Shown: positions 1-64,000 of the stretch, piece by piece
How the letters are laid out: each line of letters starts with the position of its first letter
Position numbering within the stretch: the stretch's first letter is position 1
Origin: Planctomycetota bacterium
Lineage (GTDB): Bacteria; Planctomycetota; JAMOSO01
Reading direction: 5' to 3'
Assembly: GCA_027063065.1 (NCBI GenBank)
Contig: JAMOSO010000055.1
Span: 30,673 to 94,672, forward strand
DNA: 64,000 bases
Notes under the pieces: generated by a model
What the model saw: only the letters and a program-made list of their open reading frames with translations
Databases searched by the model: none
What the model was told of the DNA's origin: nothing
Position numbers and translations under genes: made by a program

Positions 1-1
1 A

Positions 2-622
2 GGAGTAGGTGCAGCGGGTATGGCTTGTACTAAAATGTTGTTGGGTTTAGGTATTAAAAATATTATAGGTTGTGATCGTAAAGGTGCTTTATATACTGGA
101 CGTGATGGCTTAAACGAATCTAAACAATGGTATGCAAATAATACTAATCCCAATAAAGAACAGGGTTCTATCCACGATGTAATTAATGGTGCAGACCTGT
201 TTGTAGGTGTGTCTGGTCCAAATATTTTAGATGAAAATGATTTAAAAAATATGGCACAAAATCCCATAGTATTTGCTATGTCTAACCCAGATCCAGAAAT
301 AGCTCCAGAAATAGCTCAAAAATATGCCGCAGTTATAGGCACAGGTCGCAGTGATTATCCAAATCAGATAAATAATGTTTTATGTTTTCCTGGACTATTT
401 AGGGGGGCTTTAGATTGTCGTGCGACAGATATTACAGAAAATATGAAATTGGCAGCGGCCAATGCTATTGCCAATTCAATTGAAGAAGCTCATCTTCATT
501 CAGATTATATTATGCCAAGTGTATTTGATCCAAAGGTTGCAAAAGCAGTGGCATTGGCAGTGCATCAAGCAGCTATTAAAGACGGTGTAGATCAAAGTTC
601 TATTAAAATAGTTAATAAGTAA
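2..622 (+). CDS. Malic enzyme, C-terminal part (5' end outside window)
   Basis: The frame is open from the window edge and begins inside the NAD(P)-binding fold with GVGAAGMA, the dinucleotide-binding glycine motif. It continues with the malic-enzyme signatures FVGVSGPN, FAMSNPDPE and NVLCFPGLFRGALD. The enzyme oxidatively decarboxylates malate to pyruvate and CO2 in the cytoplasm. It ends in TAA one base before cysQ, so the two are probably co-transcribed. The catalytic N-terminal half is not visible. There is no long C-terminal phosphotransacetylase domain, so this is the short form and not the MaeB hybrid. NAD versus NADP preference cannot be decided here. Confidence 0.93.
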   Translation, partial: GVGAAGMACTKMLLGLGIKNIIGCDRKGALYTGRDGLNESKQWYANNTNPNKEQGSIHDVINGADLFVGVSGPNILDENDLKNMAQNPIVFAMSNPDPEIAPEIAQKYAAVIGTGRSDYPNQINNVLCFPGLFRGALDCRATDITENMKLAAANAIANSIEEAHLHSDYIMPSVFDPKVAKAVALAVHQAAIKDGVDQSSIKIVNK

Positions 623-623
623 T

Positions 624-1394
624 ATGGATTATATCAATCTATTAGATGATATTTGTAATATAGCATCTCAAGCGGGACGCGCCATTATGGATATTTATCA
701 AACAGATGATTTTTGTGTGCAGGTCAAAGAAGATAATTCTCCTTTGACCAAAGCCGATTTAACTGCACATAATATTATTTGTGAGGGATTAAATAAATTA
801 GATAGTACAATCCCTATTTTGTCAGAAGAGTCAGATGAGATAACTTATCAAACACGCAGTAATTGGAATCGGTTTTGGTTAGTTGATCCTTTAGATGGCA
901 CTAAGGAGTTTATTAAACGCAATGGTGAATTTACTGTAAATATTGCTTTAATTGAAAACAGTAACCCAGTTTTAGGTGTAGTATTTGCACCTGTTTTAAA
1001 TAAATTATATTGTGGTCATTTACAATATGGTGCATGGTTAAAAGAAGGCGGCCAACCTAAAAAGAAAATTAAAGTAGCAGATAAATTGATAGGTGATCTA
1101 AAAGTAGTGGCAAGTCGTAGTCATCGTAGCGAGGAGTTAGAAAACTATTTATTGAGCTTGCCATCGCATCAATGTATAGCTATGGGTTCTTCCTTAAAAT
1201 TATGTTTAGTTGCGCAAGGCGAAGCTCATTTATATCCACGTATTGGGCCTACAATGGAGTGGGACACTGCAGCGGCTGATGCTGTTGTTCGTTCTGCCGG
1301 TGGGCAAGTTACAGATTTAAATGGCGAGAATTTAAAATATAATAAAGAAAATTTATTAAATCCTTATTTTATAGTGCATTCAAAGGTGATATAG
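624..1394 (+). CDS. cysQ: 3'(2'),5'-bisphosphate nucleotidase CysQ
   Basis: This is a 256-residue inositol-monophosphatase-fold enzyme. The metal-binding motifs are visible: LSEES (first Glu site), DPLDGTKEF (central motif with the catalytic Asp and Thr) and EWDTAAADAVV (C-terminal motif). CysQ removes the 3'-phosphate from PAP/PAPS, which recycles the by-product of sulfate activation and acyl-carrier transfer. Length matches the family. The gene begins one base after the malic-enzyme stop and ends immediately before the TTG start of menD, so it is transcribed with the men cluster, although the functional link is not obvious. A related inositol monophosphatase is the alternative, but the TKEF motif favours CysQ. 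Confidence 0.9.
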   Translation: MDYINLLDDICNIASQAGRAIMDIYQTDDFCVQVKEDNSPLTKADLTAHNIICEGLNKLDSTIPILSEESDEITYQTRSNWNRFWLVDPLDGTKEFIKRNGEFTVNIALIENSNPVLGVVFAPVLNKLYCGHLQYGAWLKEGGQPKKKIKVADKLIGDLKVVASRSHRSEELENYLLSLPSHQCIAMGSSLKLCLVAQGEAHLYPRIGPTMEWDTAAADAVVRSAGGQVTDLNGENLKYNKENLLNPYFIVHSKVI

Positions 1395-3098
1395 TTGGAC
1401 TCGGCATTTTGGGCTTATTTAACAATTGAAGAGTTAGTTCGCTTAGGTGTAGATTATTTTTTTATTTCACCGGGTTCTAGATCTACACCGTTGGTTTTGG
1501 CCATTGATAAACTATCTGATAAATGTCAATTTAGTATCCATTTTGATGAGCGTGCAATGGCATTTATGGCCTTGGGTTGGGCAAAGGCAAGTGGCAAGCC
1601 AGCGGTGTTAGTGTGCACATCTGGTTCGGCAGTTGCTAATTATTTACCAGCAGTTGTTGAGGCATATCAACAGGGTATACCATTAATTTTATTGACCGCT
1701 GATAGACCCGATAGGTTATTAAATTGCGGAGCTAATCAAGCAATTAATCAACGAGGTATATTTGCTAATTATGTATGTGCAGAAATTAATATCACCAGTC
1801 CAAATTTACAATCAAACGCAAACGATTTATTATATAATATTGATAATATTTATTATAAGTCAGTAAATTTAAACAGTCCTGTACATATTAATTGCCAGTA
1901 CGATGAACCATTTTTTAGGACAGATACATTTGACGATATAGTAAGTGATTGTGGATTGCTGAATTGGTTATACAATTTTAAACCTTTAGCAAAGCAAGAA
2001 ATAAAACCTAAGATAATTAGTGTTGATAATATTAAACAGATTGTTGAAATATTACAAGGTAAGCAAATCTTAATTATTGCAGGGCGTATGCGCAATGAAC
2101 TAGAAGCAGAGGCAGTGATTAATTTTGCTAAGTATATCAATGCGCCGTGTTGTGCGGATATTACTTCTTATGCACGCTTTAACACACAGTGTATTTGTTA
2201 TTTTGATTTTATAATTAAACAAAAAGTTTTAAAACCAGATGTTATTTTACATTTTGGCGGTGGGTTTATATCTAAGGCCTTATTGGAGTATAGTACAAAT
2301 TTAAAAGTAACATATATTCATATAGATAATAGCAACTTGGCTTATAATCCAGAAAATCAAGTTAGTGTAGATTTGAGAGGTGATATTGTTAAATGTTGTC
2401 AATCTTTACAAAATAATTGTTTAAAAAATAATTTTAAATTTTATGAGTCTTGGTTACGTTGTGAAGATAATATAGCTAAGCGATTACAAGGGTGGATTGC
2501 TAAAAATACTTTTAGCGAAATAGCGATAGTAAAAAAAATATGTGATTGTTTAACTGCTCAAGATGCTTTGGTTATAGGGGCAAGTATGCCTGTACGTTTG
2601 GTTAATTTGTTGGCAAAAACCAGGCGTGATATTTTTGTGCCAGTTTCATCTAATAGGGGCGCTAGCGGTATAGATGGCAATATTGCCACTGCAGTTGGTT
2701 GGGCAAAGTATTGGCAAAAACGAACTATATTATTAATTGGTGATTTAACTTTTTTGCATGATGCTACTTCTTTGTCGTTAATTTCTAAATTGGTTCACCC
2801 AGTTCTTATTATTGTTCTCAATAATAATGGCGGGGCTATTTTTAATTATTTACCCATAGCTAAACATATAAAAGACAAAAGTAAATTTAATGCTTTATTT
2901 TCTACGCCACATAATTATCAATCATTTCAATATATGGCAACACAGTTTAATTTGGATTATATTCAGCCTAAGAGTATAGAGCAGTTAAGCCAAGTGTTGA
3001 CACAGGCATCGCAGTCAACCCTAGTTGAAATCTCTTTAGATGCTGATGTTGAATATAAAAACTATCAAAATTGCTTTAAGGATGTTGCTAATGTCTAA
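1395..3098 (+). CDS. menD: 2-succinyl-5-enolpyruvyl-6-hydroxy-3-cyclohexene-1-carboxylate synthase MenD
   Basis: This thiamine-diphosphate enzyme has 567 residues, typical of the family. It joins 2-oxoglutarate to isochorismate in menaquinone synthesis. The GSRSTPL motif lies at residues 27-33, the conserved Glu that activates the cofactor is E52 in HFDERA, the substrate-site TSGSAVANY follows, and the ThDP/Mg GD motif starts at 449. The start is TTG directly after the cysQ stop; no in-frame ATG lies upstream of the conserved N-terminus. The 3' end overlaps menH by 8 bases, indicating translational coupling. It is the first gene of a D-H-A-C-E order. The isochorismate synthase gene usually found beside it is absent from this window. 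Confidence 0.96.
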   Translation: MDSAFWAYLTIEELVRLGVDYFFISPGSRSTPLVLAIDKLSDKCQFSIHFDERAMAFMALGWAKASGKPAVLVCTSGSAVANYLPAVVEAYQQGIPLILLTADRPDRLLNCGANQAINQRGIFANYVCAEINITSPNLQSNANDLLYNIDNIYYKSVNLNSPVHINCQYDEPFFRTDTFDDIVSDCGLLNWLYNFKPLAKQEIKPKIISVDNIKQIVEILQGKQILIIAGRMRNELEAEAVINFAKYINAPCCADITSYARFNTQCICYFDFIIKQKVLKPDVILHFGGGFISKALLEYSTNLKVTYIHIDNSNLAYNPENQVSVDLRGDIVKCCQSLQNNCLKNNFKFYESWLRCEDNIAKRLQGWIAKNTFSEIAIVKKICDCLTAQDALVIGASMPVRLVNLLAKTRRDIFVPVSSNRGASGIDGNIATAVGWAKYWQKRTILLIGDLTFLHDATSLSLISKLVHPVLIIVLNNNGGAIFNYLPIAKHIKDKSKFNALFSTPHNYQSFQYMATQFNLDYIQPKSIEQLSQVLTQASQSTLVEISLDADVEYKNYQNCFKDVANV

Positions 3099-3843
3099 AA
3101 CATTGCCTTTTTATTCATTTGGAAAAGGGGCAAACATATTGTTTCTTCATGGCTTTTTGGGTTCGGCTCAAGATGCAAAGTTTATTAATAATGGTATGGT
3201 AAATGCCGTGGATTTGCCAGGTCATGGTAATTGTGATTTATATTTAATGAATAAATTTTCTATGAGTGATACTGCTAAGTTGGTGGTCAACACACTCAAA
3301 AAACATAGTCTTAGCAGGCCTTTACTTTATGGATACTCCATGGGTGGACGCTTATCTTTATATTTAGGCATACATTATCCCGAGTTATTTTCTGGTCTTA
3401 TTTTAGAATCGGCATCACCTGGATTGCAAAAAACTTCAGAAAGGTTAGAGCGTATTCAATTAGATGCTAAACAGGCAAATTTAATAATTGATTTGGGCAT
3501 AAAAAATTTTTTACAAAAATGGTATCAAAATCAATTATTTAGTAATTTAGATAAGGATAAAATGATTTTAAAACGTCAAAATAATAATTGTCAAGGGTTG
3601 GCAAATTCTCTTTTAGGACTTGGATTAGGCAGTCAAAATAGTTTATGGTCTGATTTATCATCGTTATCTTTAAAGACTACCATTGTAGTAGGTGAAAATG
3701 ATTTTAAATTTGTGGATATTGCAAAGCAAATGACAAAATTAATATTAAATTGTAATTTAAATATTGTTCCAAATGCTGGACATTGTTTAAATATCGAAGC
3801 TCCTGAATACTTAAATAAGATAATCAAACAATGTTTAAAATAA
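3091..3843 (+). CDS. menH: Alpha/beta hydrolase MenH (SHCHC synthase)
   Basis: This alpha/beta-hydrolase has 250 residues and its nucleophile elbow GYSMGG places the catalytic Ser at residue 83. An HGFLG oxyanion motif lies near the N-terminus and NAGHCLNIEAPE carries the C-terminal catalytic His. MenH eliminates pyruvate from SEPHCHC to give SHCHC, the step after MenD. I choose ATG 3091 because AAGG lies about nine bases upstream and the conserved sequence begins there; longer in-frame starts exist upstream within menD. The gene overlaps menD by 8 bases and menA by 13. Assignment rests mainly on position, since hydrolases of this fold look alike. Confidence 0.85.
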   Translation: MSKTLPFYSFGKGANILFLHGFLGSAQDAKFINNGMVNAVDLPGHGNCDLYLMNKFSMSDTAKLVVNTLKKHSLSRPLLYGYSMGGRLSLYLGIHYPELFSGLILESASPGLQKTSERLERIQLDAKQANLIIDLGIKNFLQKWYQNQLFSNLDKDKMILKRQNNNCQGLANSLLGLGLGSQNSLWSDLSSLSLKTTIVVGENDFKFVDIAKQMTKLILNCNLNIVPNAGHCLNIEAPEYLNKIIKQCLK

Positions 3844-4706
3844 TAAAAACATGGATAGAGGCTATGCGCCCTAAAACGCTTTGGGCTGGATTTTCACCAG
3901 TATTATTGGGTATTTGCATTGCTAGTTATAAGGTAGAAATTGACTACACTATAGCCATAATATGTTTAGCCACAGCTTTGTTATTTCAAATAGGTTCTAA
4001 TTTTGCCAATGATTATTTTGATTATAAAAAGGGTGCAGATGGTTTAGAACGGCTTGGCCCAGCCCGAGCAACATCTAGTGGTATCATATCACCACGAGCT
4101 ATGTTATATGCAACTGTAATTGTTTTTGTACTTTCGGCTCTTGGTTCTAGTTTATTATTGTATCGTGGGGGATGGCCAATAGCTGTGATTGGTATCAGTT
4201 CGATAATGGCAGGTTTTTTGTATACAGGTGGGCCATTTCCATTGGCGTATAAAGGCTTGGGAGAGCTGTTTGCATTTTTGTTTTTTGGTCCAGTAGCAGT
4301 AGCTGGAACATATTATTTGCAAGCTTTGCAAGTGCCTTTTTATGTTTATATAGCCGGGTTTTCTCCAGGGTTGTTTTCTATTGCTATTTTAACTGTCAAT
4401 AATTTGCGAGATCAGCAAAGCGATAAAAAAGCTAATAAATGTACTTTAATAGTAAAATATGGCAATCAATTTGGTTTGATGGAATATACTATGTCGGTTT
4501 TATTGGCATTGTTAATACCCGTTATTTTGTTTTTTATTGGTGCGCCTCCCTTTATATTAATTTCTGTAGCTGTTAGCGGTGTAGCGTTACGCGATATTGC
4601 TTTAGTTCGCAAAGTTAAGGGGCGTGCGCTTAACCCATTATTGGGTGCAACAGCTAGATTATTATTAATTCATACAATTTTATTTTCTATAGGCTGGATT
4701 ATTTAA
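3831..4706 (+). CDS. menA: 1,4-dihydroxy-2-naphthoate polyprenyltransferase MenA
   Basis: This is an integral membrane UbiA-family prenyltransferase of 291 residues. The first prenyl-diphosphate-binding motif, NDYFDYKKGAD, is at residues 60-70, and a second Asp-rich site, NNLRDQQSDKKA, follows. Seven to nine hydrophobic segments are apparent. MenA attaches the polyprenyl tail to 1,4-dihydroxy-2-naphthoate to make demethylmenaquinone. It starts inside menH (13-base overlap) and its TAA overlaps the menC ATG by one base (TAATG). Placing menA inside the ring-synthesis cluster differs from E. coli, where menA is unlinked. Confidence 0.95.
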   Translation: MFKIIKTWIEAMRPKTLWAGFSPVLLGICIASYKVEIDYTIAIICLATALLFQIGSNFANDYFDYKKGADGLERLGPARATSSGIISPRAMLYATVIVFVLSALGSSLLLYRGGWPIAVIGISSIMAGFLYTGGPFPLAYKGLGELFAFLFFGPVAVAGTYYLQALQVPFYVYIAGFSPGLFSIAILTVNNLRDQQSDKKANKCTLIVKYGNQFGLMEYTMSVLLALLIPVILFFIGAPPFILISVAVSGVALRDIALVRKVKGRALNPLLGATARLLLIHTILFSIGWII

Positions 4707-5647
4707 TGTTATATTCTTGGTATCGTTGGATTTTACCATTTAAATCCAATATTAAATTAGGTGGGCGTAGTTATTCTAAGCGCGAAGGTTTATACCTTAA
4801 AATTAATGATGGCAATAGTGTGGGCTGGGGTGAAGCGTCGCCATTACCTGGGTTTAGTTTAGAAACTTTAGAAGATATAATAAAAATTGTAAAAAAAAAA
4901 GATTATTTAAGTGATATATCAAAGTTGCCTAGCTCATTGCAATTTGCTATTTATAATGCTAAATGTGATTTACAAAAACAATTTGATAGTCCTTTTAAGG
5001 TGGCTAGTGCATTATTAGCTGTGGGTGATTTAGATGGAATATTAAATCAAGTTAGGCAGGCTATGGATGCTGGTTGGCAAGATTTTAAAATAAAAATAGG
5101 TCGCGGCAATCAAGATGATGAAATTAAACTTGTAAATTGCGTTGCCGAATTAACAGGCGCACAGCATTTAAGAATAGATTGCAATAGGGCTTGGAATTTT
5201 GCAAAAGCCAAGCGGTTTATGTTAAGTTTAAAACATAAGATAGCATTTATAGAAGAGCCAACTATTAGCCCTGTTTATTATAATAAATTGAGTAAATATC
5301 AAACAATAGCTTTAGATGAAACTTTATTGCGTTTAAACCCTGAAGAATTATCCAAGGCAACTAAAGGTATATTAGTTTGTAAACCAACGATTTTGGCAAA
5401 TATAAATAGATTGTTATCAGAGAAATGGCCATTGGTTATATCTTCTGCTTTAGAAAGTCCGTTGGGTATCTCGCATTTGGCTAAGTTGCATTCAGAATGT
5501 AGCAAATTGTCAGCTGGTTTAGATACGCTTAATTTTTTTGAAGCGGATACTTTAAAAAAATTTCATGGTAATTTAAAAATAGATCAAGGTTTTATTGATG
5601 TGCAAGAGAGGATAATCCCTAAGGAGGAGTTTCTTGAACAGCTTTAA
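4706..5647 (+). CDS. menC: o-Succinylbenzoate synthase MenC
   Basis: This is an enolase-superfamily enzyme of 313 residues that dehydrates SHCHC to o-succinylbenzoate. Expected catalytic residues are present: the KxK acid/base pair K128/K130, metal ligands D158 (RIDCNRAW), E183 (FIEEPT) and D204 (ALDET), and the second-side Lys near 226 (VCKPT). The position between menA and menE supports the call over muconate-cycloisomerase or dipeptide-epimerase relatives. It is coupled to menA by a one-base overlap. Its last 14 bases overlap menE and carry the menE ribosome binding site. Confidence 0.92.
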   Translation: MLYSWYRWILPFKSNIKLGGRSYSKREGLYLKINDGNSVGWGEASPLPGFSLETLEDIIKIVKKKDYLSDISKLPSSLQFAIYNAKCDLQKQFDSPFKVASALLAVGDLDGILNQVRQAMDAGWQDFKIKIGRGNQDDEIKLVNCVAELTGAQHLRIDCNRAWNFAKAKRFMLSLKHKIAFIEEPTISPVYYNKLSKYQTIALDETLLRLNPEELSKATKGILVCKPTILANINRLLSEKWPLVISSALESPLGISHLAKLHSECSKLSAGLDTLNFFEADTLKKFHGNLKIDQGFIDVQERIIPKEEFLEQL

Positions 5648-6953
5648 TTGTATTGCCAACCCCTTTTTGGGATTACCTCAAGATTTGATTATTGCTAAAA
5701 GTGATGACAAAACTTTGACTGTTGCGCAGTTTTGTTATGCAATTGGTCAAGTTAAAGAGTTTTGTTATAGAAATAAACTGCGTCAAGGAATGTGTATAGC
5801 TTTGGATATGCCATTGTCTTTGGAATGGCAACTATTATTTTGGGGTTTTATAGATTCTGGCATAATTGTATTGTGCTTAAATCAGCGTTTACCACAATCT
5901 CAAAAATTACAACAGGCGCAAGATATTTCTGCAAATTTGTATATTACAGATTTTAATTGGCAAATCTCTAGTCAAAGCTTATCTACGGAATGGAATTTAA
6001 ATAATAAGGCAACAATAATTTTTACATCAGGTTCTAGCGGTAATCCCAAACCAGCTTTACATACCCTTGCCAATCATTATTACAGTGCATTAGGCAGTAA
6101 TGAAAATATCAATTTAGATATGGGCGATAAGTGGTCGCTTTCTTTACCGTTACATCATGTTGGAGGTATCGCTATTTTATTTAGATGTTTGTTATCTGGC
6201 GCTATAACAGTTATAGGTCAAGATGACAATATTACCCATTATAGTTTTGTACCAACTCAATTAATGGATTTTATGGCAAAGCATAATTTTAAAATGCCAA
6301 AGGCCATTTTATTGGGAGGTGCAACTATTGCTGAGTCATTGCTTGATAAAGCTATGGAATATAAATTACCAATTTATACCACATATGGCTGTACTGAAAT
6401 GTCATCGCAGATTTGTACAACATCGCATAATGCTAGTTTAGAGGATTTAAAAACGGCGGGACAACTTTTAAAATATCGCGAAGTCAAAATTTCAGACGAT
6501 GGAGAAATATTAGTTAGGGGAAAAACTTTATTTTGTGGTTATTTGCAAATAGGCGGTGGGGCAGGGGTTTTACAAAAAAGTTATCACACACAAGAGTGGT
6601 TTTGTACATCTGATTATGGCTATTTAGATAGTTACAATCGCTTGGTGGTTTTAGGGCGAAAAGATAATTTGATTATTTCTGGAGGAGAAAATATTTGCCC
6701 CGAAGAAATAGAAAAAATAATATTGGATAAATTCGGTTTAACGGCAATTATTGTGGCAGTTAAAAATAAGCGTTTTGGACAAAGGCCGGTAGCTTTTGTA
6801 GATGGGGTATTTGATAAAGACTTATTAATTAAACAGTTATCCGCTATTTTACCAAAGTATAAAATACCAGATGAGTTTTATACTTTGCCTGCAAATAACA
6901 ATTTAAAAATAAGCAGATATGAGTTAGCTCAAAAAGCTAGTAAATACAATTAA
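5634..6953 (+). CDS. menE: o-Succinylbenzoate-CoA ligase MenE
   Basis: This ANL-family acyl-CoA synthetase has 439 residues. The AMP-binding P-loop IIFTSGSSGNPKP is at about 128-140, followed by YTTYGCTEMSS and the hinge DNLIISGGENICPEEIE. It activates o-succinylbenzoate with ATP and CoA. The start is TTG at 5634, fixed by a perfect AAGGAGG seven bases upstream inside menC. It is the last gene of the men run. MenB, which would use its product, is not in this window. The TAA stop lies in a TTAA shared with the stop of convergent hemN. Confidence 0.93.
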   Translation: MNSFNCIANPFLGLPQDLIIAKSDDKTLTVAQFCYAIGQVKEFCYRNKLRQGMCIALDMPLSLEWQLLFWGFIDSGIIVLCLNQRLPQSQKLQQAQDISANLYITDFNWQISSQSLSTEWNLNNKATIIFTSGSSGNPKPALHTLANHYYSALGSNENINLDMGDKWSLSLPLHHVGGIAILFRCLLSGAITVIGQDDNITHYSFVPTQLMDFMAKHNFKMPKAILLGGATIAESLLDKAMEYKLPIYTTYGCTEMSSQICTTSHNASLEDLKTAGQLLKYREVKISDDGEILVRGKTLFCGYLQIGGGAGVLQKSYHTQEWFCTSDYGYLDSYNRLVVLGRKDNLIISGGENICPEEIEKIILDKFGLTAIIVAVKNKRFGQRPVAFVDGVFDKDLLIKQLSAILPKYKIPDEFYTLPANNNLKISRYELAQKASKYN

Positions 6954-8326
6954 ATTGTGTTAGAAAATTTAACTTCTGGCGAACGTTTTTGCAAATAGGC
7001 ATCAAAACCCATACAAATATTACGGATAAATAATTTGCCAATTTCTGAAATAGTCATCGTGTTATCGTTAAAATCTAATAAGCCCTGTTTTTGACATTCT
7101 ACAATATGCGTTTGTTCACGGGCAAAGTAGAAGTTAAATTCTACGTTAAACATGGATTTAAACTCTGCTTTATTAATTGTAAATTGACACATTAAAGCAT
7201 TGATAACCCATTGGCGAATTAAATCATCATCAGATAATACTAAACCGCGTTCAACAGGTAGTGTATTTAGGTTTAATTTTATTTGGTAATTTTTAAGTAG
7301 TTTTGTATTTTGTACAAAGGTATTGCCAACATATCCAATTGCAGATGGTCCAAAACCTATAAAGTCGTCTGTATAACGCAGAGTATAACCCATAAAATTT
7401 CTATATAAACTTCCACTGGCAAAAGATTTAGCCATTTCATCACTTTTTAATGCAAAGTGATCCATTGCAATAGCATCATAGCCATTATCCAATAGCATAT
7501 CTCTGGCTTGTAAAAATATTTTCACTCGTATATCAGCGCTGGGTAAATCCTTTGGATTTATTTTTTTTTGAAAAGGTTGATGTTTAGGAAGGTAAGCAAA
7601 ATTGTACAGAGCAATTCTATCTGGCCTTAATTTTATGACTTCTTTAACGGTTTGTTTGAAGCTTTTTATACTTTGATAGGGTAGACCGTATATTAAGTCG
7701 TAGTTAAGACTTTTAATGCCGTGTTCTCTAAAATCCTGTGTTAATAAAGCAATTTCTTCATAGCTTTGTACCCTATTTACTGCAAGTTGTACTTGTTTAT
7801 CAAAATCTTGCACACCCATTGATAGGCGGTTATATCCTAATTGTTTTAAAAAACCTATGCGAGAGTTATCTAATGTGCGAGAGTCTACTTCAATACTGAT
7901 TTCTGCATCATTACTTAAATTAAAGTTTTCTGCAATTTTAGTATGGATTTTAGCAATTTGATAATCTTCTAAAAAATTGGGAGTTCCGCCTCCCCAATGT
8001 AATAAGCTAACAGTTTTATTTTTGCCAATTTTATTAATTACTAAGTCAATTTCTTTAAATAAGTTAGTGATAAATTCATCGCCATATTTAGCTTTACGTG
8101 TGCGAATGACCCGGTTGCAGGCACAAAAATAACATGGTGATTCACAAAAAGGTATATGTAAATATAGAGATAGAGGTTTGTTTTTAGTTTTAAAATTATT
8201 TAGAGCAGTAAAGTAGTTTTTTTGATTTATTGTGTTTGTCCAATCCACAGCTGTAGGATAAGATGTATAACGTGGGCCGGCGACATCGTATTTGTTTAGT
8301 AAATCTTTTGTTATTGCAATAGTCAT
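6950..8326 (-). CDS. hemN: Oxygen-independent coproporphyrinogen III dehydrogenase HemN
   Basis: This radical-SAM enzyme has 458 residues and carries the HemN-specific cluster motif CESPCYFCAC (C61, C65, C68 bind the 4Fe-4S cluster; C70 is the extra family cysteine). Motifs HWGGGTPNF and SIEVDSRT are also characteristic of genuine HemN. It decarboxylates coproporphyrinogen III to protoporphyrinogen IX without oxygen, supplying haem under low oxygen, consistent with the cytochrome bd genes in this window. Length and motifs exclude the shorter HemW. It is the last gene of a pyk-cheX-hemN minus-strand run, although a hairpin separates it from cheX. Confidence 0.95.
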   Translation of the reverse strand: MTIAITKDLLNKYDVAGPRYTSYPTAVDWTNTINQKNYFTALNNFKTKNKPLSLYLHIPFCESPCYFCACNRVIRTRKAKYGDEFITNLFKEIDLVINKIGKNKTVSLLHWGGGTPNFLEDYQIAKIHTKIAENFNLSNDAEISIEVDSRTLDNSRIGFLKQLGYNRLSMGVQDFDKQVQLAVNRVQSYEEIALLTQDFREHGIKSLNYDLIYGLPYQSIKSFKQTVKEVIKLRPDRIALYNFAYLPKHQPFQKKINPKDLPSADIRVKIFLQARDMLLDNGYDAIAMDHFALKSDEMAKSFASGSLYRNFMGYTLRYTDDFIGFGPSAIGYVGNTFVQNTKLLKNYQIKLNLNTLPVERGLVLSDDDLIRQWVINALMCQFTINKAEFKSMFNVEFNFYFAREQTHIVECQKQGLLDFNDNTMTISEIGKLFIRNICMGFDAYLQKRSPEVKFSNTI

Positions 8327-8340
8327 TATTGATTTTAAAG

Positions 8341-8374
8341 CTTTGCTATAAAATCAATAAGATTTATAGCAAAG
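8341..8374 (-). terminator. Hairpin between cheX-like gene and hemN
   Basis: A perfect 12-bp inverted repeat (8341-8352 with 8363-8374) has a 10-base loop, just after the cheX-like stop on the minus strand. Only a short U-rich stretch follows, so it may be a weak terminator that attenuates transcription into hemN or a stabilising 3' hairpin. Confidence 0.55.
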
Positions 8375-8384
8375 TAAACCAAGT

Positions 8385-8867
8385 TTATTCGCTAGGAGCT
8401 AATGATACTTGTAAGTAAAATTCTTCGCCGTCAGCACTTAGCACAATAACAATGCAAGGAGTTCCAGATTTATTAGAAATAGTGTGTCCACTGCCAGATA
8501 CAATAGAAGGTAAACTGATATTAAATTCATAATTACCACCGCGCAATTCTGATTTAGCACCACCAGAAATCATATTGATGATTTCGCCAACACCATCGTG
8601 CATATCTTCTTCGCTTAAATCTTCGGGCTTCATCATAAGCATATTAGCAACTAATTTTTTAGCTAAATCATGAGGGAGTGTAATGGCTACAGATCCTGTG
8701 GCTGCACCGCTAAGTCCCATAACACCTGATACATCTCCAGGTACATCGCGGTCGCCTTTGATATACATATCTTTGCGCGTTACCTTAGTAACTTGCGCCA
8801 TGGTTTGAAATGCGTTAATTGCCCCATTTATAAATGGGTTTATAAAATCTGCGTTAATTCCAGCCAT
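8385..8867 (-). CDS. CheX-like CheY-P phosphatase family protein
   Basis: This 160-residue protein fits the CheC/CheX/FliY fold: repeated alpha-beta halves and the active-site pattern D91-x3-E95-x2-N98 in HDGVGEIIN, followed by a glycine-rich helix cap. Family members dephosphorylate CheY-type response regulators. No flagellar, chemoreceptor or che gene lies nearby; the neighbours are pyruvate kinase and hemN. It may serve a two-component or pilus-linked system encoded elsewhere. The upstream sequence contains a GGGAGAAAT-type ribosome binding site ahead of the ATG. The family call is firm; the partner regulator is unknown. Confidence 0.8.
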   Translation of the reverse strand: MAGINADFINPFINGAINAFQTMAQVTKVTRKDMYIKGDRDVPGDVSGVMGLSGAATGSVAITLPHDLAKKLVANMLMMKPEDLSEEDMHDGVGEIINMISGGAKSELRGGNYEFNISLPSIVSGSGHTISNKSGTPCIVIVLSADGEEFYLQVSLAPSE

Positions 8868-8973
8868 AATTTCTCCCGATAGCCTCCCAAAATTTTATTA
8901 GAAATAGTTTAACAGGTACGATCAAAAAAAAGAACTATTTTAATGATCGCACCGAAAATTATTTTATGTAAAT

Positions 8974-10389
8974 TTATTTTTCAATAATTGGATGCCAAGT
9001 ATCAGCTGTACAAATCTCAAAGAAATTTGCAAACTTAACACCTTTAGAAGACCCGGCAACAATAACTACCATATCATCTTCTTTTAACAATTCTTTTTTA
9101 GTGAAGTATTTAAACCCTGTGGCCATTAATTCATTAGTGGATTTAGCATCGTTATCACAGGTAGAGAATACGCCATAAGAAAGGGCTAATTCTCGCATTA
9201 CTCTTGGTGATTTAGTTACAACATAAATAGGTGTTTGACCACGGTATGCAGATAAAAAGCGTGGTGCACGACCTGTTAGTGTATCGGCGATAATAGCTTT
9301 AATAGGCATTTCACGAGTAGCTCTAGCAGCAGAATAGCAAATGTGTTCTAAAATTTTATTATCATATTGAATGTCAGTTTTTCCTGTATTAACATTGCGT
9401 TGAGGTTCAATTGATTTACAAATTGAATCCATAGTCTTTACAGCTTCAACAGGATAATCACCATAAGCTGTTTCGCCACTTAACATAATAGCATCAGTGC
9501 CATCATAAACAGCATTAGCGATATCGCTGACTTCTGCTCGTGTAGGACGAGGATTTTCAATCATTGTATGTAACATTTGTGTTGCTGTGATTACTGGTTT
9601 GCCTTTACGGCGACAAGTCTCAATAATTTTCTTTTGTACAATGGGCACTTCTTCTTGAGGTATTTCGATACCTAAGTCGCCACGGGCAACCATAATGCCA
9701 TATACTTCATCTGTAATAGAGTTGATATTTTCAACTCCTTCACGATTTTCTATTTTTGCAATAATTTTGATATCACTGTTAGCTTCATCAAGTATTTTTT
9801 GTACTTCATGCACATCAGCAGTGTTGCGTACAAAAGAGTGGGCAATAAATTCTAAGTCTTGGTCGATGGCAAATTTGATAAAATCTAAGTCCTTAGCAGA
9901 TACGCTAGGTAAATCAAATTTAGCCCCTGGAACATTAACGCTTTTTTTGTTTTTTACTACGCCACTATTTTCTGCACGACAAACAAGAACACCATTTTTT
10001 TTGTCTAAGACTTTAAATTTAGTTTCACCATCATCAATTAAAATAAAAGCGCCTACTTTTACTTCGGCGACAAAGCCATCATAATTTACGTCAAATCCTG
10101 ATTTATCACCAATGTTATGACCAATTAAAATTTCATCGCCTTCTTCAAATTTAACAGGTTCTTTGATGTCGCGAGTGCGAATTTCTGGTCCTTTAGTGTC
10201 GATTAAAATACCAATATGTTTAGAGACACTTCTAACATTTTTGATTAAAATTTTAGCTTTTTCCATCTCCATATGTGCAGTATTAAGACGTACAACGTTT
10301 ATACCCGCTTCATATAAATCTTTAATAAAGTCAATTTCACAGCGAATATCACTGATTGTAGCTACAATTTTGGTTTGTTTGATGCACAT
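8974..10389 (-). CDS. pyk: Pyruvate kinase
   Basis: The protein has 471 residues. Signatures: TKIVATISD at the N-terminus, the substrate-site RLNTAH (R34, N36), IDTKGPEIRT, AKIENREGVENI with the catalytic Lys, ARGDLGIEIP and ITATQMLHTMIENPRPTRAE. It converts PEP and ADP to pyruvate and ATP. RLNTAH in place of the common RLNFSH resembles Bacteroidota-type enzymes, as I remember them. No C-terminal PEP-utiliser-like domain is present. It is transcribed divergently from srkA across a 53-bp gap. Downstream (8915-8953) a 10-bp stem with one wobble pair and a 19-base loop may slow or end transcription before the cheX-like gene. Confidence 0.97.
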   Translation of the reverse strand: MCIKQTKIVATISDIRCEIDFIKDLYEAGINVVRLNTAHMEMEKAKILIKNVRSVSKHIGILIDTKGPEIRTRDIKEPVKFEEGDEILIGHNIGDKSGFDVNYDGFVAEVKVGAFILIDDGETKFKVLDKKNGVLVCRAENSGVVKNKKSVNVPGAKFDLPSVSAKDLDFIKFAIDQDLEFIAHSFVRNTADVHEVQKILDEANSDIKIIAKIENREGVENINSITDEVYGIMVARGDLGIEIPQEEVPIVQKKIIETCRRKGKPVITATQMLHTMIENPRPTRAEVSDIANAVYDGTDAIMLSGETAYGDYPVEAVKTMDSICKSIEPQRNVNTGKTDIQYDNKILEHICYSAARATREMPIKAIIADTLTGRAPRFLSAYRGQTPIYVVTKSPRVMRELALSYGVFSTCDNDAKSTNELMATGFKYFTKKELLKEDDMVVIVAGSSKGVKFANFFEICTADTWHPIIEK

Positions 10390-10442
10390 GTTTTAATCCT
10401 TCAAAAATTTAATATAATGAAGTTTTAATTATAACAAACTCA

Positions 10443-11465
10443 GTGCATACAGGCGAGTATTTTTTAAGTAGGTATATTTTGGATGATATAACAACAGCGG
10501 AACCAGATTTTCATCATTTGACACCCGAGGTGGTTATTTCATTGGTTGAGGGGGCTTTGGGTTGTCGTTTACGCCCTATATGCCGAAGTTTAAACTCATA
10601 TATTAATCGTGTGTATGAATTGCAACGTGATGATGGTGTAGGTTTAGTTGCTAAGTTTTATCGTCCTGGTCGGTGGGATTTTTGTGCCTTAGAGGACGAG
10701 CATAATTTTATGCGTGAACTATCCGAGGCAGAAATACCAGTAGTTGCACCATTAGAAATGGTTTTTGGTGGAACATTAGGCGAGTATAAAAATACTTTAT
10801 TTACTGTTTTTCCTAAAAAAGGTGGGCGTACACCAGATGAGTTTAATCATAAACAATGGTTAGAATTGGGTCGTTTAGTGGGTAGGACGCACGCCATTGG
10901 GGCTGGGAGTGTAGCTCATAATCGTATTAATATGTCGCCTATAACATCTACTTACGATCAATTGCAGTTTTTGTTAAATGGAAATTTTATTAGCGATGAT
11001 TTAATATCTGAGTTTGACGATTTGTTTTGTCATATTATCGATGTAATTGCTCCTGTTTTTGAGGGGCTAGAACAAATTAGAATACACGGTGATTTACATT
11101 TTGCCAATATTATACATAGACTAGATGAGGGTTATTTTTTGATTGATTTTGACGATATGTGTATGGGGCATCCCGTTCAGGATTTTTGGATGTTATTGCC
11201 TGGTTATCAAGATGAAACCCAAGCTGAGATAGAATCGTTTTTGCAAGGATATGAAACATTTAGAAATTTTGATATGCGTGGGCTTAGGTTGATAGAACCG
11301 TTGCGTATTATGCGTTATATACATTATTGTTGTTGGTGTGCCCATCAGGTGGCAGATGGTGGTTTTAATAGAATTGCTCCGGGATGGGGGACAAGGTCTT
11401 ATTGGCGTTCAGAAATTAATGATTTACAAACCCAATTAAACAGGATTAAAAATAATTTAATTTAG
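10443..11465 (+). CDS. srkA: Stress response kinase A (SrkA/YihE family)
   Basis: This 340-residue aminoglycoside-phosphotransferase-fold Ser/Thr kinase resembles E. coli SrkA: SYINRVYEL and VAKFYRPGRWD near the start, the catalytic loop HGDLHFANI (D217), the metal motif IDFDD (D235), and VQDFWMLLPG followed by a C-terminal LIEPLRIMRYIHY stretch. In E. coli SrkA counters envelope and oxidative stress signalling. The start is uncertain: GTG 10443 has no Shine-Dalgarno but lies seven bases after a possible -10 (TATAAC), whereas TTG 10479 has AGTAGG upstream. No dsbA follows, unlike enterobacteria. Confidence 0.9.
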   Translation: MHTGEYFLSRYILDDITTAEPDFHHLTPEVVISLVEGALGCRLRPICRSLNSYINRVYELQRDDGVGLVAKFYRPGRWDFCALEDEHNFMRELSEAEIPVVAPLEMVFGGTLGEYKNTLFTVFPKKGGRTPDEFNHKQWLELGRLVGRTHAIGAGSVAHNRINMSPITSTYDQLQFLLNGNFISDDLISEFDDLFCHIIDVIAPVFEGLEQIRIHGDLHFANIIHRLDEGYFLIDFDDMCMGHPVQDFWMLLPGYQDETQAEIESFLQGYETFRNFDMRGLRLIEPLRIMRYIHYCCWCAHQVADGGFNRIAPGWGTRSYWRSEINDLQTQLNRIKNNLI

Positions 11466-11551
11466 AAAAACATTAAAAACTATTTAATATTTTTTTGTGA
11501 GTTAAAATATTGTAATGTTACATTAATAAAAATTTATAGTCAGGGATAAAA

Positions 11552-13153
11552 ATGTCAGAATATAATTATCAAGAAATGTTTCAATTCTCAGCCGATAGCA
11601 CCCAATATCGTAAATTAACTAGCGATTATGTTAAAGTGATAAAATACAATGACAGGGAAGTTTTACATATTGAGCCAGAAGCTTTAGAAATATTGTCTGC
11701 TGAAGCGATGGCAGATGTGTCATTTTATTTACGTCCTGCGCATTTACAAAAATTACAAGCCGAGTTGCTCGATGTTGAAGCTAGCGAAAATGATAAATTT
11801 GTAATTGAAACAATGTTAAAAAATTCTTGTATAGCTGCCCATGGTGAATTGCCAACTTGTCAGGATACTGGTACGGCTATTGTGATGGGCAAAAAAGGTG
11901 AGGATGTATATACGGGGTGTAATGATTTGGAAGAGATTTCAAAGGGTATTTATAAAACATATCATGAGCGGAATTTACGTTATTCTCAGATTGCCCCCTT
12001 GACTATGTTCAAAGAAAAAAATACTGCCAATAATTTGCCAGCTCAAATTGATTTATATGCAACATCTGGAATGGAGTATTCGTTTTTATTTGTGGCGAAG
12101 GGCGGAGGTTCTGCCAATAAAACTTATTTATATCAAGAAACAAAAGAACTTTTAAATGAGGATAGATTGGTTAATTTTTTTAAGGCTAAAATAAAGTCTA
12201 TTGGTACAGCGGCTTGTCCTCCGTATCATTTAGCGTTTGTTATTGGCGGAACTTCAGCCGAGATGAATTTAAAAATCGTTAAATTAGCCAGTGTAGGATA
12301 TTTGGATAATTTACCGACTTCAGGAAACGAAGGCGGGCGAGCGTATCGAGACATCGAGTGGGAAGAACGGGTTTTAAAGATGTGCCAAGAAACTGGCATT
12401 GGCGCACAATTTGGAGGTAAATATTTTGCACACGATGTGCGGGTAATACGTTTGCCTCGTCATGCTGCATCTTGCCCTGTTGGTATGGGGGTTAGTTGTA
12501 GTGCCGATCGCAATATTAAAGCTAAAATAACCTCTGAAGGGTTATTTATCGAAGAGATGGAAAAAAATCCTAGCGCTTATTTGCCAGAAAAAGCTATAGA
12601 AATGCAACCTGCAATTGAAATTGATTTGGATCGTCCAATTTCAGAAGTCTTATCAGAACTGTCTAAGCACCCTATTAAAACCAGATTAAGCTTAAATGGT
12701 ACATTAATAGTAGCTAGAGATATGGCTCATGCTAAAATTAAAGAAATGCTAGATAATGGCGAGCCAATGCCAGAATATTTTAAAAATCATCCAATATATT
12801 ATGCTGGCCCAGCTAAAAAACCTGTTGATAAACCATCGGGTAGCTTTGGACCCACTACGGCTAATCGTATGGATCCTTATGTTGCGCCGTTTCAGGCTCA
12901 GGGAGGCTCAATGATAATGTTAGCTAAGGGTAACCGTGATAGTTGTGTACGTGATGCGTGTAAAACTTATGGTGGATTTTATTTGGGCTCGATAGGTGGT
13001 CCGGCGGCAATTTTAGCAGAAGAAAATATTTTAAGTATCGAGATATTAGACTTTGAAGAATTTGGGATGGAAGCAGTGCGTAAAATTAAAGTTAAAAATT
13101 TTCCTGCGTTTATAATTTGCGACGATAAGGGCAATGATTTTTTTGATGATTAA
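11552..13153 (+). CDS. fumA: Class I fumarate hydratase (4Fe-4S)
   Basis: This iron-sulfur fumarase has 533 residues and interconverts fumarate and malate. Three cluster ligands match the E. coli FumA triad with a constant offset of two: C103 (PTCQD), C222 (AACPPYH) and C316 (VSCSADRN). The alpha and beta domains are fused in one chain. AGGGA precedes the ATG. With malic enzyme and pyruvate kinase in the same window it belongs to C4 metabolism, and the oxygen-sensitive cluster suits a low-oxygen lifestyle. Its stop lies in a TTAA shared with the convergent DUF481 gene, leaving no terminator. Confidence 0.95.
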
Positions 13154-14217
13154 AACGAGTATTTAACACCAAAAATTAGGCGTTTATCATGTTTGGTGAT
13201 ACTTTCAGAAGTGCTAGATTCATAATCGTAAATATGGGTAATATTTAAAATCCAATCTTCGATTAGGATAGTGTCTAATGAAATTTCATTGCGTGAAAAT
13301 GTTTTATGTGTTTTTGTAGTGCGATTGCTATAAAAATTATCTGCTAAGGATATGCGTTGGTTTAATTTAAAAGAAATATCTATGCCCAAGCGTGTGGTTG
13401 TTTCTTTACTATTATTAAAGTCTTTTTGATTTTTATGTAAATAAGACAATCCAATATCGCTGGATAGTTTAAAGTTTTTAGAATTAAAAAATCTAAAGCC
13501 ACTACCACCACTGGATATACTTTTTAGTTTCATACTTGTAAATTTATCGTTAGATAATTCTTCACTGGCAAATGTAAATATTTTTGTGTTTAAATTATAT
13601 TCGTATTTGCCAAATAAAAAGTTATTGCTTGCTGTTGTTTGGTTTTCTTCTTTGGCAAATTCACCGCGATATTTTACAGCGATTGAGGCGTGCTTTAAAT
13701 CGCGTTTAAATTCAGTCGCAAAATCAAAATTTCTGCGATTAGTATTGCCAGAACTGTAATTTCCGCCAGCTAATAGGTAGCCACACCATTTGCTAGTATC
13801 TGCATTTATGGCTTTAATTTCGCTGATAGCGTTGGGAAGGTAAGGTGTGTCTTTGATTTTTGGATTGTCTGTATTTAAGTTAAGTAATTTTGGTATCCAA
13901 TATAAGTTAGTTTCCCAAAAAGGTTTTGGCAACGGTTTGTTTAAATAAATACCACCATCATTGTCGGGCTTTAGTGCTATATTTGAGATACTGCCGTCTT
14001 TCCACAAAATTTGTTGTGGTTTAGTTGTATTGATGGATAAAATTTTTGTGGCGTCAATTTTTAATATACCAGCATAATTAGTTTTAATTTTTAGTTGCTC
14101 ATTAATTAAGTTTATAATTTTGCCTGTTATTTTATCACCATTTTCTAAAACTATGTTATCGGCAAAAGTAGCTTGAGTGATACTAAACATGCAAGCTAAT
14201 ATGCAAATAAAGCGCAT
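13150..14217 (-). CDS. DUF481 outer-membrane protein
   Basis: This 355-residue exported protein has an N-terminal signal peptide with likely cleavage after about residue 19 (ATFA-DN). Residues 20-80 resemble a small beta domain ([10 protein letters not shown]...), and the C-terminal two thirds are alternating aromatic and polar beta strands ending in Phe (GVKYSF), as expected of an outer-membrane barrel. The pattern matches DUF481 (YdiY-like, salt-induced outer-membrane proteins). The substrate is unknown. Its ATG overlaps the HAD-phosphatase stop by one base, so the two are translationally coupled. Confidence 0.75.
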
Positions 14218-14864
14218 TACTTATTTTGGTACCAATCTTCCAAATTTTGAACTACTTCGTCTGCTTGACTTGTATCTTGCTCAAATGCCCCTGGTATTTT
14301 GATAGCTACACAGTACATACCAGCTTTTTTTGCAGATATAATGCCTACGGTAGAATCTTCAAAGACAATGCAGTCTTTAGGATCAACGCCAATTTTTTTG
14401 GCAGCGTATAGATATGGGGTAGGGGCGGGTTTGCCATCTGGATAATCTTCTGTTCCAAGATAAAATTGAATATTTTTTTCGACATTTAGGACTTTAACAA
14501 ACTTTGCCAAATGTTGACGTGGAGAACCAGATACGATGGCTACAGGAATATCACTACTTAATTTTTGTAAAACTTCTTTAGAACCATCAATTATAAACGC
14601 ACTAGGTTGTTGGCGTTTAATATCCTCAAAGTGTTTAGTTAATTTGTTGTCTAATTCTTCTTCGCCAATTGCGGCACCTGGGTAGCGTTTTATGATGTTT
14701 TGATAAACGGTTGACCATGCGTATCCGTATGTTAAATTCATAGAGAGTTCGTCAGATATTGTAATGCCCAATTCATCTAATGCTAAGCGTAAGGATATGG
14801 CATAGACCCGTTCGCTATTAACTAATGTTCCATCCATATCAAATAGGGCAGCTTTGAATCTCAT
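14217..14864 (-). CDS. HAD-superfamily phosphatase (beta-phosphoglucomutase-like)
   Basis: This protein of 215 residues has a complete HAD core: DMDGTLV (D9 nucleophile, D11), a helical cap (about 16-85), the Thr/Ser motif AIVSGSPR, the Lys region GKPAPTPYL, and the Asp motif FEDSTVGI. This subgroup includes phosphoglycolate phosphatases, beta-phosphoglucomutases and 2-deoxyglucose-6-phosphatases. GKPAPxxYL and FEDSxxG are typical of the sugar-phosphate members, but the substrate cannot be read from sequence. It lies between the exonuclease gene, 12 bases away, and the DUF481 gene. Confidence 0.85.
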   Translation of the reverse strand: MRFKAALFDMDGTLVNSERVYAISLRLALDELGITISDELSMNLTYGYAWSTVYQNIIKRYPGAAIGEEELDNKLTKHFEDIKRQQPSAFIIDGSKEVLQKLSSDIPVAIVSGSPRQHLAKFVKVLNVEKNIQFYLGTEDYPDGKPAPTPYLYAAKKIGVDPKDCIVFEDSTVGIISAKKAGMYCVAIKIPGAFEQDTSQADEVVQNLEDWYQNK

Positions 14865-14876
14865 ATTTTTTTCCAG

Positions 14877-15500
14877 TTAAAAAAGTGACATTTGTTTGGC
14901 CTCAATGGCCTTTTTGTTTTTCTTTGGTTTGTAATGCTTGATTTTAATTAGCTCTGCCACGCATCTGCCAGTTGCTTCAACATCGGCTAAGGCATTGTGA
15001 GCATTGGCAAATGTAGTGCCAAATAGATGTTGGTGTAATTCGCTTAAAGTGGGGTTTTTAATGCGGTCACCAAAATTGCCTGCTTTTAGTTGGCAAAGCT
15101 CTTTTGTCTCTGTCATGGTATCGTAAGTGGTGCTTGGTAAAAAATCTTGATTGCGTCCAACGCGCAAAAATTCATTTTGTAATACACGTTTGTCAAATTC
15201 AATATTATGTGCTATGGCAATGTCTGCATCTTTAAATAGTTGTGCTATCGATGCTGCGTGATAGACAAAAGGTTCTTTTTCTATCACAGTTTCGTCGCTG
15301 ATTCCATGAACTTCAGTGCATGATTCTGGTATGTGAATAGGAGGCTTTATTAACATATCATACTCTTGTAGTTTAGTTAGTTCTTGTTTCTTGTATTCAT
15401 AAATAATGGCAGCAAATTGGCAGACGTAAGGTTGTTTTTCTATGGGACCACCAGCATTTACTAGACCAGTTGTTTCTGTATCAAATATTATAATTTTCAT
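14877..15500 (-). CDS. DEDDh 3'-5' exonuclease (DnaQ-like) with C-terminal clamp motif
   Basis: This 207-residue exonuclease of the DEDDh class shows FDTETTG (D7, E9), HNIEFDKRVL (Exo II Asp) and HNALADVEAT (Exo III His and Asp). It hydrolyses DNA or RNA from the 3' end. The last five residues are QMSLF, which fits the consensus QxxLF-type beta-sliding-clamp-binding peptide, and they sit at the end of a basic, lysine-rich tail, as expected for a docking motif. This argues for proofreading or repair rather than RNA turnover. It could be the replicative epsilon subunit or an accessory exonuclease. Confidence 0.88.
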   Translation of the reverse strand: MKIIIFDTETTGLVNAGGPIEKQPYVCQFAAIIYEYKKQELTKLQEYDMLIKPPIHIPESCTEVHGISDETVIEKEPFVYHAASIAQLFKDADIAIAHNIEFDKRVLQNEFLRVGRNQDFLPSTTYDTMTETKELCQLKAGNFGDRIKNPTLSELHQHLFGTTFANAHNALADVEATGRCVAELIKIKHYKPKKNKKAIEAKQMSLF

Positions 15501-15567
15501 TTTATTATTATAAAAAAAAGGGCTAATTTTTTACAGCTTAAAATTGCTAAGCTTATGATATTTATCT

Positions 15568-16404
15568 CTATAATCGTGATGCGTGGGGAGGTTGTCCAGT
15601 ATATTGCTTAAATACTCTTATAAAATAGCTTGGATCAACATATCCAGAGGCAAATGATATTTCGGCAATACTTAAAGAGTAATCTTTTAGTAATTCTTGA
15701 GCGTAATTGATTCTAATTTTTGTAATATATTTATTAATTGGTATTCCCATTTTTTTGCTAAAGCTTTGCGATAAATATTCAGGGTTACATTCAATTCTTT
15801 TGGCAATTTTATGGACATTGATATCAGTATCGTAAAATTCTGATTTAATGATATTTAGGCATTGCTCAACTTTAGTATATTTTTGAGGATATATTAAACT
15901 ATGTTTAAGCATTTTTAAAAAATTAATTAATAGATTTTGTTGTATATCTTGGGCATTATCTTGTAATCCCCAGTAAATAATATCATTTAAGTATACAATT
16001 CCATTTGAAGTTACAATTTTATTGGTAAAAACAGGGGTTTTTACTTGGGGTTTATTTGGAGTTTGCATTATAAAAGATGAACCAACTTGCAAACCAATAG
16101 AAATTAATAAATTAGCAGAGTTATCTTGTTTATCTATATGTTTTAAGTGGTGTGTTTTTGCCGGTATAATACAAAATTCACCGGCTTTAATTTCGATACA
16201 ATTATTTGCAAATTGATATTTGGAACTTCCATATATTTGATAAATTAATTCTGGCGTATAGTGGAATGCCATGGGATGAGCCGATTCTTGATTAGGATTA
16301 GAATTTGGTATATGCAAATAATAGTTTTTTGTTTTAATTGATAATATGGCTTCAGTAACATATTTTAAAGCTAAGTCTTGAGTAAATAATTGATTATTTG
16401 GCAT
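15568..16404 (-). CDS. AraC-family transcriptional regulator
   Basis: This 278-residue protein has an N-terminal cupin-like sensing domain (HPMAFHYTPEL, a PAKTHHLKHID histidine-rich strand) and two C-terminal helix-turn-helix motifs (HKIAKRIECNPEYLSQSFSK; AEISFASGYVDPSYFIRVFK). It overlaps the dehydrogenase gene by 11 bases, so regulator and enzyme are one transcript. Such sugar-binding AraC proteins usually control carbohydrate genes, so the operon itself or a linked locus is the likely target. The inducer is unknown. Confidence 0.88.
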   Translation of the reverse strand: MPNNQLFTQDLALKYVTEAILSIKTKNYYLHIPNSNPNQESAHPMAFHYTPELIYQIYGSSKYQFANNCIEIKAGEFCIIPAKTHHLKHIDKQDNSANLLISIGLQVGSSFIMQTPNKPQVKTPVFTNKIVTSNGIVYLNDIIYWGLQDNAQDIQQNLLINFLKMLKHSLIYPQKYTKVEQCLNIIKSEFYDTDINVHKIAKRIECNPEYLSQSFSKKMGIPINKYITKIRINYAQELLKDYSLSIAEISFASGYVDPSYFIRVFKQYTGQPPHASRL

Positions 16405-17308
16405 TTATCGCTAGCTCTTGTATGTAATCGTCTAAATAGTATTTATTTACAGCTGATGTATGTGGCATTATAAATACATTTGACATATCCCATAATTTAT
16501 TTGATTGAGATAAGGGTTCTTGTTCAAAAACATCTAGCCCAGCCCCAGCTATTTGTTTGTTTTGTAATGCCCAAATTAGATTACTTTCTTGATAACAGTT
16601 GCCACGCCCAATGTTATATAAATACGCACTAGATTTCATCATTGTAAAATGTTTTTTTGTAATGATATGTTTGGTCTCATCACCGCTTGGTAAAATACAA
16701 ATTAAGCTATCGGCTTTGTGTAAATGTTTATCTAGCTGATTTGGATGGATGATGAAGTCGGCGTTATTGTCAAGTTGGTTATTTCTGCAAGAACGTTTAA
16801 TACCTGTTATCGTTGCCCCCATTGCTTTAAGTAATTTAGCGCAAGCTCTGCCAATTGCACCGTATCCTAATATAAAATGGTGTGCATTTCCCAATCTATT
16901 AGTATTAGATAATAAATCACGAGCAAATTGTTTTTTAGATTGAGCTTGTTGTAATAGTGCTAAATTACGACTATGCCATAACATCATTGCTAAAAGCGAT
17001 TCGGCCATAATTTTTCCCTGAAAATGGCCGTGGTGGATTTTGATTCTGTCATTTTTAGCAATCCAATCATCACCTGCGGCAGGAGTATAAATATCTTTTA
17101 AATTGGTAGCTATTTCATACCAGTGAGGTTTAAATAACCAAGTTATCAATGTGGTTGTATTGGGTAAGTGCAATAATAAGTCATCCTCATTTTGACAAAA
17201 GATAAGATTGTCAAATAATAGATTTAGTTGTTTAAAATGCCTTTCTTTGGCATTGAAGGCGTCTATTTTACTTTTTATGTATAGGATTGTCTTTTGTTGA
17301 TTGTTCAT
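16394..17308 (-). CDS. D-isomer-specific 2-hydroxyacid dehydrogenase
   Basis: This protein of 304 residues has the NAD-binding loop ILGYGAIGRACAK in the middle, the catalytic Arg in YNIGRGNC, the Glu in FEQEPL and the His in MPHTSAV, a complete R-E-H triad. The order and the N-terminal half resemble GhrA-type glyoxylate/hydroxypyruvate reductases. It should reduce a 2-keto acid with NAD(P)H. It overlaps the upstream unknown gene by 41 bases and the downstream AraC gene by 11, a tight three-gene unit. Confidence 0.85.
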   Translation of the reverse strand: MNNQQKTILYIKSKIDAFNAKERHFKQLNLLFDNLIFCQNEDDLLLHLPNTTTLITWLFKPHWYEIATNLKDIYTPAAGDDWIAKNDRIKIHHGHFQGKIMAESLLAMMLWHSRNLALLQQAQSKKQFARDLLSNTNRLGNAHHFILGYGAIGRACAKLLKAMGATITGIKRSCRNNQLDNNADFIIHPNQLDKHLHKADSLICILPSGDETKHIITKKHFTMMKSSAYLYNIGRGNCYQESNLIWALQNKQIAGAGLDVFEQEPLSQSNKLWDMSNVFIMPHTSAVNKYYLDDYIQELAINAK

Positions 17309-17876
17309 AATGCTTTTGATTTTGACCTAAGAAACGTATTGTAATTTGTTTTAATGTGGGATTAATATTTAACAGAGACATAACTTTATAGCAGGCTATT
17401 AATTCTGGAGTTACATCTTTGGGGGGATATATAACATCTAAAGAGGTCCCATTTTTGTCTATTAATGTAACTTTATATCCACTTTTATTATTTGGATATG
17501 TTATTTGTGTGATTGTATATATAGTAGCATTATGGCTCTCAAATGGCTTGTTGCTGATGTTTGGCGTGTAAGAATTGTTATCTATACCTAAATAAGAGCT
17601 TATTTCAGTCAGCGATTTTGCAGAAATGTTTAATGATTGTTGCATAAGATAGTCTAATTTATTAAGCCTTTGTTGAGGTGGCATCTTTGCAAAGTGTTTT
17701 ATTTGATTCCATATTTCATTGTTAGGCGAAAGTCCTATGGATGATTTTATGTTTAATTTTATATTTTTAATATGCGGTGGTATTTCAAAGATTGTTAAAT
17801 GCATACCGCCAGTATTTATTAGATATAGAAATACTACAATATGTAAAAAAATAGATATAATAATTGTGCGTTTCAT
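17268..17876 (-). CDS. Hypothetical membrane-anchored protein
   Basis: I do not recognise this 202-residue protein. Residues about 4-21 form one hydrophobic segment after a basic start (MKRT), so it is a signal anchor; the rest is polar, Asn- and Lys-rich and probably periplasmic. A stretch near 40-100 is alpha-helical with repeated Leu/Ile; 110-150 looks beta-rich. No catalytic motif is apparent. It leads the operon with the 2-hydroxyacid dehydrogenase and AraC regulator, overlapping the former by 41 bases, and is divergent from nadC. Confidence 0.6.
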   Translation of the reverse strand: MKRTIIISIFLHIVVFLYLINTGGMHLTIFEIPPHIKNIKLNIKSSIGLSPNNEIWNQIKHFAKMPPQQRLNKLDYLMQQSLNISAKSLTEISSYLGIDNNSYTPNISNKPFESHNATIYTITQITYPNNKSGYKVTLIDKNGTSLDVIYPPKDVTPELIACYKVMSLLNINPTLKQITIRFLGQNQKHYEQSTKDNPIHKK

Positions 17877-17933
17877 TTTTAATATTGTAACATTTGGCAG
17901 ATTGAGGTCTATTTTTTTCGCATGGATAATAAT

Positions 17934-17957
17934 AGAATAAGCATATATACTTATTCT
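17934..17957. promoter_or_regulatory. Inverted repeat upstream of nadC (possible operator)
   Basis: AGAATAAG (17934-17941) and CTTATTCT (17950-17957) are perfect inverted 8-mers separated by eight bases, in the 104-bp divergent gap 24 bases before the nadC start. Size and symmetry suit a dimeric repressor site. Which regulator binds is unknown; NAD-gene repressors are an obvious guess. Confidence 0.4.
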
Positions 17958-17980
17958 TTACATTAAATTATTGAGATAAT

Positions 17981-18871
17981 ATGAATATACAATTAAATAA
18001 GATAACAAAAGACAAGGCGGAAAAATTAATACATCAATTATTTATATCAGATTTAAAAATAGATGTAGGTGATGGAGATATTACTAGCAAATCTTTAAAC
18101 GTTACATATCCAATGACGGGTAAATTTGTGGCTAAGGACTGCGGAATTATATCTGGAGTTGATGCTTCAGTTTCATTTATCCAAAAATATTATCCTAATA
18201 TTACTTTCAAAGCTAATAATCAAGATGGTGATGATATTAAATACGGTGATATTATAGCAACTATATCAGGTACCGCCGCAGATGTTTTAACTTTAGAAAG
18301 AACATTATTAAATATGATGCAACATCTAAGTGGCGTAGCTACTCAAACAAAACAATTGCTAAATCTCTGCCGAGGCACTAAAGTTCAGGTGGTTGATACA
18401 CGTAAAACTTTGCCAGGTATGCGCGGTATTCAAAAATACGCTATGCTTTGTGGTGGGGGCAGTAACCATAGAATAGGCTTATATGATATGGTGTTAATTA
18501 AAGATAATCATTTGGCATCAATTAAACAGACAAACCCAAAAGATTTTATTACAGAAGCTATTATGCGTAGTCGCAGTAACATACCTAAGCATATTAAGAT
18601 TATGGTGGAGGTAGAATCTATTGAAGGGATGTTAGAAGCTGCTAAAGCAAAGGCCGATTATATTATGTTAGATAATATGGATGTGCCTACTATGATAAAA
18701 GCTGTTAATAAATTAAAGTTCGAGTTTGGTAATAGTCGACCAAAATTAGAGGCTTCAGGTAATATAAATTTACAAACTATAGCAGAAGTAGCTAAAACTG
18801 GTGTTGATAGGATTTCCGTTGGATCAATTACGCATAGCGTAAAAGCATTTGATATTTCTTTGAAATTTTAA
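17981..18871 (+). CDS. nadC: Quinolinate phosphoribosyltransferase NadC
   Basis: This 296-residue type II phosphoribosyltransferase converts quinolinate and PRPP to nicotinate mononucleotide, CO2 and PPi. Signature motifs are DVGDGDITS, the substrate-binding DTRKTLPGMR, GGGSNHRIGLYD and VLIKDNH, then KVEVES-like IMVEVES and EASGNI near the C-terminus. NadA and NadB are not nearby. The distant FAD flavoprotein at 51964 is not NadB by length or neighbours. nadC is monocistronic, with a hairpin shared with pilC just downstream. Confidence 0.96.
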   Translation: MNIQLNKITKDKAEKLIHQLFISDLKIDVGDGDITSKSLNVTYPMTGKFVAKDCGIISGVDASVSFIQKYYPNITFKANNQDGDDIKYGDIIATISGTAADVLTLERTLLNMMQHLSGVATQTKQLLNLCRGTKVQVVDTRKTLPGMRGIQKYAMLCGGGSNHRIGLYDMVLIKDNHLASIKQTNPKDFITEAIMRSRSNIPKHIKIMVEVESIEGMLEAAKAKADYIMLDNMDVPTMIKAVNKLKFEFGNSRPKLEASGNINLQTIAEVAKTGVDRISVGSITHSVKAFDISLKF

Positions 18872-18884
18872 TTTGCATTATTTT

Positions 18885-18921
18885 ATTTAAGAGTAAGGAG
18901 CGAAACCCCTTACTCTTAAAT
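18885..18921. terminator. Bidirectional terminator-like hairpin between nadC and pilC
   Basis: A 14-bp inverted repeat, 18885-18898 with 18908-18921, has a 9-base loop and A/T-rich flanks. It lies 14 bases after the nadC stop and five before the pilC stop on the other strand, so it can serve both convergent units. The stem reads as A-rich then T-rich from either side. Confidence 0.75.
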
Positions 18922-18925
18922 AATC

Positions 18926-20158
18926 TTACATATTGCCCATCATAGATATTAATGGCATAAATAGGGCGATTACAATATAGCCCACTGATACACCCATACC
19001 GACAATTAGCATAGGCTCTATTAAGCTCATCATTGCGCCTACTAGATTTTCAATATCAGCATCATAACCATCGGCAATTTTATTCATCATTTTAGCAACT
19101 TCTCCGGTTTCTTCACCAACATCAACCATATTTACAAGTAGTGGGTCAAATACGTTAGTGGCTTTCATTGGAGCAGCCATTGATTCACCTTCTTTAATGC
19201 CGCTGTGAATTTCACCAATTGCCCAGCGCACAACTTCATTAGAGGATGCATTTTTAACAATACTTAACCCTTCTAAAATAGGTACACCAGAGGCAATTAA
19301 AGTGCCTGTTGTACGACAAAATCTAGATACTGCACCTTTTTCATAAATTTCACCAGCTACTGGAATTTTCATAAATAACCAGTCGGTTGCAAAACGCCCT
19401 TTTTGGCTTAGACGGATTAATTTTAAGCATAACCAAAAGCTAAAAGGTATAACAGGTATGAGATACCAATAATTTTCCATCCAAACAGATAAATCTATTA
19501 GCACGGTTGTCATAGAAGGTAGTTCCATACCCATATCACCAAAAATCTTTTGGAATTTAGGTACAATCATAATCATAATACCAGTTAGAATTGTACCGGC
19601 AATCATCATAACTGATACTGGGTATACCATAGCAGATACCAGTTGTTTTTTTAGTTTCGCAGCTTTTTCTCTAAAATCAGATAGCCTATCCATAATGGTA
19701 TCAAGTACACCACCTGCTTCACCTGCTTTGACCATATTTACATATAAATTATCAAAGCATTTAGGATGTTTTGCCAAGGCATCAGAAAATGTTGAGCCAG
19801 AATTTACATCATCACTAACATCCATTAAGGCATTTTTTAATAATCCAGGTTTCATTTGCTCTTCTAATAAGGTCAACGATCTTACAATCGGTAGTCCAGC
19901 ATCTTGCAAAGTTGCCAATTGTCGAGTAAACATAGTTAATTGTTTTTGATCTACACCACCAATAATCATTCCTTGTTTTTTTTTGACTGGGGCAGCATTA
20001 TTTTTTTTAGCTCCGCCACTTTTACCGCCTTTAACTTTGGTTGGAAAAATACCTTTTCCGCGTAATTTTTCGGTTGCTTCTTCAACACTTCCAGCTTCAA
20101 TAGTGCCTTTGGTTTTTTTTCCAGCTGATGTCATTGCTTCAAACGTAAATTTTGCCAT
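18926..20158 (-). CDS. pilC: Type IV pilus / type II secretion inner-membrane platform protein PilC
   Basis: This 410-residue protein has two GspF/T2SF domains (about 70-195 and 275-400), each followed by a hydrophobic segment, plus a third membrane segment near 225-245. The N-terminal 65 residues are a soluble leader with a Lys/Gly-rich linker. PilC/GspF is the platform that the extension ATPase acts on. The gene directly follows pilB (two-base gap). No pilin, PilQ, PilM-P or prepilin peptidase gene is in this window, so pilus versus type II secretion cannot be decided. Confidence 0.9.
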   Translation of the reverse strand: MAKFTFEAMTSAGKKTKGTIEAGSVEEATEKLRGKGIFPTKVKGGKSGGAKKNNAAPVKKKQGMIIGGVDQKQLTMFTRQLATLQDAGLPIVRSLTLLEEQMKPGLLKNALMDVSDDVNSGSTFSDALAKHPKCFDNLYVNMVKAGEAGGVLDTIMDRLSDFREKAAKLKKQLVSAMVYPVSVMMIAGTILTGIMIMIVPKFQKIFGDMGMELPSMTTVLIDLSVWMENYWYLIPVIPFSFWLCLKLIRLSQKGRFATDWLFMKIPVAGEIYEKGAVSRFCRTTGTLIASGVPILEGLSIVKNASSNEVVRWAIGEIHSGIKEGESMAAPMKATNVFDPLLVNMVDVGEETGEVAKMMNKIADGYDADIENLVGAMMSLIEPMLIVGMGVSVGYIVIALFMPLISMMGNM

Positions 20159-20160
20159 AT

Positions 20161-21861
20161 TTATCCTTCTTCTTCGCCTAATGTTTCACGTAGCACTTCT
20201 TCAATGGTGGTGCGTCCTTCAAGTACGGCTCTAATTCCAGATGCTCGCAATGCAATCATACCTTCTTCAACAGCAACTGCACGCAGTTCTTCAGTTGAAG
20301 ATTCTTTTACAATTGCTTCGGCAACTCGTTCTGAAATTTGAAATAATTCGTGGATGGCTGTACGTCCGCGATATCCAGAGCCATTACATTTGTCGCAACC
20401 TTTTCCATAATAAAGTTGTGTACCTTTTACATCGGCAGGTGTTAATTGTAGGGACATTAACTCTTCTTCAGTTGGGGTATATGCCGTTCGGCAACCACTA
20501 CATACAGTTTTTACTAAGCGCTGAGCCACAACTAATTTTACAGTTGCTGCTACTAAAAAATTTTCCAATCCCATATCTATCATTCTTGTAATGGCAGAAG
20601 GAGCATCGTTAGTGTGTAATGTTGAAAATACAAGGTGGCCTGTTAGTGCCGCTTCGATTGCTATCTGAGCAGTTTCTTTATCGCGCATTTCACCCACAAA
20701 TATTTTGTCAGGATCTTGGCGTAGGATAGCTCGTAAGCAAGAGGAATATGTCAATCCAACTGCTTCATTAATATTTACTTGAATGAGTCCATCAATTTCA
20801 TATTCAACAGGATCTTCAGTAGTGATAATTTTGGTTTCAATGTCATTAATTTCTGATATTGCAGCATATAATGTTGTAGTTTTACCAGATCCTGTAGGGC
20901 CAGTTACAAGTACAATTCCATTTGGTAATGTAATATATTTTCGTAATAATTCTAAATCTTGTTCACGAAAACCTAACTTTTCAATATCTAGTGATATTGA
21001 CTGTCTGTCTAATACACGTATTACAACTGATTCGCCAAAGAAACAAGGCAAAGTTGCAACACGTAAATCAACAGGGTTTCCTCCAATATTTAATGCTATA
21101 CGATTGTCCTGTGGGATTCGGCGTTCAGCAATATTCATATTAGCCATTACCTTGATACGCGAAACTAACGCAGCAGCAAGATGGCGCGGTGGAGGCATCA
21201 TTTCATACAATACACCATCGACACGATAGCGTATTTTAAATTCAGTTTCAAATGGCTCAAAATGTAAATCTGATGCTCCATCTTTAATGGCGTTTAGCAA
21301 TATTAAGTTTAATAATTTTATAACGGGCGCTGCGTTGGCTTGTTGTTCCACTGCGGCAATATCTTCGGGCCCATCATTGTCATCGCTGAGTTCCATACCA
21401 TCATCATCAAAATCACTAATTAGATTTTCGATTGATTCATCTTCGGCATAAAATTTATCTAATGCTTCTTCTACTGCGGTTTCAGTGGCAATACTTGCTT
21501 GCACTTCATCACAGTTAATTAAAAATTTTAAATCATCAAGCACATTGATATTGTTGGGGTCAGCCATCGCTACCATTAGGATGTTATTTTTAAAGTCAAA
21601 TGGAATGACTTTATACATGGTAGCCACCGACTGGGGTACCATATCGATAACAGACTCAGAAATATCAAGAGATTCTAATTTAACAAATCCAATGCCTACT
21701 TGTTTGCCTAGGGCTATGGTAAGTTCTTCTTGGGTGAGTAAACCCATTTCCACGGCAACGCTACCAAAAGGACCACCATTTTTTTTTTGTTGAATAGCAA
21801 CTTCTTCGAGTTGCGCCTCGGTTAGAAAGCCTTCTTCTTTTAGAATATCACCTAATGTCAT
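20161..21861 (-). CDS. pilB: Type IV pilus / T2SS assembly ATPase PilB (GspE)
   Basis: This 566-residue ATPase has an N-terminal MshEN-like region (about 1-140, with the LGDILKEEGFLT and FGSVAVEMGLLT repeats, a fold that binds c-di-GMP in some members), an acidic linker (140-175) and the secretion ATPase core. Walker A is GPTGSGKTT at 321-329, the Asp/Walker B box is near 383-394, and the His box is STLHTND. The zinc site is C454, C457, C489, C492. It powers pilus or pseudopilus extension. It is transcribed just after the pseudokinase gene and couples to pilC. Confidence 0.94.
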   Translation of the reverse strand: MTLGDILKEEGFLTEAQLEEVAIQQKKNGGPFGSVAVEMGLLTQEELTIALGKQVGIGFVKLESLDISESVIDMVPQSVATMYKVIPFDFKNNILMVAMADPNNINVLDDLKFLINCDEVQASIATETAVEEALDKFYAEDESIENLISDFDDDGMELSDDNDGPEDIAAVEQQANAAPVIKLLNLILLNAIKDGASDLHFEPFETEFKIRYRVDGVLYEMMPPPRHLAAALVSRIKVMANMNIAERRIPQDNRIALNIGGNPVDLRVATLPCFFGESVVIRVLDRQSISLDIEKLGFREQDLELLRKYITLPNGIVLVTGPTGSGKTTTLYAAISEINDIETKIITTEDPVEYEIDGLIQVNINEAVGLTYSSCLRAILRQDPDKIFVGEMRDKETAQIAIEAALTGHLVFSTLHTNDAPSAITRMIDMGLENFLVAATVKLVVAQRLVKTVCSGCRTAYTPTEEELMSLQLTPADVKGTQLYYGKGCDKCNGSGYRGRTAIHELFQISERVAEAIVKESSTEELRAVAVEEGMIALRASGIRAVLEGRTTIEEVLRETLGEEEG

Positions 21862-21907
21862 ATTTGTTCCTTTTCATATCTCCGCACTATAACAGAAGTT
21901 AAGTTTT

Positions 21908-22873
21908 CTAGCCAATAAAAATTTGATCATACACCCATATCAATAAGGTTAATATAATAAAAATTAAAGCTATGATTTTAAATAAATTTGGTTTTTCTTG
22001 TTCTTGATCTCTAGCTATTTGGGCGAGGGTGCGTTTCATTAATTTACTTTTAGACTGGCTAGATCTGTTGCGGCCATTGTCAAAATTTTGGCGTCCTGCA
22101 ATTTTTTTAATTTCATTTAAAACTTCATCGCAATTTTTTGGACGATCGATTGCTTGTTTGGCCATCATTTTGACAATTAAATTTTGAAATTCCTGGTTGA
22201 TTTTTAAGCGAATATCTGAAATTGGTACAGGGTAAGTCTCAACTATGGCGTCTTTTAGTTCTGCATCTGACAAACCTTGAAATGGTATACACCCAGTTAA
22301 GGCATGATATAGTATTGCACCTAGAGAATATATATCACTTGAGATAGAGGTGCTTCTACCTAATACTACTTCTGGAGCCATATAATTATATATTTTATTT
22401 TCACGTCTTAACTTGCCAAATCCCATTTCGGCTAATAGGTAAAAGCCATCATTATTAATTAATATTTTTTCGGGATGCAAACAACGATGTGTTATATGCT
22501 GCGCATGTGCTTCTTTTAGGGCGTTGCATATTTGTTCCGCCAGGCTTAAGACAGTAAGCTCAGATAAGTATTTATTGTGATTTATTTTTTTACTTAAACT
22601 TCCATTGCCTGCAAAAGTCATTGCAAAATAAGTGTAATGTCGATAGTCGCCAATATCATATACGCCAACGGCATTTGGGTGGTTGACTTTGCCCAGAGTT
22701 TGGGCTTCTTTTAAGATTTGTTCTCTGTTTGCTTCTTGTAGGCGGGTATCAATGACTTTTAAAGCAACTTCTCGACCCATAGAAAGTTGAGTGGCATGAT
22801 ATAATTTGCCAATAGTACAATCGGCAATTTTTGATTTTATTTCGTATCCGTTAATAGCGGGTAGAGCCGCCAT
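21908..22873 (-). CDS. Membrane-anchored Ser/Thr kinase-fold protein, probable pseudokinase
   Basis: This 321-residue protein has a Hanks-type kinase fold: K39 of the ATP-binding Lys motif, the helix-C Glu E56, an MAPE motif at 165-168, D180 of SSDIYSLG and R244 are kept. Key catalytic residues are lost. The glycine loop keeps only its third Gly (A17, C19 replace two), HRD is HRC (C131 for the catalytic Asp), its Lys is His133 and its Asn is Lys136, and DFG is EMG (149-151). A basic linker follows (260-295), then one transmembrane segment (298-318). It sits between panD and pilB, suggesting a scaffold or sensing role for the pilus machinery. Catalysis looks impaired. Confidence 0.85.
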   Translation of the reverse strand: MAALPAINGYEIKSKIADCTIGKLYHATQLSMGREVALKVIDTRLQEANREQILKEAQTLGKVNHPNAVGVYDIGDYRHYTYFAMTFAGNGSLSKKINHNKYLSELTVLSLAEQICNALKEAHAQHITHRCLHPEKILINNDGFYLLAEMGFGKLRRENKIYNYMAPEVVLGRSTSISSDIYSLGAILYHALTGCIPFQGLSDAELKDAIVETYPVPISDIRLKINQEFQNLIVKMMAKQAIDRPKNCDEVLNEIKKIAGRQNFDNGRNRSSQSKSKLMKRTLAQIARDQEQEKPNLFKIIALIFIILTLLIWVYDQIFIG

Positions 22874-22876
22874 GGA

Positions 22877-23242
22877 TTAATCAAGAATCTCCGTTTTGAT
22901 TATTTGATTTTTTTCATCTATCAGCACTAATTTAGGTTTGAGTATACGTGCTTCTTTGTCATCTAATTGGCAGTAACTTATGATTGTTATTTTATCTCCA
23001 ACCATGCCTCGTCTAGCTGCGGGTCCATTTAAACAAATATTACCATCACCTTTTGAGCCTTTGATTGTATAGGTTTCTAAGCGTTCGCCATTGTCAATGT
23101 TGACCACTTGTACGCGTTCGCCAGGCAGAATGTCACTCGCTTCTAGTATTTCTGCGGGTATAGTAATGCTACCTGTGTAATGTAACTCACACTGGGTGAT
23201 AGTAGCACGGTTGATTTTTGATTTATACATGGTGCGAATCAT
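22877..23242 (-). CDS. panD: Aspartate 1-decarboxylase PanD
   Basis: This 121-residue proenzyme makes beta-alanine from aspartate for pantothenate. The self-cleavage site is Gly-Ser in HYTGSITI, which generates the pyruvoyl group on the Ser. NGPAARRG and GDKITIISYC are family motifs. The ATG at 23242 is chosen because it gives the conserved MIRTMYKSKI start and lies two bases after the panC stop; a longer in-frame reading exists but adds nothing conserved. panC and panD together supply pantothenate. Confidence 0.94.
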   Translation of the reverse strand: MIRTMYKSKINRATITQCELHYTGSITIPAEILEASDILPGERVQVVNIDNGERLETYTIKGSKGDGNICLNGPAARRGMVGDKITIISYCQLDDKEARILKPKLVLIDEKNQIIKTEILD

Positions 23243-23244
23243 TA

Positions 23245-24099
23245 TTAGTCCACTTCTATTATACAATTATCAATAAGACGAATATCGCCAAAATATATAG
23301 CTAAGGCCACCATTATACGACCTTTCTCGATTATATCCACATCGGCACAATTGGGCAATGAAACTATTGAGATATAATCAATTTCAATTATATCGACAGA
23401 TTTTAGCATTTCATACATACCTGCTATAATACCCATAGCGTTGCGTTCACCAGAAGTTATTTTTTCATTGGCAAAGTCTAATAGTTCTTTTAATAACGTT
23501 GCTTCTTTGCGCTCTTCAGGGTTTAGTCTGGCGTTTCTGGAGCTCATTGCCAATCCATCCGCTTCTCTTTTTGTTTCAATTAGCTCTATTTGGATTGGGA
23601 AATTTAAGTCTTCAACCATACGTGAGATAATTAATGCTTGTTGAGCATCTTTTAAACCAAAAAAAGCTTTATCAGGTAAGGTAATATTAAAAAGTTTGGC
23701 AACGACTGTTGTAACGCCACGAAAATGTCCTGGGCGACTTGCACCTTCTAGTCTGGTGCTCATTTCATTGACTACTTCTACATAAGAACAATCACCACCT
23801 GGGTACATTGTTTTTTCTTCTGGACAAAAAACAGCATCCACACCAATTTCTTTTAGCATATCGATATCACTATTGATATCGCGTGGGTAGTTTGTTAAAT
23901 CCGAGCTTTGGTTAAATTGAATAGGGTTGACAAAGATAGTTACAATAGTTGTATCACAAGCATTTAAACTGGCCTTGACTAGGCTTAAATGGCCTTTATG
24001 TAATGCACCCATGGTAGGAACAAGTCCAATATTGTTATTGTTCTGTTTTTGTTGGCGTGAAAATTCGCGCGCTTCTTGTATTGTCTTGAGTATTTGCAT
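23245..24099 (-). CDS. panC: Pantothenate synthetase PanC
   Basis: This 284-residue ATP-dependent ligase joins pantoate and beta-alanine. It carries VPTMGALHKGHLSLV (the HxGH-type nucleotidyltransferase motif), FVNPIQF, EGASRPGHFRGV, and the KMSKS-like MSSRNARL. The start at 24099 gives the conserved MQILKTI N-terminus; it lies inside folK, overlapping its 3' end by 65 bases in another frame. panC is followed two bases later by panD. PanB is not in the window. Confidence 0.95.
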   Translation of the reverse strand: MQILKTIQEAREFSRQQKQNNNNIGLVPTMGALHKGHLSLVKASLNACDTTIVTIFVNPIQFNQSSDLTNYPRDINSDIDMLKEIGVDAVFCPEEKTMYPGGDCSYVEVVNEMSTRLEGASRPGHFRGVTTVVAKLFNITLPDKAFFGLKDAQQALIISRMVEDLNFPIQIELIETKREADGLAMSSRNARLNPEERKEATLLKELLDFANEKITSGERNAMGIIAGMYEMLKSVDIIEIDYISIVSLPNCADVDIIEKGRIMVALAIYFGDIRLIDNCIIEVD

Positions 24100-24553
24100 A
24101 GTAATAATCCAAAAGTTGCTTAATTGTTTGATTGTTTTCTGGATGGCGCACATTAGGCGCTATCTGTGAAAGTGGTAATAATACAAACTCCCGTTTAAGC
24201 ATTTCCGCATGCGGAATGGTTAAATAAGTAGAACGACAGATTGTATCTTTGTATAAAATGATATCAATATCAATTTCTCGTGGACCCCAAATTTGACGTT
24301 TTTTTCTGCCGATTTGTTTTTCGATTTTTTTTATAACATTTAATAATTCTATGGGTGATAAGTCAGAAATAGTTGCAACAACAGTATTTAAAAAAGTAGG
24401 TTGGTCTGTTACTCCTACGGCATCACTTTCATAAAGAGGGGCGTATTGTGTAATAATTATATTATTTTGTGTTAATAGTCTATATGCAGATTTTATATAG
24501 GCTAGCTTATCACCAAGATTGGAACCTAGGGCTAAATAAATTATATTTGACAT
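24035..24553 (-). CDS. folK: 2-amino-4-hydroxy-6-hydroxymethyldihydropteridine pyrophosphokinase FolK
   Basis: This 172-residue HPPK transfers pyrophosphate from ATP to the pterin in folate synthesis. Motifs: LALGSNLGD at the start, FLNTVV, and RKKRQIWGPREIDIDIILY with the metal Asp pair, then IPHAEMLKREFVLLPL. Its last 20 or so residues (rich in Thr, Asn and Arg) extend past the conserved domain and over the start of panC. ribF precedes it by eight bases. Confidence 0.95.
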   Translation of the reverse strand: MSNIIYLALGSNLGDKLAYIKSAYRLLTQNNIIITQYAPLYESDAVGVTDQPTFLNTVVATISDLSPIELLNVIKKIEKQIGRKKRQIWGPREIDIDIILYKDTICRSTYLTIPHAEMLKREFVLLPLSQIAPNVRHPENNQTIKQLLDYYYANTQDNTRSARIFTPTKTEQ

Positions 24554-24561
24554 TTTACAAG

Positions 24562-25491
24562 CTATATTTTTATTTGGTTAATAATATGTATATCTTTAGC
24601 TATTTGTGAGGCCAGTTGAGTTGCACAGTCAAATTGTTTTTGTTTTCTAATATATTTAATAAATTCAATTTCTAAGTTTGCACCGTAAATATCGTCTTGA
24701 AAATTTATTAAATGCACTTCAAGATGAGATTTAGGAGTATTGGCATTAGTAAATGTAGGGCGTGGTCCCCAATGAGCAGCTGCCAAATAAGACTTATGAT
24801 TATTGACGGTAGCTTTTACAGCCCATACTCCTTCGGGGATGGGTGCATCAAAGTTTACTATAACATTTGCAGTGGGAAATCCAATTTTTCGTCCGCGTTT
24901 ATCACCATGTCCTACTTTGCCAAGTATTTTATAATTATAGCCAAGTAATTCAGAGGCTTTAGTTAAATCTGCTTGGCTTAGTAGTTGTCTAATACGGGTG
25001 CTACTGATGTTGCCGTTAATAGTTATAGCCTTAATGGCTTCGACATTTATGCCTAGGGGATTGAGTTCTTTGCGGGCTAAATTTATATCACCACGTCTGC
25101 CATCGCCAAATCTAGTGTCATAACCTAAAACTAAATTTTGAATTTCTAAAGCATTTATTAAATAAGTATTTATAAATCTTTCTGCGGACGTATGCCGGAG
25201 TTTTTCATCAAATGGAATAATAATTGCAAAATCAAAACCCATTTTTTCAAAGAAATGTATTCTGGCTTCAGGGCTTATTAATAATTTTAAAGGTTTTTCA
25301 GGTTGTAAAATTAAATTTGGATGAGAGCTAAAGGTAATTACCCCAGCAGGTTGATTGTTTTGTTTGGCAATATTTAATGTTTTTTGTAATAGAGCCTTGT
25401 GTCCTAAATGACAACCATCAAATACACCTATTGTTATAGTAGACTGACGAGGGGCTTTATAGATACTTTCGAAATTAGAGTATATATTCAT
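24562..25491 (-). CDS. ribF: Bifunctional riboflavin kinase / FAD synthetase RibF
   Basis: This protein has 309 residues in two domains. The N-terminal nucleotidyltransferase (about 15-170) has GVFDGCHLGHKALL and SSTRIRQLL; the C-terminal kinase (about 185-305) has the GRKIGFPTANV motif and LEVHLINF. It makes FMN and FAD from riboflavin. It sits just downstream of the rpsI terminator, and folK follows within eight bases, so a ribF-folK-panC-panD cofactor run feeds into the pseudokinase-pilB-pilC genes. Confidence 0.96.
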   Translation of the reverse strand: MNIYSNFESIYKAPRQSTITIGVFDGCHLGHKALLQKTLNIAKQNNQPAGVITFSSHPNLILQPEKPLKLLISPEARIHFFEKMGFDFAIIIPFDEKLRHTSAERFINTYLINALEIQNLVLGYDTRFGDGRRGDINLARKELNPLGINVEAIKAITINGNISSTRIRQLLSQADLTKASELLGYNYKILGKVGHGDKRGRKIGFPTANVIVNFDAPIPEGVWAVKATVNNHKSYLAAAHWGPRPTFTNANTPKSHLEVHLINFQDDIYGANLEIEFIKYIRKQKQFDCATQLASQIAKDIHIINQIKI

Positions 25492-25501
25492 TAGATGTCA
25501 T

Positions 25502-25534
25502 AAAAAAAGGCGTTTCGGAAAACCGAAACGCCTT
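25502..25534 (-). terminator. Rho-independent terminator of rplM-rpsI
   Basis: A perfect 12-bp GC-rich stem (25507-25518 with 25523-25534) with a four-base loop is followed on the minus strand by a run of seven T. It lies 20 bases after the rpsI stop and is one of the strongest intrinsic terminators here. Confidence 0.95.
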
Positions 25535-25553
25535 GAAGTTGTATCGTAAACGA

Positions 25554-25946
25554 TTAACGTTTTGAGAATTGACGAGAACGACGGGCTTTACGAAGACCGA
25601 ATTTCTTACGTTCTACACGACGAGGATCACGAGTAACAAGACCTTCTTCACGAAGCGCACTGCGATGACCTTCTTCATTAACCATTAATGCTCTTGCAAT
25701 GCCCAAACGGATAGCGCCAGCTTGACCAGTTGTGCCGCCACCATGTACATTTACAAAAACATCAAATTTTGTGCGAGTATCAGTTGCAATCATAGGTGCA
25801 ACTGCATCATTACATAATGAGTCTAAACTAAAATACTCACCTAATTTTTTACCATTTACAATGATATCACCTTTGCCGGGTGTAATGCGTACGCGGGCAA
25901 CAGATGCCTTGCGACGGCCAGTTCCCCAATCATATGTTTTAGCCAT
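25554..25946 (-). CDS. rpsI: 30S ribosomal protein S9
   Basis: The protein has 130 residues and ends in the conserved basic tail KFGLRKARRSRQFSKR that reaches the decoding centre. The N-terminal GTGRRKASVARVRI and the middle VHGGGTTGQAGAIRLGIARAL are diagnostic. It follows rplM by 17 bases, the usual bacterial pairing. Confidence 0.99.
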   Translation of the reverse strand: MAKTYDWGTGRRKASVARVRITPGKGDIIVNGKKLGEYFSLDSLCNDAVAPMIATDTRTKFDVFVNVHGGGTTGQAGAIRLGIARALMVNEEGHRSALREEGLVTRDPRRVERKKFGLRKARRSRQFSKR

Positions 25947-25963
25947 ATTGATTAACTCCTAGA

Positions 25964-26398
25964 TTAGAGAGCTGGTTCCCAAGCCACAGGGTTTTGAGCC
26001 GCGTGGGGGTGATCAGCAGTTGAATAAATTTTAAGTTTAGAAAGCATTTGCTTGCCAAGTTTGTTTTTTGGTAGCATTCGGCGAACAGCAAGGCGTAGAA
26101 TTTGGTCTGGATGACGTTCCATCATACGTTCATAAGAAATCTCTTTCTTGTTGCCAAAATATCCAGTTACATGGACATATTCTTTTTGTTCGGCTTTTTT
26201 TCCAGTTACAACAACTTTGTTGCAATTAGTCACTACGATAAAATCGCCAGTGTCGACATGTGGAGTATAAGTAGGCTTGTCTTTGCCCATCAACTTGGAT
26301 GCGATTTCAACAGCTAAACGGCCTAAAATCTTGCCGTCAGCGTCAACGCTAACCCAGTTGTGCTCAACTGTCTGAGAGTTTGCTTGATACGTTTTCAT
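25964..26398 (-). CDS. rplM: 50S ribosomal protein L13
   Basis: This protein of 144 residues shows the L13 signature region (YTPHVDTGDFIVVTN, and RMLPKNKLGKQMLSKLKIY near the C-terminus). It is first in the rplM-rpsI unit, with a canonical promoter upstream and a strong terminator after rpsI. The 132-bp leader between it and gpsA may hold autoregulatory structure, but I cannot identify a known L13 leader motif. Confidence 0.99.
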   Translation of the reverse strand: MKTYQANSQTVEHNWVSVDADGKILGRLAVEIASKLMGKDKPTYTPHVDTGDFIVVTNCNKVVVTGKKAEQKEYVHVTGYFGNKKEISYERMMERHPDQILRLAVRRMLPKNKLGKQMLSKLKIYSTADHPHAAQNPVAWEPAL

Positions 26399-26459
26399 CT
26401 CTGAAAATCCTTATTTATTAATTTACCTAAAAAGGTGATCGGGTAAAAAGTGGTTAATT

Positions 26460-26487
26460 ACTTTATAAAATAGTTTGAATCTGTCAA
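26460..26487 (-). promoter_or_regulatory. Sigma70-type promoter for rplM-rpsI
   Basis: On the minus strand a perfect -35 TTGACA (26482-26487) is followed after 16 bases by TAAAGT (26460-26465). It lies about 60 bases before the rplM ATG. Confidence 0.55.
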
Positions 26488-26530
26488 TAATTATCTGTAA
26501 TTTGTTTTTAAAAATTGGAGTTATTTTCGT

Positions 26531-27520
26531 TTAAATCTCGTCTTTTGCGTCTCTTAACATTAGATGTTGTAAAGCTTTAAGAGGATTTTTATCTTTAAAT
26601 AATACGTCGTATAGTTCTTCGGTAATTGGCATTTCAACATTGTATTTTTTTGCTAATGCTTTGGTAGCTTTAGTCGTTGGCACTCCTTCAGCTACTTGAT
26701 CCATTGAGTCGATAATTTCTTTTAAGGTTTCGCCTTTACCTATTCTGATGCCAACAGCCCTGTTACGACCAAAATCACTAAAACAGGTAGTTATTAAATC
26801 ACCCATACCACTTATACCGGCAAAGGTAGATTGTTCTGCGCCCATAGCGTCACCAAGCCTTACGATTTCCCTTAGACCTCGTACCAATAGGGCGCTTTTA
26901 GCATTGTCGCCTAGATTCATACCGTCTGCAATACCAGCGGCTAAGGCTATTACATTTTTTAAAGCAGCACCCAGTTGCACGCCTATAGTATCGGTCGTAG
27001 CATAAACGCGGATATTTTGACTCATAAATACTTTTTGAACTTGTCGAGCATAATTTAAATTTTTACTAACTGAAACCAAGGTAGCAGGCATACCACTGGC
27101 AACTTCTTCGGCATGGCTTGGGCCAAAAAAACCAGCTATTGTAGCTTTAGGTCGCAATTCTTCCATTAAATCCAAAGTGCCTTTGCCACTGCTTATTTCT
27201 ATACCTTTTGATAAAACAATCAAATTGGCATTTGCGGGTATAAAATCTTTAAAGTTTTTAAAAGCAGAGCGTATAAATTGAGTTGGTATAACAATTAAAA
27301 AATAATCACTATCTTGCAATCCACTTAAAGAGGATACAAACTTAATGCCTTCAGGTAATTTATGATTGGGTAAATAGCGTTTGTTACAATATGTTTTATT
27401 GATTTCGGCAATTTCATTAGCGTCAAAGCCCCAAACGTGAACATCATGCCCATTGCGTTTTAAAATCATAGCTGAGGCAGTACCCCAAGTTCCATTACCA
27501 AGTACAGTGATTTTTGCCAT
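26531..27520 (-). CDS. gpsA: NAD(P)-dependent glycerol-3-phosphate dehydrogenase GpsA
   Basis: This protein of 329 residues reduces dihydroxyacetone phosphate to sn-glycerol 3-phosphate, the phospholipid backbone. It has VLGNGTWGTASAMIL (dinucleotide motif), GPSHAEEV, the catalytic Lys region LGAALKNVIALAAG, and GISGMGDLITTC, then GRNRAVG. It follows plsY by six bases; together they supply and acylate glycerol 3-phosphate. Confidence 0.98.
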   Translation of the reverse strand: MAKITVLGNGTWGTASAMILKRNGHDVHVWGFDANEIAEINKTYCNKRYLPNHKLPEGIKFVSSLSGLQDSDYFLIVIPTQFIRSAFKNFKDFIPANANLIVLSKGIEISSGKGTLDLMEELRPKATIAGFFGPSHAEEVASGMPATLVSVSKNLNYARQVQKVFMSQNIRVYATTDTIGVQLGAALKNVIALAAGIADGMNLGDNAKSALLVRGLREIVRLGDAMGAEQSTFAGISGMGDLITTCFSDFGRNRAVGIRIGKGETLKEIIDSMDQVAEGVPTTKATKALAKKYNVEMPITEELYDVLFKDKNPLKALQHLMLRDAKDEI

Positions 27521-27526
27521 ATTTAA

Positions 27527-28141
27527 TTAATTATCCTTTTTTTCAAAGCGGTTTTCTTGACCTTGAATTATGCGCAAGATATTGGTTCTGTGTCGCCAAA
27601 CTATTATAAATCCTACTAACAATAGTAGACTTGTAACTGGTAAATTATGACCAAATGGCTTGTCGGCTATATAAATTTGTAAAAAAATTGCACCCAATGT
27701 AGCCAAAATAGAAGCTAATGAAACCATACGTGAAGTATAAAAAGTAAGTACCCATATTAATAATGATATGCCTAAGACAGTGGGAGCTAATCCCACTAAT
27801 ACGCCTGCGCTTGTGGCAACGCCCTTACCGCCTTTAAATTTTAAATAAACAGGAAAAACATGTCCTATAATCGCAAAAAATCCACAACAGACTATCCAAA
27901 TCAAATTTTGATTATAATCCAACACATACGAGGCAACCCATATAGGAGAAGCTCCTTTTAAGAAATCTAATATAAATACGACAATACCCAAAGGCTTGCC
28001 TAGCACCCTAACGGCATTAGTAGCACCGAGGTTTTTACTGCCATGTTGACGTAAATCGATGCCTTTAGCTTTGCCTATCAGTAGCCCAAATGGTATGGCT
28101 CCGACCAAATAACTGATTATTAATAATGTATATTGATTCAT
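27527..28141 (-). CDS. plsY: Acyl-phosphate:glycerol-3-phosphate acyltransferase PlsY
   Basis: This 204-residue integral membrane protein has five to seven hydrophobic helices and the three PlsY loops: LRQHGSKNLGATNAVRVLG, HVFPVYLKFKGGKGVATSAG, and VWRHRTNILRI near the C-terminus. It transfers the acyl group from acyl-phosphate to glycerol 3-phosphate, the first phospholipid-synthesis acylation, using the product of the adjacent gpsA. The partner PlsX is not in the window. Confidence 0.97.
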   Translation of the reverse strand: MNQYTLLIISYLVGAIPFGLLIGKAKGIDLRQHGSKNLGATNAVRVLGKPLGIVVFILDFLKGASPIWVASYVLDYNQNLIWIVCCGFFAIIGHVFPVYLKFKGGKGVATSAGVLVGLAPTVLGISLLIWVLTFYTSRMVSLASILATLGAIFLQIYIADKPFGHNLPVTSLLLLVGFIIVWRHRTNILRIIQGQENRFEKKDN

Positions 28142-28177
28142 AGCGGGAATTATAGATTATAAAACTATATGGGCAAG

Positions 28178-28789
28178 CTAAGAATTGCGCGCAAATAATT
28201 TTCCACGCTCTGAACCCATGCCTAAAACCATTTTTTTTAACACTTTATTCATCATATTAATGGCTGGATTTAATTTGCTATCTTGTAACTCGCATAATAA
28301 ACAAGCTAATGACTCTAAAGTGCACAGACCATTATTTTGTGTAGTTGTACGTAATAAATAATTGGATTGCCAATGTTTTTTGAGTTCTATTTTAGGTATA
28401 TTTAAAAATGTTTTTTTGCGAGCCCAACGTCTGGCAGAACTCCAAGAGGTATCTAATATGATAATGTTTAAAGGTTTGGTTAATTGTTTGCAAATTTGAT
28501 TTGCTGGTTTTGTATTTGGATTAGGGAAAAATAAAATATGATGATATGCTGTATCTTGAATTAAATTATTTATTATTTGTTCCCAGCCTTTAATGTCTAG
28601 TCTTACAATTTGACTGTTGGGCAAAATCATTGATATATAACGTCCTGTATTACTGACGATGCGCTGTTCTTTAGCGCGGGTTACAATAGTTACTTTATGT
28701 TGGCAGTTTTGTGATTGTATATAAGCACATATACACTTATCGATATGTAACCAGCAAGAACGGCATCTGTTAAAGGTTGTTTTGGGCAT
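28178..28789 (-). CDS. DTW-domain tRNA-uridine aminocarboxypropyltransferase (TapT-like)
   Basis: This 203-residue protein shows the domain signature DTSW (the DTxW motif) and an N-terminal four-cysteine cluster CRSCWLHIDKCIC that probably binds zinc. Characterised members transfer the aminocarboxypropyl group of SAM to a tRNA uridine (acp3U47). SSARRWARK follows the active motif. It is the 5'-most gene of the plsY-gpsA run and is divergent from the oxidoreductase at 28891. Confidence 0.85.
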   Translation of the reverse strand: MPKTTFNRCRSCWLHIDKCICAYIQSQNCQHKVTIVTRAKEQRIVSNTGRYISMILPNSQIVRLDIKGWEQIINNLIQDTAYHHILFFPNPNTKPANQICKQLTKPLNIIILDTSWSSARRWARKKTFLNIPKIELKKHWQSNYLLRTTTQNNGLCTLESLACLLCELQDSKLNPAINMMNKVLKKMVLGMGSERGKLFARNS

Positions 28790-28890
28790 ATTTACTCACA
28801 AAAATATTTTATTAATTATTGCTTAGGATTGTTAATCATACAACTTTTGATAAGCTAAATATATATCATAAAAATAACCTAGGAGTTGAT

Positions 28891-29853
28891 ATGAATTTGG
28901 CAATTATTGGTTTGGGAAATATTGTGCAAAAATCAATTTTGCCAGCATTATCTGCAATTAAAGATTTTAATTTGGTTTTGTTGGGCTCAGAACACTCTAC
29001 AAAAGCTAATGTTTTGGCAAAAAAATATGGTTGTCAGGCGGGATCTTATGACGATGTGATAAATGCTGATAATATTGATGCGGTTTATATCGCTTTGCCA
29101 AATCATTTGCATTTTTGTTGGGGTAAACAAGTTTTACAAAGTGGAAAACATTTATTATGTGAAAAACCATTGGTTATGACACTTGCAGAGGCGTTGGAAT
29201 TAAAACAAATTGCCATGGAACAAGGTTTAATTTTAATGGAAGCATTTATGTATAGATTTCATCCTCAACATTCTGAGGTTCGCAAGTTAATATTTGATGG
29301 TTCCATTGGTCAAGTTAGATTTTTTGAGGCTTGTTTCTCTTATAGTTTATCAGACAAAAATAATATACGCCTAAAGCCAGACTGTGGAGGCGGTGCATTA
29401 ATGGATGTTGGTTGTTATGGGATTGATAGCGCTAGGTTTATTTTAAACCAAGAACCTATCGGGGGGGTGTGTTTTTCTAGGTTTGGAGAAGAAACTAAAG
29501 TAGATGAAATTTCATGTATACAGTTAGAATTTGCCAATGGTATTTTTGCACAAATTAGATGTGCAACAGACTTACCGAGAGAGCAGGGGTATACTGTTTA
29601 TGGAACGGAAGGTTCGATAGAGGTTTTGCAGCCTTTTTTACCTAATACAAATAAACCTGTGGTGATTAAACTTAATACAAAAAAACAACATATCATAAAA
29701 ATTAAGGGTGATAACATCTATATGGCTGAGTTTAAATACTTTTATGCTTTAATTAAAAATCAAACGGTAGACAAGCACTTATATAGCAACGGATATGAAA
29801 ATGTGGCCATATTAGAAAAATTAAGAAACTCAAAGAATATGGTGCATTTTTAA
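28891..29853 (+). CDS. Gfo/Idh/MocA family NAD(P)-dependent oxidoreductase
   Basis: This protein of 320 residues has a Rossmann N-terminus AIIGLGNIVQKS and the family catalytic motif CEKPLVM (EKP), then MEAFMYRFHPQH and DVGCYGID in the substrate domain. Family members oxidise or reduce sugars, inositols and related alcohols. The start at 28891 is set by AGGAG six bases upstream; the reading frame is open earlier but not conserved. The closest functional types are probably trans-dihydrodiol/xylose dehydrogenases, but the substrate is uncertain. Confidence 0.88.
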   Translation: MNLAIIGLGNIVQKSILPALSAIKDFNLVLLGSEHSTKANVLAKKYGCQAGSYDDVINADNIDAVYIALPNHLHFCWGKQVLQSGKHLLCEKPLVMTLAEALELKQIAMEQGLILMEAFMYRFHPQHSEVRKLIFDGSIGQVRFFEACFSYSLSDKNNIRLKPDCGGGALMDVGCYGIDSARFILNQEPIGGVCFSRFGEETKVDEISCIQLEFANGIFAQIRCATDLPREQGYTVYGTEGSIEVLQPFLPNTNKPVVIKLNTKKQHIIKIKGDNIYMAEFKYFYALIKNQTVDKHLYSNGYENVAILEKLRNSKNMVHF

Positions 29854-29893
29854 TTGGTTATTAAATACGCCAATTAAAATTCTATTATATATA

Positions 29894-29922
29894 TTGGTAA
29901 TTAAGCGTAAAATCAATATTAT
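29894..29922 (+). promoter_or_regulatory. Promoter abutting the enzyme I-like gene (leaderless arrangement)
   Basis: TTGGTA (29894-29899), 17 bases, then TATTAT (29917-29922). The ATG at 29929 begins six bases after the -10 and no Shine-Dalgarno precedes it, so the predicted transcript begins at or next to the start codon. Confidence 0.5.
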
Positions 29923-29928
29923 ATAGTT

Positions 29929-32112
29929 ATGAAATATGAGGGAAAAGTAAATAAATTATACGAGAAAGCACAAAGTGTTAATGGATATTTTGTGGGTATA
30001 TCTATTCGTTGGAAAATTTTAGCAGCATTTACTTTGGTTTTTATAACACCTATTGCATTGCAATCATTGGGCGTAGATTTAATTACATATATTGTTTTCG
30101 GATTGCCGTTAATTTTAGTTATCGGTTTATATTCGAGTCATCGCATTTTAACCACGATTAAAAATTTAGAGTCAATTATTAATAATCTTGCGGGTCGTAA
30201 AGTTGAAAATATATCAAAAAAAACCAAAGGCGATGAATTACATAATGTTATAGCTTCGCTAGATGGTATGGTAAATACGTTAGAAAGTAGCTATTCTAAA
30301 AAGAAAAAACAAAGCAAAAAGCAAAGCAAAAAACAAAGCAAAAAGCAAAAGATTGTCGAGATAAAAAAAGACGATCAAAAAATAAGACAGAGTTTTCATG
30401 CCAGCTTATCCACAGGACGCAGTGTTAGAGGCGATATATATATATTGCCCAGTCGAGAGACTGATGTTGGTAATTTTGGATTTAATTTAACCAGACGTGA
30501 AAGTTTGTTTTTATTGCACCAAAGTATCCCAGAAGTTAAACGACAGCTAAAAGAATTGCGTGATTCTGCTATTTTAGGTGAAAGCGAAAAGGGGATTATT
30601 GATTTTCAATTAACACTCATACAGGATAAAACTTTAATAGATGGTATAGCTTCATGTTTAAATGATGATATGCCATTGATGGGTGCTATAGAGACAACTT
30701 TTGGTGCTTTTGTGCATAGGCTACAGCGTTCAAAAAATACATATATACAGGGTAGAGTTCCAGATTGTACCGATTTAATGTTGCGCTTATTGCAAGTTAT
30801 ACAAGAAAGAATAGGGCATGATGCTTCAAGTCGATATGCAGATGCTAAGGGTAAAATAGTTTATACCAAGCAAATATATCCAAGTGATGTAATCGCATTG
30901 CATAAAATAGGCATTAAGGGCATTATTAGTCTTGAGGGTACGCCATCTTCGCATGCATCTATTTTGTTTCAATCTTTTGAATTGCCATCTGTAAGCAACA
31001 TTGATTTCTCTGGAACAATGCCTTCAGGTGTTGATGTTATGATAGATACAGCACGAAAACAAATGATAACAAACCCTAGTGTTGAAGATATTAAGCGCTT
31101 AGATGTTGATAATTATTCTTTTCAAGGCAAAATCATCAAAACACCTGTTTCTTTGCTTTCTGGACAGCAAATTTGGGTAAGTGCCACCATTAATGTGGCA
31201 TCAACTGCACAAAAGGCATTTGAAGCTGGTGCGGATGGCGTTGGATTATTTAGATCTGAAATGAGTTTTATAGGTCGAGAAACTATCCCCACAGAGGAAG
31301 AGCTTTATGAAGAGTACTCTCAAATCCGTGAGGCATTTGGTGACAAACCTATTGTGTTGAGGATGCTTGATATTGGTGGTGACAAATTGCCTATCACACA
31401 GGATCACAAGGAGGAAAATCCTTGTATGGGTTCTAGATCTATGCGTTTGCTTTTAAAACAGCCAGATATTATGCGACGCCAATTAAGGGCTATGTTACGA
31501 GCGGCTAACGAATTAACAACTATTATTTTCCCGATGGTCAATGGGTGGCACGAGTTGGAATTAATTCAAGCTAGAATTGACACAATAGCTAGCGAGTTAT
31601 CTGATTTGGAAGCTCCAAATGCATCTAAGGTAGAGTATGGTTTGATGGTTGAGGTTCCGGCGATTGTAGAGCGGTTTGAAGATTATGTTGATAGTTTTAA
31701 GCATTTTAATTTAGGCACCAATGATTTAGCCCAATATACTTTAGCTGCCGATAGAAATAATATGGAAGTTGCCAATTTTTTTGACCCAGTGCATCCATCT
31801 ATGTTGTCCATGATTCATAAAGTTACAACTATAGCGGCACAGCGTGGCAAAGAGGTTAGCTTATGCGGTGAAATGGCTGCTAATTTATGGCTTACTCCAT
31901 TATTGGTAGGTTTAGGTGTTAGGGAATTTTCGGTATCTGCAAACTTAATACCACCAATAAAACACTTATTGAGCAATTTAGAGTTAAAAACATGCAATGA
32001 ATTGGCAAATAGAGCATTATCTTGTCGTAGTTTAGATCAAGTGCGCGAAGTAATTTCAGAATATAACGCTAAATATAAAGAATCAAAAATTATTGATGAA
32101 TCAAATATATAG
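29929..32112 (+). CDS. Membrane-anchored PTS enzyme I-like PEP-protein phosphotransferase
   Basis: This 727-residue protein is an enzyme I core on an unusual N-terminus. Two membrane segments (about 29-45 and 51-69) and a HAMP-like helical region (70-122) are followed by a lysine-rich tract with KKQS repeats (about 126-141). Then come the enzyme I domains: an HPr-binding helical region (about 185-300), phospho-His H342 in GTPSSHAS, and the PEP barrel with R442 (FRSEM), R478 (RMLDIGGDK), E575, D599 (GTNDL) and active Cys646 (LCGEMA). All catalytic residues are present, so it should phosphorylate an HPr-type carrier. No HPr or EII gene is near, and the tether suggests a regulatory PTS. Confidence 0.85.
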   Translation: MKYEGKVNKLYEKAQSVNGYFVGISIRWKILAAFTLVFITPIALQSLGVDLITYIVFGLPLILVIGLYSSHRILTTIKNLESIINNLAGRKVENISKKTKGDELHNVIASLDGMVNTLESSYSKKKKQSKKQSKKQSKKQKIVEIKKDDQKIRQSFHASLSTGRSVRGDIYILPSRETDVGNFGFNLTRRESLFLLHQSIPEVKRQLKELRDSAILGESEKGIIDFQLTLIQDKTLIDGIASCLNDDMPLMGAIETTFGAFVHRLQRSKNTYIQGRVPDCTDLMLRLLQVIQERIGHDASSRYADAKGKIVYTKQIYPSDVIALHKIGIKGIISLEGTPSSHASILFQSFELPSVSNIDFSGTMPSGVDVMIDTARKQMITNPSVEDIKRLDVDNYSFQGKIIKTPVSLLSGQQIWVSATINVASTAQKAFEAGADGVGLFRSEMSFIGRETIPTEEELYEEYSQIREAFGDKPIVLRMLDIGGDKLPITQDHKEENPCMGSRSMRLLLKQPDIMRRQLRAMLRAANELTTIIFPMVNGWHELELIQARIDTIASELSDLEAPNASKVEYGLMVEVPAIVERFEDYVDSFKHFNLGTNDLAQYTLAADRNNMEVANFFDPVHPSMLSMIHKVTTIAAQRGKEVSLCGEMAANLWLTPLLVGLGVREFSVSANLIPPIKHLLSNLELKTCNELANRALSCRSLDQVREVISEYNAKYKESKIIDESNI
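30304..30351 (+). repeat. Four 12-bp tandem repeats encoding KKQS/KKQK
   Basis: The unit AAAAA(A/G)CAAAGC occurs in four in-frame copies, the last altered to end in AAG. Alternate copies are identical (a 24-bp period), pointing to slippage duplication. The repeat encodes a polybasic linker between the HAMP-like region and the enzyme I domains. Confidence 0.9.
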
Positions 32113-32141
32113 TGTAATCTATATGCTTTATAGGAGAGAAA

Positions 32142-32351
32142 ATGAAACTATTATTAACTATAATCTCGATAGCGTTCTTAGTGGGTGCTTGTTCAAGAGG
32201 TGGTGCACCAAGGCATGATGATGTAATGGCTACGCCAGAGCAAAAGGCGCATAATCAGCGTATGCGTGAAAGAGACTTAAAGGCCGTTGGTGATCCTATT
32301 ATCAGGGCGACAGGCGGAGATTCTTTTTTAAATAATGCTGGGCCTCCGTAA
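32142..32351 (+). CDS. Small lipoprotein of unknown function
   Basis: This 69-residue protein has a signal peptide ending in the lipobox LVGAC (Cys17) and a short, charged mature part (about 52 residues, with an Arg-rich stretch and a GGDS segment). It should be lipidated and anchored to a membrane. AGGAGAGAA precedes the ATG. It follows the enzyme I-like gene by 29 bases, probably on the same transcript, and is closed by a strong terminator. I recognise no family. Confidence 0.75.
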   Translation: MKLLLTIISIAFLVGACSRGGAPRHDDVMATPEQKAHNQRMRERDLKAVGDPIIRATGGDSFLNNAGPP

Positions 32352-32374
32352 GCTTTTATGTAGATACGGGTAAT

Positions 32375-32405
32375 AAAAAAGGGCTAGAAAATCTAGCCCT
32401 TTTTT
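32375..32405. terminator. Bidirectional Rho-independent terminator
   Basis: An 8-bp stem (32381-32388 with 32392-32399) with a three-base loop is flanked by six A on one side and six T on the other. It ends the lipoprotein transcript and, on the minus strand, the cytochrome bd operon. Confidence 0.95.
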
Positions 32406-32409
32406 AATG

Positions 32410-32502
32410 TTATAACAAATCAGTTTTCTTTAATAAAATTAAAGATAGTCGGTAAGAAACTATAATTACGCCTAACCAACCTAATAATACTAATGCAGTC
32501 AT
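32410..32502 (-). CDS. 30-residue membrane peptide after cydB, probable CydX-like subunit
   Basis: An ATG preceded by AGGAG seven bases upstream opens a 30-codon frame that begins eight bases after the cydB stop and ends just before the terminator. The peptide starts MTALVLLGWLGVIIV, one hydrophobic helix with a Trp at position 9, then a short basic and polar tail (KKTDLL). Position, size, single helix and an N-terminal-half Trp all match CydX/CbdX peptides, which are encoded after cydB and stabilise the haem centres of cytochrome bd. Sequence identity is too short to prove homology. Confidence 0.7.
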   Translation of the reverse strand: MTALVLLGWLGVIIVSYRLSLILLKKTDLL

Positions 32503-32510
32503 ATTTTCTC

Positions 32511-33632
32511 CTAATAGGCTTCTTTATTATTGATGTCATTGACAGTTAATTGCTTGTTATCCATCGCTTTCCAGACGTAAGCAATATAGCCTATTACAAA
32601 CGGTATACAAAGCGCCACATAGGTCATAACCATTAAAGTATATGGGCTGCTGGAAGCGTTATAAATTGTAAGGCTTGATTGCAAATCACTTTTTGATGGG
32701 TAAAAAGAAGTGTTGTTGTAAGCAGGTAAAAGTAAAACCGTTAAGCCTACTAAAAATGTACCCGCTCCAGCACTCCATATACCTTTACAAGATTCTGTAA
32801 ATGCGGTTTTAAATACTCCAAAAATTACTAAGACCAATCCTAATAGTAGGCAAATTAGTAAAATAGGATTAGCTAAAAAATTACTTAGGTATTTATTGCT
32901 TATCATTGCAATTTGACCATCATTGTTTACGCCAAAACCGTCACACATTAACAAGCATACTAGAACATATAATAAAAATGGTAATGATATAATAAAATTC
33001 ATTAAACTAGCTTTGCGTAAACGGGCTTGCATATCAGGGGTTTCACTAAAATCTATATTGTTAATTAGATACATAGCGCCAAGATTGCGAGAATTAAATA
33101 CTAAGAAAAATCCCAAACATAAATTGAAAGGAGAAAATGCAGCTTCTAATCCGCGTAAACTGTGTTGCCAAGTAACAAAATTAAACTCGCTGAGTGTAAA
33201 ATTTGATCCAGTAAAAAATGTTCCAACAGCAGCGCCTATAAGCAAGATACCAATAGATCCGTTTATAAACAAGAAGGTCTCATAAACTGTAGCACCTAAA
33301 AAATTGTTTGGTTTGGTGCGATATTCAAAACTTACAGCTTGGATTACAAATGTAAATAAAATCAAAATCCAAACCCAATATGCACCTCCAAATGATGTGG
33401 CATAAAATTTAGGAAATGATGCAAACAACGAGCCTCCAAATACTACCAAAGTAGTGAAGGTTATTTCCCATTTGCGTCCTAATGAATTAATAACTAAGCT
33501 TTTTTCGTTTTTGGTTTTGGCTATTTGCCATAATAAAGTTTGTCCGCCTTGCACAAACATCAAAAATATAAAAAATGCACCGATAATAGAGCAAATTAGC
33601 CACCATAATTCTTGTAATGTTGAATAATCCAT
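32511..33632 (-). CDS. cydB: Cytochrome bd ubiquinol/menaquinol oxidase subunit II (CydB)
   Basis: This 373-residue membrane protein has about eight hydrophobic helices and the CydB fold. I choose the ATG at 33632, one base after the cydA stop, because AGGAGG lies nine bases upstream; the longer TTG start would sit on that ribosome site. It pairs with CydA and binds no haem itself in the known structures. AFSPFNLCLGFFLV and FTGSNF are family-like segments. Confidence 0.93.
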   Translation of the reverse strand: MDYSTLQELWWLICSIIGAFFIFLMFVQGGQTLLWQIAKTKNEKSLVINSLGRKWEITFTTLVVFGGSLFASFPKFYATSFGGAYWVWILILFTFVIQAVSFEYRTKPNNFLGATVYETFLFINGSIGILLIGAAVGTFFTGSNFTLSEFNFVTWQHSLRGLEAAFSPFNLCLGFFLVFNSRNLGAMYLINNIDFSETPDMQARLRKASLMNFIISLPFLLYVLVCLLMCDGFGVNNDGQIAMISNKYLSNFLANPILLICLLLGLVLVIFGVFKTAFTESCKGIWSAGAGTFLVGLTVLLLPAYNNTSFYPSKSDLQSSLTIYNASSSPYTLMVMTYVALCIPFVIGYIAYVWKAMDNKQLTVNDINNKEAY

Positions 33633-33633
33633 T

Positions 33634-35172
33634 TTATTTGTCCTCCTCTGGGCCAATACTGATTTGTTTTAACATAATTTTAATTTCTGCAATTAATAAT
33701 GCTGTGAACAAAATTAAAAACATAAAAAAAGTTGTTTGAACTGTACCTGTGCTTAAATTAGTGCGGGCAATTGATACTGGTAAAAGGTCTTGTATTGCCC
33801 ATGGTTGGCGTCCAACTTCTGCAACTACCCAACCTGCTTCAGAGGCTAATAATGCCATAAATATAGATGTAGTGCTTACTAGCAAGAACCATTTTTGTTT
33901 ATGCAAAGTATCTTTAAACAAAAAGAATAAACATCCAGCGCATATAATTAAGAGCATTGTACTTAGCATCACCATAATGTGGAACGCGTAGAACGTAATG
34001 CTTACAGGAGGGACAATGTCTTCAGGTTTTTCTATAAATCCATAGCCTAAAAAATCTTTGTGTTGATTAAATAAGCCTAATGATGTTTTGGCTGCTAATT
34101 GATTATTAGCTTTTTTAGCATTTTTATAATTTTTTAGTTCATTTAATGCTATTTTACCTCGACGCATTTTTTCGTCCGTGCCTATGATATTATGGGCTTG
34201 ATTTCCGTATATTAAATCGTTGATGCCTGGTACAAAACTATTAAAATTACGATTGGCCAAAAATGATAAAGCCCCAGGGATTTTGGCTTCAATTAAAAAA
34301 GCATCTTGATTATCACCAGGCTTTTTATTGCTATTGATTACGCCCATAGCTATCAAGCCAGCGTTGGTTTCGCCATCCCAAAGTCCTTCAAAAGCAGCTA
34401 ATTTCATAGGTTGGTTTTGCGCTACTTCAAATGCTGATTTATCACCTGTGTAAGCGGTAAACGTGCCTGCTATAATGCCAAATACAGCAGCTACCATAAT
34501 GGAGCGTTTAGCCATTAAAATATGGCGACCTTTGAGCATAAACCATGAAGAAATTGAAATGATAAACAATGATGCCAATAGCATTGAAGAGCTAGTAACA
34601 TGTGTAAATTTAGAAACAGCTACAGGTGACAGTGCAATATCCCAAAAATTAGTCATTTCAAATCTAGCTGTATCTGGATTAAATTGTTGGCCGACAGGAT
34701 GTTGCATCCAAGCGTTTGCTACTAAAATCCAAATGGCGGATATGTTAGATCCAATAGCAACTGCCCAAGTGGATAATAAATGAAATCGTTTACTTACTCT
34801 GTCCCATCCAAAAAACATTACAGCAAAGAATGTGGATTCCATAAAAAAGGCAATCATGCCTTCGATGGCTAGAGGCGCGCCAAAAATATCGCCAACCATC
34901 CACGAGTAATTTGACCAGTTTGTGCCAAACTCAAATTCCATAATTATGCCAGTGGCAACACCAATGGCAAAGTTGATTCCAAAGAGTTTCATCCAAAACT
35001 TAGTAAGACGTTTCCACTCTTCATTGCCAGTTTTTATGTAAATTGTTTCATAAAAGGCAATAATCCAAGTTATACCAAGGGTTAATGGTACAAATATCCA
35101 ATGGTAAATAATGGTTAGGGCAAATTGTGCTCTTGCCCAATTAACCATGTCCAGATTGATGTTTTCAATCAT
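33634..35172 (-). CDS. cydA: Cytochrome bd oxidase subunit I (CydA)
   Basis: This 512-residue membrane protein has nine or so helices. Haem ligands are apparent: the N-terminal His in IYHWIF (H23), the His in FTHVTSS and the Met in AFHIMVML. The quinol-site region is GWVVAEVGRQPWAIQDLLP. The hydrophilic Q loop is of intermediate length, with a Lys/Asn-rich insertion. It oxidises menaquinol and reduces O2 to water without pumping protons, and is typically expressed at low oxygen. Start ATG overlaps the DUF4492 stop as ATGA. Confidence 0.96.
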   Translation of the reverse strand: MIENINLDMVNWARAQFALTIIYHWIFVPLTLGITWIIAFYETIYIKTGNEEWKRLTKFWMKLFGINFAIGVATGIIMEFEFGTNWSNYSWMVGDIFGAPLAIEGMIAFFMESTFFAVMFFGWDRVSKRFHLLSTWAVAIGSNISAIWILVANAWMQHPVGQQFNPDTARFEMTNFWDIALSPVAVSKFTHVTSSSMLLASLFIISISSWFMLKGRHILMAKRSIMVAAVFGIIAGTFTAYTGDKSAFEVAQNQPMKLAAFEGLWDGETNAGLIAMGVINSNKKPGDNQDAFLIEAKIPGALSFLANRNFNSFVPGINDLIYGNQAHNIIGTDEKMRRGKIALNELKNYKNAKKANNQLAAKTSLGLFNQHKDFLGYGFIEKPEDIVPPVSITFYAFHIMVMLSTMLLIICAGCLFFLFKDTLHKQKWFLLVSTTSIFMALLASEAGWVVAEVGRQPWAIQDLLPVSIARTNLSTGTVQTTFFMFLILFTALLIAEIKIMLKQISIGPEEDK

Positions 35173-35378
35173 TTAGCTTTCTCCTTTACAGTTAGTTGTT
35201 CTATTACAAAATTAGCTTTTTCTTCATCTGAAGAAAACTTGCTGTTGAGATGGTTTTGAAAGAAAAATATTTTGAGTATTCCAAAAATAATTAATAATTT
35301 AATTATAATTAGTTTCCATAATGTTTTGCCTAGCTTCATAGATTTAAAGCCATCAATATAAAATGATAATATTGACAT
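35169..35378 (-). CDS. DUF4492 protein, cytochrome bd operon leader
   Basis: This 69-residue protein has the DUF4492 pattern FYxDGFKSMKLGKTLW at its start, then a single hydrophobic helix (about 20-40) ending FFFQNHL and a charged tail. Genes of this family are commonly found directly ahead of cydA, from memory mainly in Bacteroidota and Campylobacterota. The ATG at 35378 is preceded by AGGAGG, and the stop overlaps the cydA ATG by four bases (ATGA), indicating translational coupling. The function is not established; a bd assembly role is inferred. Confidence 0.8.
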   Translation of the reverse strand: MSILSFYIDGFKSMKLGKTLWKLIIIKLLIIFGILKIFFFQNHLNSKFSSDEEKANFVIEQLTVKEKAK

Positions 35379-35467
35379 CACAAATACCTCCTTTTAATTA
35401 TTAATAATATCAATAATTGGTTATGAAAGTAATAAAAAAATAACAAACCGAAATTAGATTTAACCGC

Positions 35468-35495
35468 TTGCTCAAAAGTGTAGGATTGGTAGAAT
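35468..35495 (+). promoter_or_regulatory. Promoter for the nrnA-like gene
   Basis: TTGCTC (35468-35473), 16 bases, TAGAAT (35490-35495). The ATG at 35515 has no Shine-Dalgarno, so the leader would be only about a dozen bases. The 136-bp gap also holds the ribosome site of the DUF4492 gene and otherwise shows nothing. Confidence 0.4.
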
Positions 35496-35514
35496 AATAT
35501 TTGTCTAAATAAAT

Positions 35515-36492
35515 ATGTCTATAAATCAAAAATATAATAAATCTATCAAGCAAGCCTCAGAGGCAATTTTGTCTGCTAAGACAATAGCTATTGTTAGCCA
35601 TATCAATCCCGATGGTGATACTTTGGGTTGTTCGTTGGCGTTGGCAAATATTTTGCGTGGCACAGGTAAAAAAATACATTTACTCAACGCCTCTAACTTA
35701 CCAAAGCGATTTGAATTTTTGCCGGGATATAAAAAAATAAAAACAGAATTTGATGGAGTGGTAGACTTGGCGGTATCAGTTGATTGTGCTGGTGCAGATA
35801 GGGTGGGTCAACATGCAGGCATATTTAGCAAGGCTCGCCAAACCCTTGAAATTGATCACCATATTGATGGGTTAGGATATTGCCAAATTTCTGCTTTAGA
35901 TACAGAAGCCGCATCAACTGCTGAGGTTATGTATGATGTAATTAAAACATTCAATATTGATATTAGCAAGCCAGTAGCCACATGTCTTATGACAGCGTTA
36001 ATAACTGATACTCTAAATTTTAGTATATCAGCCACCAGATCTAAGACATTACGCGTGGCTGCACAGATGATTGATATAGGTGTTGATGTTGGTTATATAT
36101 CTAATCAAGCTATTAAATTAAAGACACCTACAGAGCTTAAAATACAGGGACACGCTTTTGATGGGGCTAAGTTTGATTGTGATAATAAATTAGTTGTAAG
36201 TATTTTAAAACAAACAGATTTTGCTAGATTTAACGCTACTATGGATGATGCTGAAGAAGTATCTACTCATTTAATGTGTATTAGAGGGGTACATATAGCT
36301 GTTTTTTTTAGGCAAAGATTAGACGGGTTATTTAGAACGTCTTTGCGTAGTATAGCCAAATATAATTTGTCAAAAATCGCAAAAAAATATAATGGGGGCG
36401 GTCATAAGAATGCTGCTGGCTGTACATTGCATAAACAAGAAATTAATTTATTATTAAATGATTTAAAAAAAGTGGTAGCCGATGCCTTGTAA
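35515..36492 (+). CDS. nrnA: DHH/DHHA1 phosphoesterase (NrnA-like nanoRNase / pAp phosphatase)
   Basis: This 325-residue protein has the N-terminal DHH domain: SHINPDGDTLGCSLAL (motif I with Asp pair), SVDCAGADR (motif II), IDHHIDG (motif III, DHH), and TALITDTLNF (motif IV). The C-terminal DHHA1 domain has KKYNGGGHKNAAGC. These enzymes remove nucleotides from short RNAs and pAp. CysQ also acts on pAp, so the window encodes two such activities. It overlaps the next gene by 11 bases. Confidence 0.9.
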   Translation: MSINQKYNKSIKQASEAILSAKTIAIVSHINPDGDTLGCSLALANILRGTGKKIHLLNASNLPKRFEFLPGYKKIKTEFDGVVDLAVSVDCAGADRVGQHAGIFSKARQTLEIDHHIDGLGYCQISALDTEAASTAEVMYDVIKTFNIDISKPVATCLMTALITDTLNFSISATRSKTLRVAAQMIDIGVDVGYISNQAIKLKTPTELKIQGHAFDGAKFDCDNKLVVSILKQTDFARFNATMDDAEEVSTHLMCIRGVHIAVFFRQRLDGLFRTSLRSIAKYNLSKIAKKYNGGGHKNAAGCTLHKQEINLLLNDLKKVVADAL

Positions 36493-36886
36493 AGATACTA
36501 CTGCCAAAATTATTGTTTGGTTAGATAAAAATGAAAAATTAATTAATTTTGATTTTACAAAATTAAGTTGTTCTAAAATTATTGGAGTTGGAACTCCATT
36601 TATGCAGTTTTGCATAGGTCATCATATAGATGATATATTAGATATTAATTTTGATTTAGCTTTGCAAACATTAAATAGTGATAACGACGAAGAAAATTTT
36701 TTAATGTATTTAGAATGGGACGCATTAAAATCGGCGTTGCAAAGTTATGTTGGTCAAAATTTAGATAGTCAACGTTATCAAGTAGCGTCGATATTACACA
36801 CCGAAGAAGGTGTTAAAATTTCTATTATTATAAAACCTGTCAAAACAATGCCTAAAACATTGTTTTGTTGTAATTCCGGAAAATAA
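36482..36886 (+). CDS. Hypothetical protein, weak IscU/NifU-like resemblance
   Basis: This 134-residue protein is not confidently recognised. A stretch at about 22-75 (FDFTKLSCSKIIGVG..., then GHHIDDILDI) resembles in layout the core of scaffold proteins of the IscU/NifU/TSCPD type, and cysteines occur at about 29 and 44 and near the C-terminus (CC). The gene overlaps the nrnA-like gene and is four bases upstream of miaB, an Fe-S enzyme, so an assembly role is conceivable. This is inference and weak. Confidence 0.4.
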   Translation: MPCKDTTAKIIVWLDKNEKLINFDFTKLSCSKIIGVGTPFMQFCIGHHIDDILDINFDLALQTLNSDNDEENFLMYLEWDALKSALQSYVGQNLDSQRYQVASILHTEEGVKISIIIKPVKTMPKTLFCCNSGK

Positions 36887-36890
36887 AATT

Positions 36891-38210
36891 ATGAAAAAAG
36901 CATTTATACAAACATTTGGCTGTCAAATGAATGAACACGACAGCGATAGAATTAAAGTATTATTAAAGCGTGAAAATTATGAAATCACTGATAATATGGA
37001 TGAGGCAAAATTGATTTTATTAAATACTTGTTCGGTGCGTGAAAACCCTGAAAATAAAGTGTATTCTTTAATCGGTACATTAAAATCACGTAAACAAACA
37101 GAAGATGATTTAATTATCGGTGTCGGTGGTTGCGTGGCTCAACAAGAGGGTAAAAATATATTAAAACGCAATAATATGGTAGATTTGGTTTTTGGCCCAG
37201 ATAATATTTTTCATATTGGTGAAATGTTAGCTGAAGTAAAAGCGGGCAATCGTGTGGTGCGTGTCGCTTGGCAAGAACGTAAGAAAAAAGTGCAAAATTT
37301 TATACCAGAGTCTGAAATAAAAACTGGCAAAGTAAAAGCTGGCAAGGCATTAGTGTCTATTACTAAAGGTTGTGATAATTTTTGTAGCTATTGTATTGTA
37401 CCATATACACGAGGTCGTTTGGTTAGTCGAGATCATGAAAATATTTTGGAAGAATGTTCAAATTTGATAAATAAAGGTGCGGTCGAAATCACTTTATTAG
37501 GTCAAAATGTAAATTCTTATGGAACAGAAGAATATGGTTTTCCTGAATTATTAAAAGATGTTGCCGATATTGATGGATTAAAAAGATTGCGTTTTACATC
37601 ACCATATCCCAATGACTGGACTAATGAATTGTCAGATTTGTTAACATCGCATCCTAACATTTGTAATCAATTGCATTTACCATTTCAAGCGGGTGGTGAT
37701 AATGTATTAAAAGCTATGAAAAGAGATCACAAAATAAAAACTTATTTGGAGAAGATGCATTATTTAAAGTCTATTAATCCAGATATTGCATTGGGTACAG
37801 ATTTAATTGTTGGATTTCCTGGAGAAACAGAAGAAGATTTTGAGTGTACTTTAGATGTTATGCGTCAATTGCAATTTAAACAAGTATTTGCGTATAAATA
37901 TTCGCCTAGACCTGGCACTAAAGCTTTGAGTTTGGGAGACACTGTAAGCCGCCAAGATAAAGAAAAAAGATTGGCAAAGGTTTTAGATTTGCATCAAGAA
38001 ATAGCAGGAAAGTTATTACAAGCCGATGTTGGAAAATATGTTAGTGTTTTGATAGAAGGCAAAGATTTATTTACTGATAATGCTGTTAAAGGACGTACAG
38101 AAGCCAATACCCAAATTACAATTGAAAATTGTGATGCAAAGTCAGGTGATTTAATTATGGCAGAAGTTACACAAGCTAGGGCATATTCATTGGTTGGTAA
38201 GGCTTTATAG
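36891..38210 (+). CDS. miaB: tRNA-2-methylthio-N6-dimethylallyladenosine synthase MiaB
   Basis: This 439-residue radical-SAM methylthiotransferase has the N-terminal UPF0004 domain with three cluster cysteines (FGCQMNEHDS, NTCSVREN, GGCVAQQEG), the radical-SAM motif CDNFCSYC, VPYTRGR, and a C-terminal TRAM domain (about 370-437). It thiomethylates i6A37 in tRNAs that read UNN codons. MiaA is not in this window. U32 proteins that also modify tRNA follow. Confidence 0.97.
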   Translation: MKKAFIQTFGCQMNEHDSDRIKVLLKRENYEITDNMDEAKLILLNTCSVRENPENKVYSLIGTLKSRKQTEDDLIIGVGGCVAQQEGKNILKRNNMVDLVFGPDNIFHIGEMLAEVKAGNRVVRVAWQERKKKVQNFIPESEIKTGKVKAGKALVSITKGCDNFCSYCIVPYTRGRLVSRDHENILEECSNLINKGAVEITLLGQNVNSYGTEEYGFPELLKDVADIDGLKRLRFTSPYPNDWTNELSDLLTSHPNICNQLHLPFQAGGDNVLKAMKRDHKIKTYLEKMHYLKSINPDIALGTDLIVGFPGETEEDFECTLDVMRQLQFKQVFAYKYSPRPGTKALSLGDTVSRQDKEKRLAKVLDLHQEIAGKLLQADVGKYVSVLIEGKDLFTDNAVKGRTEANTQITIENCDAKSGDLIMAEVTQARAYSLVGKAL

Positions 38211-38215
38211 TTTTA

Positions 38216-39421
38216 ATGACACAAACTAGGCAGAAACCAGAGTTGTTAGCCCCTGCGGGAAATTTAGCAAAATTAAAGTTGGCTTTTGATTATGGAGCTG
38301 ATGCTGTTTATATCGGTGGAACGCGCTTTGGTTTACGTAAAGCAGCGGATAATTTTTCGATTTATGAAATGGCTAAGGGTATTGATTATGCCCATAACAG
38401 AAATAAAAAAGTTTATGTTGTTCTTAATGGGATGGCACATCAAGAGGATTTTGTTAATATAAAATCTGCTATTAATGAGTTAAAGACTATTAATCCAGAT
38501 GCATTTATTGTCTCCGATACAGGCGTTGCTTCGCTGGTTAAAAACCATTCTGCAGTACCTATACATACGTCTACTCAAGCGTCTGTTTTAAATTGGCGAG
38601 CGGCAAAAATATGGCAGAATTTAGGGGCTAGTCGTGTAGTAGTAGGGCGTGAATTAAGCCTTGAAGATTGTAAACTGATAAATCTAAAAACAGGCATTCA
38701 AGTCGAGACGTTTATACATGGTTCTATGTGTATTAGTCATTCTGGGAAATGCCATATTTCAAATTATTTTGCCGGTCGAGATTCCAATCGAGGTGGGTGT
38801 ATTCAAAGTTGCAGATATAGATATGATTTTAATATCAAATCTAAGCAACAGTCTAAATTTTTAATGAATGCACGAGATATTATGGCAATTTCTTTAGTCC
38901 CTAAAATTTTACAAAATAATATAGCCTCATTAAAGATTGAAGGGCGTATGAAATCAGAGCTGTATATAGCTACTGCTGTGCGTTGTTATCGCAAGGCTAT
39001 TGATGAATGTTGGCAAGGTTTAGAAGTTGATTTTAAAGCTTTGGAACACGAATTATCTGGTATATCAAATCGAGGTTTTACTAGTGGTAATTTAGAAACT
39101 AAGGCTGGAGCCGATTCAATTAATTATCAATATGCTGGTTACAATCGTTACACATCTTTTATGGGTACGGTTAAGGGTGTTGATGATGTTAAGGGATTAG
39201 CCATTGAAGTGCGTGAAAATATTAATATAGGCGATCATTTACAATGTTTAAGTAAGGATGGTAATATTTATCCTTTAGAAGTTACTAGCTTGACTAATCT
39301 TAATGGCGGTCTTTTAGATAGGGCAACACCAAATAAAATGGTTTGGATTAAGGCTGATTTTAATCCAGCAATAGGCGCTTTAATACGCAAGGTTTTGCAT
39401 AAAACAGAAACGAGAACATAA
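38216..39421 (+). CDS. Peptidase U32-family protein, TrhP-like, with Fe-S cysteines
   Basis: This 401-residue protein has PELLAPAGN at the start and the U32 signature with C172, C179, C195 and C199 in the spacing CX6CX15CX3C, expected to hold an Fe-S cluster. The substrate-barrel motif STQASVLNWRAAK and IEGRMKSE are typical. Characterised relatives (TrhP) use prephenate to hydroxylate uridine 34 of tRNA. The label peptidase is historical. Position next to miaB agrees with tRNA modification. A second, cysteine-less U32 gene follows directly (one-base overlap). Confidence 0.88.
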   Translation: MTQTRQKPELLAPAGNLAKLKLAFDYGADAVYIGGTRFGLRKAADNFSIYEMAKGIDYAHNRNKKVYVVLNGMAHQEDFVNIKSAINELKTINPDAFIVSDTGVASLVKNHSAVPIHTSTQASVLNWRAAKIWQNLGASRVVVGRELSLEDCKLINLKTGIQVETFIHGSMCISHSGKCHISNYFAGRDSNRGGCIQSCRYRYDFNIKSKQQSKFLMNARDIMAISLVPKILQNNIASLKIEGRMKSELYIATAVRCYRKAIDECWQGLEVDFKALEHELSGISNRGFTSGNLETKAGADSINYQYAGYNRYTSFMGTVKGVDDVKGLAIEVRENINIGDHLQCLSKDGNIYPLEVTSLTNLNGGLLDRATPNKMVWIKADFNPAIGALIRKVLHKTETRT

Positions 39422-40638
39422 TGCCCGCAAATTACAAGCCAATTTTTATAACTTATATTTCAAAAAGTGCAGATGTTGTTGATTTTGTAGATGCCGGATT
39501 TAAATCTTTAATTATTGATGTTCCACTGTTTAGTTTAGGGGCTGTAAATAATGATTGTGTGCAAACAGATGTAAGTGTTATAAAGCAAATTTATGATGCT
39601 ATTAAACAGTATAGATCTGATATTGAGGTGTCTTTGTGTATAGACGTTTTGTTTTACGATAAATTTGAAAAGCCGTTTCAAACAGTAATTAAATATGCTT
39701 TATCTGTTGGTATTGAAGAGTTTCGTGTGCAAGATTTTGGTTTAGCATATTTGATTAAGGAGATATCTGCAAAAGCAAGAATAATTTTTACACCTATGAT
39801 AGGTTATGCTAATAGTAAGTCTTTGCAAGCTTGCGTAAAAAGTATGGGTTTATCAGGGGTGTCTTTGCCTATTGAAATGTCTCAAAATGATATAATCTTA
39901 GCAACTCACTCTCTTGCAAATGTTACTATTGATTTATTGGTACAGGGGAGCATATTATTGCAGTATTCTCCACGGCGTATGATATCAGGTGCTATTGGCG
40001 AAGATATGTTAAATAGTACAGAAAATTATTTTAATATAGAGGCGACAGATCAAAATAATAGAAAATGTTTTTTTAATGATAATCAACACGGTTTAACTAT
40101 GTATGCTGGTATTGAGAGAAGCTTATTAAAAAAAATGGATACATTAATAACATTGCCTATTGATAGGTGGTTGTTTGATTGTCGTCAAAGTAGCAACAGT
40201 TTAAAATATGCAATTAAATCGGCATACGCCTATAATGCATATTATGATGCTGTAATAGAGGGTGATAATAATTATGTAATGAAAGCGTATCTTGATGAAT
40301 TTTATAAGTTAACGTTACGTAAACAACATGCTGGTTTTTTTATGGCTAATCGCACTGATAAAACAGATTTTGAAGCTATAAATAAAAGAGAATCTAGGCG
40401 TGATGTAGGTATGGTTATCGATAGTATACGCGATAAAAACTTAACCATAGAGTTGTATGAAGATATTGCCATAGGCGAGCTTTTAGAGTTTCATACTCCA
40501 GAGGGCAGAATAAAAAAATTACGATTGGATAGTATGAAAGATTTGCATGATTGCCAATTATCCTCGGCAAAAGAGGGGGATATTATACGTATAACTTGGA
40601 TGCGGGCAGTGGTTGTTAAAACAAAGCTCAGAAGATGA
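39421..40638 (+). CDS. Degenerate U32-like protein lacking the Fe-S cysteines
   Basis: This 405-residue protein aligns in layout with the gene before it: a TIM-barrel N-terminal half (IIDVPLFSLG, FTPMIGYANSKSLQA, GVSLPIEMS), a VQGSILLQYSPRRMISGA strand, and a small barrel-like C-terminal domain (about 340-405). The cluster cysteines are gone: in the equivalent strand GSMC is GSIL (L179) and SGKC is SPRR (R186). It starts on the previous stop (TAATG), so the pair are probably subunits. It may be a structural partner, like the UbiU/UbiV pair, or a diverged paralogue. Confidence 0.7.
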   Translation: MPANYKPIFITYISKSADVVDFVDAGFKSLIIDVPLFSLGAVNNDCVQTDVSVIKQIYDAIKQYRSDIEVSLCIDVLFYDKFEKPFQTVIKYALSVGIEEFRVQDFGLAYLIKEISAKARIIFTPMIGYANSKSLQACVKSMGLSGVSLPIEMSQNDIILATHSLANVTIDLLVQGSILLQYSPRRMISGAIGEDMLNSTENYFNIEATDQNNRKCFFNDNQHGLTMYAGIERSLLKKMDTLITLPIDRWLFDCRQSSNSLKYAIKSAYAYNAYYDAVIEGDNNYVMKAYLDEFYKLTLRKQHAGFFMANRTDKTDFEAINKRESRRDVGMVIDSIRDKNLTIELYEDIAIGELLEFHTPEGRIKKLRLDSMKDLHDCQLSSAKEGDIIRITWMRAVVVKTKLRR

Positions 40639-41396
40639 AGCTTATTTATTTAGATAATGTGGATTCCACTAATTTATGGGCAAAACAAAATGCCAATAGA
40701 TTTAATGAAGATATATTGGTTTATACTGACAATCAAACAGCAGGCTATGGGCGTTTTGGCAGAGATTGGTGTTCGCCCAAAGGTAGTAGTTTGGCGTTTT
40801 CATTGTTATTATCACCACCTATTGATATTGCTTATTGGCCAAATTGCTCGCAGGTGGTCGCCGTAGTTGTAGCCAGTTATTTTGCGGATAATTTAGGATT
40901 AAGGCCTTGTTTAAAGTGGCCAAATGATATTTTATTTGATAATAAAAAAGCGGTTGGTATTTTGGCAGAGACAACTCAGCTTGGAAACCTAGATAAAAGG
41001 TTGATAGTTGGTGTTGGTATTAATGTAAAACAAAATATTGCATTAGCTACACAAGTTGCAAAGCCAATTGTCTCTTTAGAGGAAATGGGTGTAGTTATTG
41101 ATGTGCAAAGTTTAATAAAAAATTTACAGCCATTAATACAGTCTAGCCTAGTTGAATATTATCAAAATGGTTTTCAATCATTTGCTAATGTATGGCGTAT
41201 ACTTGGAGAAGACATAGGTCGAAAGGTTTATTTACACAATGGTAATAATTCGTTAGAAGGATTTATTTCTGCTGTTAATGATGATGGTTCTTTATGCCTT
41301 AGTGATACGCAAGGCTATAAACATACAATATCATCAGGTGAGATTGAATATTTAAGTTCTAAAAAGGATATAAATGATTATAGATACAATAGATAA
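40635..41396 (+). CDS. birA: Biotin-[acetyl-CoA carboxylase] ligase BirA (group I)
   Basis: This 253-residue protein is a biotin-protein ligase with LDNVDSTNLWAK, DNQTAGYGRFGRDW (the Gly-rich biotin/AMP loop), KWPNDILFDNKKAVGILAET and a C-terminal SH3-like domain (about 210-250). It has no N-terminal helix-turn-helix, so it modifies carboxylases but does not repress biotin genes. It overlaps the upstream gene by four bases and yhcH by 23, extending the operon from nrnA. Confidence 0.95.
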   Translation: MKLIYLDNVDSTNLWAKQNANRFNEDILVYTDNQTAGYGRFGRDWCSPKGSSLAFSLLLSPPIDIAYWPNCSQVVAVVVASYFADNLGLRPCLKWPNDILFDNKKAVGILAETTQLGNLDKRLIVGVGINVKQNIALATQVAKPIVSLEEMGVVIDVQSLIKNLQPLIQSSLVEYYQNGFQSFANVWRILGEDIGRKVYLHNGNNSLEGFISAVNDDGSLCLSDTQGYKHTISSGEIEYLSSKKDINDYRYNR

Positions 41397-41817
41397 TTTA
41401 AAAAAATATAAAGATTTAAATAGTAATATTTCAGCGGTTGTTAATTTTTGTAAAAATAAAAATTTGCAAAACTTGCCTGATGGACGCTTTGATATAGATG
41501 GTGATAACGCTTTTGGTATTGTAATGACAATGGATTTACGTAAACCAAATGAGGCTAAGTTAGAGACTCATCGTAAATACATTGATATTCAATTGGTTTT
41601 AAAAAATGAAGAAAAAATGGGATATACTCCATTGGAAGATTTGTTAATATCGGAAGGCTACGATTTAAAAACTGATTTGGAATTTTGGCAAGATAAAATA
41701 CAAAGTTTATTTACAGTTAAATATAATCAATTTGCTATGTTTTTTACCGATGATGGACATATGCCGTTAATAGGTGAAGGACAAGTTAAAAAGATTGTAT
41801 TTAAACTGCATGTTTAA
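41374..41817 (+). CDS. YhcH/YjgK/YiaL family (DUF386) protein
   Basis: This 147-residue cupin-fold protein has the YhcH signature: HRKYIDIQLVLKNEEKMGY and FAMFFTDDGHMP. Characterised members act on sugars, including sialic-acid anomer isomerisation in the Nan pathway and sugar-acid enzymes. Here it is the last gene of a housekeeping operon, but the neuB sialic-acid synthase lies less than 1 kb away on the opposite strand. Its stop shares a TTAA with the convergent exbB-like gene. Confidence 0.8.
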   Translation: MIIDTIDNLKKYKDLNSNISAVVNFCKNKNLQNLPDGRFDIDGDNAFGIVMTMDLRKPNEAKLETHRKYIDIQLVLKNEEKMGYTPLEDLLISEGYDLKTDLEFWQDKIQSLFTVKYNQFAMFFTDDGHMPLIGEGQVKKIVFKLHV

Positions 41818-42536
41818 TCGCAATTTTCTGATTGTTTTATAAATAAATTTTTGTTTTCAACTGCAAAGTCAATTAAATCACTTTCCATATCACGAAAGAT
41901 ATTTTCTAATTTTGCTTTAAAATAATGATAAAATAAATAGCAAGGTATTGCTATGCCAAGACCTACTGCTGTAGTTACTAGAGCTTCAGATATGCCACCT
42001 GCTAATAGTTCACCTTTTCCCATGGCACGTTGTTCAGCGACAACTGTAAAAGCTTTTATCATACCCAATACAGTACCCATTAAGCCCAATAAAGGCGCAA
42101 CTCCTGATATTACGCCTAATACTTTAGTGCGTGATTGTGTGTTTGAAAATTCATGATCAATTTTATCAGTTATTGTTGACTGTATTTCTTGACGGGTATA
42201 ATCGCCACGCTTGATAATGGCTAAACTAATTTTAGCTAATTGACTTTGGTTTGTTTGGCACAGCTCAATAGCAGAATGTAAAGAAGTTTGTTGTAATGCT
42301 TCGTTTAAATTGTAAATAAAATTTTTAGGAGCAATGCTTGTTTTTCTTATGGCGATAAACCGTTCGAAAATAAATGCTACAGCTATTATAGAACATGAAA
42401 TTAGTGGTATCATCATCCAGCCACCCTGTATTATCCAAATACCATTTTCGCTATTGTTACTTGGTATATCTTGCGCTATGACGTTATAAGAAGTAGTTAA
42501 AAATAATGAAATTGCAAAAAATAAGCGTGTGTACAT
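41814..42536 (-). CDS. MotA/TolQ/ExbB family proton channel with signal-peptide-like N-terminus
   Basis: This 240-residue membrane protein has an N-terminal hydrophobic stretch resembling a signal peptide (about 5-21, then AQDIP), then three further membrane segments. The family core has PLLGLMGTVLGMIKAF and ITSEALVTTAVGLGIAIP-like sequence (GISEALVTTAVGLGIAIPCYL). ExbB-type proteins form a proton-driven pentamer with ExbD/TolR. No ExbD/TolR gene adjoins it. It is the last gene after neuB on the same strand, but 103 bp apart, so it may be a separate unit. Confidence 0.85.
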   Translation of the reverse strand: MYTRLFFAISLFLTTSYNVIAQDIPSNNSENGIWIIQGGWMMIPLISCSIIAVAFIFERFIAIRKTSIAPKNFIYNLNEALQQTSLHSAIELCQTNQSQLAKISLAIIKRGDYTRQEIQSTITDKIDHEFSNTQSRTKVLGVISGVAPLLGLMGTVLGMIKAFTVVAEQRAMGKGELLAGGISEALVTTAVGLGIAIPCYLFYHYFKAKLENIFRDMESDLIDFAVENKNLFIKQSENCD

Positions 42537-42639
42537 AAATATCCTTAATTAAAATAAATATATTACTAATTAGTATGAGCTCTGCAAGTATACATAAAAA
42601 ATGATTATTTTATACTTGTTTAATTAATTGTAGTTTTAT

Positions 42640-43641
42640 TTAGCTATCGAGCCAGTCCCATAATAAAGGGGTGTCGTTTTTGATGTTAATTTTGGCTTTT
42701 TTACCAATTACATTTTGTAATTCTTGTGGTTGTATACCTCCATTTGGGCGTTTAGCTATTATGTTGTTTTCTTTTAAAATCTGTCCGATTTTGAGAGGTT
42801 TGATTAAAACCAAAGAGCGTCTGCCTATATGGCGATTTTCCATTTCATCTGTTTGTACTGTTTTGGAATAGTCACCAAGCATAGTCTCTGCTTCGCGGAT
42901 TTTTTGAACTAGCTCCAAAAATGTTTGTTTATTGGCACTTGCTTTATGATCTGGGCCAGGCAAGTTGTTATCTAGCGTAAGGTGTTTTTCGATAATATGC
43001 GCACCACATCCAACAGCGCCTATTGCAGCTGTTGTACCTATGGTGTGATCAGAGAAACCAACCGGTAAGCCAAACTTGTGTTTTAAAAATGCAATACTTT
43101 GCAAGTTTACTTGATGGGGCAAAGTAGGGTATGCTGAGGTACAATGTAATAAATGAATATTATTATAATTTAATAAATCTAGTGTGTTTTTTATTTCATC
43201 AGTTTTGGCCATGCCTGTTGATAAAATTATTGATAGGTTATGTTTTATTGCTCGTTTTAATAATGGTATATTAGTTAAGTCGCCAGAACTAAATTTCATA
43301 TATTTTAAATTTAAAGTTATTAAAAAATCTAATGCTCTATAGTCAAATGGAGTACATAGGTAATTTATATTTAATTTGTTTGCATATTCATATAGTTGCA
43401 TTTGTTGTTGGTTGCTCAGGCATAACTTGTTGAGCATAGCCAGTTGCGTTTCAGTGTCCTTATCATTTTTTTGATATTTACTTTTAGGTGTATTGGTACA
43501 TACTAAGTCATTGGGATAGAAATGTTGAAATTTAATAGCATCTGCACCTACTTCTTTAGCTGTTTCTATTAATTTTTTAGCTATTTGCATATCGCCATTA
43601 TGATTTACTCCAGCTTCTGCAATTATATAAATTTTAGTCAT
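42640..43641 (-). CDS. neuB: N-acetylneuraminate (sialic acid) synthase NeuB family
   Basis: This 333-residue protein is a PEP-dependent aldolase: IIAEAGVNHNGDMQ at the start, GADAIKFQ, and a C-terminal SAF (antifreeze-like) domain from about residue 275 (RRSLVLIKPLKIGQIL, IAKRPNGGI). It condenses PEP with ManNAc (or a related hexosamine for legionaminic or pseudaminic acid). It is in the glycan operon, overlapping apbE by eight bases. The activating NeuA gene is absent, so the exact nonulosonic acid cannot be decided. Confidence 0.9.
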   Translation of the reverse strand: MTKIYIIAEAGVNHNGDMQIAKKLIETAKEVGADAIKFQHFYPNDLVCTNTPKSKYQKNDKDTETQLAMLNKLCLSNQQQMQLYEYANKLNINYLCTPFDYRALDFLITLNLKYMKFSSGDLTNIPLLKRAIKHNLSIILSTGMAKTDEIKNTLDLLNYNNIHLLHCTSAYPTLPHQVNLQSIAFLKHKFGLPVGFSDHTIGTTAAIGAVGCGAHIIEKHLTLDNNLPGPDHKASANKQTFLELVQKIREAETMLGDYSKTVQTDEMENRHIGRRSLVLIKPLKIGQILKENNIIAKRPNGGIQPQELQNVIGKKAKINIKNDTPLLWDWLDS

Positions 43642-44668
43642 TTGTGTTTTGTTTTTGCCAATTTTTTGAATAGTAAGCTTTAATTTTTTTGTTTTGATGT
43701 TGTAAAATTAGAATCTTAAAATCAGACAATTGGTTGGCTAAATTTAAACTTTTTTGTGGTGGTAATATGCAAAATGCAGTGGCAAAGGCGTCCGCTTGAG
43801 AACCTGTTGGTGCAATGACGGTAGCTCCAGCAATATTTTTTATTGGCCAACCAGTATTTGGATTAATGATATGCGTCAATATATGAGTGCCAATTTTATA
43901 TTTTTGTTCGTAGTCACCAGAAGTTGCTATAGCGATTTTTTTGCGAACTATTAATGTTTGTATTGATTTGTCTTTTATTAAAGGGTCTTGTATGCCTATT
44001 CGCCAAGGGGCATCTTCGCCTCGTACTAATAAGTCTCTACCTACATCGATTAAGTAGTTATAAATGCCTAAAGATTCTAGCACCGTAGCTATAATATCTG
44101 CTGTATACCCTTTGCCAATTGCTCCAAAATCAAAGCTAGTACCAATGGGGGCTTGCAATATTAAATTGTTAATATGGGCGCCATTATTAAATGTAGTTGG
44201 TTTTAAATGATTAATTAAATCTTGGTCAGGTAATTTTTTGTCTTTTTTGGCTTTTCTCCATAGATTTATTAAAGGCTTAACAGTAATGTCAAAAGCACCA
44301 GATGTAGTTTGGCTATATTGAAAACTGGTTTGCATTAAATCTGCCATAGATTTACTTATTTTAAATGGTTTGGTAGATGTTTTGAAATGGTTGTTAATAG
44401 CGGTTATTTCTGATTGTTTTTGATATGTGCTTATACGCTGTTCTATTTGATACGCTTTATCAAAGGCTGTTTTAAAAGCTTGTTGAGCTAAGTCTTTATC
44501 GATACCGCGTACAGTTATTGACACTATAGTGCCCATCATAGGACGGCTTTCTTGCCATGAGCTTTGCAATAATCGTTGGCGGTTATCCATACTTATTAAG
44601 TAGGTTAATGTGGCTAATAATAATACGATAAGTAAAATAGTTTTAGGTAGTGATTTGTTAGTAAGCAT
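43634..44668 (-). CDS. apbE: FAD:protein FMN transferase ApbE
   Basis: This 344-residue protein has an N-terminal hydrophobic anchor (about 9-26) without a lipobox Cys, then MMGTIVSITVRG, FDFGAIGKGYTADI (the FAD-binding stretch) and HIINPNTGWPI, ATVIAPTGSQADAFATA with the metal Asp. ApbE covalently attaches FMN to flavoproteins such as Na+-NQR and Rnf subunits, none of which is encoded here. It overlaps neuB by eight bases and follows the truncated sugar-transferase frame by six, inside a glycan operon that has no evident need of FMN transfer. Confidence 0.94.
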   Translation of the reverse strand: MLTNKSLPKTILLIVLLLATLTYLISMDNRQRLLQSSWQESRPMMGTIVSITVRGIDKDLAQQAFKTAFDKAYQIEQRISTYQKQSEITAINNHFKTSTKPFKISKSMADLMQTSFQYSQTTSGAFDITVKPLINLWRKAKKDKKLPDQDLINHLKPTTFNNGAHINNLILQAPIGTSFDFGAIGKGYTADIIATVLESLGIYNYLIDVGRDLLVRGEDAPWRIGIQDPLIKDKSIQTLIVRKKIAIATSGDYEQKYKIGTHILTHIINPNTGWPIKNIAGATVIAPTGSQADAFATAFCILPPQKSLNLANQLSDFKILILQHQNKKIKAYYSKNWQKQNTND

Positions 44669-44674
44669 TTGTGT

Positions 44675-44830
44675 TTACAAATCCTTTAAATAAGGTGTAA
44701 AGTTTGGCGTATTGCCAGTGTTAATAAGATTAAAATACAACCAGTAACTTAATATCCAAGTTAATGGGGCTATTACAATATCAAAAGCAAATAGAATACT
44801 GACTAAAATTTGATTGTGGCGTTTGAGCAT
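44675..44830 (-). pseudogene. 51-codon remnant of a polyprenyl glycosylphosphotransferase N-terminus
   Basis: This short frame starts three bases after the lptC-like stop. The peptide begins MLKRHNQILVSILFAFDIVI, then WILSYWLYFNL. In layout it resembles the first membrane helix and start of the second region of WbaP/UndP-type sugar transferases (charged KRHN head, aromatic-rich helix). It stops at codon 51, where apbE begins after six bases, so the catalytic domain is missing. It is either a deletion remnant or an unrelated small membrane protein. I favour remnant, with moderate confidence. Confidence 0.5.
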
Positions 44831-44833
44831 AAG

Positions 44834-45358
44834 TTATCTCTTAATTTTAATTACAACTTTTACATTTGTTAATATTTTAATGGATTCTGTTTTGGTATTA
44901 CCTTCTAAGGCTTTACCATCTATTGAAATATTTTTATGTTTAAAATGAACGTTATCATTTGTTTTAAAATCTTTACTTGGCGAAGAATATATCAGACTGT
45001 TGGTTGTGAATATGCCCATTTTGTTAGACTTGGCTATTACATTATCATATATTTTAATTTCTTCTGTTTGAGGGTTCCATCCACCTTTTTCACCGGTTAT
45101 ATAAATCGGGTTTTGATGTTTTTTAATATGTAAATGAGGTTTGATAAGGTTTAGAGAACGATCTTTGTTAATCGTGGATTCTTTACCGTTTATGCTCCAA
45201 TCATTAACTTGTTGTTTGTCATAATTGTTATAGCTAAAGCCAGAAATATGTTGTGTAGTATCTCTTGTAGGTTGGCTTTGGTTAGAACTAAAAATATCAA
45301 AATAACAACCGCTAAATAGAATACTAATTAACGGTAGCGCGCGTAAATATCGTTCCAT
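44834..45358 (-). CDS. LptC-like LPS-export lipoprotein
   Basis: This 174-residue protein has a short signal peptide with a lipobox-like FSGC (Cys18), so it is likely lipidated, then beta-rich segments with repeated asparagine/lysine motifs (GFSYNN, WSINGKES, WNPQTEEIKIYDNVI, LIYSSPSKDF) typical of LptC/LptA (OstA-like jelly-roll). LptC links the LptBFG transporter to periplasmic LptA. The gene overlaps kdsC by 31 bases, the usual kdsD-kdsC-lptC order, but lptA and lptB, which normally follow, are absent here. Confidence 0.75.
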   Translation of the reverse strand: MERYLRALPLISILFSGCYFDIFSSNQSQPTRDTTQHISGFSYNNYDKQQVNDWSINGKESTINKDRSLNLIKPHLHIKKHQNPIYITGEKGGWNPQTEEIKIYDNVIAKSNKMGIFTTNSLIYSSPSKDFKTNDNVHFKHKNISIDGKALEGNTKTESIKILTNVKVVIKIKR

Positions 45359-45840
45359 TTTCCCTGGTGTTTAATAATTAACATAGCTAATTCTCTAAAA
45401 GCGCCATCTCCGCCTGCCGAGGAGGTGATGTAATCGCATTGTAATTTAACCTCGCATAGGGCGTTAGCTGGTGCAACAGCAAAGCCAGACGCTTTTAATG
45501 GTAGAATATCTGGAAAATCATCACCAATATAACATACTTGATTGTCGGTTAAATTTTTATCAGATAATAGTTTTTGATATGGTTCTAGTTTGTTTTTAGC
45601 GCCTTGGATTAAATCTGTTATTCCAAGCTCCTCACAGCGTCTTTGTAGAGACAAAGATGTTCTGCCTGTTATGATTGCAATTTCAATGCCGGCTCGTTGT
45701 AGATATTTGATGCCAGCACCATCTTGTACATTAAATGTTTTAATTTCATCATCGCTTGAATAGTTAATACTTCCCGGTGTCATTACTCCATCAATATCAG
45801 ATATAACTAATTGTATAGATGTACATAATTGTTTAATCAT
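45328..45840 (-). CDS. kdsC: 3-deoxy-D-manno-octulosonate 8-phosphate phosphatase KdsC
   Basis: This 170-residue tetrameric HAD phosphatase without cap has ISDIDGVMTPG (Asp pair), AIITGRTS and IGDDFPDI. It dephosphorylates Kdo-8-phosphate on the way to lipid A core. It overlaps kdsD by four bases (ATGA-type coupling). KdsA and KdsB are not in the window. Confidence 0.96.
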   Translation of the reverse strand: MIKQLCTSIQLVISDIDGVMTPGSINYSSDDEIKTFNVQDGAGIKYLQRAGIEIAIITGRTSLSLQRRCEELGITDLIQGAKNKLEPYQKLLSDKNLTDNQVCYIGDDFPDILPLKASGFAVAPANALCEVKLQCDYITSSAGGDGAFRELAMLIIKHQGKWNDIYARYR

Positions 45841-46796
45841 ATTAATCCCATCATTGCTAAATCTTGAATATCAATAATTCCAACTAATTTATTGTTTTCT
45901 ACCACAGGTAAATCGTCTAGTTGTTTTTCTTTCATAATAGCTAGGGCTTCTTCGGCTAAGTGATTTGGACTGATACAAATAGGAGATTTTGTCATAACTT
46001 CTGCAACACAATGTCCTTTAAGGTTGTCGTGTTGGGTTAAGTATCGGCGTAAATCTCCATCTGTAAATAGGCCTTTTAACAGGCCGTTGTCATCTAATAT
46101 ACATGCACAACCAGTTTTTTTTGAGCTAATTAAAATCAATACATCTTTAATGTTAGTGTCGCCTTTCGTTGTGGCTAATTTTTCTAAAGGGCGCATAACT
46201 TCGCTACATGGTAGTAATCGATTGCCTAAAGTCCCGCCAGGGTGAAATTTTGAATATTGCTCTGCTGTAAGTCCACTGCGTTTAGCAAGGGTTAAAGCTA
46301 AGGCGTCGCCAATAGCCAACATTAATGTGGTGCTAGTTGTAGGTGCAAGATTTAATGGACAAACCTCGTCAGTGCTGCCGTAACATAGTAGGGCATCACT
46401 GTGCTGGGCTAATTCTGAATTGGCATTACCGGTGATGGCAATTAATGGGCATGTTGTTCTTTTTAAAAGTGGTAGTAGAGATGTTATTTCGGCAGAACTA
46501 CCAGAATTTGATAGAACTATAAAAGAATCATCTTTGTGAACCATACCTAGATCGCCATGTATGGCCTCTGTAGGATGCATAAAAAAAGAAGGAAACCCTA
46601 AGCTAGCCAATGTTGCGGATATTTTTTTGCCAATTAATCCAGCTTTGCCAACACCGCAAACAATAATATGTCCTTTGGTTTGAAAGGCCACATCTACAGC
46701 TTGTATTACAGAGCTTTGACAATTGTTATATGTTTTTAACAATGCATCAGCCTCAGCTTTTAAAATGCTTTTAAAATAATTTAGTTCTTCTTGCAT
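45837..46796 (-). CDS. kdsD: Arabinose-5-phosphate isomerase KdsD
   Basis: This protein of 319 residues has an N-terminal SIS domain ([28 protein letters not shown]) and two C-terminal CBS domains (about 205-319). It isomerises ribulose 5-phosphate to arabinose 5-phosphate, the precursor of Kdo. [13 protein letters not shown] and [12 protein letters not shown] are diagnostic. It overlaps uxs by 16 bases and kdsC by four, confirming one operon. Confidence 0.96.
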
Positions 46797-47722
46797 ATTA
46801 TACCTTCAAAATAGTTTATTGTATTTTTTAGTCCCGTTTGCAATTCTATAGTAGGACTCCAGTGTAGTTTTTCTTTAGCTAAACTTATGTCTGGTTTACG
46901 TCTGGCGGGATCGTCCTGTGGTAATGGTTTATAAATTAATTTACTGTTTGAGTTGGTTAATTGGATAATAGTAGTGGCTAATTCTTTGATAGTAAATTCG
47001 CTAGGATTGCCTAAGTTGACGGGCCCAATAAAATTTTCTTTATTCATAAATGTTATTAAGCCTTTAATTAAATCATCTACATAACAAAATGATCGCGTTT
47101 GCTCGCCATTACCAAATATGGTTATATCTTCATTTTGCAATGCTTGAGAAATAAAATTAGATACAACTCTGCCATCGTTAGGGTCCATTTTAGGTCCATA
47201 AGTATTGAATATGCGTGCTATTCTAATTTCGACATTATTTTGTCGGTGGTAATCCATACATAAAGTTTCGGCCACTCGTTTACCTTCGTCGTAGCAAGAG
47301 CGTATGCCTATGGGATTGACATTGCCCCAGTAGTTTTCTTTTTGAGGATGTATAGCGGGATCTCCGTAAACTTCACTTGTGGAGGCTTGTAAAATTCTTG
47401 CGCCAACTCTTTTTGCCATTCCCAATGCGTTTAAAGTACCCATTACATTTGTTTTTACGGTTTTTACTGGATTAAATTGGTAATGTGGTGGGGAAGCAGG
47501 GCAGGCTAAATTGTAAATTTGGTCAACCTCTAACAGTATTGGGTTTATGATATCATGCCTGATTAATTCAAAGTATTTATTGTCAAGTAAGTGAATTATA
47601 TTGGATTTGTTACCCGTAAAGTAGTTGTCAAGACAAATGACTTCATTGTTTTGTTGTAAAAGGCATTCACATAGGTGCGAACCCAAAAAACCAGCTCCAC
47701 CAGTAACTAAAATCCTAGCCAT
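46781..47722 (-). CDS. UDP-glucuronate decarboxylase (UXS)
   Basis: This 313-residue extended SDR has the start [16 protein letters not shown], a catalytic CYDEGKR (YxxxK), [16 protein letters not shown] and [18 protein letters not shown], all typical of UXS. It decarboxylates UDP-glucuronate to UDP-xylose. I start at the ATG at 47722 which gives the Rossmann motif; a longer reading extends into the apt control region. It is the 5' gene of the glycan operon. UDP-xylose would feed a surface polysaccharide, but no glycosyltransferase is nearby. Confidence 0.92.
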
Positions 47723-47797
47723 AAAATTATTCCAAAAAGAGTGCAAACAATAACCATATATGATACGCTTAGACTTTACAGCTTGCAAGGAGCCATT

Positions 47798-48319
47798 ATG
47801 AATATTGATAAACATATAAGACGTGTGCCTGATTTTCCTAAGCAGGGAATTACATTTTATGACATTACATCTATTTTGATTGAGCCATCAGCCTTTAAAT
47901 ATGTAATTGATAAAATGGAGTTATATTGTAAGGGTAAACAAATAGATTGCATTGTTCCTGCGGAAAGCAGAGGGTTTTTATTCGCCGCACCTTTAGCGGA
48001 TAGGTTACAAATACCAATGGTTCCCGCTCGTAAACAGGGTAAATTACCAGGTGATGTAATTTCGCGAAGTTATGATTTAGAGTACGGTACCGCAACAATG
48101 GAAATTCATAGTCATGACATAAAAAAAGGTGACAAGGTTTTAGTTGTTGATGATTTAATTGCCACAGGGGGTACTTTGACGGCAATTTGCGGTATGATTG
48201 AAGATTTAGAGGCAGAGGTATGCGGTATTTGTGGCATAGTTGGCTTACCATTTTTAAATTACAAAAAAGTCTTATCTAAGTATGAGTTAATGACTATTAT
48301 CAATTATGATGGTGAATAA
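47798..48319 (+). CDS. apt: Adenine phosphoribosyltransferase
   Basis: This protein of 173 residues has the PRPP-binding motif [14 protein letters not shown] (about 120-133), [10 protein letters not shown] and [11 protein letters not shown]. It salvages adenine to AMP. The ATG at 47798 is fixed by AAGGAG six bases upstream. It is divergent from uxs across a 75-bp gap and is probably monocistronic. Confidence 0.95.
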
Positions 48320-48348
48320 AAATATTTTTTGTAAATTAAAGATTAGTC

Positions 48349-48377
48349 TTGACTTAAAGCAGTTTATTTAGTTAAAT
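48349..48377 (+). promoter_or_regulatory. Promoter for rpsU-serS
   Basis: TTGACT (48349-48354), a 17-base spacer and TTAAAT (48372-48377) lie about 52 bases before the rpsU ATG, in a 109-bp gap. AATGGAG-like ribosome binding sequence follows near the start (GGAG, five to six bases upstream). Confidence 0.5.
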
Positions 48378-48428
48378 CTTCGCTCTAAATTTAATTTTAT
48401 AGGTATTACATATAGTTATGGAGAATCC

Positions 48429-48710
48429 ATGGTAAAAGTTGTTAAACACAACGCAGAATCAATTGATCGACTGTTACGTCGTTTCAAACGTTCTTGCAAT
48501 AACGCAGGTGTTGTTTCTACGTATAAAGCTCAACGCTTTTTTGAAAAAGCAAGTGAAACTCGCAAGGTTACTAAACAACGTCTTGCTCGTGTTTATGCAA
48601 AAGCAGCGGTTGAAAAAGCAAATCTTTCTTCAAAGCGTCAATATCGCAATGTTAGTGAATTGGTTGCTCGCAAAGAGACAAAAAGCCCTTCACTACGTCG
48701 TCCCGGTTAG
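48429..48710 (+). CDS. rpsU: 30S ribosomal protein S21
   Basis: This 93-residue basic protein has the S21 signature LLRRFKRSCNNAGV and the RFFEKASETRKVTKQR stretch. It is longer than E. coli S21 (71 residues) because of a C-terminal extension (about residues 65-93). It precedes serS by seven bases. The fifth column of the classical rpsU-dnaG-rpoD operon is not conserved here. Confidence 0.9.
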   Translation: MVKVVKHNAESIDRLLRRFKRSCNNAGVVSTYKAQRFFEKASETRKVTKQRLARVYAKAAVEKANLSSKRQYRNVSELVARKETKSPSLRRPG

Positions 48711-48717
48711 TTAAAAA

Positions 48718-49989
48718 ATGCTCGATATTAAACTCGTTCGCGAGAATCCAGAAGCGATTAAGCTTGGGCTTCGGGCAAAAAAAGATAATACGGATATAGA
48801 TAAACTCCTTGCGCTTGATAGTGAGCGTAGGGAAGCTATATCAAAGGTTGAAAAACTTAAAAACAAACAAAATGCTGCATCAAAAGAAATAGCTAAAGCT
48901 AAGCGTAATGGCGAAGATGCCAGTACAATTCTTGCAGAAATGAAAGAAATTTCACAATCGGTTGCTAAATTAGCAACGCGCAGGGAAGAACTTGATACTG
49001 AGCTTAATAATCAGTTATTACATATTCCAAATCCTCCGCATAGTTCTGTACCGCAAGGTATTTCTGAAGAAGACAATCCAGTAGTGCGTGTATGGTCAGA
49101 TAAACCATCTTATGACTTTGAATTAAAAGATCATGTAGATATTGCAGAGGCTTTAGGTATTTATGATTTTAAACGCGGTGCTAAATTGTCTGGGTCAGGA
49201 TTTATTTTACAACGCGGTCAAGGTGCTAGGTTAACACGAGCTTTAATATCTTATTGTTTAGATCATCATACATTAAAGCACGGCTTTGAAGAGATTGGTG
49301 CACCTTTTGTGGTACGTCCAGAGGTTATGGTTGGCACTTGTCAATTGCCTAAGTTTAAAGAAGATATGTATGCTTTACCCGATGATAATTTATATTTAAT
49401 ACCTACAGCAGAAGTACCAGTTACTAATATTTATCGTGAAGAGGTTTTGCCAGAAGAAGTTTTGCCAAAAAAAATGTGTGGTTACACACCGTGCTTTAGA
49501 CGTGAGGCGGGTTCTCATGGTAAAGATACTCGTGGTATGAAGCGTGTGCACCAATTTGATAAAGTTGAAATGGTTAAATTAGTTAAGCCAGAAACGTCTT
49601 ATCAAGAATTAGAATCGTTAACTTTACAAGCAGAAGAAATTTTACAAAGTTTGGGTTTGCATTATAGGGTTATAGAATTGTGTACAGGTGATTTATCATT
49701 TGGCGCAGCTAAATGTTATGATATCGAGTTATGGAGTCCAGGTGCTCAAGCGTGGTTAGAGGTGAGTTCTTGTTCAAATTTTGAAGATTTTCAAGCGCGA
49801 CGTGCCAATATAAAATTTAAGCCTGCTACAGGAGGTAAGCCGCAATTTGTGCATACTTTAAATGGTAGTGGGGTGGCCATGCCTCGTTTGATTATAGCTT
49901 TGCTTGAAACTTATCAGCAGGCTGATGGCACAGTAAAAATCCCAGAAGTCTTACAGCCTTATATGGGCGGTGTAGGTCAGTTGGGGTAA
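48718..49989 (+). CDS. serS: Seryl-tRNA synthetase
   Basis: This class II synthetase of 423 residues has an N-terminal coiled-coil arm (about 30-105, charged heptads), motif 2 in PCFRREAGSHGKDTRGMKRVHQF (FRxE), and motif 3 GSGVAMPRLIIALLE with the ATP-site Arg. It charges tRNA-Ser. It follows rpsU by seven bases with no clear Shine-Dalgarno, suggesting translational coupling. A terminator follows. Confidence 0.98.
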   Translation: MLDIKLVRENPEAIKLGLRAKKDNTDIDKLLALDSERREAISKVEKLKNKQNAASKEIAKAKRNGEDASTILAEMKEISQSVAKLATRREELDTELNNQLLHIPNPPHSSVPQGISEEDNPVVRVWSDKPSYDFELKDHVDIAEALGIYDFKRGAKLSGSGFILQRGQGARLTRALISYCLDHHTLKHGFEEIGAPFVVRPEVMVGTCQLPKFKEDMYALPDDNLYLIPTAEVPVTNIYREEVLPEEVLPKKMCGYTPCFRREAGSHGKDTRGMKRVHQFDKVEMVKLVKPETSYQELESLTLQAEEILQSLGLHYRVIELCTGDLSFGAAKCYDIELWSPGAQAWLEVSSCSNFEDFQARRANIKFKPATGGKPQFVHTLNGSGVAMPRLIIALLETYQQADGTVKIPEVLQPYMGGVGQLG

Positions 49990-50009
49990 CGATTATGAAA
50001 TAAACTTTA

Positions 50010-50048
50010 AAGGCCACCTTAGTATTTTTTTACTCGGTGGCCTTTTTT
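50010..50048 (+). terminator. Terminator of rpsU-serS
   Basis: A 9-bp stem (50010-50018 with 50036-50044), GGCCACC paired with GGTGGCC, encloses a 17-base loop and runs into six T. It lies 21 bases after the serS stop and 20 bases ahead of ilvD. Confidence 0.9.
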
Positions 50049-50067
50049 AATTACAAACGGAGAAAAT

Positions 50068-51906
50068 ATGTATCGTTCAGCCACAAGTACTCAGGGAAGA
50101 AATATGGCAGGTGCACGTGCACTTTGGCGTGCAACTGGTGTTAAAGAAGGTGATTTTGGTAAACCAATTATAGCAGTAGTTAATAGTTTTACTCAATTTG
50201 TTCCAGGACATGTGCATTTAAAAGATATTGGTCAATTGGTATGTCGTGAGATTGAAAAAGCAGGCGGGATTGCCAAAGAATTTAACACTATTGCGATTGA
50301 TGATGGTATTGCTATGGGACATGGTGGAATGTTATACAGTTTGCCATCAAGAGAGATTATAGCTGATTCAGTTGAGTATATGGCAAACGCGCATTGTGCC
50401 GATGCATTAGTTTGTATCTCAAATTGTGATAAAATTACACCAGGTATGCTAAATGCATCTTTGCGTTTGAATATCCCTACTATTTTTGTTTCTGGTGGTC
50501 CAATGGAGGCTGGTAAAGGGGTTGTTGACGGAAAAGAAACTAAATTAGACTTGGTTGATGCAATGGTTATGGCAGCAGATGATCAAGTAAGCGAAGATAC
50601 TTGCGATAGCGTAGAGCGCTTAGCTTGCCCTACTTGCGGGTCATGTTCTGGTATGTTTACAGCTAATTCGATGAATTGTTTAACAGAAGCATTAGGATTA
50701 TCCTTGCCTGGAAATGGCTCGTTATTAGCTACCCATGCCAAGCGAAAAGATTTATTTTTAGAAGCAGGAAGGCGCATTGTAGAAATTACAAGAGCCTGTT
50801 ACGAAGATGGGCAAGACTGTTATAGACCACGTAGTATTGCTACTTTTAAAGCCTTTGAAAATGCGATGTCATTGGATATTGCAATGGGAGGTAGCACTAA
50901 TACAGTGTTGCATCTATTGGCTGCAGCTCAAGAGGCTGAGGTTGATTTTTCTATGTCAGATATAGATAGATTATCACGAAAAGTACCAAATTTATGTAAG
51001 GTTGCCCCATCGACGCAACAATTTCATATGGAAGATGTACACAGAGCTGGTGGAGTAATGGGGATTTTAGGCGAATTATCACGTGCCAATTTGCTGCATT
51101 TAGATACTTCTACTGTGCATTTGCCAACAATGGAAGAAACATTAAATACTTGGGATATATGCGCAAATCCAACAGAACAAGCTAAAAAACGTTATTTGGC
51201 AGGTCCGGGAAATAAGCCCATGCTAGAGGCATTTGGTCAAAATAGTGATTGGGATTGCGCAGATATGGATCGCGTAAGTGGATGTATCCGCAATAAAGCT
51301 AATGCATATTCGCAAGATGGTGGTTTAGCTGTATTGTTTGGTAATATCGCACCAGATGGCTGTATAGTAAAAACAGCAGGAGTAGATGAATCTATACTTA
51401 AATTTAAAGGTATAGCGCGAATTTTTGAAAGTCAGGATTCTGCGGTATCAGCAATATTATCAAATAAAATAGTCAGTGGTGATGTGGTGATAATTAGATA
51501 TGAAGGTCCTAAGGGTGGTCCTGGAATGCAAGAGATGCTATATCCAACTGCTTATTTAAAATCTAAAGGATTGGGTAAGGATTGTGCTTTAATTACAGAT
51601 GGACGTTTTTCTGGTGGAACATCTGGATTGTCAATAGGTCATGTTTCTCCAGAGGCGGCCAGTGGTGGACCTATTGCATTGATTCATGAGGGCGATACGG
51701 TATTAATTGATATTCCAAATCGTACAATAGATATTCAAGTAGCAGAAGACGAAATGTCAATGCGTCGTGAAGCCATGCAAAAGCGCGGTAAGCAAGCGTG
51801 GAAACCTATTAATCGTGATCGTAAGGTTAGTAACGCTTTAAAGGTATACGGTTCTTTAGCTACGAGTGCAGATAAAGGCGCTGTCAGAGATATATCTAAA
51901 CTATAG
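50068..51906 (+). CDS. ilvD: Dihydroxy-acid dehydratase IlvD
   Basis: This protein of 612 residues matches the E. coli enzyme in length. Cluster cysteines lie in [10 protein letters not shown] and [10 protein letters not shown], and [10 protein letters not shown] and [10 protein letters not shown] are diagnostic. It dehydrates dihydroxy-acids in valine and isoleucine synthesis. GGAGA seven bases upstream supports the start. It stands alone; no ilvBNC, leu or thr genes are near. Confidence 0.97.
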
Positions 51907-51922
51907 TATCTATAGCTAATAT

Positions 51923-51961
51923 AAAAAACAGTGCTGTAATAATTTTACAGCACTGTTTTTT
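51923..51961. terminator. Bidirectional terminator between ilvD and the flavoprotein gene
   Basis: An 11-bp stem (51929-51939 with 51945-51955), CAGTGCTGTAA with its complement, has a five-base loop, with six A before and six T after. It ends ilvD on the plus strand and the flavoprotein operon on the minus strand. Confidence 0.95.
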
Positions 51962-51963
51962 AT

Positions 51964-53916
51964 TTATACATCAAAAATTTTACCATTTCGATAATCAGCC
52001 CATGCAGTTTCAAACCATGCGTCTGATTTTGGTATTTTGCGACGTTCGATCCAATTATTTTTTGTTTGCCTGTCGATGTCGTTGTAAGTGGTTTCTAAAA
52101 TTTTATTGATAAAATCAGTGTTTTGCTCTTGAAAATACCAATCTTTGCCAAGTTTTGGGTGCAACTCTTTACCGTTTTCAATTTGTACCATGGCAGAGCC
52201 TCTTGAGCCGACGCCACTTTCCAATTGAAATAAAATGGCTTCTAAATAAATACAATGACTTAAACATAATTGTTGGTTTCGCATTACTTCTGCCATTTCT
52301 ATGACTGTTTGCCATTGGTTAGATTCTTGATTAAATCTTTCGTATTGTTGCCAAGCCGATTGTATGGCTTGTTTTAATTTGTCGATATTTCGTAAATGAG
52401 ACCCGTAGGTACTCATTCTATTTTGAAATGTTTCTCGTTCTATTTGCCAAGTAGTTTTAGATTTTTTGCCGATATCTAAAATAGTTTCAATTGATTTTAG
52501 TTCTTTAAGGGTGGCATCAATAAAGGTTGTTTCATCTAAAGTATTTTTATCGTAACAATTAGATATAAAATCGGCTATTCGATAACCAGCTACTTGTCCA
52601 GCATTTAAAGCAGCGCCTCCAGGACGATAAACCCCGTGTGATCCGCATGCTTCGCCAATAGGAAATAAATGCTTTATATTTTTGGATTCCCACCAAATAT
52701 TAGTGGCTAGACCACCATTATTATGTTGTGAGCATATATCAATTTCTAGTGGTTCTGCCACCAAATGAATATTATGATCTTCGTATAAGGTAATCGCATC
52801 GGGATTCATTTTACGTAAGCGTTCAATTGGTAATGTTTGAAATGCGTTAGATTTTTTTAAATATGCATAGGCTTCATCGCTTAATTCATCAAAATCAAAA
52901 TTAGTACTATTGTGACGGAAGTCCATAAAAACTCTGCGTCCTTTAATTGCTGTTTCAATAAAAATTAAAATATCAATTAGTGATGAGCCATCAATCATTT
53001 TGCGTGTATCAAAAGGCCATTGGTAACCTTTTAAAAATATGGCGGAATTCATTGCACCAGCATTTTTAAAATAAGGTAATAAAAATTCTTGCACGTCACT
53101 TACGCCGTCTGTCGCTGTTGAGATAATCTTGGGAATAACTTGCATATAAGTACCCGAGACATTCCATCTGAATTTAGTTGATCCTGCACCAAATTGAGAC
53201 TCTGGCAAGCTTTGTGCCATAGCACCTTTTTGCAAAGCCAAGCCGATGGCGCCAGTTTGCATAAGTGGATATACACTTGTTTTGTAAATACCGGCTGGAC
53301 CACCAACGGCAAAAACAATGTTTTCGGCCATAAAAACTTCTATGGCTTGTTCAGGCGATTTTTCTGTATTGATGGCAATGATGCCAGATGCTCTTTTGTT
53401 GCCATTGTCGTTTGTCGTAATTAGAGATATAGCAATGCGTTTTTCAAAACTTTTAATATTGCGTCGTTTTACTTCGTCAATTAATACTCGGCACATTTCT
53501 CGGGAAGTATAAGGACCGAAGGATGTGGCTCGTTGCAAAGGATCGTGGTCGGTTTTATAACCTACAAATTGACCATAGGCATCTTGTGGAAATTTAACGC
53601 CTAAATTTACTAGATTTAAAAATGCTCTGGCAGATAAGCTAGCTTCTATTAGGGCTATATCTCCGTGCATTGAACCGCCATCCCACAAGCTATGGGCGTG
53701 ATTTTCTGGACTGTCTTTATCTTGACCGTATAAGCCAATTTTATAATAAGTTTGTTTATCACTGCCCGTATTTATTGAAGTCCCCATATTAAAGCCTTCG
53801 CTTAATATTGCTATGTCTTTAATACCATTGGCCTGTAATTGTACAGCTGCATTTAAGCCAGCTGAGCCACTGCCAACAATCAGAGTGTGTTGTTTATAAA
53901 GAGTGTAATTAAGCAT
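51964..53916 (-). CDS. FAD-dependent oxidoreductase, fumarate reductase/SDH flavoprotein-like
   Basis: This 650-residue flavoprotein has the N-terminal FAD motif VGSGSAGLNAAV (G15, G17, G20) and a second nucleotide-associated strand VFAVGGPAGIY. A GEACGSHGVYRPGGAALNAGQVAGYR stretch (about 445-470, FAD-binding) is typical of the fumarate reductase/aspartate oxidase superfamily. It lacks the C-terminal layout of SdhA and no SdhB/C/D lies nearby, so it is not respiratory complex II. It is the last gene of an operon with an SDR and an Fe-S old-yellow-enzyme homologue (one-base overlap with the SDR). Substrate unknown. Confidence 0.75.
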   Translation of the reverse strand: MLNYTLYKQHTLIVGSGSAGLNAAVQLQANGIKDIAILSEGFNMGTSINTGSDKQTYYKIGLYGQDKDSPENHAHSLWDGGSMHGDIALIEASLSARAFLNLVNLGVKFPQDAYGQFVGYKTDHDPLQRATSFGPYTSREMCRVLIDEVKRRNIKSFEKRIAISLITTNDNGNKRASGIIAINTEKSPEQAIEVFMAENIVFAVGGPAGIYKTSVYPLMQTGAIGLALQKGAMAQSLPESQFGAGSTKFRWNVSGTYMQVIPKIISTATDGVSDVQEFLLPYFKNAGAMNSAIFLKGYQWPFDTRKMIDGSSLIDILIFIETAIKGRRVFMDFRHNSTNFDFDELSDEAYAYLKKSNAFQTLPIERLRKMNPDAITLYEDHNIHLVAEPLEIDICSQHNNGGLATNIWWESKNIKHLFPIGEACGSHGVYRPGGAALNAGQVAGYRIADFISNCYDKNTLDETTFIDATLKELKSIETILDIGKKSKTTWQIERETFQNRMSTYGSHLRNIDKLKQAIQSAWQQYERFNQESNQWQTVIEMAEVMRNQQLCLSHCIYLEAILFQLESGVGSRGSAMVQIENGKELHPKLGKDWYFQEQNTDFINKILETTYNDIDRQTKNNWIERRKIPKSDAWFETAWADYRNGKIFDV

Positions 53917-54683
53917 TATAGTCGCGCCAAAGTTAAACCGCCATCTGCCATAATTACTTGACCAGTACAGTATGGTAAATCATTTTTAGCCAACGCAGTA
54001 GCTATTTTACCTATATCTTCTGGTTGTCCCCAACGTTTAGTTATACATAGACCGTCTTCAATTAATGAATCATATTTTTTTGATACTGTGCTAGTCATAT
54101 CAGTTTTGATAACTCCTGGACGTATCTCATAAACAGGTATGTTAAATTCACCTAAGCGTGCCGACCATAATTTTGTTGCCATACCTACGCCAGCTTTGGA
54201 GATGCAATAATCGCCTCGCTGAACAGAGGCAACTTGCGCAGATATTGAAGATATATTTATGATACATCCTTTAAAATTTTTATCTGTTTTTTGTGATACA
54301 ATCATATTTTGAGCAACAGCTTGAGTTAAAAAATAGGGACCTTGCAGATTTATTTTTATTAATCTTTCAAAACTTTCTTCACTGGCGTTTAAAATATCTT
54401 CTCTGCTATTTGGTGCTACACCAGCATTATTAATTAATATATTTAATGTACCAAAAACATTTTTAATTTCTTGTAACATTGACTGTCTTTGTTTGAAATC
54501 ACTTATATCACATTGACAATATAACACTTTTACTTTGTCTTGTAGTGGGGCAAGTTTATCTTGCAATTCATTAATGTTTTTTCGCCCACATAAGACTAGG
54601 TTAAAACCAGCTTCAGCCATTTGTGTTGCAATTCCATAGCCAATACCACGAGCTCCGCCTGTTATTAAAGCTACCTGTTTCAT
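53916..54683 (-). CDS. Short-chain dehydrogenase/reductase
   Basis: This protein of 255 residues is a classical SDR with ITGGARGIGYGIA, NNAGVAPN and the catalytic ISSISAQVASVQRGDYCISK (Ser, Tyr, Lys). It overlaps the old-yellow-enzyme gene by four bases and the flavoprotein by one. SDRs of this layout reduce or oxidise a carbonyl/alcohol; many are annotated as 3-ketoacyl-ACP reductases, but the operon points to a sugar or cyclic alcohol. The specific substrate is not evident. Confidence 0.85.
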   Translation of the reverse strand: MKQVALITGGARGIGYGIATQMAEAGFNLVLCGRKNINELQDKLAPLQDKVKVLYCQCDISDFKQRQSMLQEIKNVFGTLNILINNAGVAPNSREDILNASEESFERLIKINLQGPYFLTQAVAQNMIVSQKTDKNFKGCIINISSISAQVASVQRGDYCISKAGVGMATKLWSARLGEFNIPVYEIRPGVIKTDMTSTVSKKYDSLIEDGLCITKRWGQPEDIGKIATALAKNDLPYCTGQVIMADGGLTLARL

Positions 54684-55870
54684 TTTGTATTCCTTTTTGC
54701 GCTACGGTGTTGTTTCCAAAGGTCTTTATAGTATGGATTAAATACCATACAGCCATCATGTATTTGTTCAATCATCATTTTAGTACAACCAGAACAGCCT
54801 ATGCACCAGTTGATGTCTTCGCCTTTTAAGATTTTAGCAGGCGTGAGAGGGTCTGCAAAAGATTGACGACCAAAACCTACAAAATCGGCATTATCTTTTT
54901 TTAAACTTTCTGCTCCATATTCTAAAGCTTGTTCTTTAAAAATAGAAAATGCAGAACCGATAACTTTCATATTAGACTTAATTGCATTTAATGTTTTTTT
55001 GGCAGTTTGAGTATATCTAAAATGTTGAAATGCAAATTCTTCAGAGCCTTTTACTGGGCGTGTAACATGAGATGTTTTACCTGGTATGCCAGCAGATATA
55101 TTGACATAGTCCATTTTTAATTCACTCATTAATTTTATTGTGGCTATTTGTTCATCAAGATTTTCAATAATTTCGTTGCTGCCAGCTGTGCCACAACAGC
55201 CGCGCATTGCTTCGTACATGGAGATGCGAGAGCCTATAATAAAATCTTTGTTGCAGCGTTTTTTAATTTCACTGACGCCTTCTCTTAAAAAACGGGTACG
55301 GTTTTCCCAGCTGCCTCCCCAACGATCATCTCTAGTGTTTTGAGGACGTAGAATTTCGGCTCCAAAATATCCATGGCACATTTTAAAATCAACACCATCG
55401 GCACCTGCTTCTTGGGCAAGGAGTGAACTTTCGATAAAACCTTGTTTGATTTCTTCAATCTCGTCAGTGCTTAAATAACGTCCTTCATCTTCTAAATTAG
55501 GACAAACGCGAGTTTTCTCTGAGAAGGCTTCATTGCTATTGCGCCCAGAATGCGAAATTTGAAATAAAATGATAGTTTCGGGGTTAATATTGCGCATGGT
55601 ATCTACTAATAGTTTGAAACTATCTAAATTTTCACGTTTTAAAACCATGCCATTTATACGGGCTAGGGATTTATCGGTTACAGATAAAGCCTCAACAACA
55701 ACTATGCCCCAGTTTCCTTTAGCTAAATTTGCATATCTTTCTAAAGTTAGTTTTGATACTTGACCGCCATCGATGCCATCGTTGCCTTCCATGGCCTGTG
55801 AAACTAAACGATTAGGTGCAGTCTTATTGCCTATTTGACAAGGCGTAAAAAGTTCTTTTGGGTATGTCAT
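54680..55870 (-). CDS. NADH:flavin oxidoreductase, OYE family with Fe-S site
   Basis: This 396-residue protein has an FMN-binding TIM barrel: LFTPCQIGNKTAPNRLVSQAM at the start, QISHSGRNS, the substrate-site FKMCHGYFGAEIL (HGY), PQNTRDDRWGGSWENRTRF, and a C-terminal cluster motif C356-x2-C359-x2-C362-x11-C374. The dienoyl-CoA reductase type has CX2CX3CX11C. It lacks the extra FAD/NADPH domain of FadH-type proteins, which the adjacent flavoprotein might supply. It is first in the three-gene redox operon, divergent from the AraC gene. Confidence 0.85.
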   Translation of the reverse strand: MTYPKELFTPCQIGNKTAPNRLVSQAMEGNDGIDGGQVSKLTLERYANLAKGNWGIVVVEALSVTDKSLARINGMVLKRENLDSFKLLVDTMRNINPETIILFQISHSGRNSNEAFSEKTRVCPNLEDEGRYLSTDEIEEIKQGFIESSLLAQEAGADGVDFKMCHGYFGAEILRPQNTRDDRWGGSWENRTRFLREGVSEIKKRCNKDFIIGSRISMYEAMRGCCGTAGSNEIIENLDEQIATIKLMSELKMDYVNISAGIPGKTSHVTRPVKGSEEFAFQHFRYTQTAKKTLNAIKSNMKVIGSAFSIFKEQALEYGAESLKKDNADFVGFGRQSFADPLTPAKILKGEDINWCIGCSGCTKMMIEQIHDGCMVFNPYYKDLWKQHRSAKRNTK

Positions 55871-55958
55871 ATAATCCTCTAATATAAAATAAGTTGATTT
55901 GATTTTATCTGTTTAAAAATAAAAATCTTGGTTGATAGGGCATTATTTGTTGGGGTAT

Positions 55959-55986
55959 TTGGCAATGTATATAAAAAGTATATAAT
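55959..55986 (+). promoter_or_regulatory. Promoter abutting araC-type gene (leaderless arrangement)
   Basis: TTGGCA (55959-55964), 16 bases, consensus TATAAT (55981-55986); the ATG at 55993 starts six bases later with no Shine-Dalgarno between. The 122-bp divergent gap also holds the redox operon's control region, in which I see no clear repeat. Confidence 0.6.
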
Positions 55987-55992
55987 CTTTGT

Positions 55993-56829
55993 ATGGAAAC
56001 ATTAAGAAAAACACCAGTTTCAATTAAAAATACTACTTATGGTATTTGGGGGTTTTCTAGTATGCATGCTAAGGGGTTTACAATGCCTATGGAGAATGAC
56101 CCTTTTTATGAATTGTTTTTTATTCGACAGGGTCATGGTATCTGCAAAACAAAGGATGGCGACATAGATTTAAAGCCCAACAGCTTATTGCTGATTGAAC
56201 CCCAACAGGCACATCAATTAATAGATAGTAACAAATCACCATTATCATTATACGGTGTTTGTTTTAGTCCTGATTTAGTTGATACAGATAACATAATAAA
56301 AATATTTCAACATAAATTAAAAACAACTACATTGTTAAATAATAGTTATGCCATTAGATTGGTTACTGAATCTATTAGAGAAATAATATTTGAGCAAACC
56401 GAACGGGCATTTGGTTATCAATCTAAAATACAACATACGTTGTTTAATATGTTAATAGATTTATTGCGATCTTTAACGCAAATTGTATTTAATGATGACG
56501 ATCCAATAGAATCAAGTTTATTGTATATTGAGCAAAATTTTTATAAACATTTAAAAATATCTGAATTAGCCGAAGATTGTGGTTTATCTACCAGACGATT
56601 TACAGAGCTTTTTAAACGCAAAACAGGCAATACTTGTATTAAATATATAAACGAAAAACGTTTAAATTACGCTAAAAAACGTTTACAAAACCAAGGTGAT
56701 ATAAATATGGTAATGTTGGATAGTGGTTTTGGTGATATAAGTCATTTTTATAAATTATTTAAACAACATACAGGACTGACACCAAAGCAGTTTTTGGACA
56801 AAGCTAAGTCTATAGAGTATAATTTTTAA
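55993..56829 (+). CDS. AraC-family transcriptional regulator
   Basis: This 278-residue protein has an N-terminal cupin-like effector domain (FFIRQGHGICKT, LLIEPQQAHQL) and a C-terminal AraC DNA-binding domain with two helix-turn-helix motifs (LAEDCGLSTRRFTELFKR; LDSGFGDISHFYKLFKQ). It is divergent from the redox operon and probably controls it in response to a sugar-like ligand. Start choice matters: ATG 55993 implies a leaderless transcript; an in-frame ATG at residue 24 is possible. Confidence 0.88.
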   Translation: METLRKTPVSIKNTTYGIWGFSSMHAKGFTMPMENDPFYELFFIRQGHGICKTKDGDIDLKPNSLLLIEPQQAHQLIDSNKSPLSLYGVCFSPDLVDTDNIIKIFQHKLKTTTLLNNSYAIRLVTESIREIIFEQTERAFGYQSKIQHTLFNMLIDLLRSLTQIVFNDDDPIESSLLYIEQNFYKHLKISELAEDCGLSTRRFTELFKRKTGNTCIKYINEKRLNYAKKRLQNQGDINMVMLDSGFGDISHFYKLFKQHTGLTPKQFLDKAKSIEYNF

Positions 56830-56850
56830 TTTCAAAAATTTGGAGCTAAA

Positions 56851-58089
56851 ATGTCAATTCTTAAGCCAATAGCTGGTTATCGTCCTTCACTTGCAGAGGC
56901 AAAAAATGTGCCTTCACCTCCCTATGACGTACTAAATACTGCCGAGGCTATTGAGCTTGCCAAAGGTAACCCCTCTAGTTTTTTGCATGTGATACGCCCC
57001 GAAATAGATTTGCCAGAAGGTACTGATTTGCACGCTGATGAAGTGTATGCAAAAGGTGCAGAAAATTTAAATAATATGATTAGGACTGGTGTTTTGGTTA
57101 AAGACGATACACCTAGTTTGTATATTTATCGCCAAGTAATGGGAGAGCACTCTCAAGTTGGTATTGTTGGTGGTGCCAGTGTTGATGAATACAATAATGA
57201 TTTAATAAAAAAACATGAATTGACAAGACAGGATAAAGAAGACGATCGTACTCGTCATGTCGATACAATGAATGCTAATGCTGGCCCTGTATTTTTAACT
57301 TATAAAGCCGATAATGTTATAGATTCTTTGGTGGCAGATGTTATTAAAAATCAACAACCAGATGCAGATTTTATAGCAGAGGATGGGATTGCTCATACGC
57401 TTTGGCGGATAGATGGAGAGGTGGTTACAAAACTTACTGAGCAATTTAAACAAGTTTCTGCTTTATATGTTGCCGATGGTCATCATCGCAGTGCTTCGGC
57501 AGCGAGAGTTGGTTTGAAAAGGCAAGAGCAATACCCAAACGCTTCAACAGATGCTCCTTGGAATTATTTTTTAGCAGTATGCTTTCCAGATAATCAATTA
57601 AATTGTATCGATTATAATCGTGTGGTTTTAGATTTGAATAATTTAAGTAAATCTAAATTTTTAGAAAAAGTATCTGAAAAATTTAATTGTCAAGAAACTT
57701 CTTCTCCAAAACCTAGTCAGTGCACAGAATTTGGTATGTATTTAGATGGACAATGGTATAAATTGCAAGCTAAAGAGGGTACTTTCCCAGCGCAAGATCC
57801 TGTTGAAAGCTTGGATGTATCTATATTACAAAATAATTTATTAAATCCTATACTCGGTATAGAAGATCCCAGAACAAGCAAGCGTATTGATTTTGTTGGT
57901 GGTATTCGTGGCTTAACAGAATTAGAAAAACGAGTTGCCAATGATGCAGAGGTTGCGTTTGCACTTTATCCTACAACTATAGAACAATTGATGGCAATTG
58001 CAGATGCGGGCAAAATTATGCCGCCAAAATCTACTTGGTTTGAACCAAAATTACGCAGTGGTATGGTTGTATATAAGCTAGAAGATTAA
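56851..58089 (+). CDS. DUF1015 family protein
   Basis: This 412-residue protein fits DUF1015 (COG4198) from its layout: an N-terminal GYRPSLAEAKNVPSPPYDVLN, HVIRPEID, IYRQ, a middle RDKEDDRTRHVDTM-like charged segment (EDDRTRH), YVADGHHRSASAARV and a C-terminal EDPRTSKRIDFVGG. Its HH and DR pattern resembles a ParB-like nuclease/kinase fold seen in free-serine kinase relatives, but the reaction here is unknown to me. GGAG precedes the ATG. It touches the rluA-type gene by one base. Confidence 0.85.
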   Translation: MSILKPIAGYRPSLAEAKNVPSPPYDVLNTAEAIELAKGNPSSFLHVIRPEIDLPEGTDLHADEVYAKGAENLNNMIRTGVLVKDDTPSLYIYRQVMGEHSQVGIVGGASVDEYNNDLIKKHELTRQDKEDDRTRHVDTMNANAGPVFLTYKADNVIDSLVADVIKNQQPDADFIAEDGIAHTLWRIDGEVVTKLTEQFKQVSALYVADGHHRSASAARVGLKRQEQYPNASTDAPWNYFLAVCFPDNQLNCIDYNRVVLDLNNLSKSKFLEKVSEKFNCQETSSPKPSQCTEFGMYLDGQWYKLQAKEGTFPAQDPVESLDVSILQNNLLNPILGIEDPRTSKRIDFVGGIRGLTELEKRVANDAEVAFALYPTTIEQLMAIADAGKIMPPKSTWFEPKLRSGMVVYKLED

Positions 58090-59006
58090 TGGATTTTTCA
58101 AAGCCGGTTGAGTTTATTATTATTTCGCCAAATGATGGTGAGGACAATCAAAGGCTCGATCGGTTTTTGTCTTTGAGGTTAGATTGGAAAAGCCGTCAAT
58201 ATTGGCTTGGTATGCTTAAAGAAAAAAAAGTATTTGTGAACGAGCGTATTGTTAAAAAGTCATACAAGGTATTAAAGGGCGATCAAATTAAAATATTATT
58301 ACCTGATTTTTATACGCAACAATTTGATTATACTAAAGTACCACTTGAAATCATCGCCGAAGATGCCGATTTTGTAGCAGTAAATAAATCAGGTAATATG
58401 GCAGTGCAACCAGGTGGTGAGTATATTCAAAATAATTTATTAAATCGTTTGCGTTATTATTATCGTCAAGAAAATCCCGAACCAAAGACAGATGTCTCGA
58501 TTGTACATCGCATAGATAGAGAAACATCAGGTGTGATTATTTTTGCTAAAAATCAACGTGCGGCAACTGGTTTGGCAACCCAGTTTGAAAATAGAATAGC
58601 TAAAAAAGATTATTTAGCTATTGTGCATGGTGTTTTAGAAAAGCCACAAGGAGAAATTAACGCACCTTTATTAGCTACTAAAGATAGGCATGTTATAGTT
58701 AGCAACTTAGGTAAGCCCAGTTTAACTTCTTATAAATTGCAAAAAGAAATAGCAATAGGTTCTTTGGTTTTATGTTCTCCACATACTGGCAGACAACATC
58801 AGATAAGAGTGCATATGGCACACCTAGGACATTGTCTTATAGCAGATGAATTTTATGGTGGATTAAAAGATAGACAAAATCCAAATTTAATGACTCGCCA
58901 TGCATTGCATGCATTTCAATTAAATATTAATCATCCAATAAGTAAAAAACCTCTCCAAATTACTGCTCCAATGCCGGCAGATATGCAGGCACTATGCGAT
59001 TTATAA
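58089..59006 (+). CDS. RluA-family pseudouridine synthase
   Basis: This 305-residue protein has an N-terminal S4 RNA-binding domain (about 15-75, RLDRFLSLRL) and the synthase domain with VHRIDRETSGVIIFAK, carrying the catalytic Asp. PHTGRQHQIRVHMAHLGH is the other family motif. It isomerises uridine in rRNA or tRNA; RluC/RluD types have this layout but the target site is not readable. It starts on the DUF1015 stop. Confidence 0.93.
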   Translation: MDFSKPVEFIIISPNDGEDNQRLDRFLSLRLDWKSRQYWLGMLKEKKVFVNERIVKKSYKVLKGDQIKILLPDFYTQQFDYTKVPLEIIAEDADFVAVNKSGNMAVQPGGEYIQNNLLNRLRYYYRQENPEPKTDVSIVHRIDRETSGVIIFAKNQRAATGLATQFENRIAKKDYLAIVHGVLEKPQGEINAPLLATKDRHVIVSNLGKPSLTSYKLQKEIAIGSLVLCSPHTGRQHQIRVHMAHLGHCLIADEFYGGLKDRQNPNLMTRHALHAFQLNINHPISKKPLQITAPMPADMQALCDL

Positions 59007-59456
59007 ATTAATCCCGTAAATTAAAAAAGTAATTACAGACACTACATAAGCGCTTAGACCTAAAACTAAACAAATACTACCTTTTACAAAATAGCTTGTT
59101 TTGAGATGTCGATATTCAATAATAGATTGCAATGTTTGGATATGATTTTTTTGGATAAAATGACTTGTCCAGTGTATGCATAATACACCCCACACATTTA
59201 TCAGCATAGAAGATAAAACTAAAATTAAGCCTAAAATCATAGAGTAACAACTAATAGTATTTGAAGATGCTATTTTTGGACCTGAAAATCCTGTAATGGT
59301 AAGAGCAATAGTACTTAAAGATAACATCATTTGCGTGCGTTGTGCAATTACTGCAAAGGTAGATGTGAGGTGATCAAAACATTTTTGAAAATCACCATAA
59401 TAATTTAAAAGAGACTGAGCTTCTATTTCTGATTTATTTGTAGTCATATTGGGCAA
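59001..59456 (-). CDS. Hypothetical membrane protein
   Basis: This 151-residue protein has a soluble N-terminal helix (about 1-43, with CFDHLTSTFAVIAQRTQ) followed by three hydrophobic segments (about 44-60, 67-95, 125-150) with a charged, polar loop (100-120, HFIQKN...EYRHLKTS). It resembles DUF2721-like small membrane proteins in layout, but I do not recognise it firmly. Its stop overlaps the RluA-type stop by six bases (TTATAA). It probably forms a unit with the ROK regulator upstream (24-base gap). Confidence 0.65.
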   Translation of the reverse strand: MPNMTTNKSEIEAQSLLNYYGDFQKCFDHLTSTFAVIAQRTQMMLSLSTIALTITGFSGPKIASSNTISCYSMILGLILVLSSMLINVWGVLCIHWTSHFIQKNHIQTLQSIIEYRHLKTSYFVKGSICLVLGLSAYVVSVITFLIYGINL

Positions 59457-59480
59457 TCCTAAGTAAGAATATATTTTGTA

Positions 59481-60587
59481 TTAATGTAATAGCTGATGTG
59501 TATTGGCAAAAATTGCATTTAATATTTTAGATGCAATCCCCGTTAAAGCTGAAGAATTAGAATCGGAAACAATTTCTAAGTTTATATTTGTTTTTAATAG
59601 TTTTTTTAAAATTGGCATACAGAGTTTATAGAAGTTTGGTTCTTGATTGCCAAGTAGGATAATTTCTGGATCTATAGCGGCAATTAACGGTCTAAGAATG
59701 TTTGCCAAAGAATTTAAGCCGTTTTCTAGTTGTTGAGGTTGCAGTTTTTGAATTAATTCATCTATGCTAAAAAAACCATTTAACTCTACGGTTTTGGCTA
59801 GAGCAGGGATAGATATGTATGTCTCTAAACAATCTATTTTACCACAATGACATTTACGGTTTTGATCACCAGCTTTTATATGGCCTATTTCACCCGCTGC
59901 GTTATTAAAACCTTTATGCAATGTGCCGTTGACTAATAAAGCTGTACTGACACCTTCTGTAATATCAATGTAAATGGCATTTTGTAAGTTGTGCCATTTG
60001 GGTTCAAACCATAAAGCACCCATTAATGATGCTCTTACATCATTTTCTATTAAACAAGGCAGTTTTAATATATGGCTTAAATCATCACCTAAATTTTTAT
60101 GCGATAATTGAGGGGCGCTGGCAGAGTGCAATACATTATTGTTAGTGCTGTCTATTATGCCAGGTAATGCTATGCCGACCATTAATGCTTTAGATTTGCT
60201 TTTATGTAAAATCTGTGAACATAAAAGATTAGTTTCATATAAGAAATCATCATAAGTCATATTTTTGTGTAGAGACACTTTTGATGTTTTAAATAGTTTG
60301 CCATCTAAAGTGTAAAGTCCTGCGCGCAATTTTGTTGTTTCGTGACTAAGAGCTAAACAACATTTTTTTTTGTTAAAACACAGAGGGCTTCTCGGGTGGG
60401 CTGTGTCGATATTGGTTAACCAATTTTGTCTAATAAGTTCTTCGGCTATGGATGTGATGGAGGATTTTCTTATGGATAATTTTTCGGCAATCTGTGTGCG
60501 CCGTTTTGGTCCATTGTAAAAAATATCACATAACATATTATATCTATTCAGGTTACGCTGTTTTATTTGGTCATTATTAGTTGACAT
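59481..60587 (-). CDS. ROK-family transcriptional regulator (NagC/XylR-like)
   Basis: This 368-residue protein has an N-terminal winged helix-turn-helix (about 8-70, KRRTQIAEKLSIRKSSITSIAEEL) and a ROK sugar-sensing domain, with ENDVRASLMGA, GEIGHIKAG and the zinc motif CHCGKIDCLE. NagC-type proteins bind phospho-sugar effectors and repress sugar genes. It is divergent from the ROK kinase-nagB pair across 90 bp that holds a CGTTAA/TTAACG inverted repeat, so control of these genes is likely. Confidence 0.88.
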   Translation of the reverse strand: MSTNNDQIKQRNLNRYNMLCDIFYNGPKRRTQIAEKLSIRKSSITSIAEELIRQNWLTNIDTAHPRSPLCFNKKKCCLALSHETTKLRAGLYTLDGKLFKTSKVSLHKNMTYDDFLYETNLLCSQILHKSKSKALMVGIALPGIIDSTNNNVLHSASAPQLSHKNLGDDLSHILKLPCLIENDVRASLMGALWFEPKWHNLQNAIYIDITEGVSTALLVNGTLHKGFNNAAGEIGHIKAGDQNRKCHCGKIDCLETYISIPALAKTVELNGFFSIDELIQKLQPQQLENGLNSLANILRPLIAAIDPEIILLGNQEPNFYKLCMPILKKLLKTNINLEIVSDSNSSALTGIASKILNAIFANTHQLLH

Positions 60588-60630
60588 TTAATAATTATAT
60601 CAAAAAAACATTGATTTTAAATAAACTATG

Positions 60631-60654
60631 CGTTAAATATCAGATTAATTAACG
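60631..60654. promoter_or_regulatory. CGTTAA inverted repeat in ROK regulator/kinase gap (possible operator)
   Basis: CGTTAA (60631-60636) and TTAACG (60649-60654) form a perfect inverted pair with a 12-base A/T-rich spacer, in the gap between the divergent regulator and kinase genes. ROK repressors typically bind A/T-rich dyads. Confidence 0.45.
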
Positions 60655-60677
60655 TATGTGTTATTTATGGAGATAAA

Positions 60678-62039
60678 ATGCAACTAAAGTTTACCCCTCA
60701 GTTAGATCCTGATTTTGTGCCAGCCATTCTTTGGAAACAAAATTATTTAAATGAAATTTTAACCAGTAATGATAAAGAACCAGTAGTTATTACTTTGACA
60801 CGTCCAGATAACACTGTAAGTAGGTGGGAAAGTTATATTTCACCATCACATCCTAAAACAGGTTTTTATCTTGAAAGAACATTAAAATTTTTGCTTTGGA
60901 TGAAGGGTGGTACAGAAATAGCGATAAGCAATAAGCAGTATGCAACTGAATTGTCGCAAATATATTCTGCAACGGGTGCAAGAGCATTTGATTTTGATTT
61001 TATGGGTAAGAAAATTTATGACCAACCCTTTAATGTTATCTATAAACCGATTGATCAAATGTCAGCGTCAAAAGAAATTAGTTCTCCACTGGGTCGTTAC
61101 TTAGATGGTTGTAGAATAGGTTTTGATTTAGGCGGTAGTGACCGTAAATGTGCCGCGGTCAAAGATGGCAAGGTTGTGTTTAGTGAAGAAATTGCTTGGA
61201 ATCCTTATTTTGAAAAAAACTCTAAATATCATATTGATGGTATTCGTGATTCTCTTAAGCGTGCGGCTGCACATTTGCCAAGAGTAGATGCTATTGGCGG
61301 TAGTTCTGCAGGTGTATTTGTTAATAACGAGGTGCGTTCAGCATCATTGTTTAGAGGATTAGACGAGGCTGATTTTGAACAAAATATTCGTCGCTTATTT
61401 TTTGATTTACAAAAAGAATGGGGTATTCCATTTGATATAGTTAACGATGGAGAGGTAACTGCATTGGCGGGTTCTATGTCATTAAATGCTAATGCTGTTT
61501 TAGGTGTTTCAATGGGAACTAGTGTTGCAGCTGGTTATGTTACTCCAGAAGGTAGTATTACACCTTGGTTAAACGAGTTGGCTTTTGCACCTATAGATTA
61601 TCGCGACAATGGACCAGTTGATGAATGGTCAGGAGATAGTGGTTGTGCAGTTCAATATTTTTGTCAACAAGGCGTAGCAAGGCTAGCGCCAAAAGCAGGT
61701 TTAGAATACAAAGATATGCCATTTCCAGAACAATTAATTGAAGTTCAAGAATTGATGAAAAAAGGTGATGAACGTGCCGCTTCAATTTACCATACTATCG
61801 GTGCTTGTTTTGGTTATACTATAGCTCATTGGGCAGATTTTTATGATGTGTCAAACTTATTGATTTTGGGACGTGTTACTAGTGGAGAAGGTGGTGAAAT
61901 TATAATTGATGATGCAAGAAAAGTGCTTGAAAGTGAATTTCCAGAACTTGGTTCTAGTATTAATTTATGTACACCAAACGAGCAAGATAAGCGTCATGGG
62001 CAGGCAATTGCAGCTGCATCATTGGCGTCAATTTCTTAG
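60678..62039 (+). CDS. ROK-like sugar kinase with N-terminal extension
   Basis: This protein of 453 residues has about 140 residues of unknown domain, then a hexokinase/ROK fold: FDLGGSDRK (150-157, phosphate loop), NDGEVTALAG (the ROK ND motif with Asp, but Gly-Glu in place of Ala-Asn) and LGVSMGTSVAAGY. The zinc motif with CXCGXXGC that typical ROK kinases carry is missing; instead there are two separate cysteines (SGDSGC, YFC). It probably phosphorylates a hexosamine, as nagB follows 52 bases later. The catalytic base is presumed to be the Asp of ND. Confidence 0.7.
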   Translation: MQLKFTPQLDPDFVPAILWKQNYLNEILTSNDKEPVVITLTRPDNTVSRWESYISPSHPKTGFYLERTLKFLLWMKGGTEIAISNKQYATELSQIYSATGARAFDFDFMGKKIYDQPFNVIYKPIDQMSASKEISSPLGRYLDGCRIGFDLGGSDRKCAAVKDGKVVFSEEIAWNPYFEKNSKYHIDGIRDSLKRAAAHLPRVDAIGGSSAGVFVNNEVRSASLFRGLDEADFEQNIRRLFFDLQKEWGIPFDIVNDGEVTALAGSMSLNANAVLGVSMGTSVAAGYVTPEGSITPWLNELAFAPIDYRDNGPVDEWSGDSGCAVQYFCQQGVARLAPKAGLEYKDMPFPEQLIEVQELMKKGDERAASIYHTIGACFGYTIAHWADFYDVSNLLILGRVTSGEGGEIIIDDARKVLESEFPELGSSINLCTPNEQDKRHGQAIAAASLASIS

Positions 62040-62091
62040 AAAGCATTTAATTGGATATTAAATATTCATAACACTTATAAAAAGGAAGCAA

Positions 62092-62895
62092 ATGGAAGTT
62101 ATTATTTTAAAAAATGCAACAGAAGTAGCAGAGCGTTCTGCAAGAATTGTTTGTGATACAGTAAATAAAAAACCTAACACTGTATTGGGTTTGGCAACTG
62201 GCTCTACGCCAGTGGCAATGTATAAAGAAATGATTAATGCCAATAAAGAAGGTAAAGTTAGCTTTAAACAAATGCGAACATTTAATTTGGATGAATATGT
62301 AGGTTTAGATCCTTCTCATCATCAAAGTTACCGTACTTTTATGAACGAAAACTTGTTTAATGATATTGATATTGATATTGATAATACTCAAGTTCCTCCA
62401 GGTAATTTAGAAAATCCAATGGAAGCAGGACCTTACTATGAAGATTTAATTGCCAAAGCAGGTGGTATCGATTTGCAAATCTTAGGCATAGGCACAAATG
62501 GTCATATTGGTTTTAACGAACCAACAAGTTCTTTAGCGTCTCGTACTAGAGTTAAGACTTTGACCGAAACAACAGTTAAAGACAATAGTCGTTTTTTTAA
62601 AGAAGGTGAGTTTCAGCCTACCTTGTCTATTACTATGGGCATTAAAACTATTTTAGAAACTAAACGTGTATTACTTTTGGCTACTGGCAAAAACAAAGCA
62701 AAAGCTATTGCCGATGCTATTGAAGGCCCTATGGCAGGGCGTTGTCCAGCATCTGCTTTACAGATGCATGAACATACAACATTTATTATTGATGAAGATG
62801 CTGCCTCGCAGTTAGAAATGAAAGAATACTATAAATATGTATTAGGTTTTCAGGATAATTTGATTGATAAGTTTGGAGACTCTCGCGGAGTTTAA
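62092..62895 (+). CDS. nagB: Glucosamine-6-phosphate deaminase NagB
   Basis: This 267-residue enzyme converts GlcN6P to fructose 6-phosphate and ammonia. The motifs GLATGSTPVAMYKEM, FNLDEYVGL (catalytic Asp), GIGTNGHIGFNEP and GKNKAKAIADAIEG are all present. AAGGAAG precedes the ATG. With the upstream ROK kinase and the NagC-like regulator it forms an amino-sugar catabolic unit; nagA is not present. Its stop lies in a TTAA shared with the convergent SMP-30 gene. Confidence 0.97.
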   Translation: MEVIILKNATEVAERSARIVCDTVNKKPNTVLGLATGSTPVAMYKEMINANKEGKVSFKQMRTFNLDEYVGLDPSHHQSYRTFMNENLFNDIDIDIDNTQVPPGNLENPMEAGPYYEDLIAKAGGIDLQILGIGTNGHIGFNEPTSSLASRTRVKTLTETTVKDNSRFFKEGEFQPTLSITMGIKTILETKRVLLLATGKNKAKAIADAIEGPMAGRCPASALQMHEHTTFIIDEDAASQLEMKEYYKYVLGFQDNLIDKFGDSRGV

Positions 62896-63770
62896 ATCTG
62901 CGAAAGATATTCAAGCTTACCTTTGATACCAAGATTTAATTTAAAAAGGGCACCACCATTTTGAGTGGTGCTTTTTTTATTATCTTTATTTGCAGATGTA
63001 ATAAAAATATCGCTTAAGTCTTTACCACCAAAACAAACGCTAGTAATAGATTTGGCTGATAAATCATATTTGTTAATAGGAATACCTAAATTATTACATT
63101 GTAATACTGATGCACCATCCCAACGCGCAGACCAAATATTGCCGTTGTTATCTACACATAAGCCATCACCACGCCCAGGATCACCTGATTCTTTAGCTAC
63201 TCTTAAAAGTGTGGGATTGTCAATATTATCCTCTAAGTAATTATATCTAAAACTCCATAACTTTTGTTGACGAGAGTCTTGGTAATACATTAACGATGCA
63301 TCTGGAGAAAACCCCATTCCATTTGGTGTTCCTTGGTTATCTAGCACTATTTTATAACTACCATCAGCTTTAAAGTGATACAATTTACCTGTTATAGAAT
63401 CGCTACTCATTGTGCCTGCAAATACAGAACCTTTGGGGGTTGCTACAACATCATTAAAGCGTGTTGATTTTAGAGCAGGGATAGACTGTATGACAGTTTT
63501 TATTACCTTTCCGTTAGGACTTAGCAATACAATGTTGCCTTTATCTCTAAAGCAAAGTAAGTTTCCGTTTTTTTGAATGGTAAATCCGCCAATAGGTCTA
63601 TCGTGGTATATTTGAAGATGCTGGTTTTTATTTGGTAAATATTTAAACATTTTACCATTTGGAATATCCACCCAATAAATAGCTTGCTCTTTGTTATGCC
63701 ATAGACATCCTTCACCAACTTGGCAATTGTAATTTGCAATGATTGTTTCTTTTATGTTTGGATTATTCAT
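62892..63770 (-). CDS. SMP-30/gluconolactonase/LRE-family protein
   Basis: This 292-residue six-bladed beta-propeller lactonase has GEGCLW (metal Glu), TRFNDVV (Asn), GTPNGMGFSPD (Asn) and GRGDGLCVD (Asp), a full set of divalent-metal ligands. SMP-30 enzymes hydrolyse aldonolactones made by sugar dehydrogenases. No dehydrogenase adjoins it, though Gfo/Idh and SDR genes are elsewhere in the window. It is convergent with nagB and 130 bp downstream of the truncated gene at the window edge. Confidence 0.88.
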   Translation of the reverse strand: MNNPNIKETIIANYNCQVGEGCLWHNKEQAIYWVDIPNGKMFKYLPNKNQHLQIYHDRPIGGFTIQKNGNLLCFRDKGNIVLLSPNGKVIKTVIQSIPALKSTRFNDVVATPKGSVFAGTMSSDSITGKLYHFKADGSYKIVLDNQGTPNGMGFSPDASLMYYQDSRQQKLWSFRYNYLEDNIDNPTLLRVAKESGDPGRGDGLCVDNNGNIWSARWDGASVLQCNNLGIPINKYDLSAKSITSVCFGGKDLSDIFITSANKDNKKSTTQNGGALFKLNLGIKGKLEYLSQI

Positions 63771-63860
63771 ATGTTATATAGACCGTATTAAATAAGTAAT
63801 AAATGCAAAATTATATTATGATAATTGTTTTTTATTGCAATTATATAGCATAATTGTTTT

Positions 63861-63885
63861 AAGACTCCCACAAGAAGGGAGCCTT
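63861..63885 (-). terminator. Hairpin after the truncated gene at the right edge
   Basis: An inverted repeat (about 63861-63869 with 63877-63885) with one G-U wobble on the minus-strand RNA has a seven-base loop, 15 bases after the last stop. It probably ends the truncated gene. The 130-bp gap to the SMP-30 gene also holds that gene's promoter region. Confidence 0.6.
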
Positions 63886-63900
63886 AAATATTTATAAATA

Positions 63901-64000
63901 TTAAGCAGATTCTTTTTTCTTAGATTTAGATTCTTCTTCAACTGCTTTACTTGGAAATAACTTTTCGTGTAATAAGCCTTCTATTTCAGTTAAAATATTT
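63901..64000 (-). CDS. 3' end of an unidentified gene (truncated by window)
   Basis: On the minus strand a frame open from the window edge ends in TAA at 63901. The last 32 codons read NILTEIEGLLHEKLFPSK, then an acidic-to-basic tail (EEESKSKKKESA). It is the charged, disordered C-terminus of some protein; no family can be named from this. A terminator-like hairpin follows. Confidence 0.6.
   Translation of the reverse strand, partial: NILTEIEGLLHEKLFPSKAVEEESKSKKKESA

Follow-up and report, generated by a model that had tools for sequence, protein, structure and literature searches.

The PTS begins with enzyme I (EI), a normally soluble protein that starts the phosphate relay from PEP. Its main control is taken to be the PEP/pyruvate ratio or, in EI-Ntr, a GAF domain that tunes autophosphorylation. 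The window, by which we mean the whole 64,000-nucleotide stretch of planctomycetotal DNA analysed here, encodes an EI preceded by two hydrophobic helices, raising the question of whether an EI is truly fused to a membrane anchor and, if so, what it might do there. The features on which the analysis rests are as follows.

29929..32112, plus strand: membrane-anchored PTS EI, 727 aa in one open reading frame, stop included
30007..30066, plus strand: transmembrane helix 1 (TM1), about residues 27-46, by hydropathy; the conserved SIxWKILxAF at its start is common to the homologue L011
30070..30132, plus strand: transmembrane helix 2 (TM2), about residues 48-68, by hydropathy; overlaps a helix at 51-90 in the structural model
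30136..30288, plus strand: probable HAMP-like helix-connector-helix, about residues 70-120, from profile tests; undetected by Pfam
30289..30393, plus strand: Lys-rich linker of KKQS repeats, about residues 121-155; specific to this lineage, without counterpart in L011
30394..31077, plus strand: N-terminal half of EI, with a divergent HPr-docking helical subdomain and the swivelling domain carrying phospho-acceptor H342
31129..32067, plus strand: C-terminal PEP-binding and dimerisation domain of EI (R442, R478, R503, E575, N598, D599, C646)
32142..32351, plus strand: small lipoprotein-like open reading frame, 69 aa, beginning 29 bases past the anchored EI; no Pfam match

Inspection of the frame revealed an ATG start and no internal stop over 727 codons, encoding in order a two-helix hairpin, a HAMP-like helix pair, the Lys-rich linker and EI. 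Two hydrophobic peaks (about residues 29-48 and 46-67; Kyte-Doolittle maxima 1.9 and 2.34) precede EI within this single frame, confirming the membrane helices that a sequence-only reading of the DNA had described. The loop separating them amounts to a few residues, and the protein is, as judged from its sequence, essentially without a periplasmic domain. The junction carries a long low-complexity linker and the EI is highly divergent, features that would suit either a missed frameshift between two genes or a pseudogene in decay. Such an artefact is nonetheless extremely improbable, given 727 codons without a stop and an independent genome, G035, with the same architecture but without that linker sequence. 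Because the G035 protein, about 40% identical, has this architecture within a single frame, a frameshift or joined-gene origin was ruled out. The sequence-only reading had named two outcomes that would count against it, a missed frameshift joining separate genes and homologues that all lack the anchor; we found a single frame in both genomes and an anchored homologue in G035. In this protein, a two-helix anchor and EI are thus genuinely fused.

The G035 homologue (L011; contig C551, 771-2822, minus strand) spans 683 aa in a single frame, has two hydrophobic helices of its own, and aligns from residue 20 or 22 with 39-41% identity and the same order of parts. Its start reads MNISIKWKILGAF, and the corresponding stretch of the window protein reads GISIRWKILAAF. 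The SIxWKILxAF motif of TM1, a DEL triplet, an Asp eight residues past the L of DEL and the whole EI are kept in L011, whereas the KKQS linker, encoded in the window by a local 12-bp tandem repeat (30300-30349), is not. Since the anchor is kept where the linker is missing, the anchor has been inherited and the linker repeat has not, and a functional role for the polybasic linker found no support.

To place this protein in the phylum, we drew on searches of 392 genomes, including that of the window (G000). An EI match (E up to 1e-30) was present in 377 of them, and a match of more than 1,300 bits extending into the anchor in two, G000 and G035; the next-best match reached 331 bits and began at model position 216. 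Searching the 392 genomes with the anchor alone returned G000 and G035 again. G035 lies in another class of the same phylum, since its class comprises just G035 and G004, the latter without an anchored EI. The other long-frame EIs inspected were GAF or HPr forms or overlong out-of-gene frames, no membrane hairpin was seen among them, and a widespread occurrence in the phylum was accordingly rejected. EI homologues turned up in 228 plasmid records, but in none of them did the match span 80% of the query, and no plasmid matched the anchor by itself; viral contigs gave no match. The anchored EI, a type defined by two sequences (G000 and G035), is a real but rare variant.

The EI body, which starts at about residue 156, scored 371 bits against the NCBIfam EI model TIGR01417 (cut-off 341.7), and Pfam PEP-utilizers_C, PEP-utilisers_N and PEP-utilizers each exceeded their cut-offs, with PF02896 (PEP-utilizers_C) covering residues 401-685 at E 7.6e-83. 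In the PDB its best relatives, with residues 199-713 aligned, were EI from Staphylococcus carnosus (2HRO) and EI from E. coli (2HWG), and Foldseek comparison of the modelled C-terminal domain with EI C-terminal domains gave TM scores of 0.84-0.89. H342, R442, R478, R503, E575, N598, D599 and C646 are all present; in the alignment, H342 is conserved in 60 of 61 other EIs and the remaining catalytic columns are invariant in the 61. The description of this body as an otherwise complete EI thus holds for the catalytic residues but not for the protein at large: at 82 strongly conserved columns, defined as the same in at least 90% of the 61 other EIs, the anchored EI deviates at 19 and L011 at 22, where the median EI deviates at 2. 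Changes common to both anchored EIs include H227Q, G338T, G377K, T409L, D411S, T443S, T479M and S594N, and those in the swivel motif are G338T, A347F/L and G377K. The HPr-docking helical domain (PF05524) passed its cut-off at 33.7 versus 24.4 bits, with docking helices off consensus in both proteins, which read GIIDFQL versus IFxxH elsewhere (column 227 is otherwise 90% H). In a quick tree, without bootstrap, the two anchored EIs paired (SH-aLRT 100), and their long branch was distinct from ordinary EIs and from GAF-EIs, a placement that, given the strong divergence from soluble paralogues, is uncertain past their forming a deep clade of their own. Pfam found no GAF domain in the anchored EI, in keeping with its position outside the GAF-EI clade. 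The long separate branch and the many shared deviations led us to reject a recent addition of the anchor to a housekeeping EI, and by its sequence the protein is a specialised third paralogue.

The segment between the hairpin and the EI had been called HAMP-like. In HAMP domains, a parallel, dimeric coiled coil provides the coupling between membrane helices and output domains. Pfam returned no HAMP match (PF00672) in the anchored EI at E up to 10, and a local profile built from 20 HAMP segments of G000 and G035 gave about 0 bits against the stalk, so neither route assigns it to HAMP. The AlphaFold model, of low confidence here, places a helix at 51-90, an 11-residue break and a helix at 102-129, and DEL at residues 102-104 stands in place of the DE[IL]G of HAMP. 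Alignment of the stalk with HAMP by hhalign fell in the expected register, with a local score narrowly above all 150 column shuffles, while 6 of the 150 exceeded its global score. Furthermore, when the anchor profile was searched blind, the top non-self match was the sensor histidine kinase L105, at its TM2-HAMP segment (matched at 169-255; Pfam HAMP at 187-237), and other matches included L107, also a histidine kinase with HAMP, and L109, which combines HAMP with GGDEF; the rest, self-matches aside, were either uncharacterised or proteins of coiled-coil or membrane type (SMC, a permease). The E-values of this search are per genome, the best being 3.3e-4 over 392 genomes, so that single matches are not significant and it is the pattern that counts. 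When the stalk columns of the profile were shuffled with the membrane columns left intact (n=100), HAMP proteins scored at most 8.1 bits, versus 17.4 with the real profile, and L088, a HAMP protein chosen independently of the anchor search, scored 12.3 bits with the real profile. The best PDB match to the anchor, a weak one, was the aerotaxis receptor Aer at residues 182-269 (E 0.45). Fold comparison of residues 1-130 listed generic helical bundles and no HAMP, a result that is uninformative and excludes nothing. The HAMP-like label thus has weak to moderate support from profile tests and lies under Pfam detection; the stalk is HAMP-like, probably a diverged HAMP.

A genome-wide search for HPr, EIIA and EII genes, as the sequence-only reading had proposed, was made in G000 (2.13 Mb, 90% complete, 71 contigs). 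Besides the anchored EI, G000 encodes two ordinary soluble EIs (L010 on contig C18 and the GAF-EI L009 on C55), one HPr on C18 and three EIIA_2 domains on C39, C41 and C53, none of these HPr and EIIA genes lying on the contig of the anchored EI, as that reading had observed of its surroundings. EIIC (PF02378), PTS_IIB (PF02302), EIIA-man (PF03610) and HPr kinase (PF07475) had no match anywhere in G000, of which 90% is covered, and an EIIB or EIIC could sit in the gaps. By gene content, this relay resembles PTS-Ntr, a regulatory form of PTS. G035 carries one fructose-type EIIC/EIIB, so a link between the anchored EI and a permease-free PTS is not general.

The EIIA domains occur in composite proteins. 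L099 (70-1899, plus strand; G000 contig C53, 14753-15142, plus strand) is a Na_H_Exchanger-TrkA_N-EIIA_2 fusion, a cation/proton antiporter. In L095 (1474-2196, minus strand; C41) and L096 (1486-2160, minus strand; C39), EIIA is joined to a DNA-binding domain of the HTH_17 family at the N terminus; a cation/proton antiporter gene adjoins L096, and both proteins look like phosphorylation-controlled transcription factors. At L010 (C18, 22-3042, plus strand), genes for YvcK, HPr and EI stand in a row, followed by a PilM-type ATPase-like gene.

No PTS gene adjoins the anchored EI in G000 or G035. In the window it is flanked by a Gfo/Idh/MocA oxidoreductase gene, the 69-aa lipoprotein-like frame and, on the opposite strand, cytochrome bd-type genes, the lipoprotein-like and cytochrome bd-type labels being given by sequence appearance without a family search; the neighbours in G035, likewise named from sequence, are QueG- and HemN-type in appearance. 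The 69-aa frame is possibly co-transcribed with the anchored EI and is not conserved beside the G035 homologue.

We favour, with a probability of roughly 0.55, the reading that this is a third, membrane-tethered and divergent EI feeding a regulatory PTS, with a stalk that sets dimerisation or location and possibly senses within the membrane. The hairpin would hold EI in the inner membrane with both ends cytoplasmic, and the HAMP-like helix pair would connect it to the catalytic body. H342 is most likely still phosphorylated from PEP, and the phosphate would be handed to the cell's HPr or another acceptor; given the altered docking region, HPr may not be that acceptor. EI autophosphorylation from PEP needs a dimer, formed via the C-terminal domain, and the stalk most likely keeps EI dimeric and brings phosphate flux to the membrane. 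Membrane state may also switch EI activity via the stalk; since there is almost no periplasmic part, any input would be intramembrane, with lipid state, redox, an ion or a partner protein as candidates. Downstream, a PTS apparently without sugar permease would serve regulation by relaying phosphate to EIIA domains, among them the one in the cation/proton antiporter; with EIIA fused to an antiporter, a local circuit at the membrane is plausible. According to the title of reference 57 in PMC13104625, the E. coli K+/H+ antiporter YcgO is inhibited by unphosphorylated PtsN, a precedent for EIIA action on antiporters.

How far the stalk does more than tether is where the alternatives divide. In its strongest form, the protein would be a transmembrane receptor with a PTS output, in which an intramembrane signal passing through the HAMP-like stalk switches PEP-driven EI autophosphorylation; we regard this as possible, though tentative. 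At the other extreme, an active EI would simply be tethered, and the HAMP-like part would pass no signal. The nearly absent periplasmic segment, the weak HAMP match and the ordinary soluble forms of the other EI paralogues in the genome all speak for such a passive anchor, but a homologue with 40% identity retains the DEL motif and the register from TM2 to the following helix, and the stalk is closer to signalling stalks than shuffles are, which makes passivity rather doubtful.

A different departure concerns the EI itself, which might have kept PEP binding and H342 phosphorylation while serving a partner other than HPr, or might act as a membrane PEP sensor. The excess of deviations at conserved columns in both anchored EIs, their common changes in the docking helices (IIDFQ) and swivel, the well-supported deep clade and the lack of an adjoining PTS gene would fit such repurposing. 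Retention of every catalytic residue, C646 and R503 included, together with an N-terminal domain still above the Pfam cut-off, argues the other way, and we consider repurposing unlikely.

The favoured reading, a tethered EI feeding a regulatory relay, can be set beside several known arrangements. With soluble PtsI (TIGR01417; 2HWG, 2HRO) the anchored EI shares the three-part body, all catalytic residues and about 30% identity; it differs in the added hairpin and HAMP-like stalk and in its diverged HPr-docking subdomain and swivel motif. EI-Ntr/PtsP likewise places an N-terminal regulatory module ahead of its EI and feeds regulatory EIIAs, whereas the anchored EI has no GAF, is membrane-anchored and belongs to another clade, with a GAF-EI (L009) in the same genome. 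An N-terminal fusion to EI is also the arrangement of HPr-EI fusions and multiphosphoryl transfer proteins, but theirs are soluble PTS domains and not membrane helices; HPr-EI fusions are frequent in several families of the phylum (L039, L054, L055, L066, L127, L128 and L130). TM-HAMP sensors (histidine kinases, diguanylate cyclases, Aer) have two helices followed by a HAMP-like segment, as here, whereas the anchored EI has an EI for its output, lacks a periplasmic sensor domain and carries a HAMP-like segment under the family threshold. Literature searches returned no account of an EI anchored in the membrane. The word "membrane" is missing from a 2008 survey that lists fusions of EI with GAF, HPr and IIA (PMC2405797), as is "transmembrane" from a 2026 review of PTS-Ntr (PMC13104625).

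An EI on a sensor-type membrane stalk would constitute a new control point at the entry of the PTS. If the receptor interpretation were true, the PTS phosphorelay would respond directly to membrane state, adjusting EIIA-controlled ion antiporters and transcription. The apparently permease-free PTS of G000, with an EIIA built into an antiporter, would be a compact, well-defined setting for testing the control of EI.
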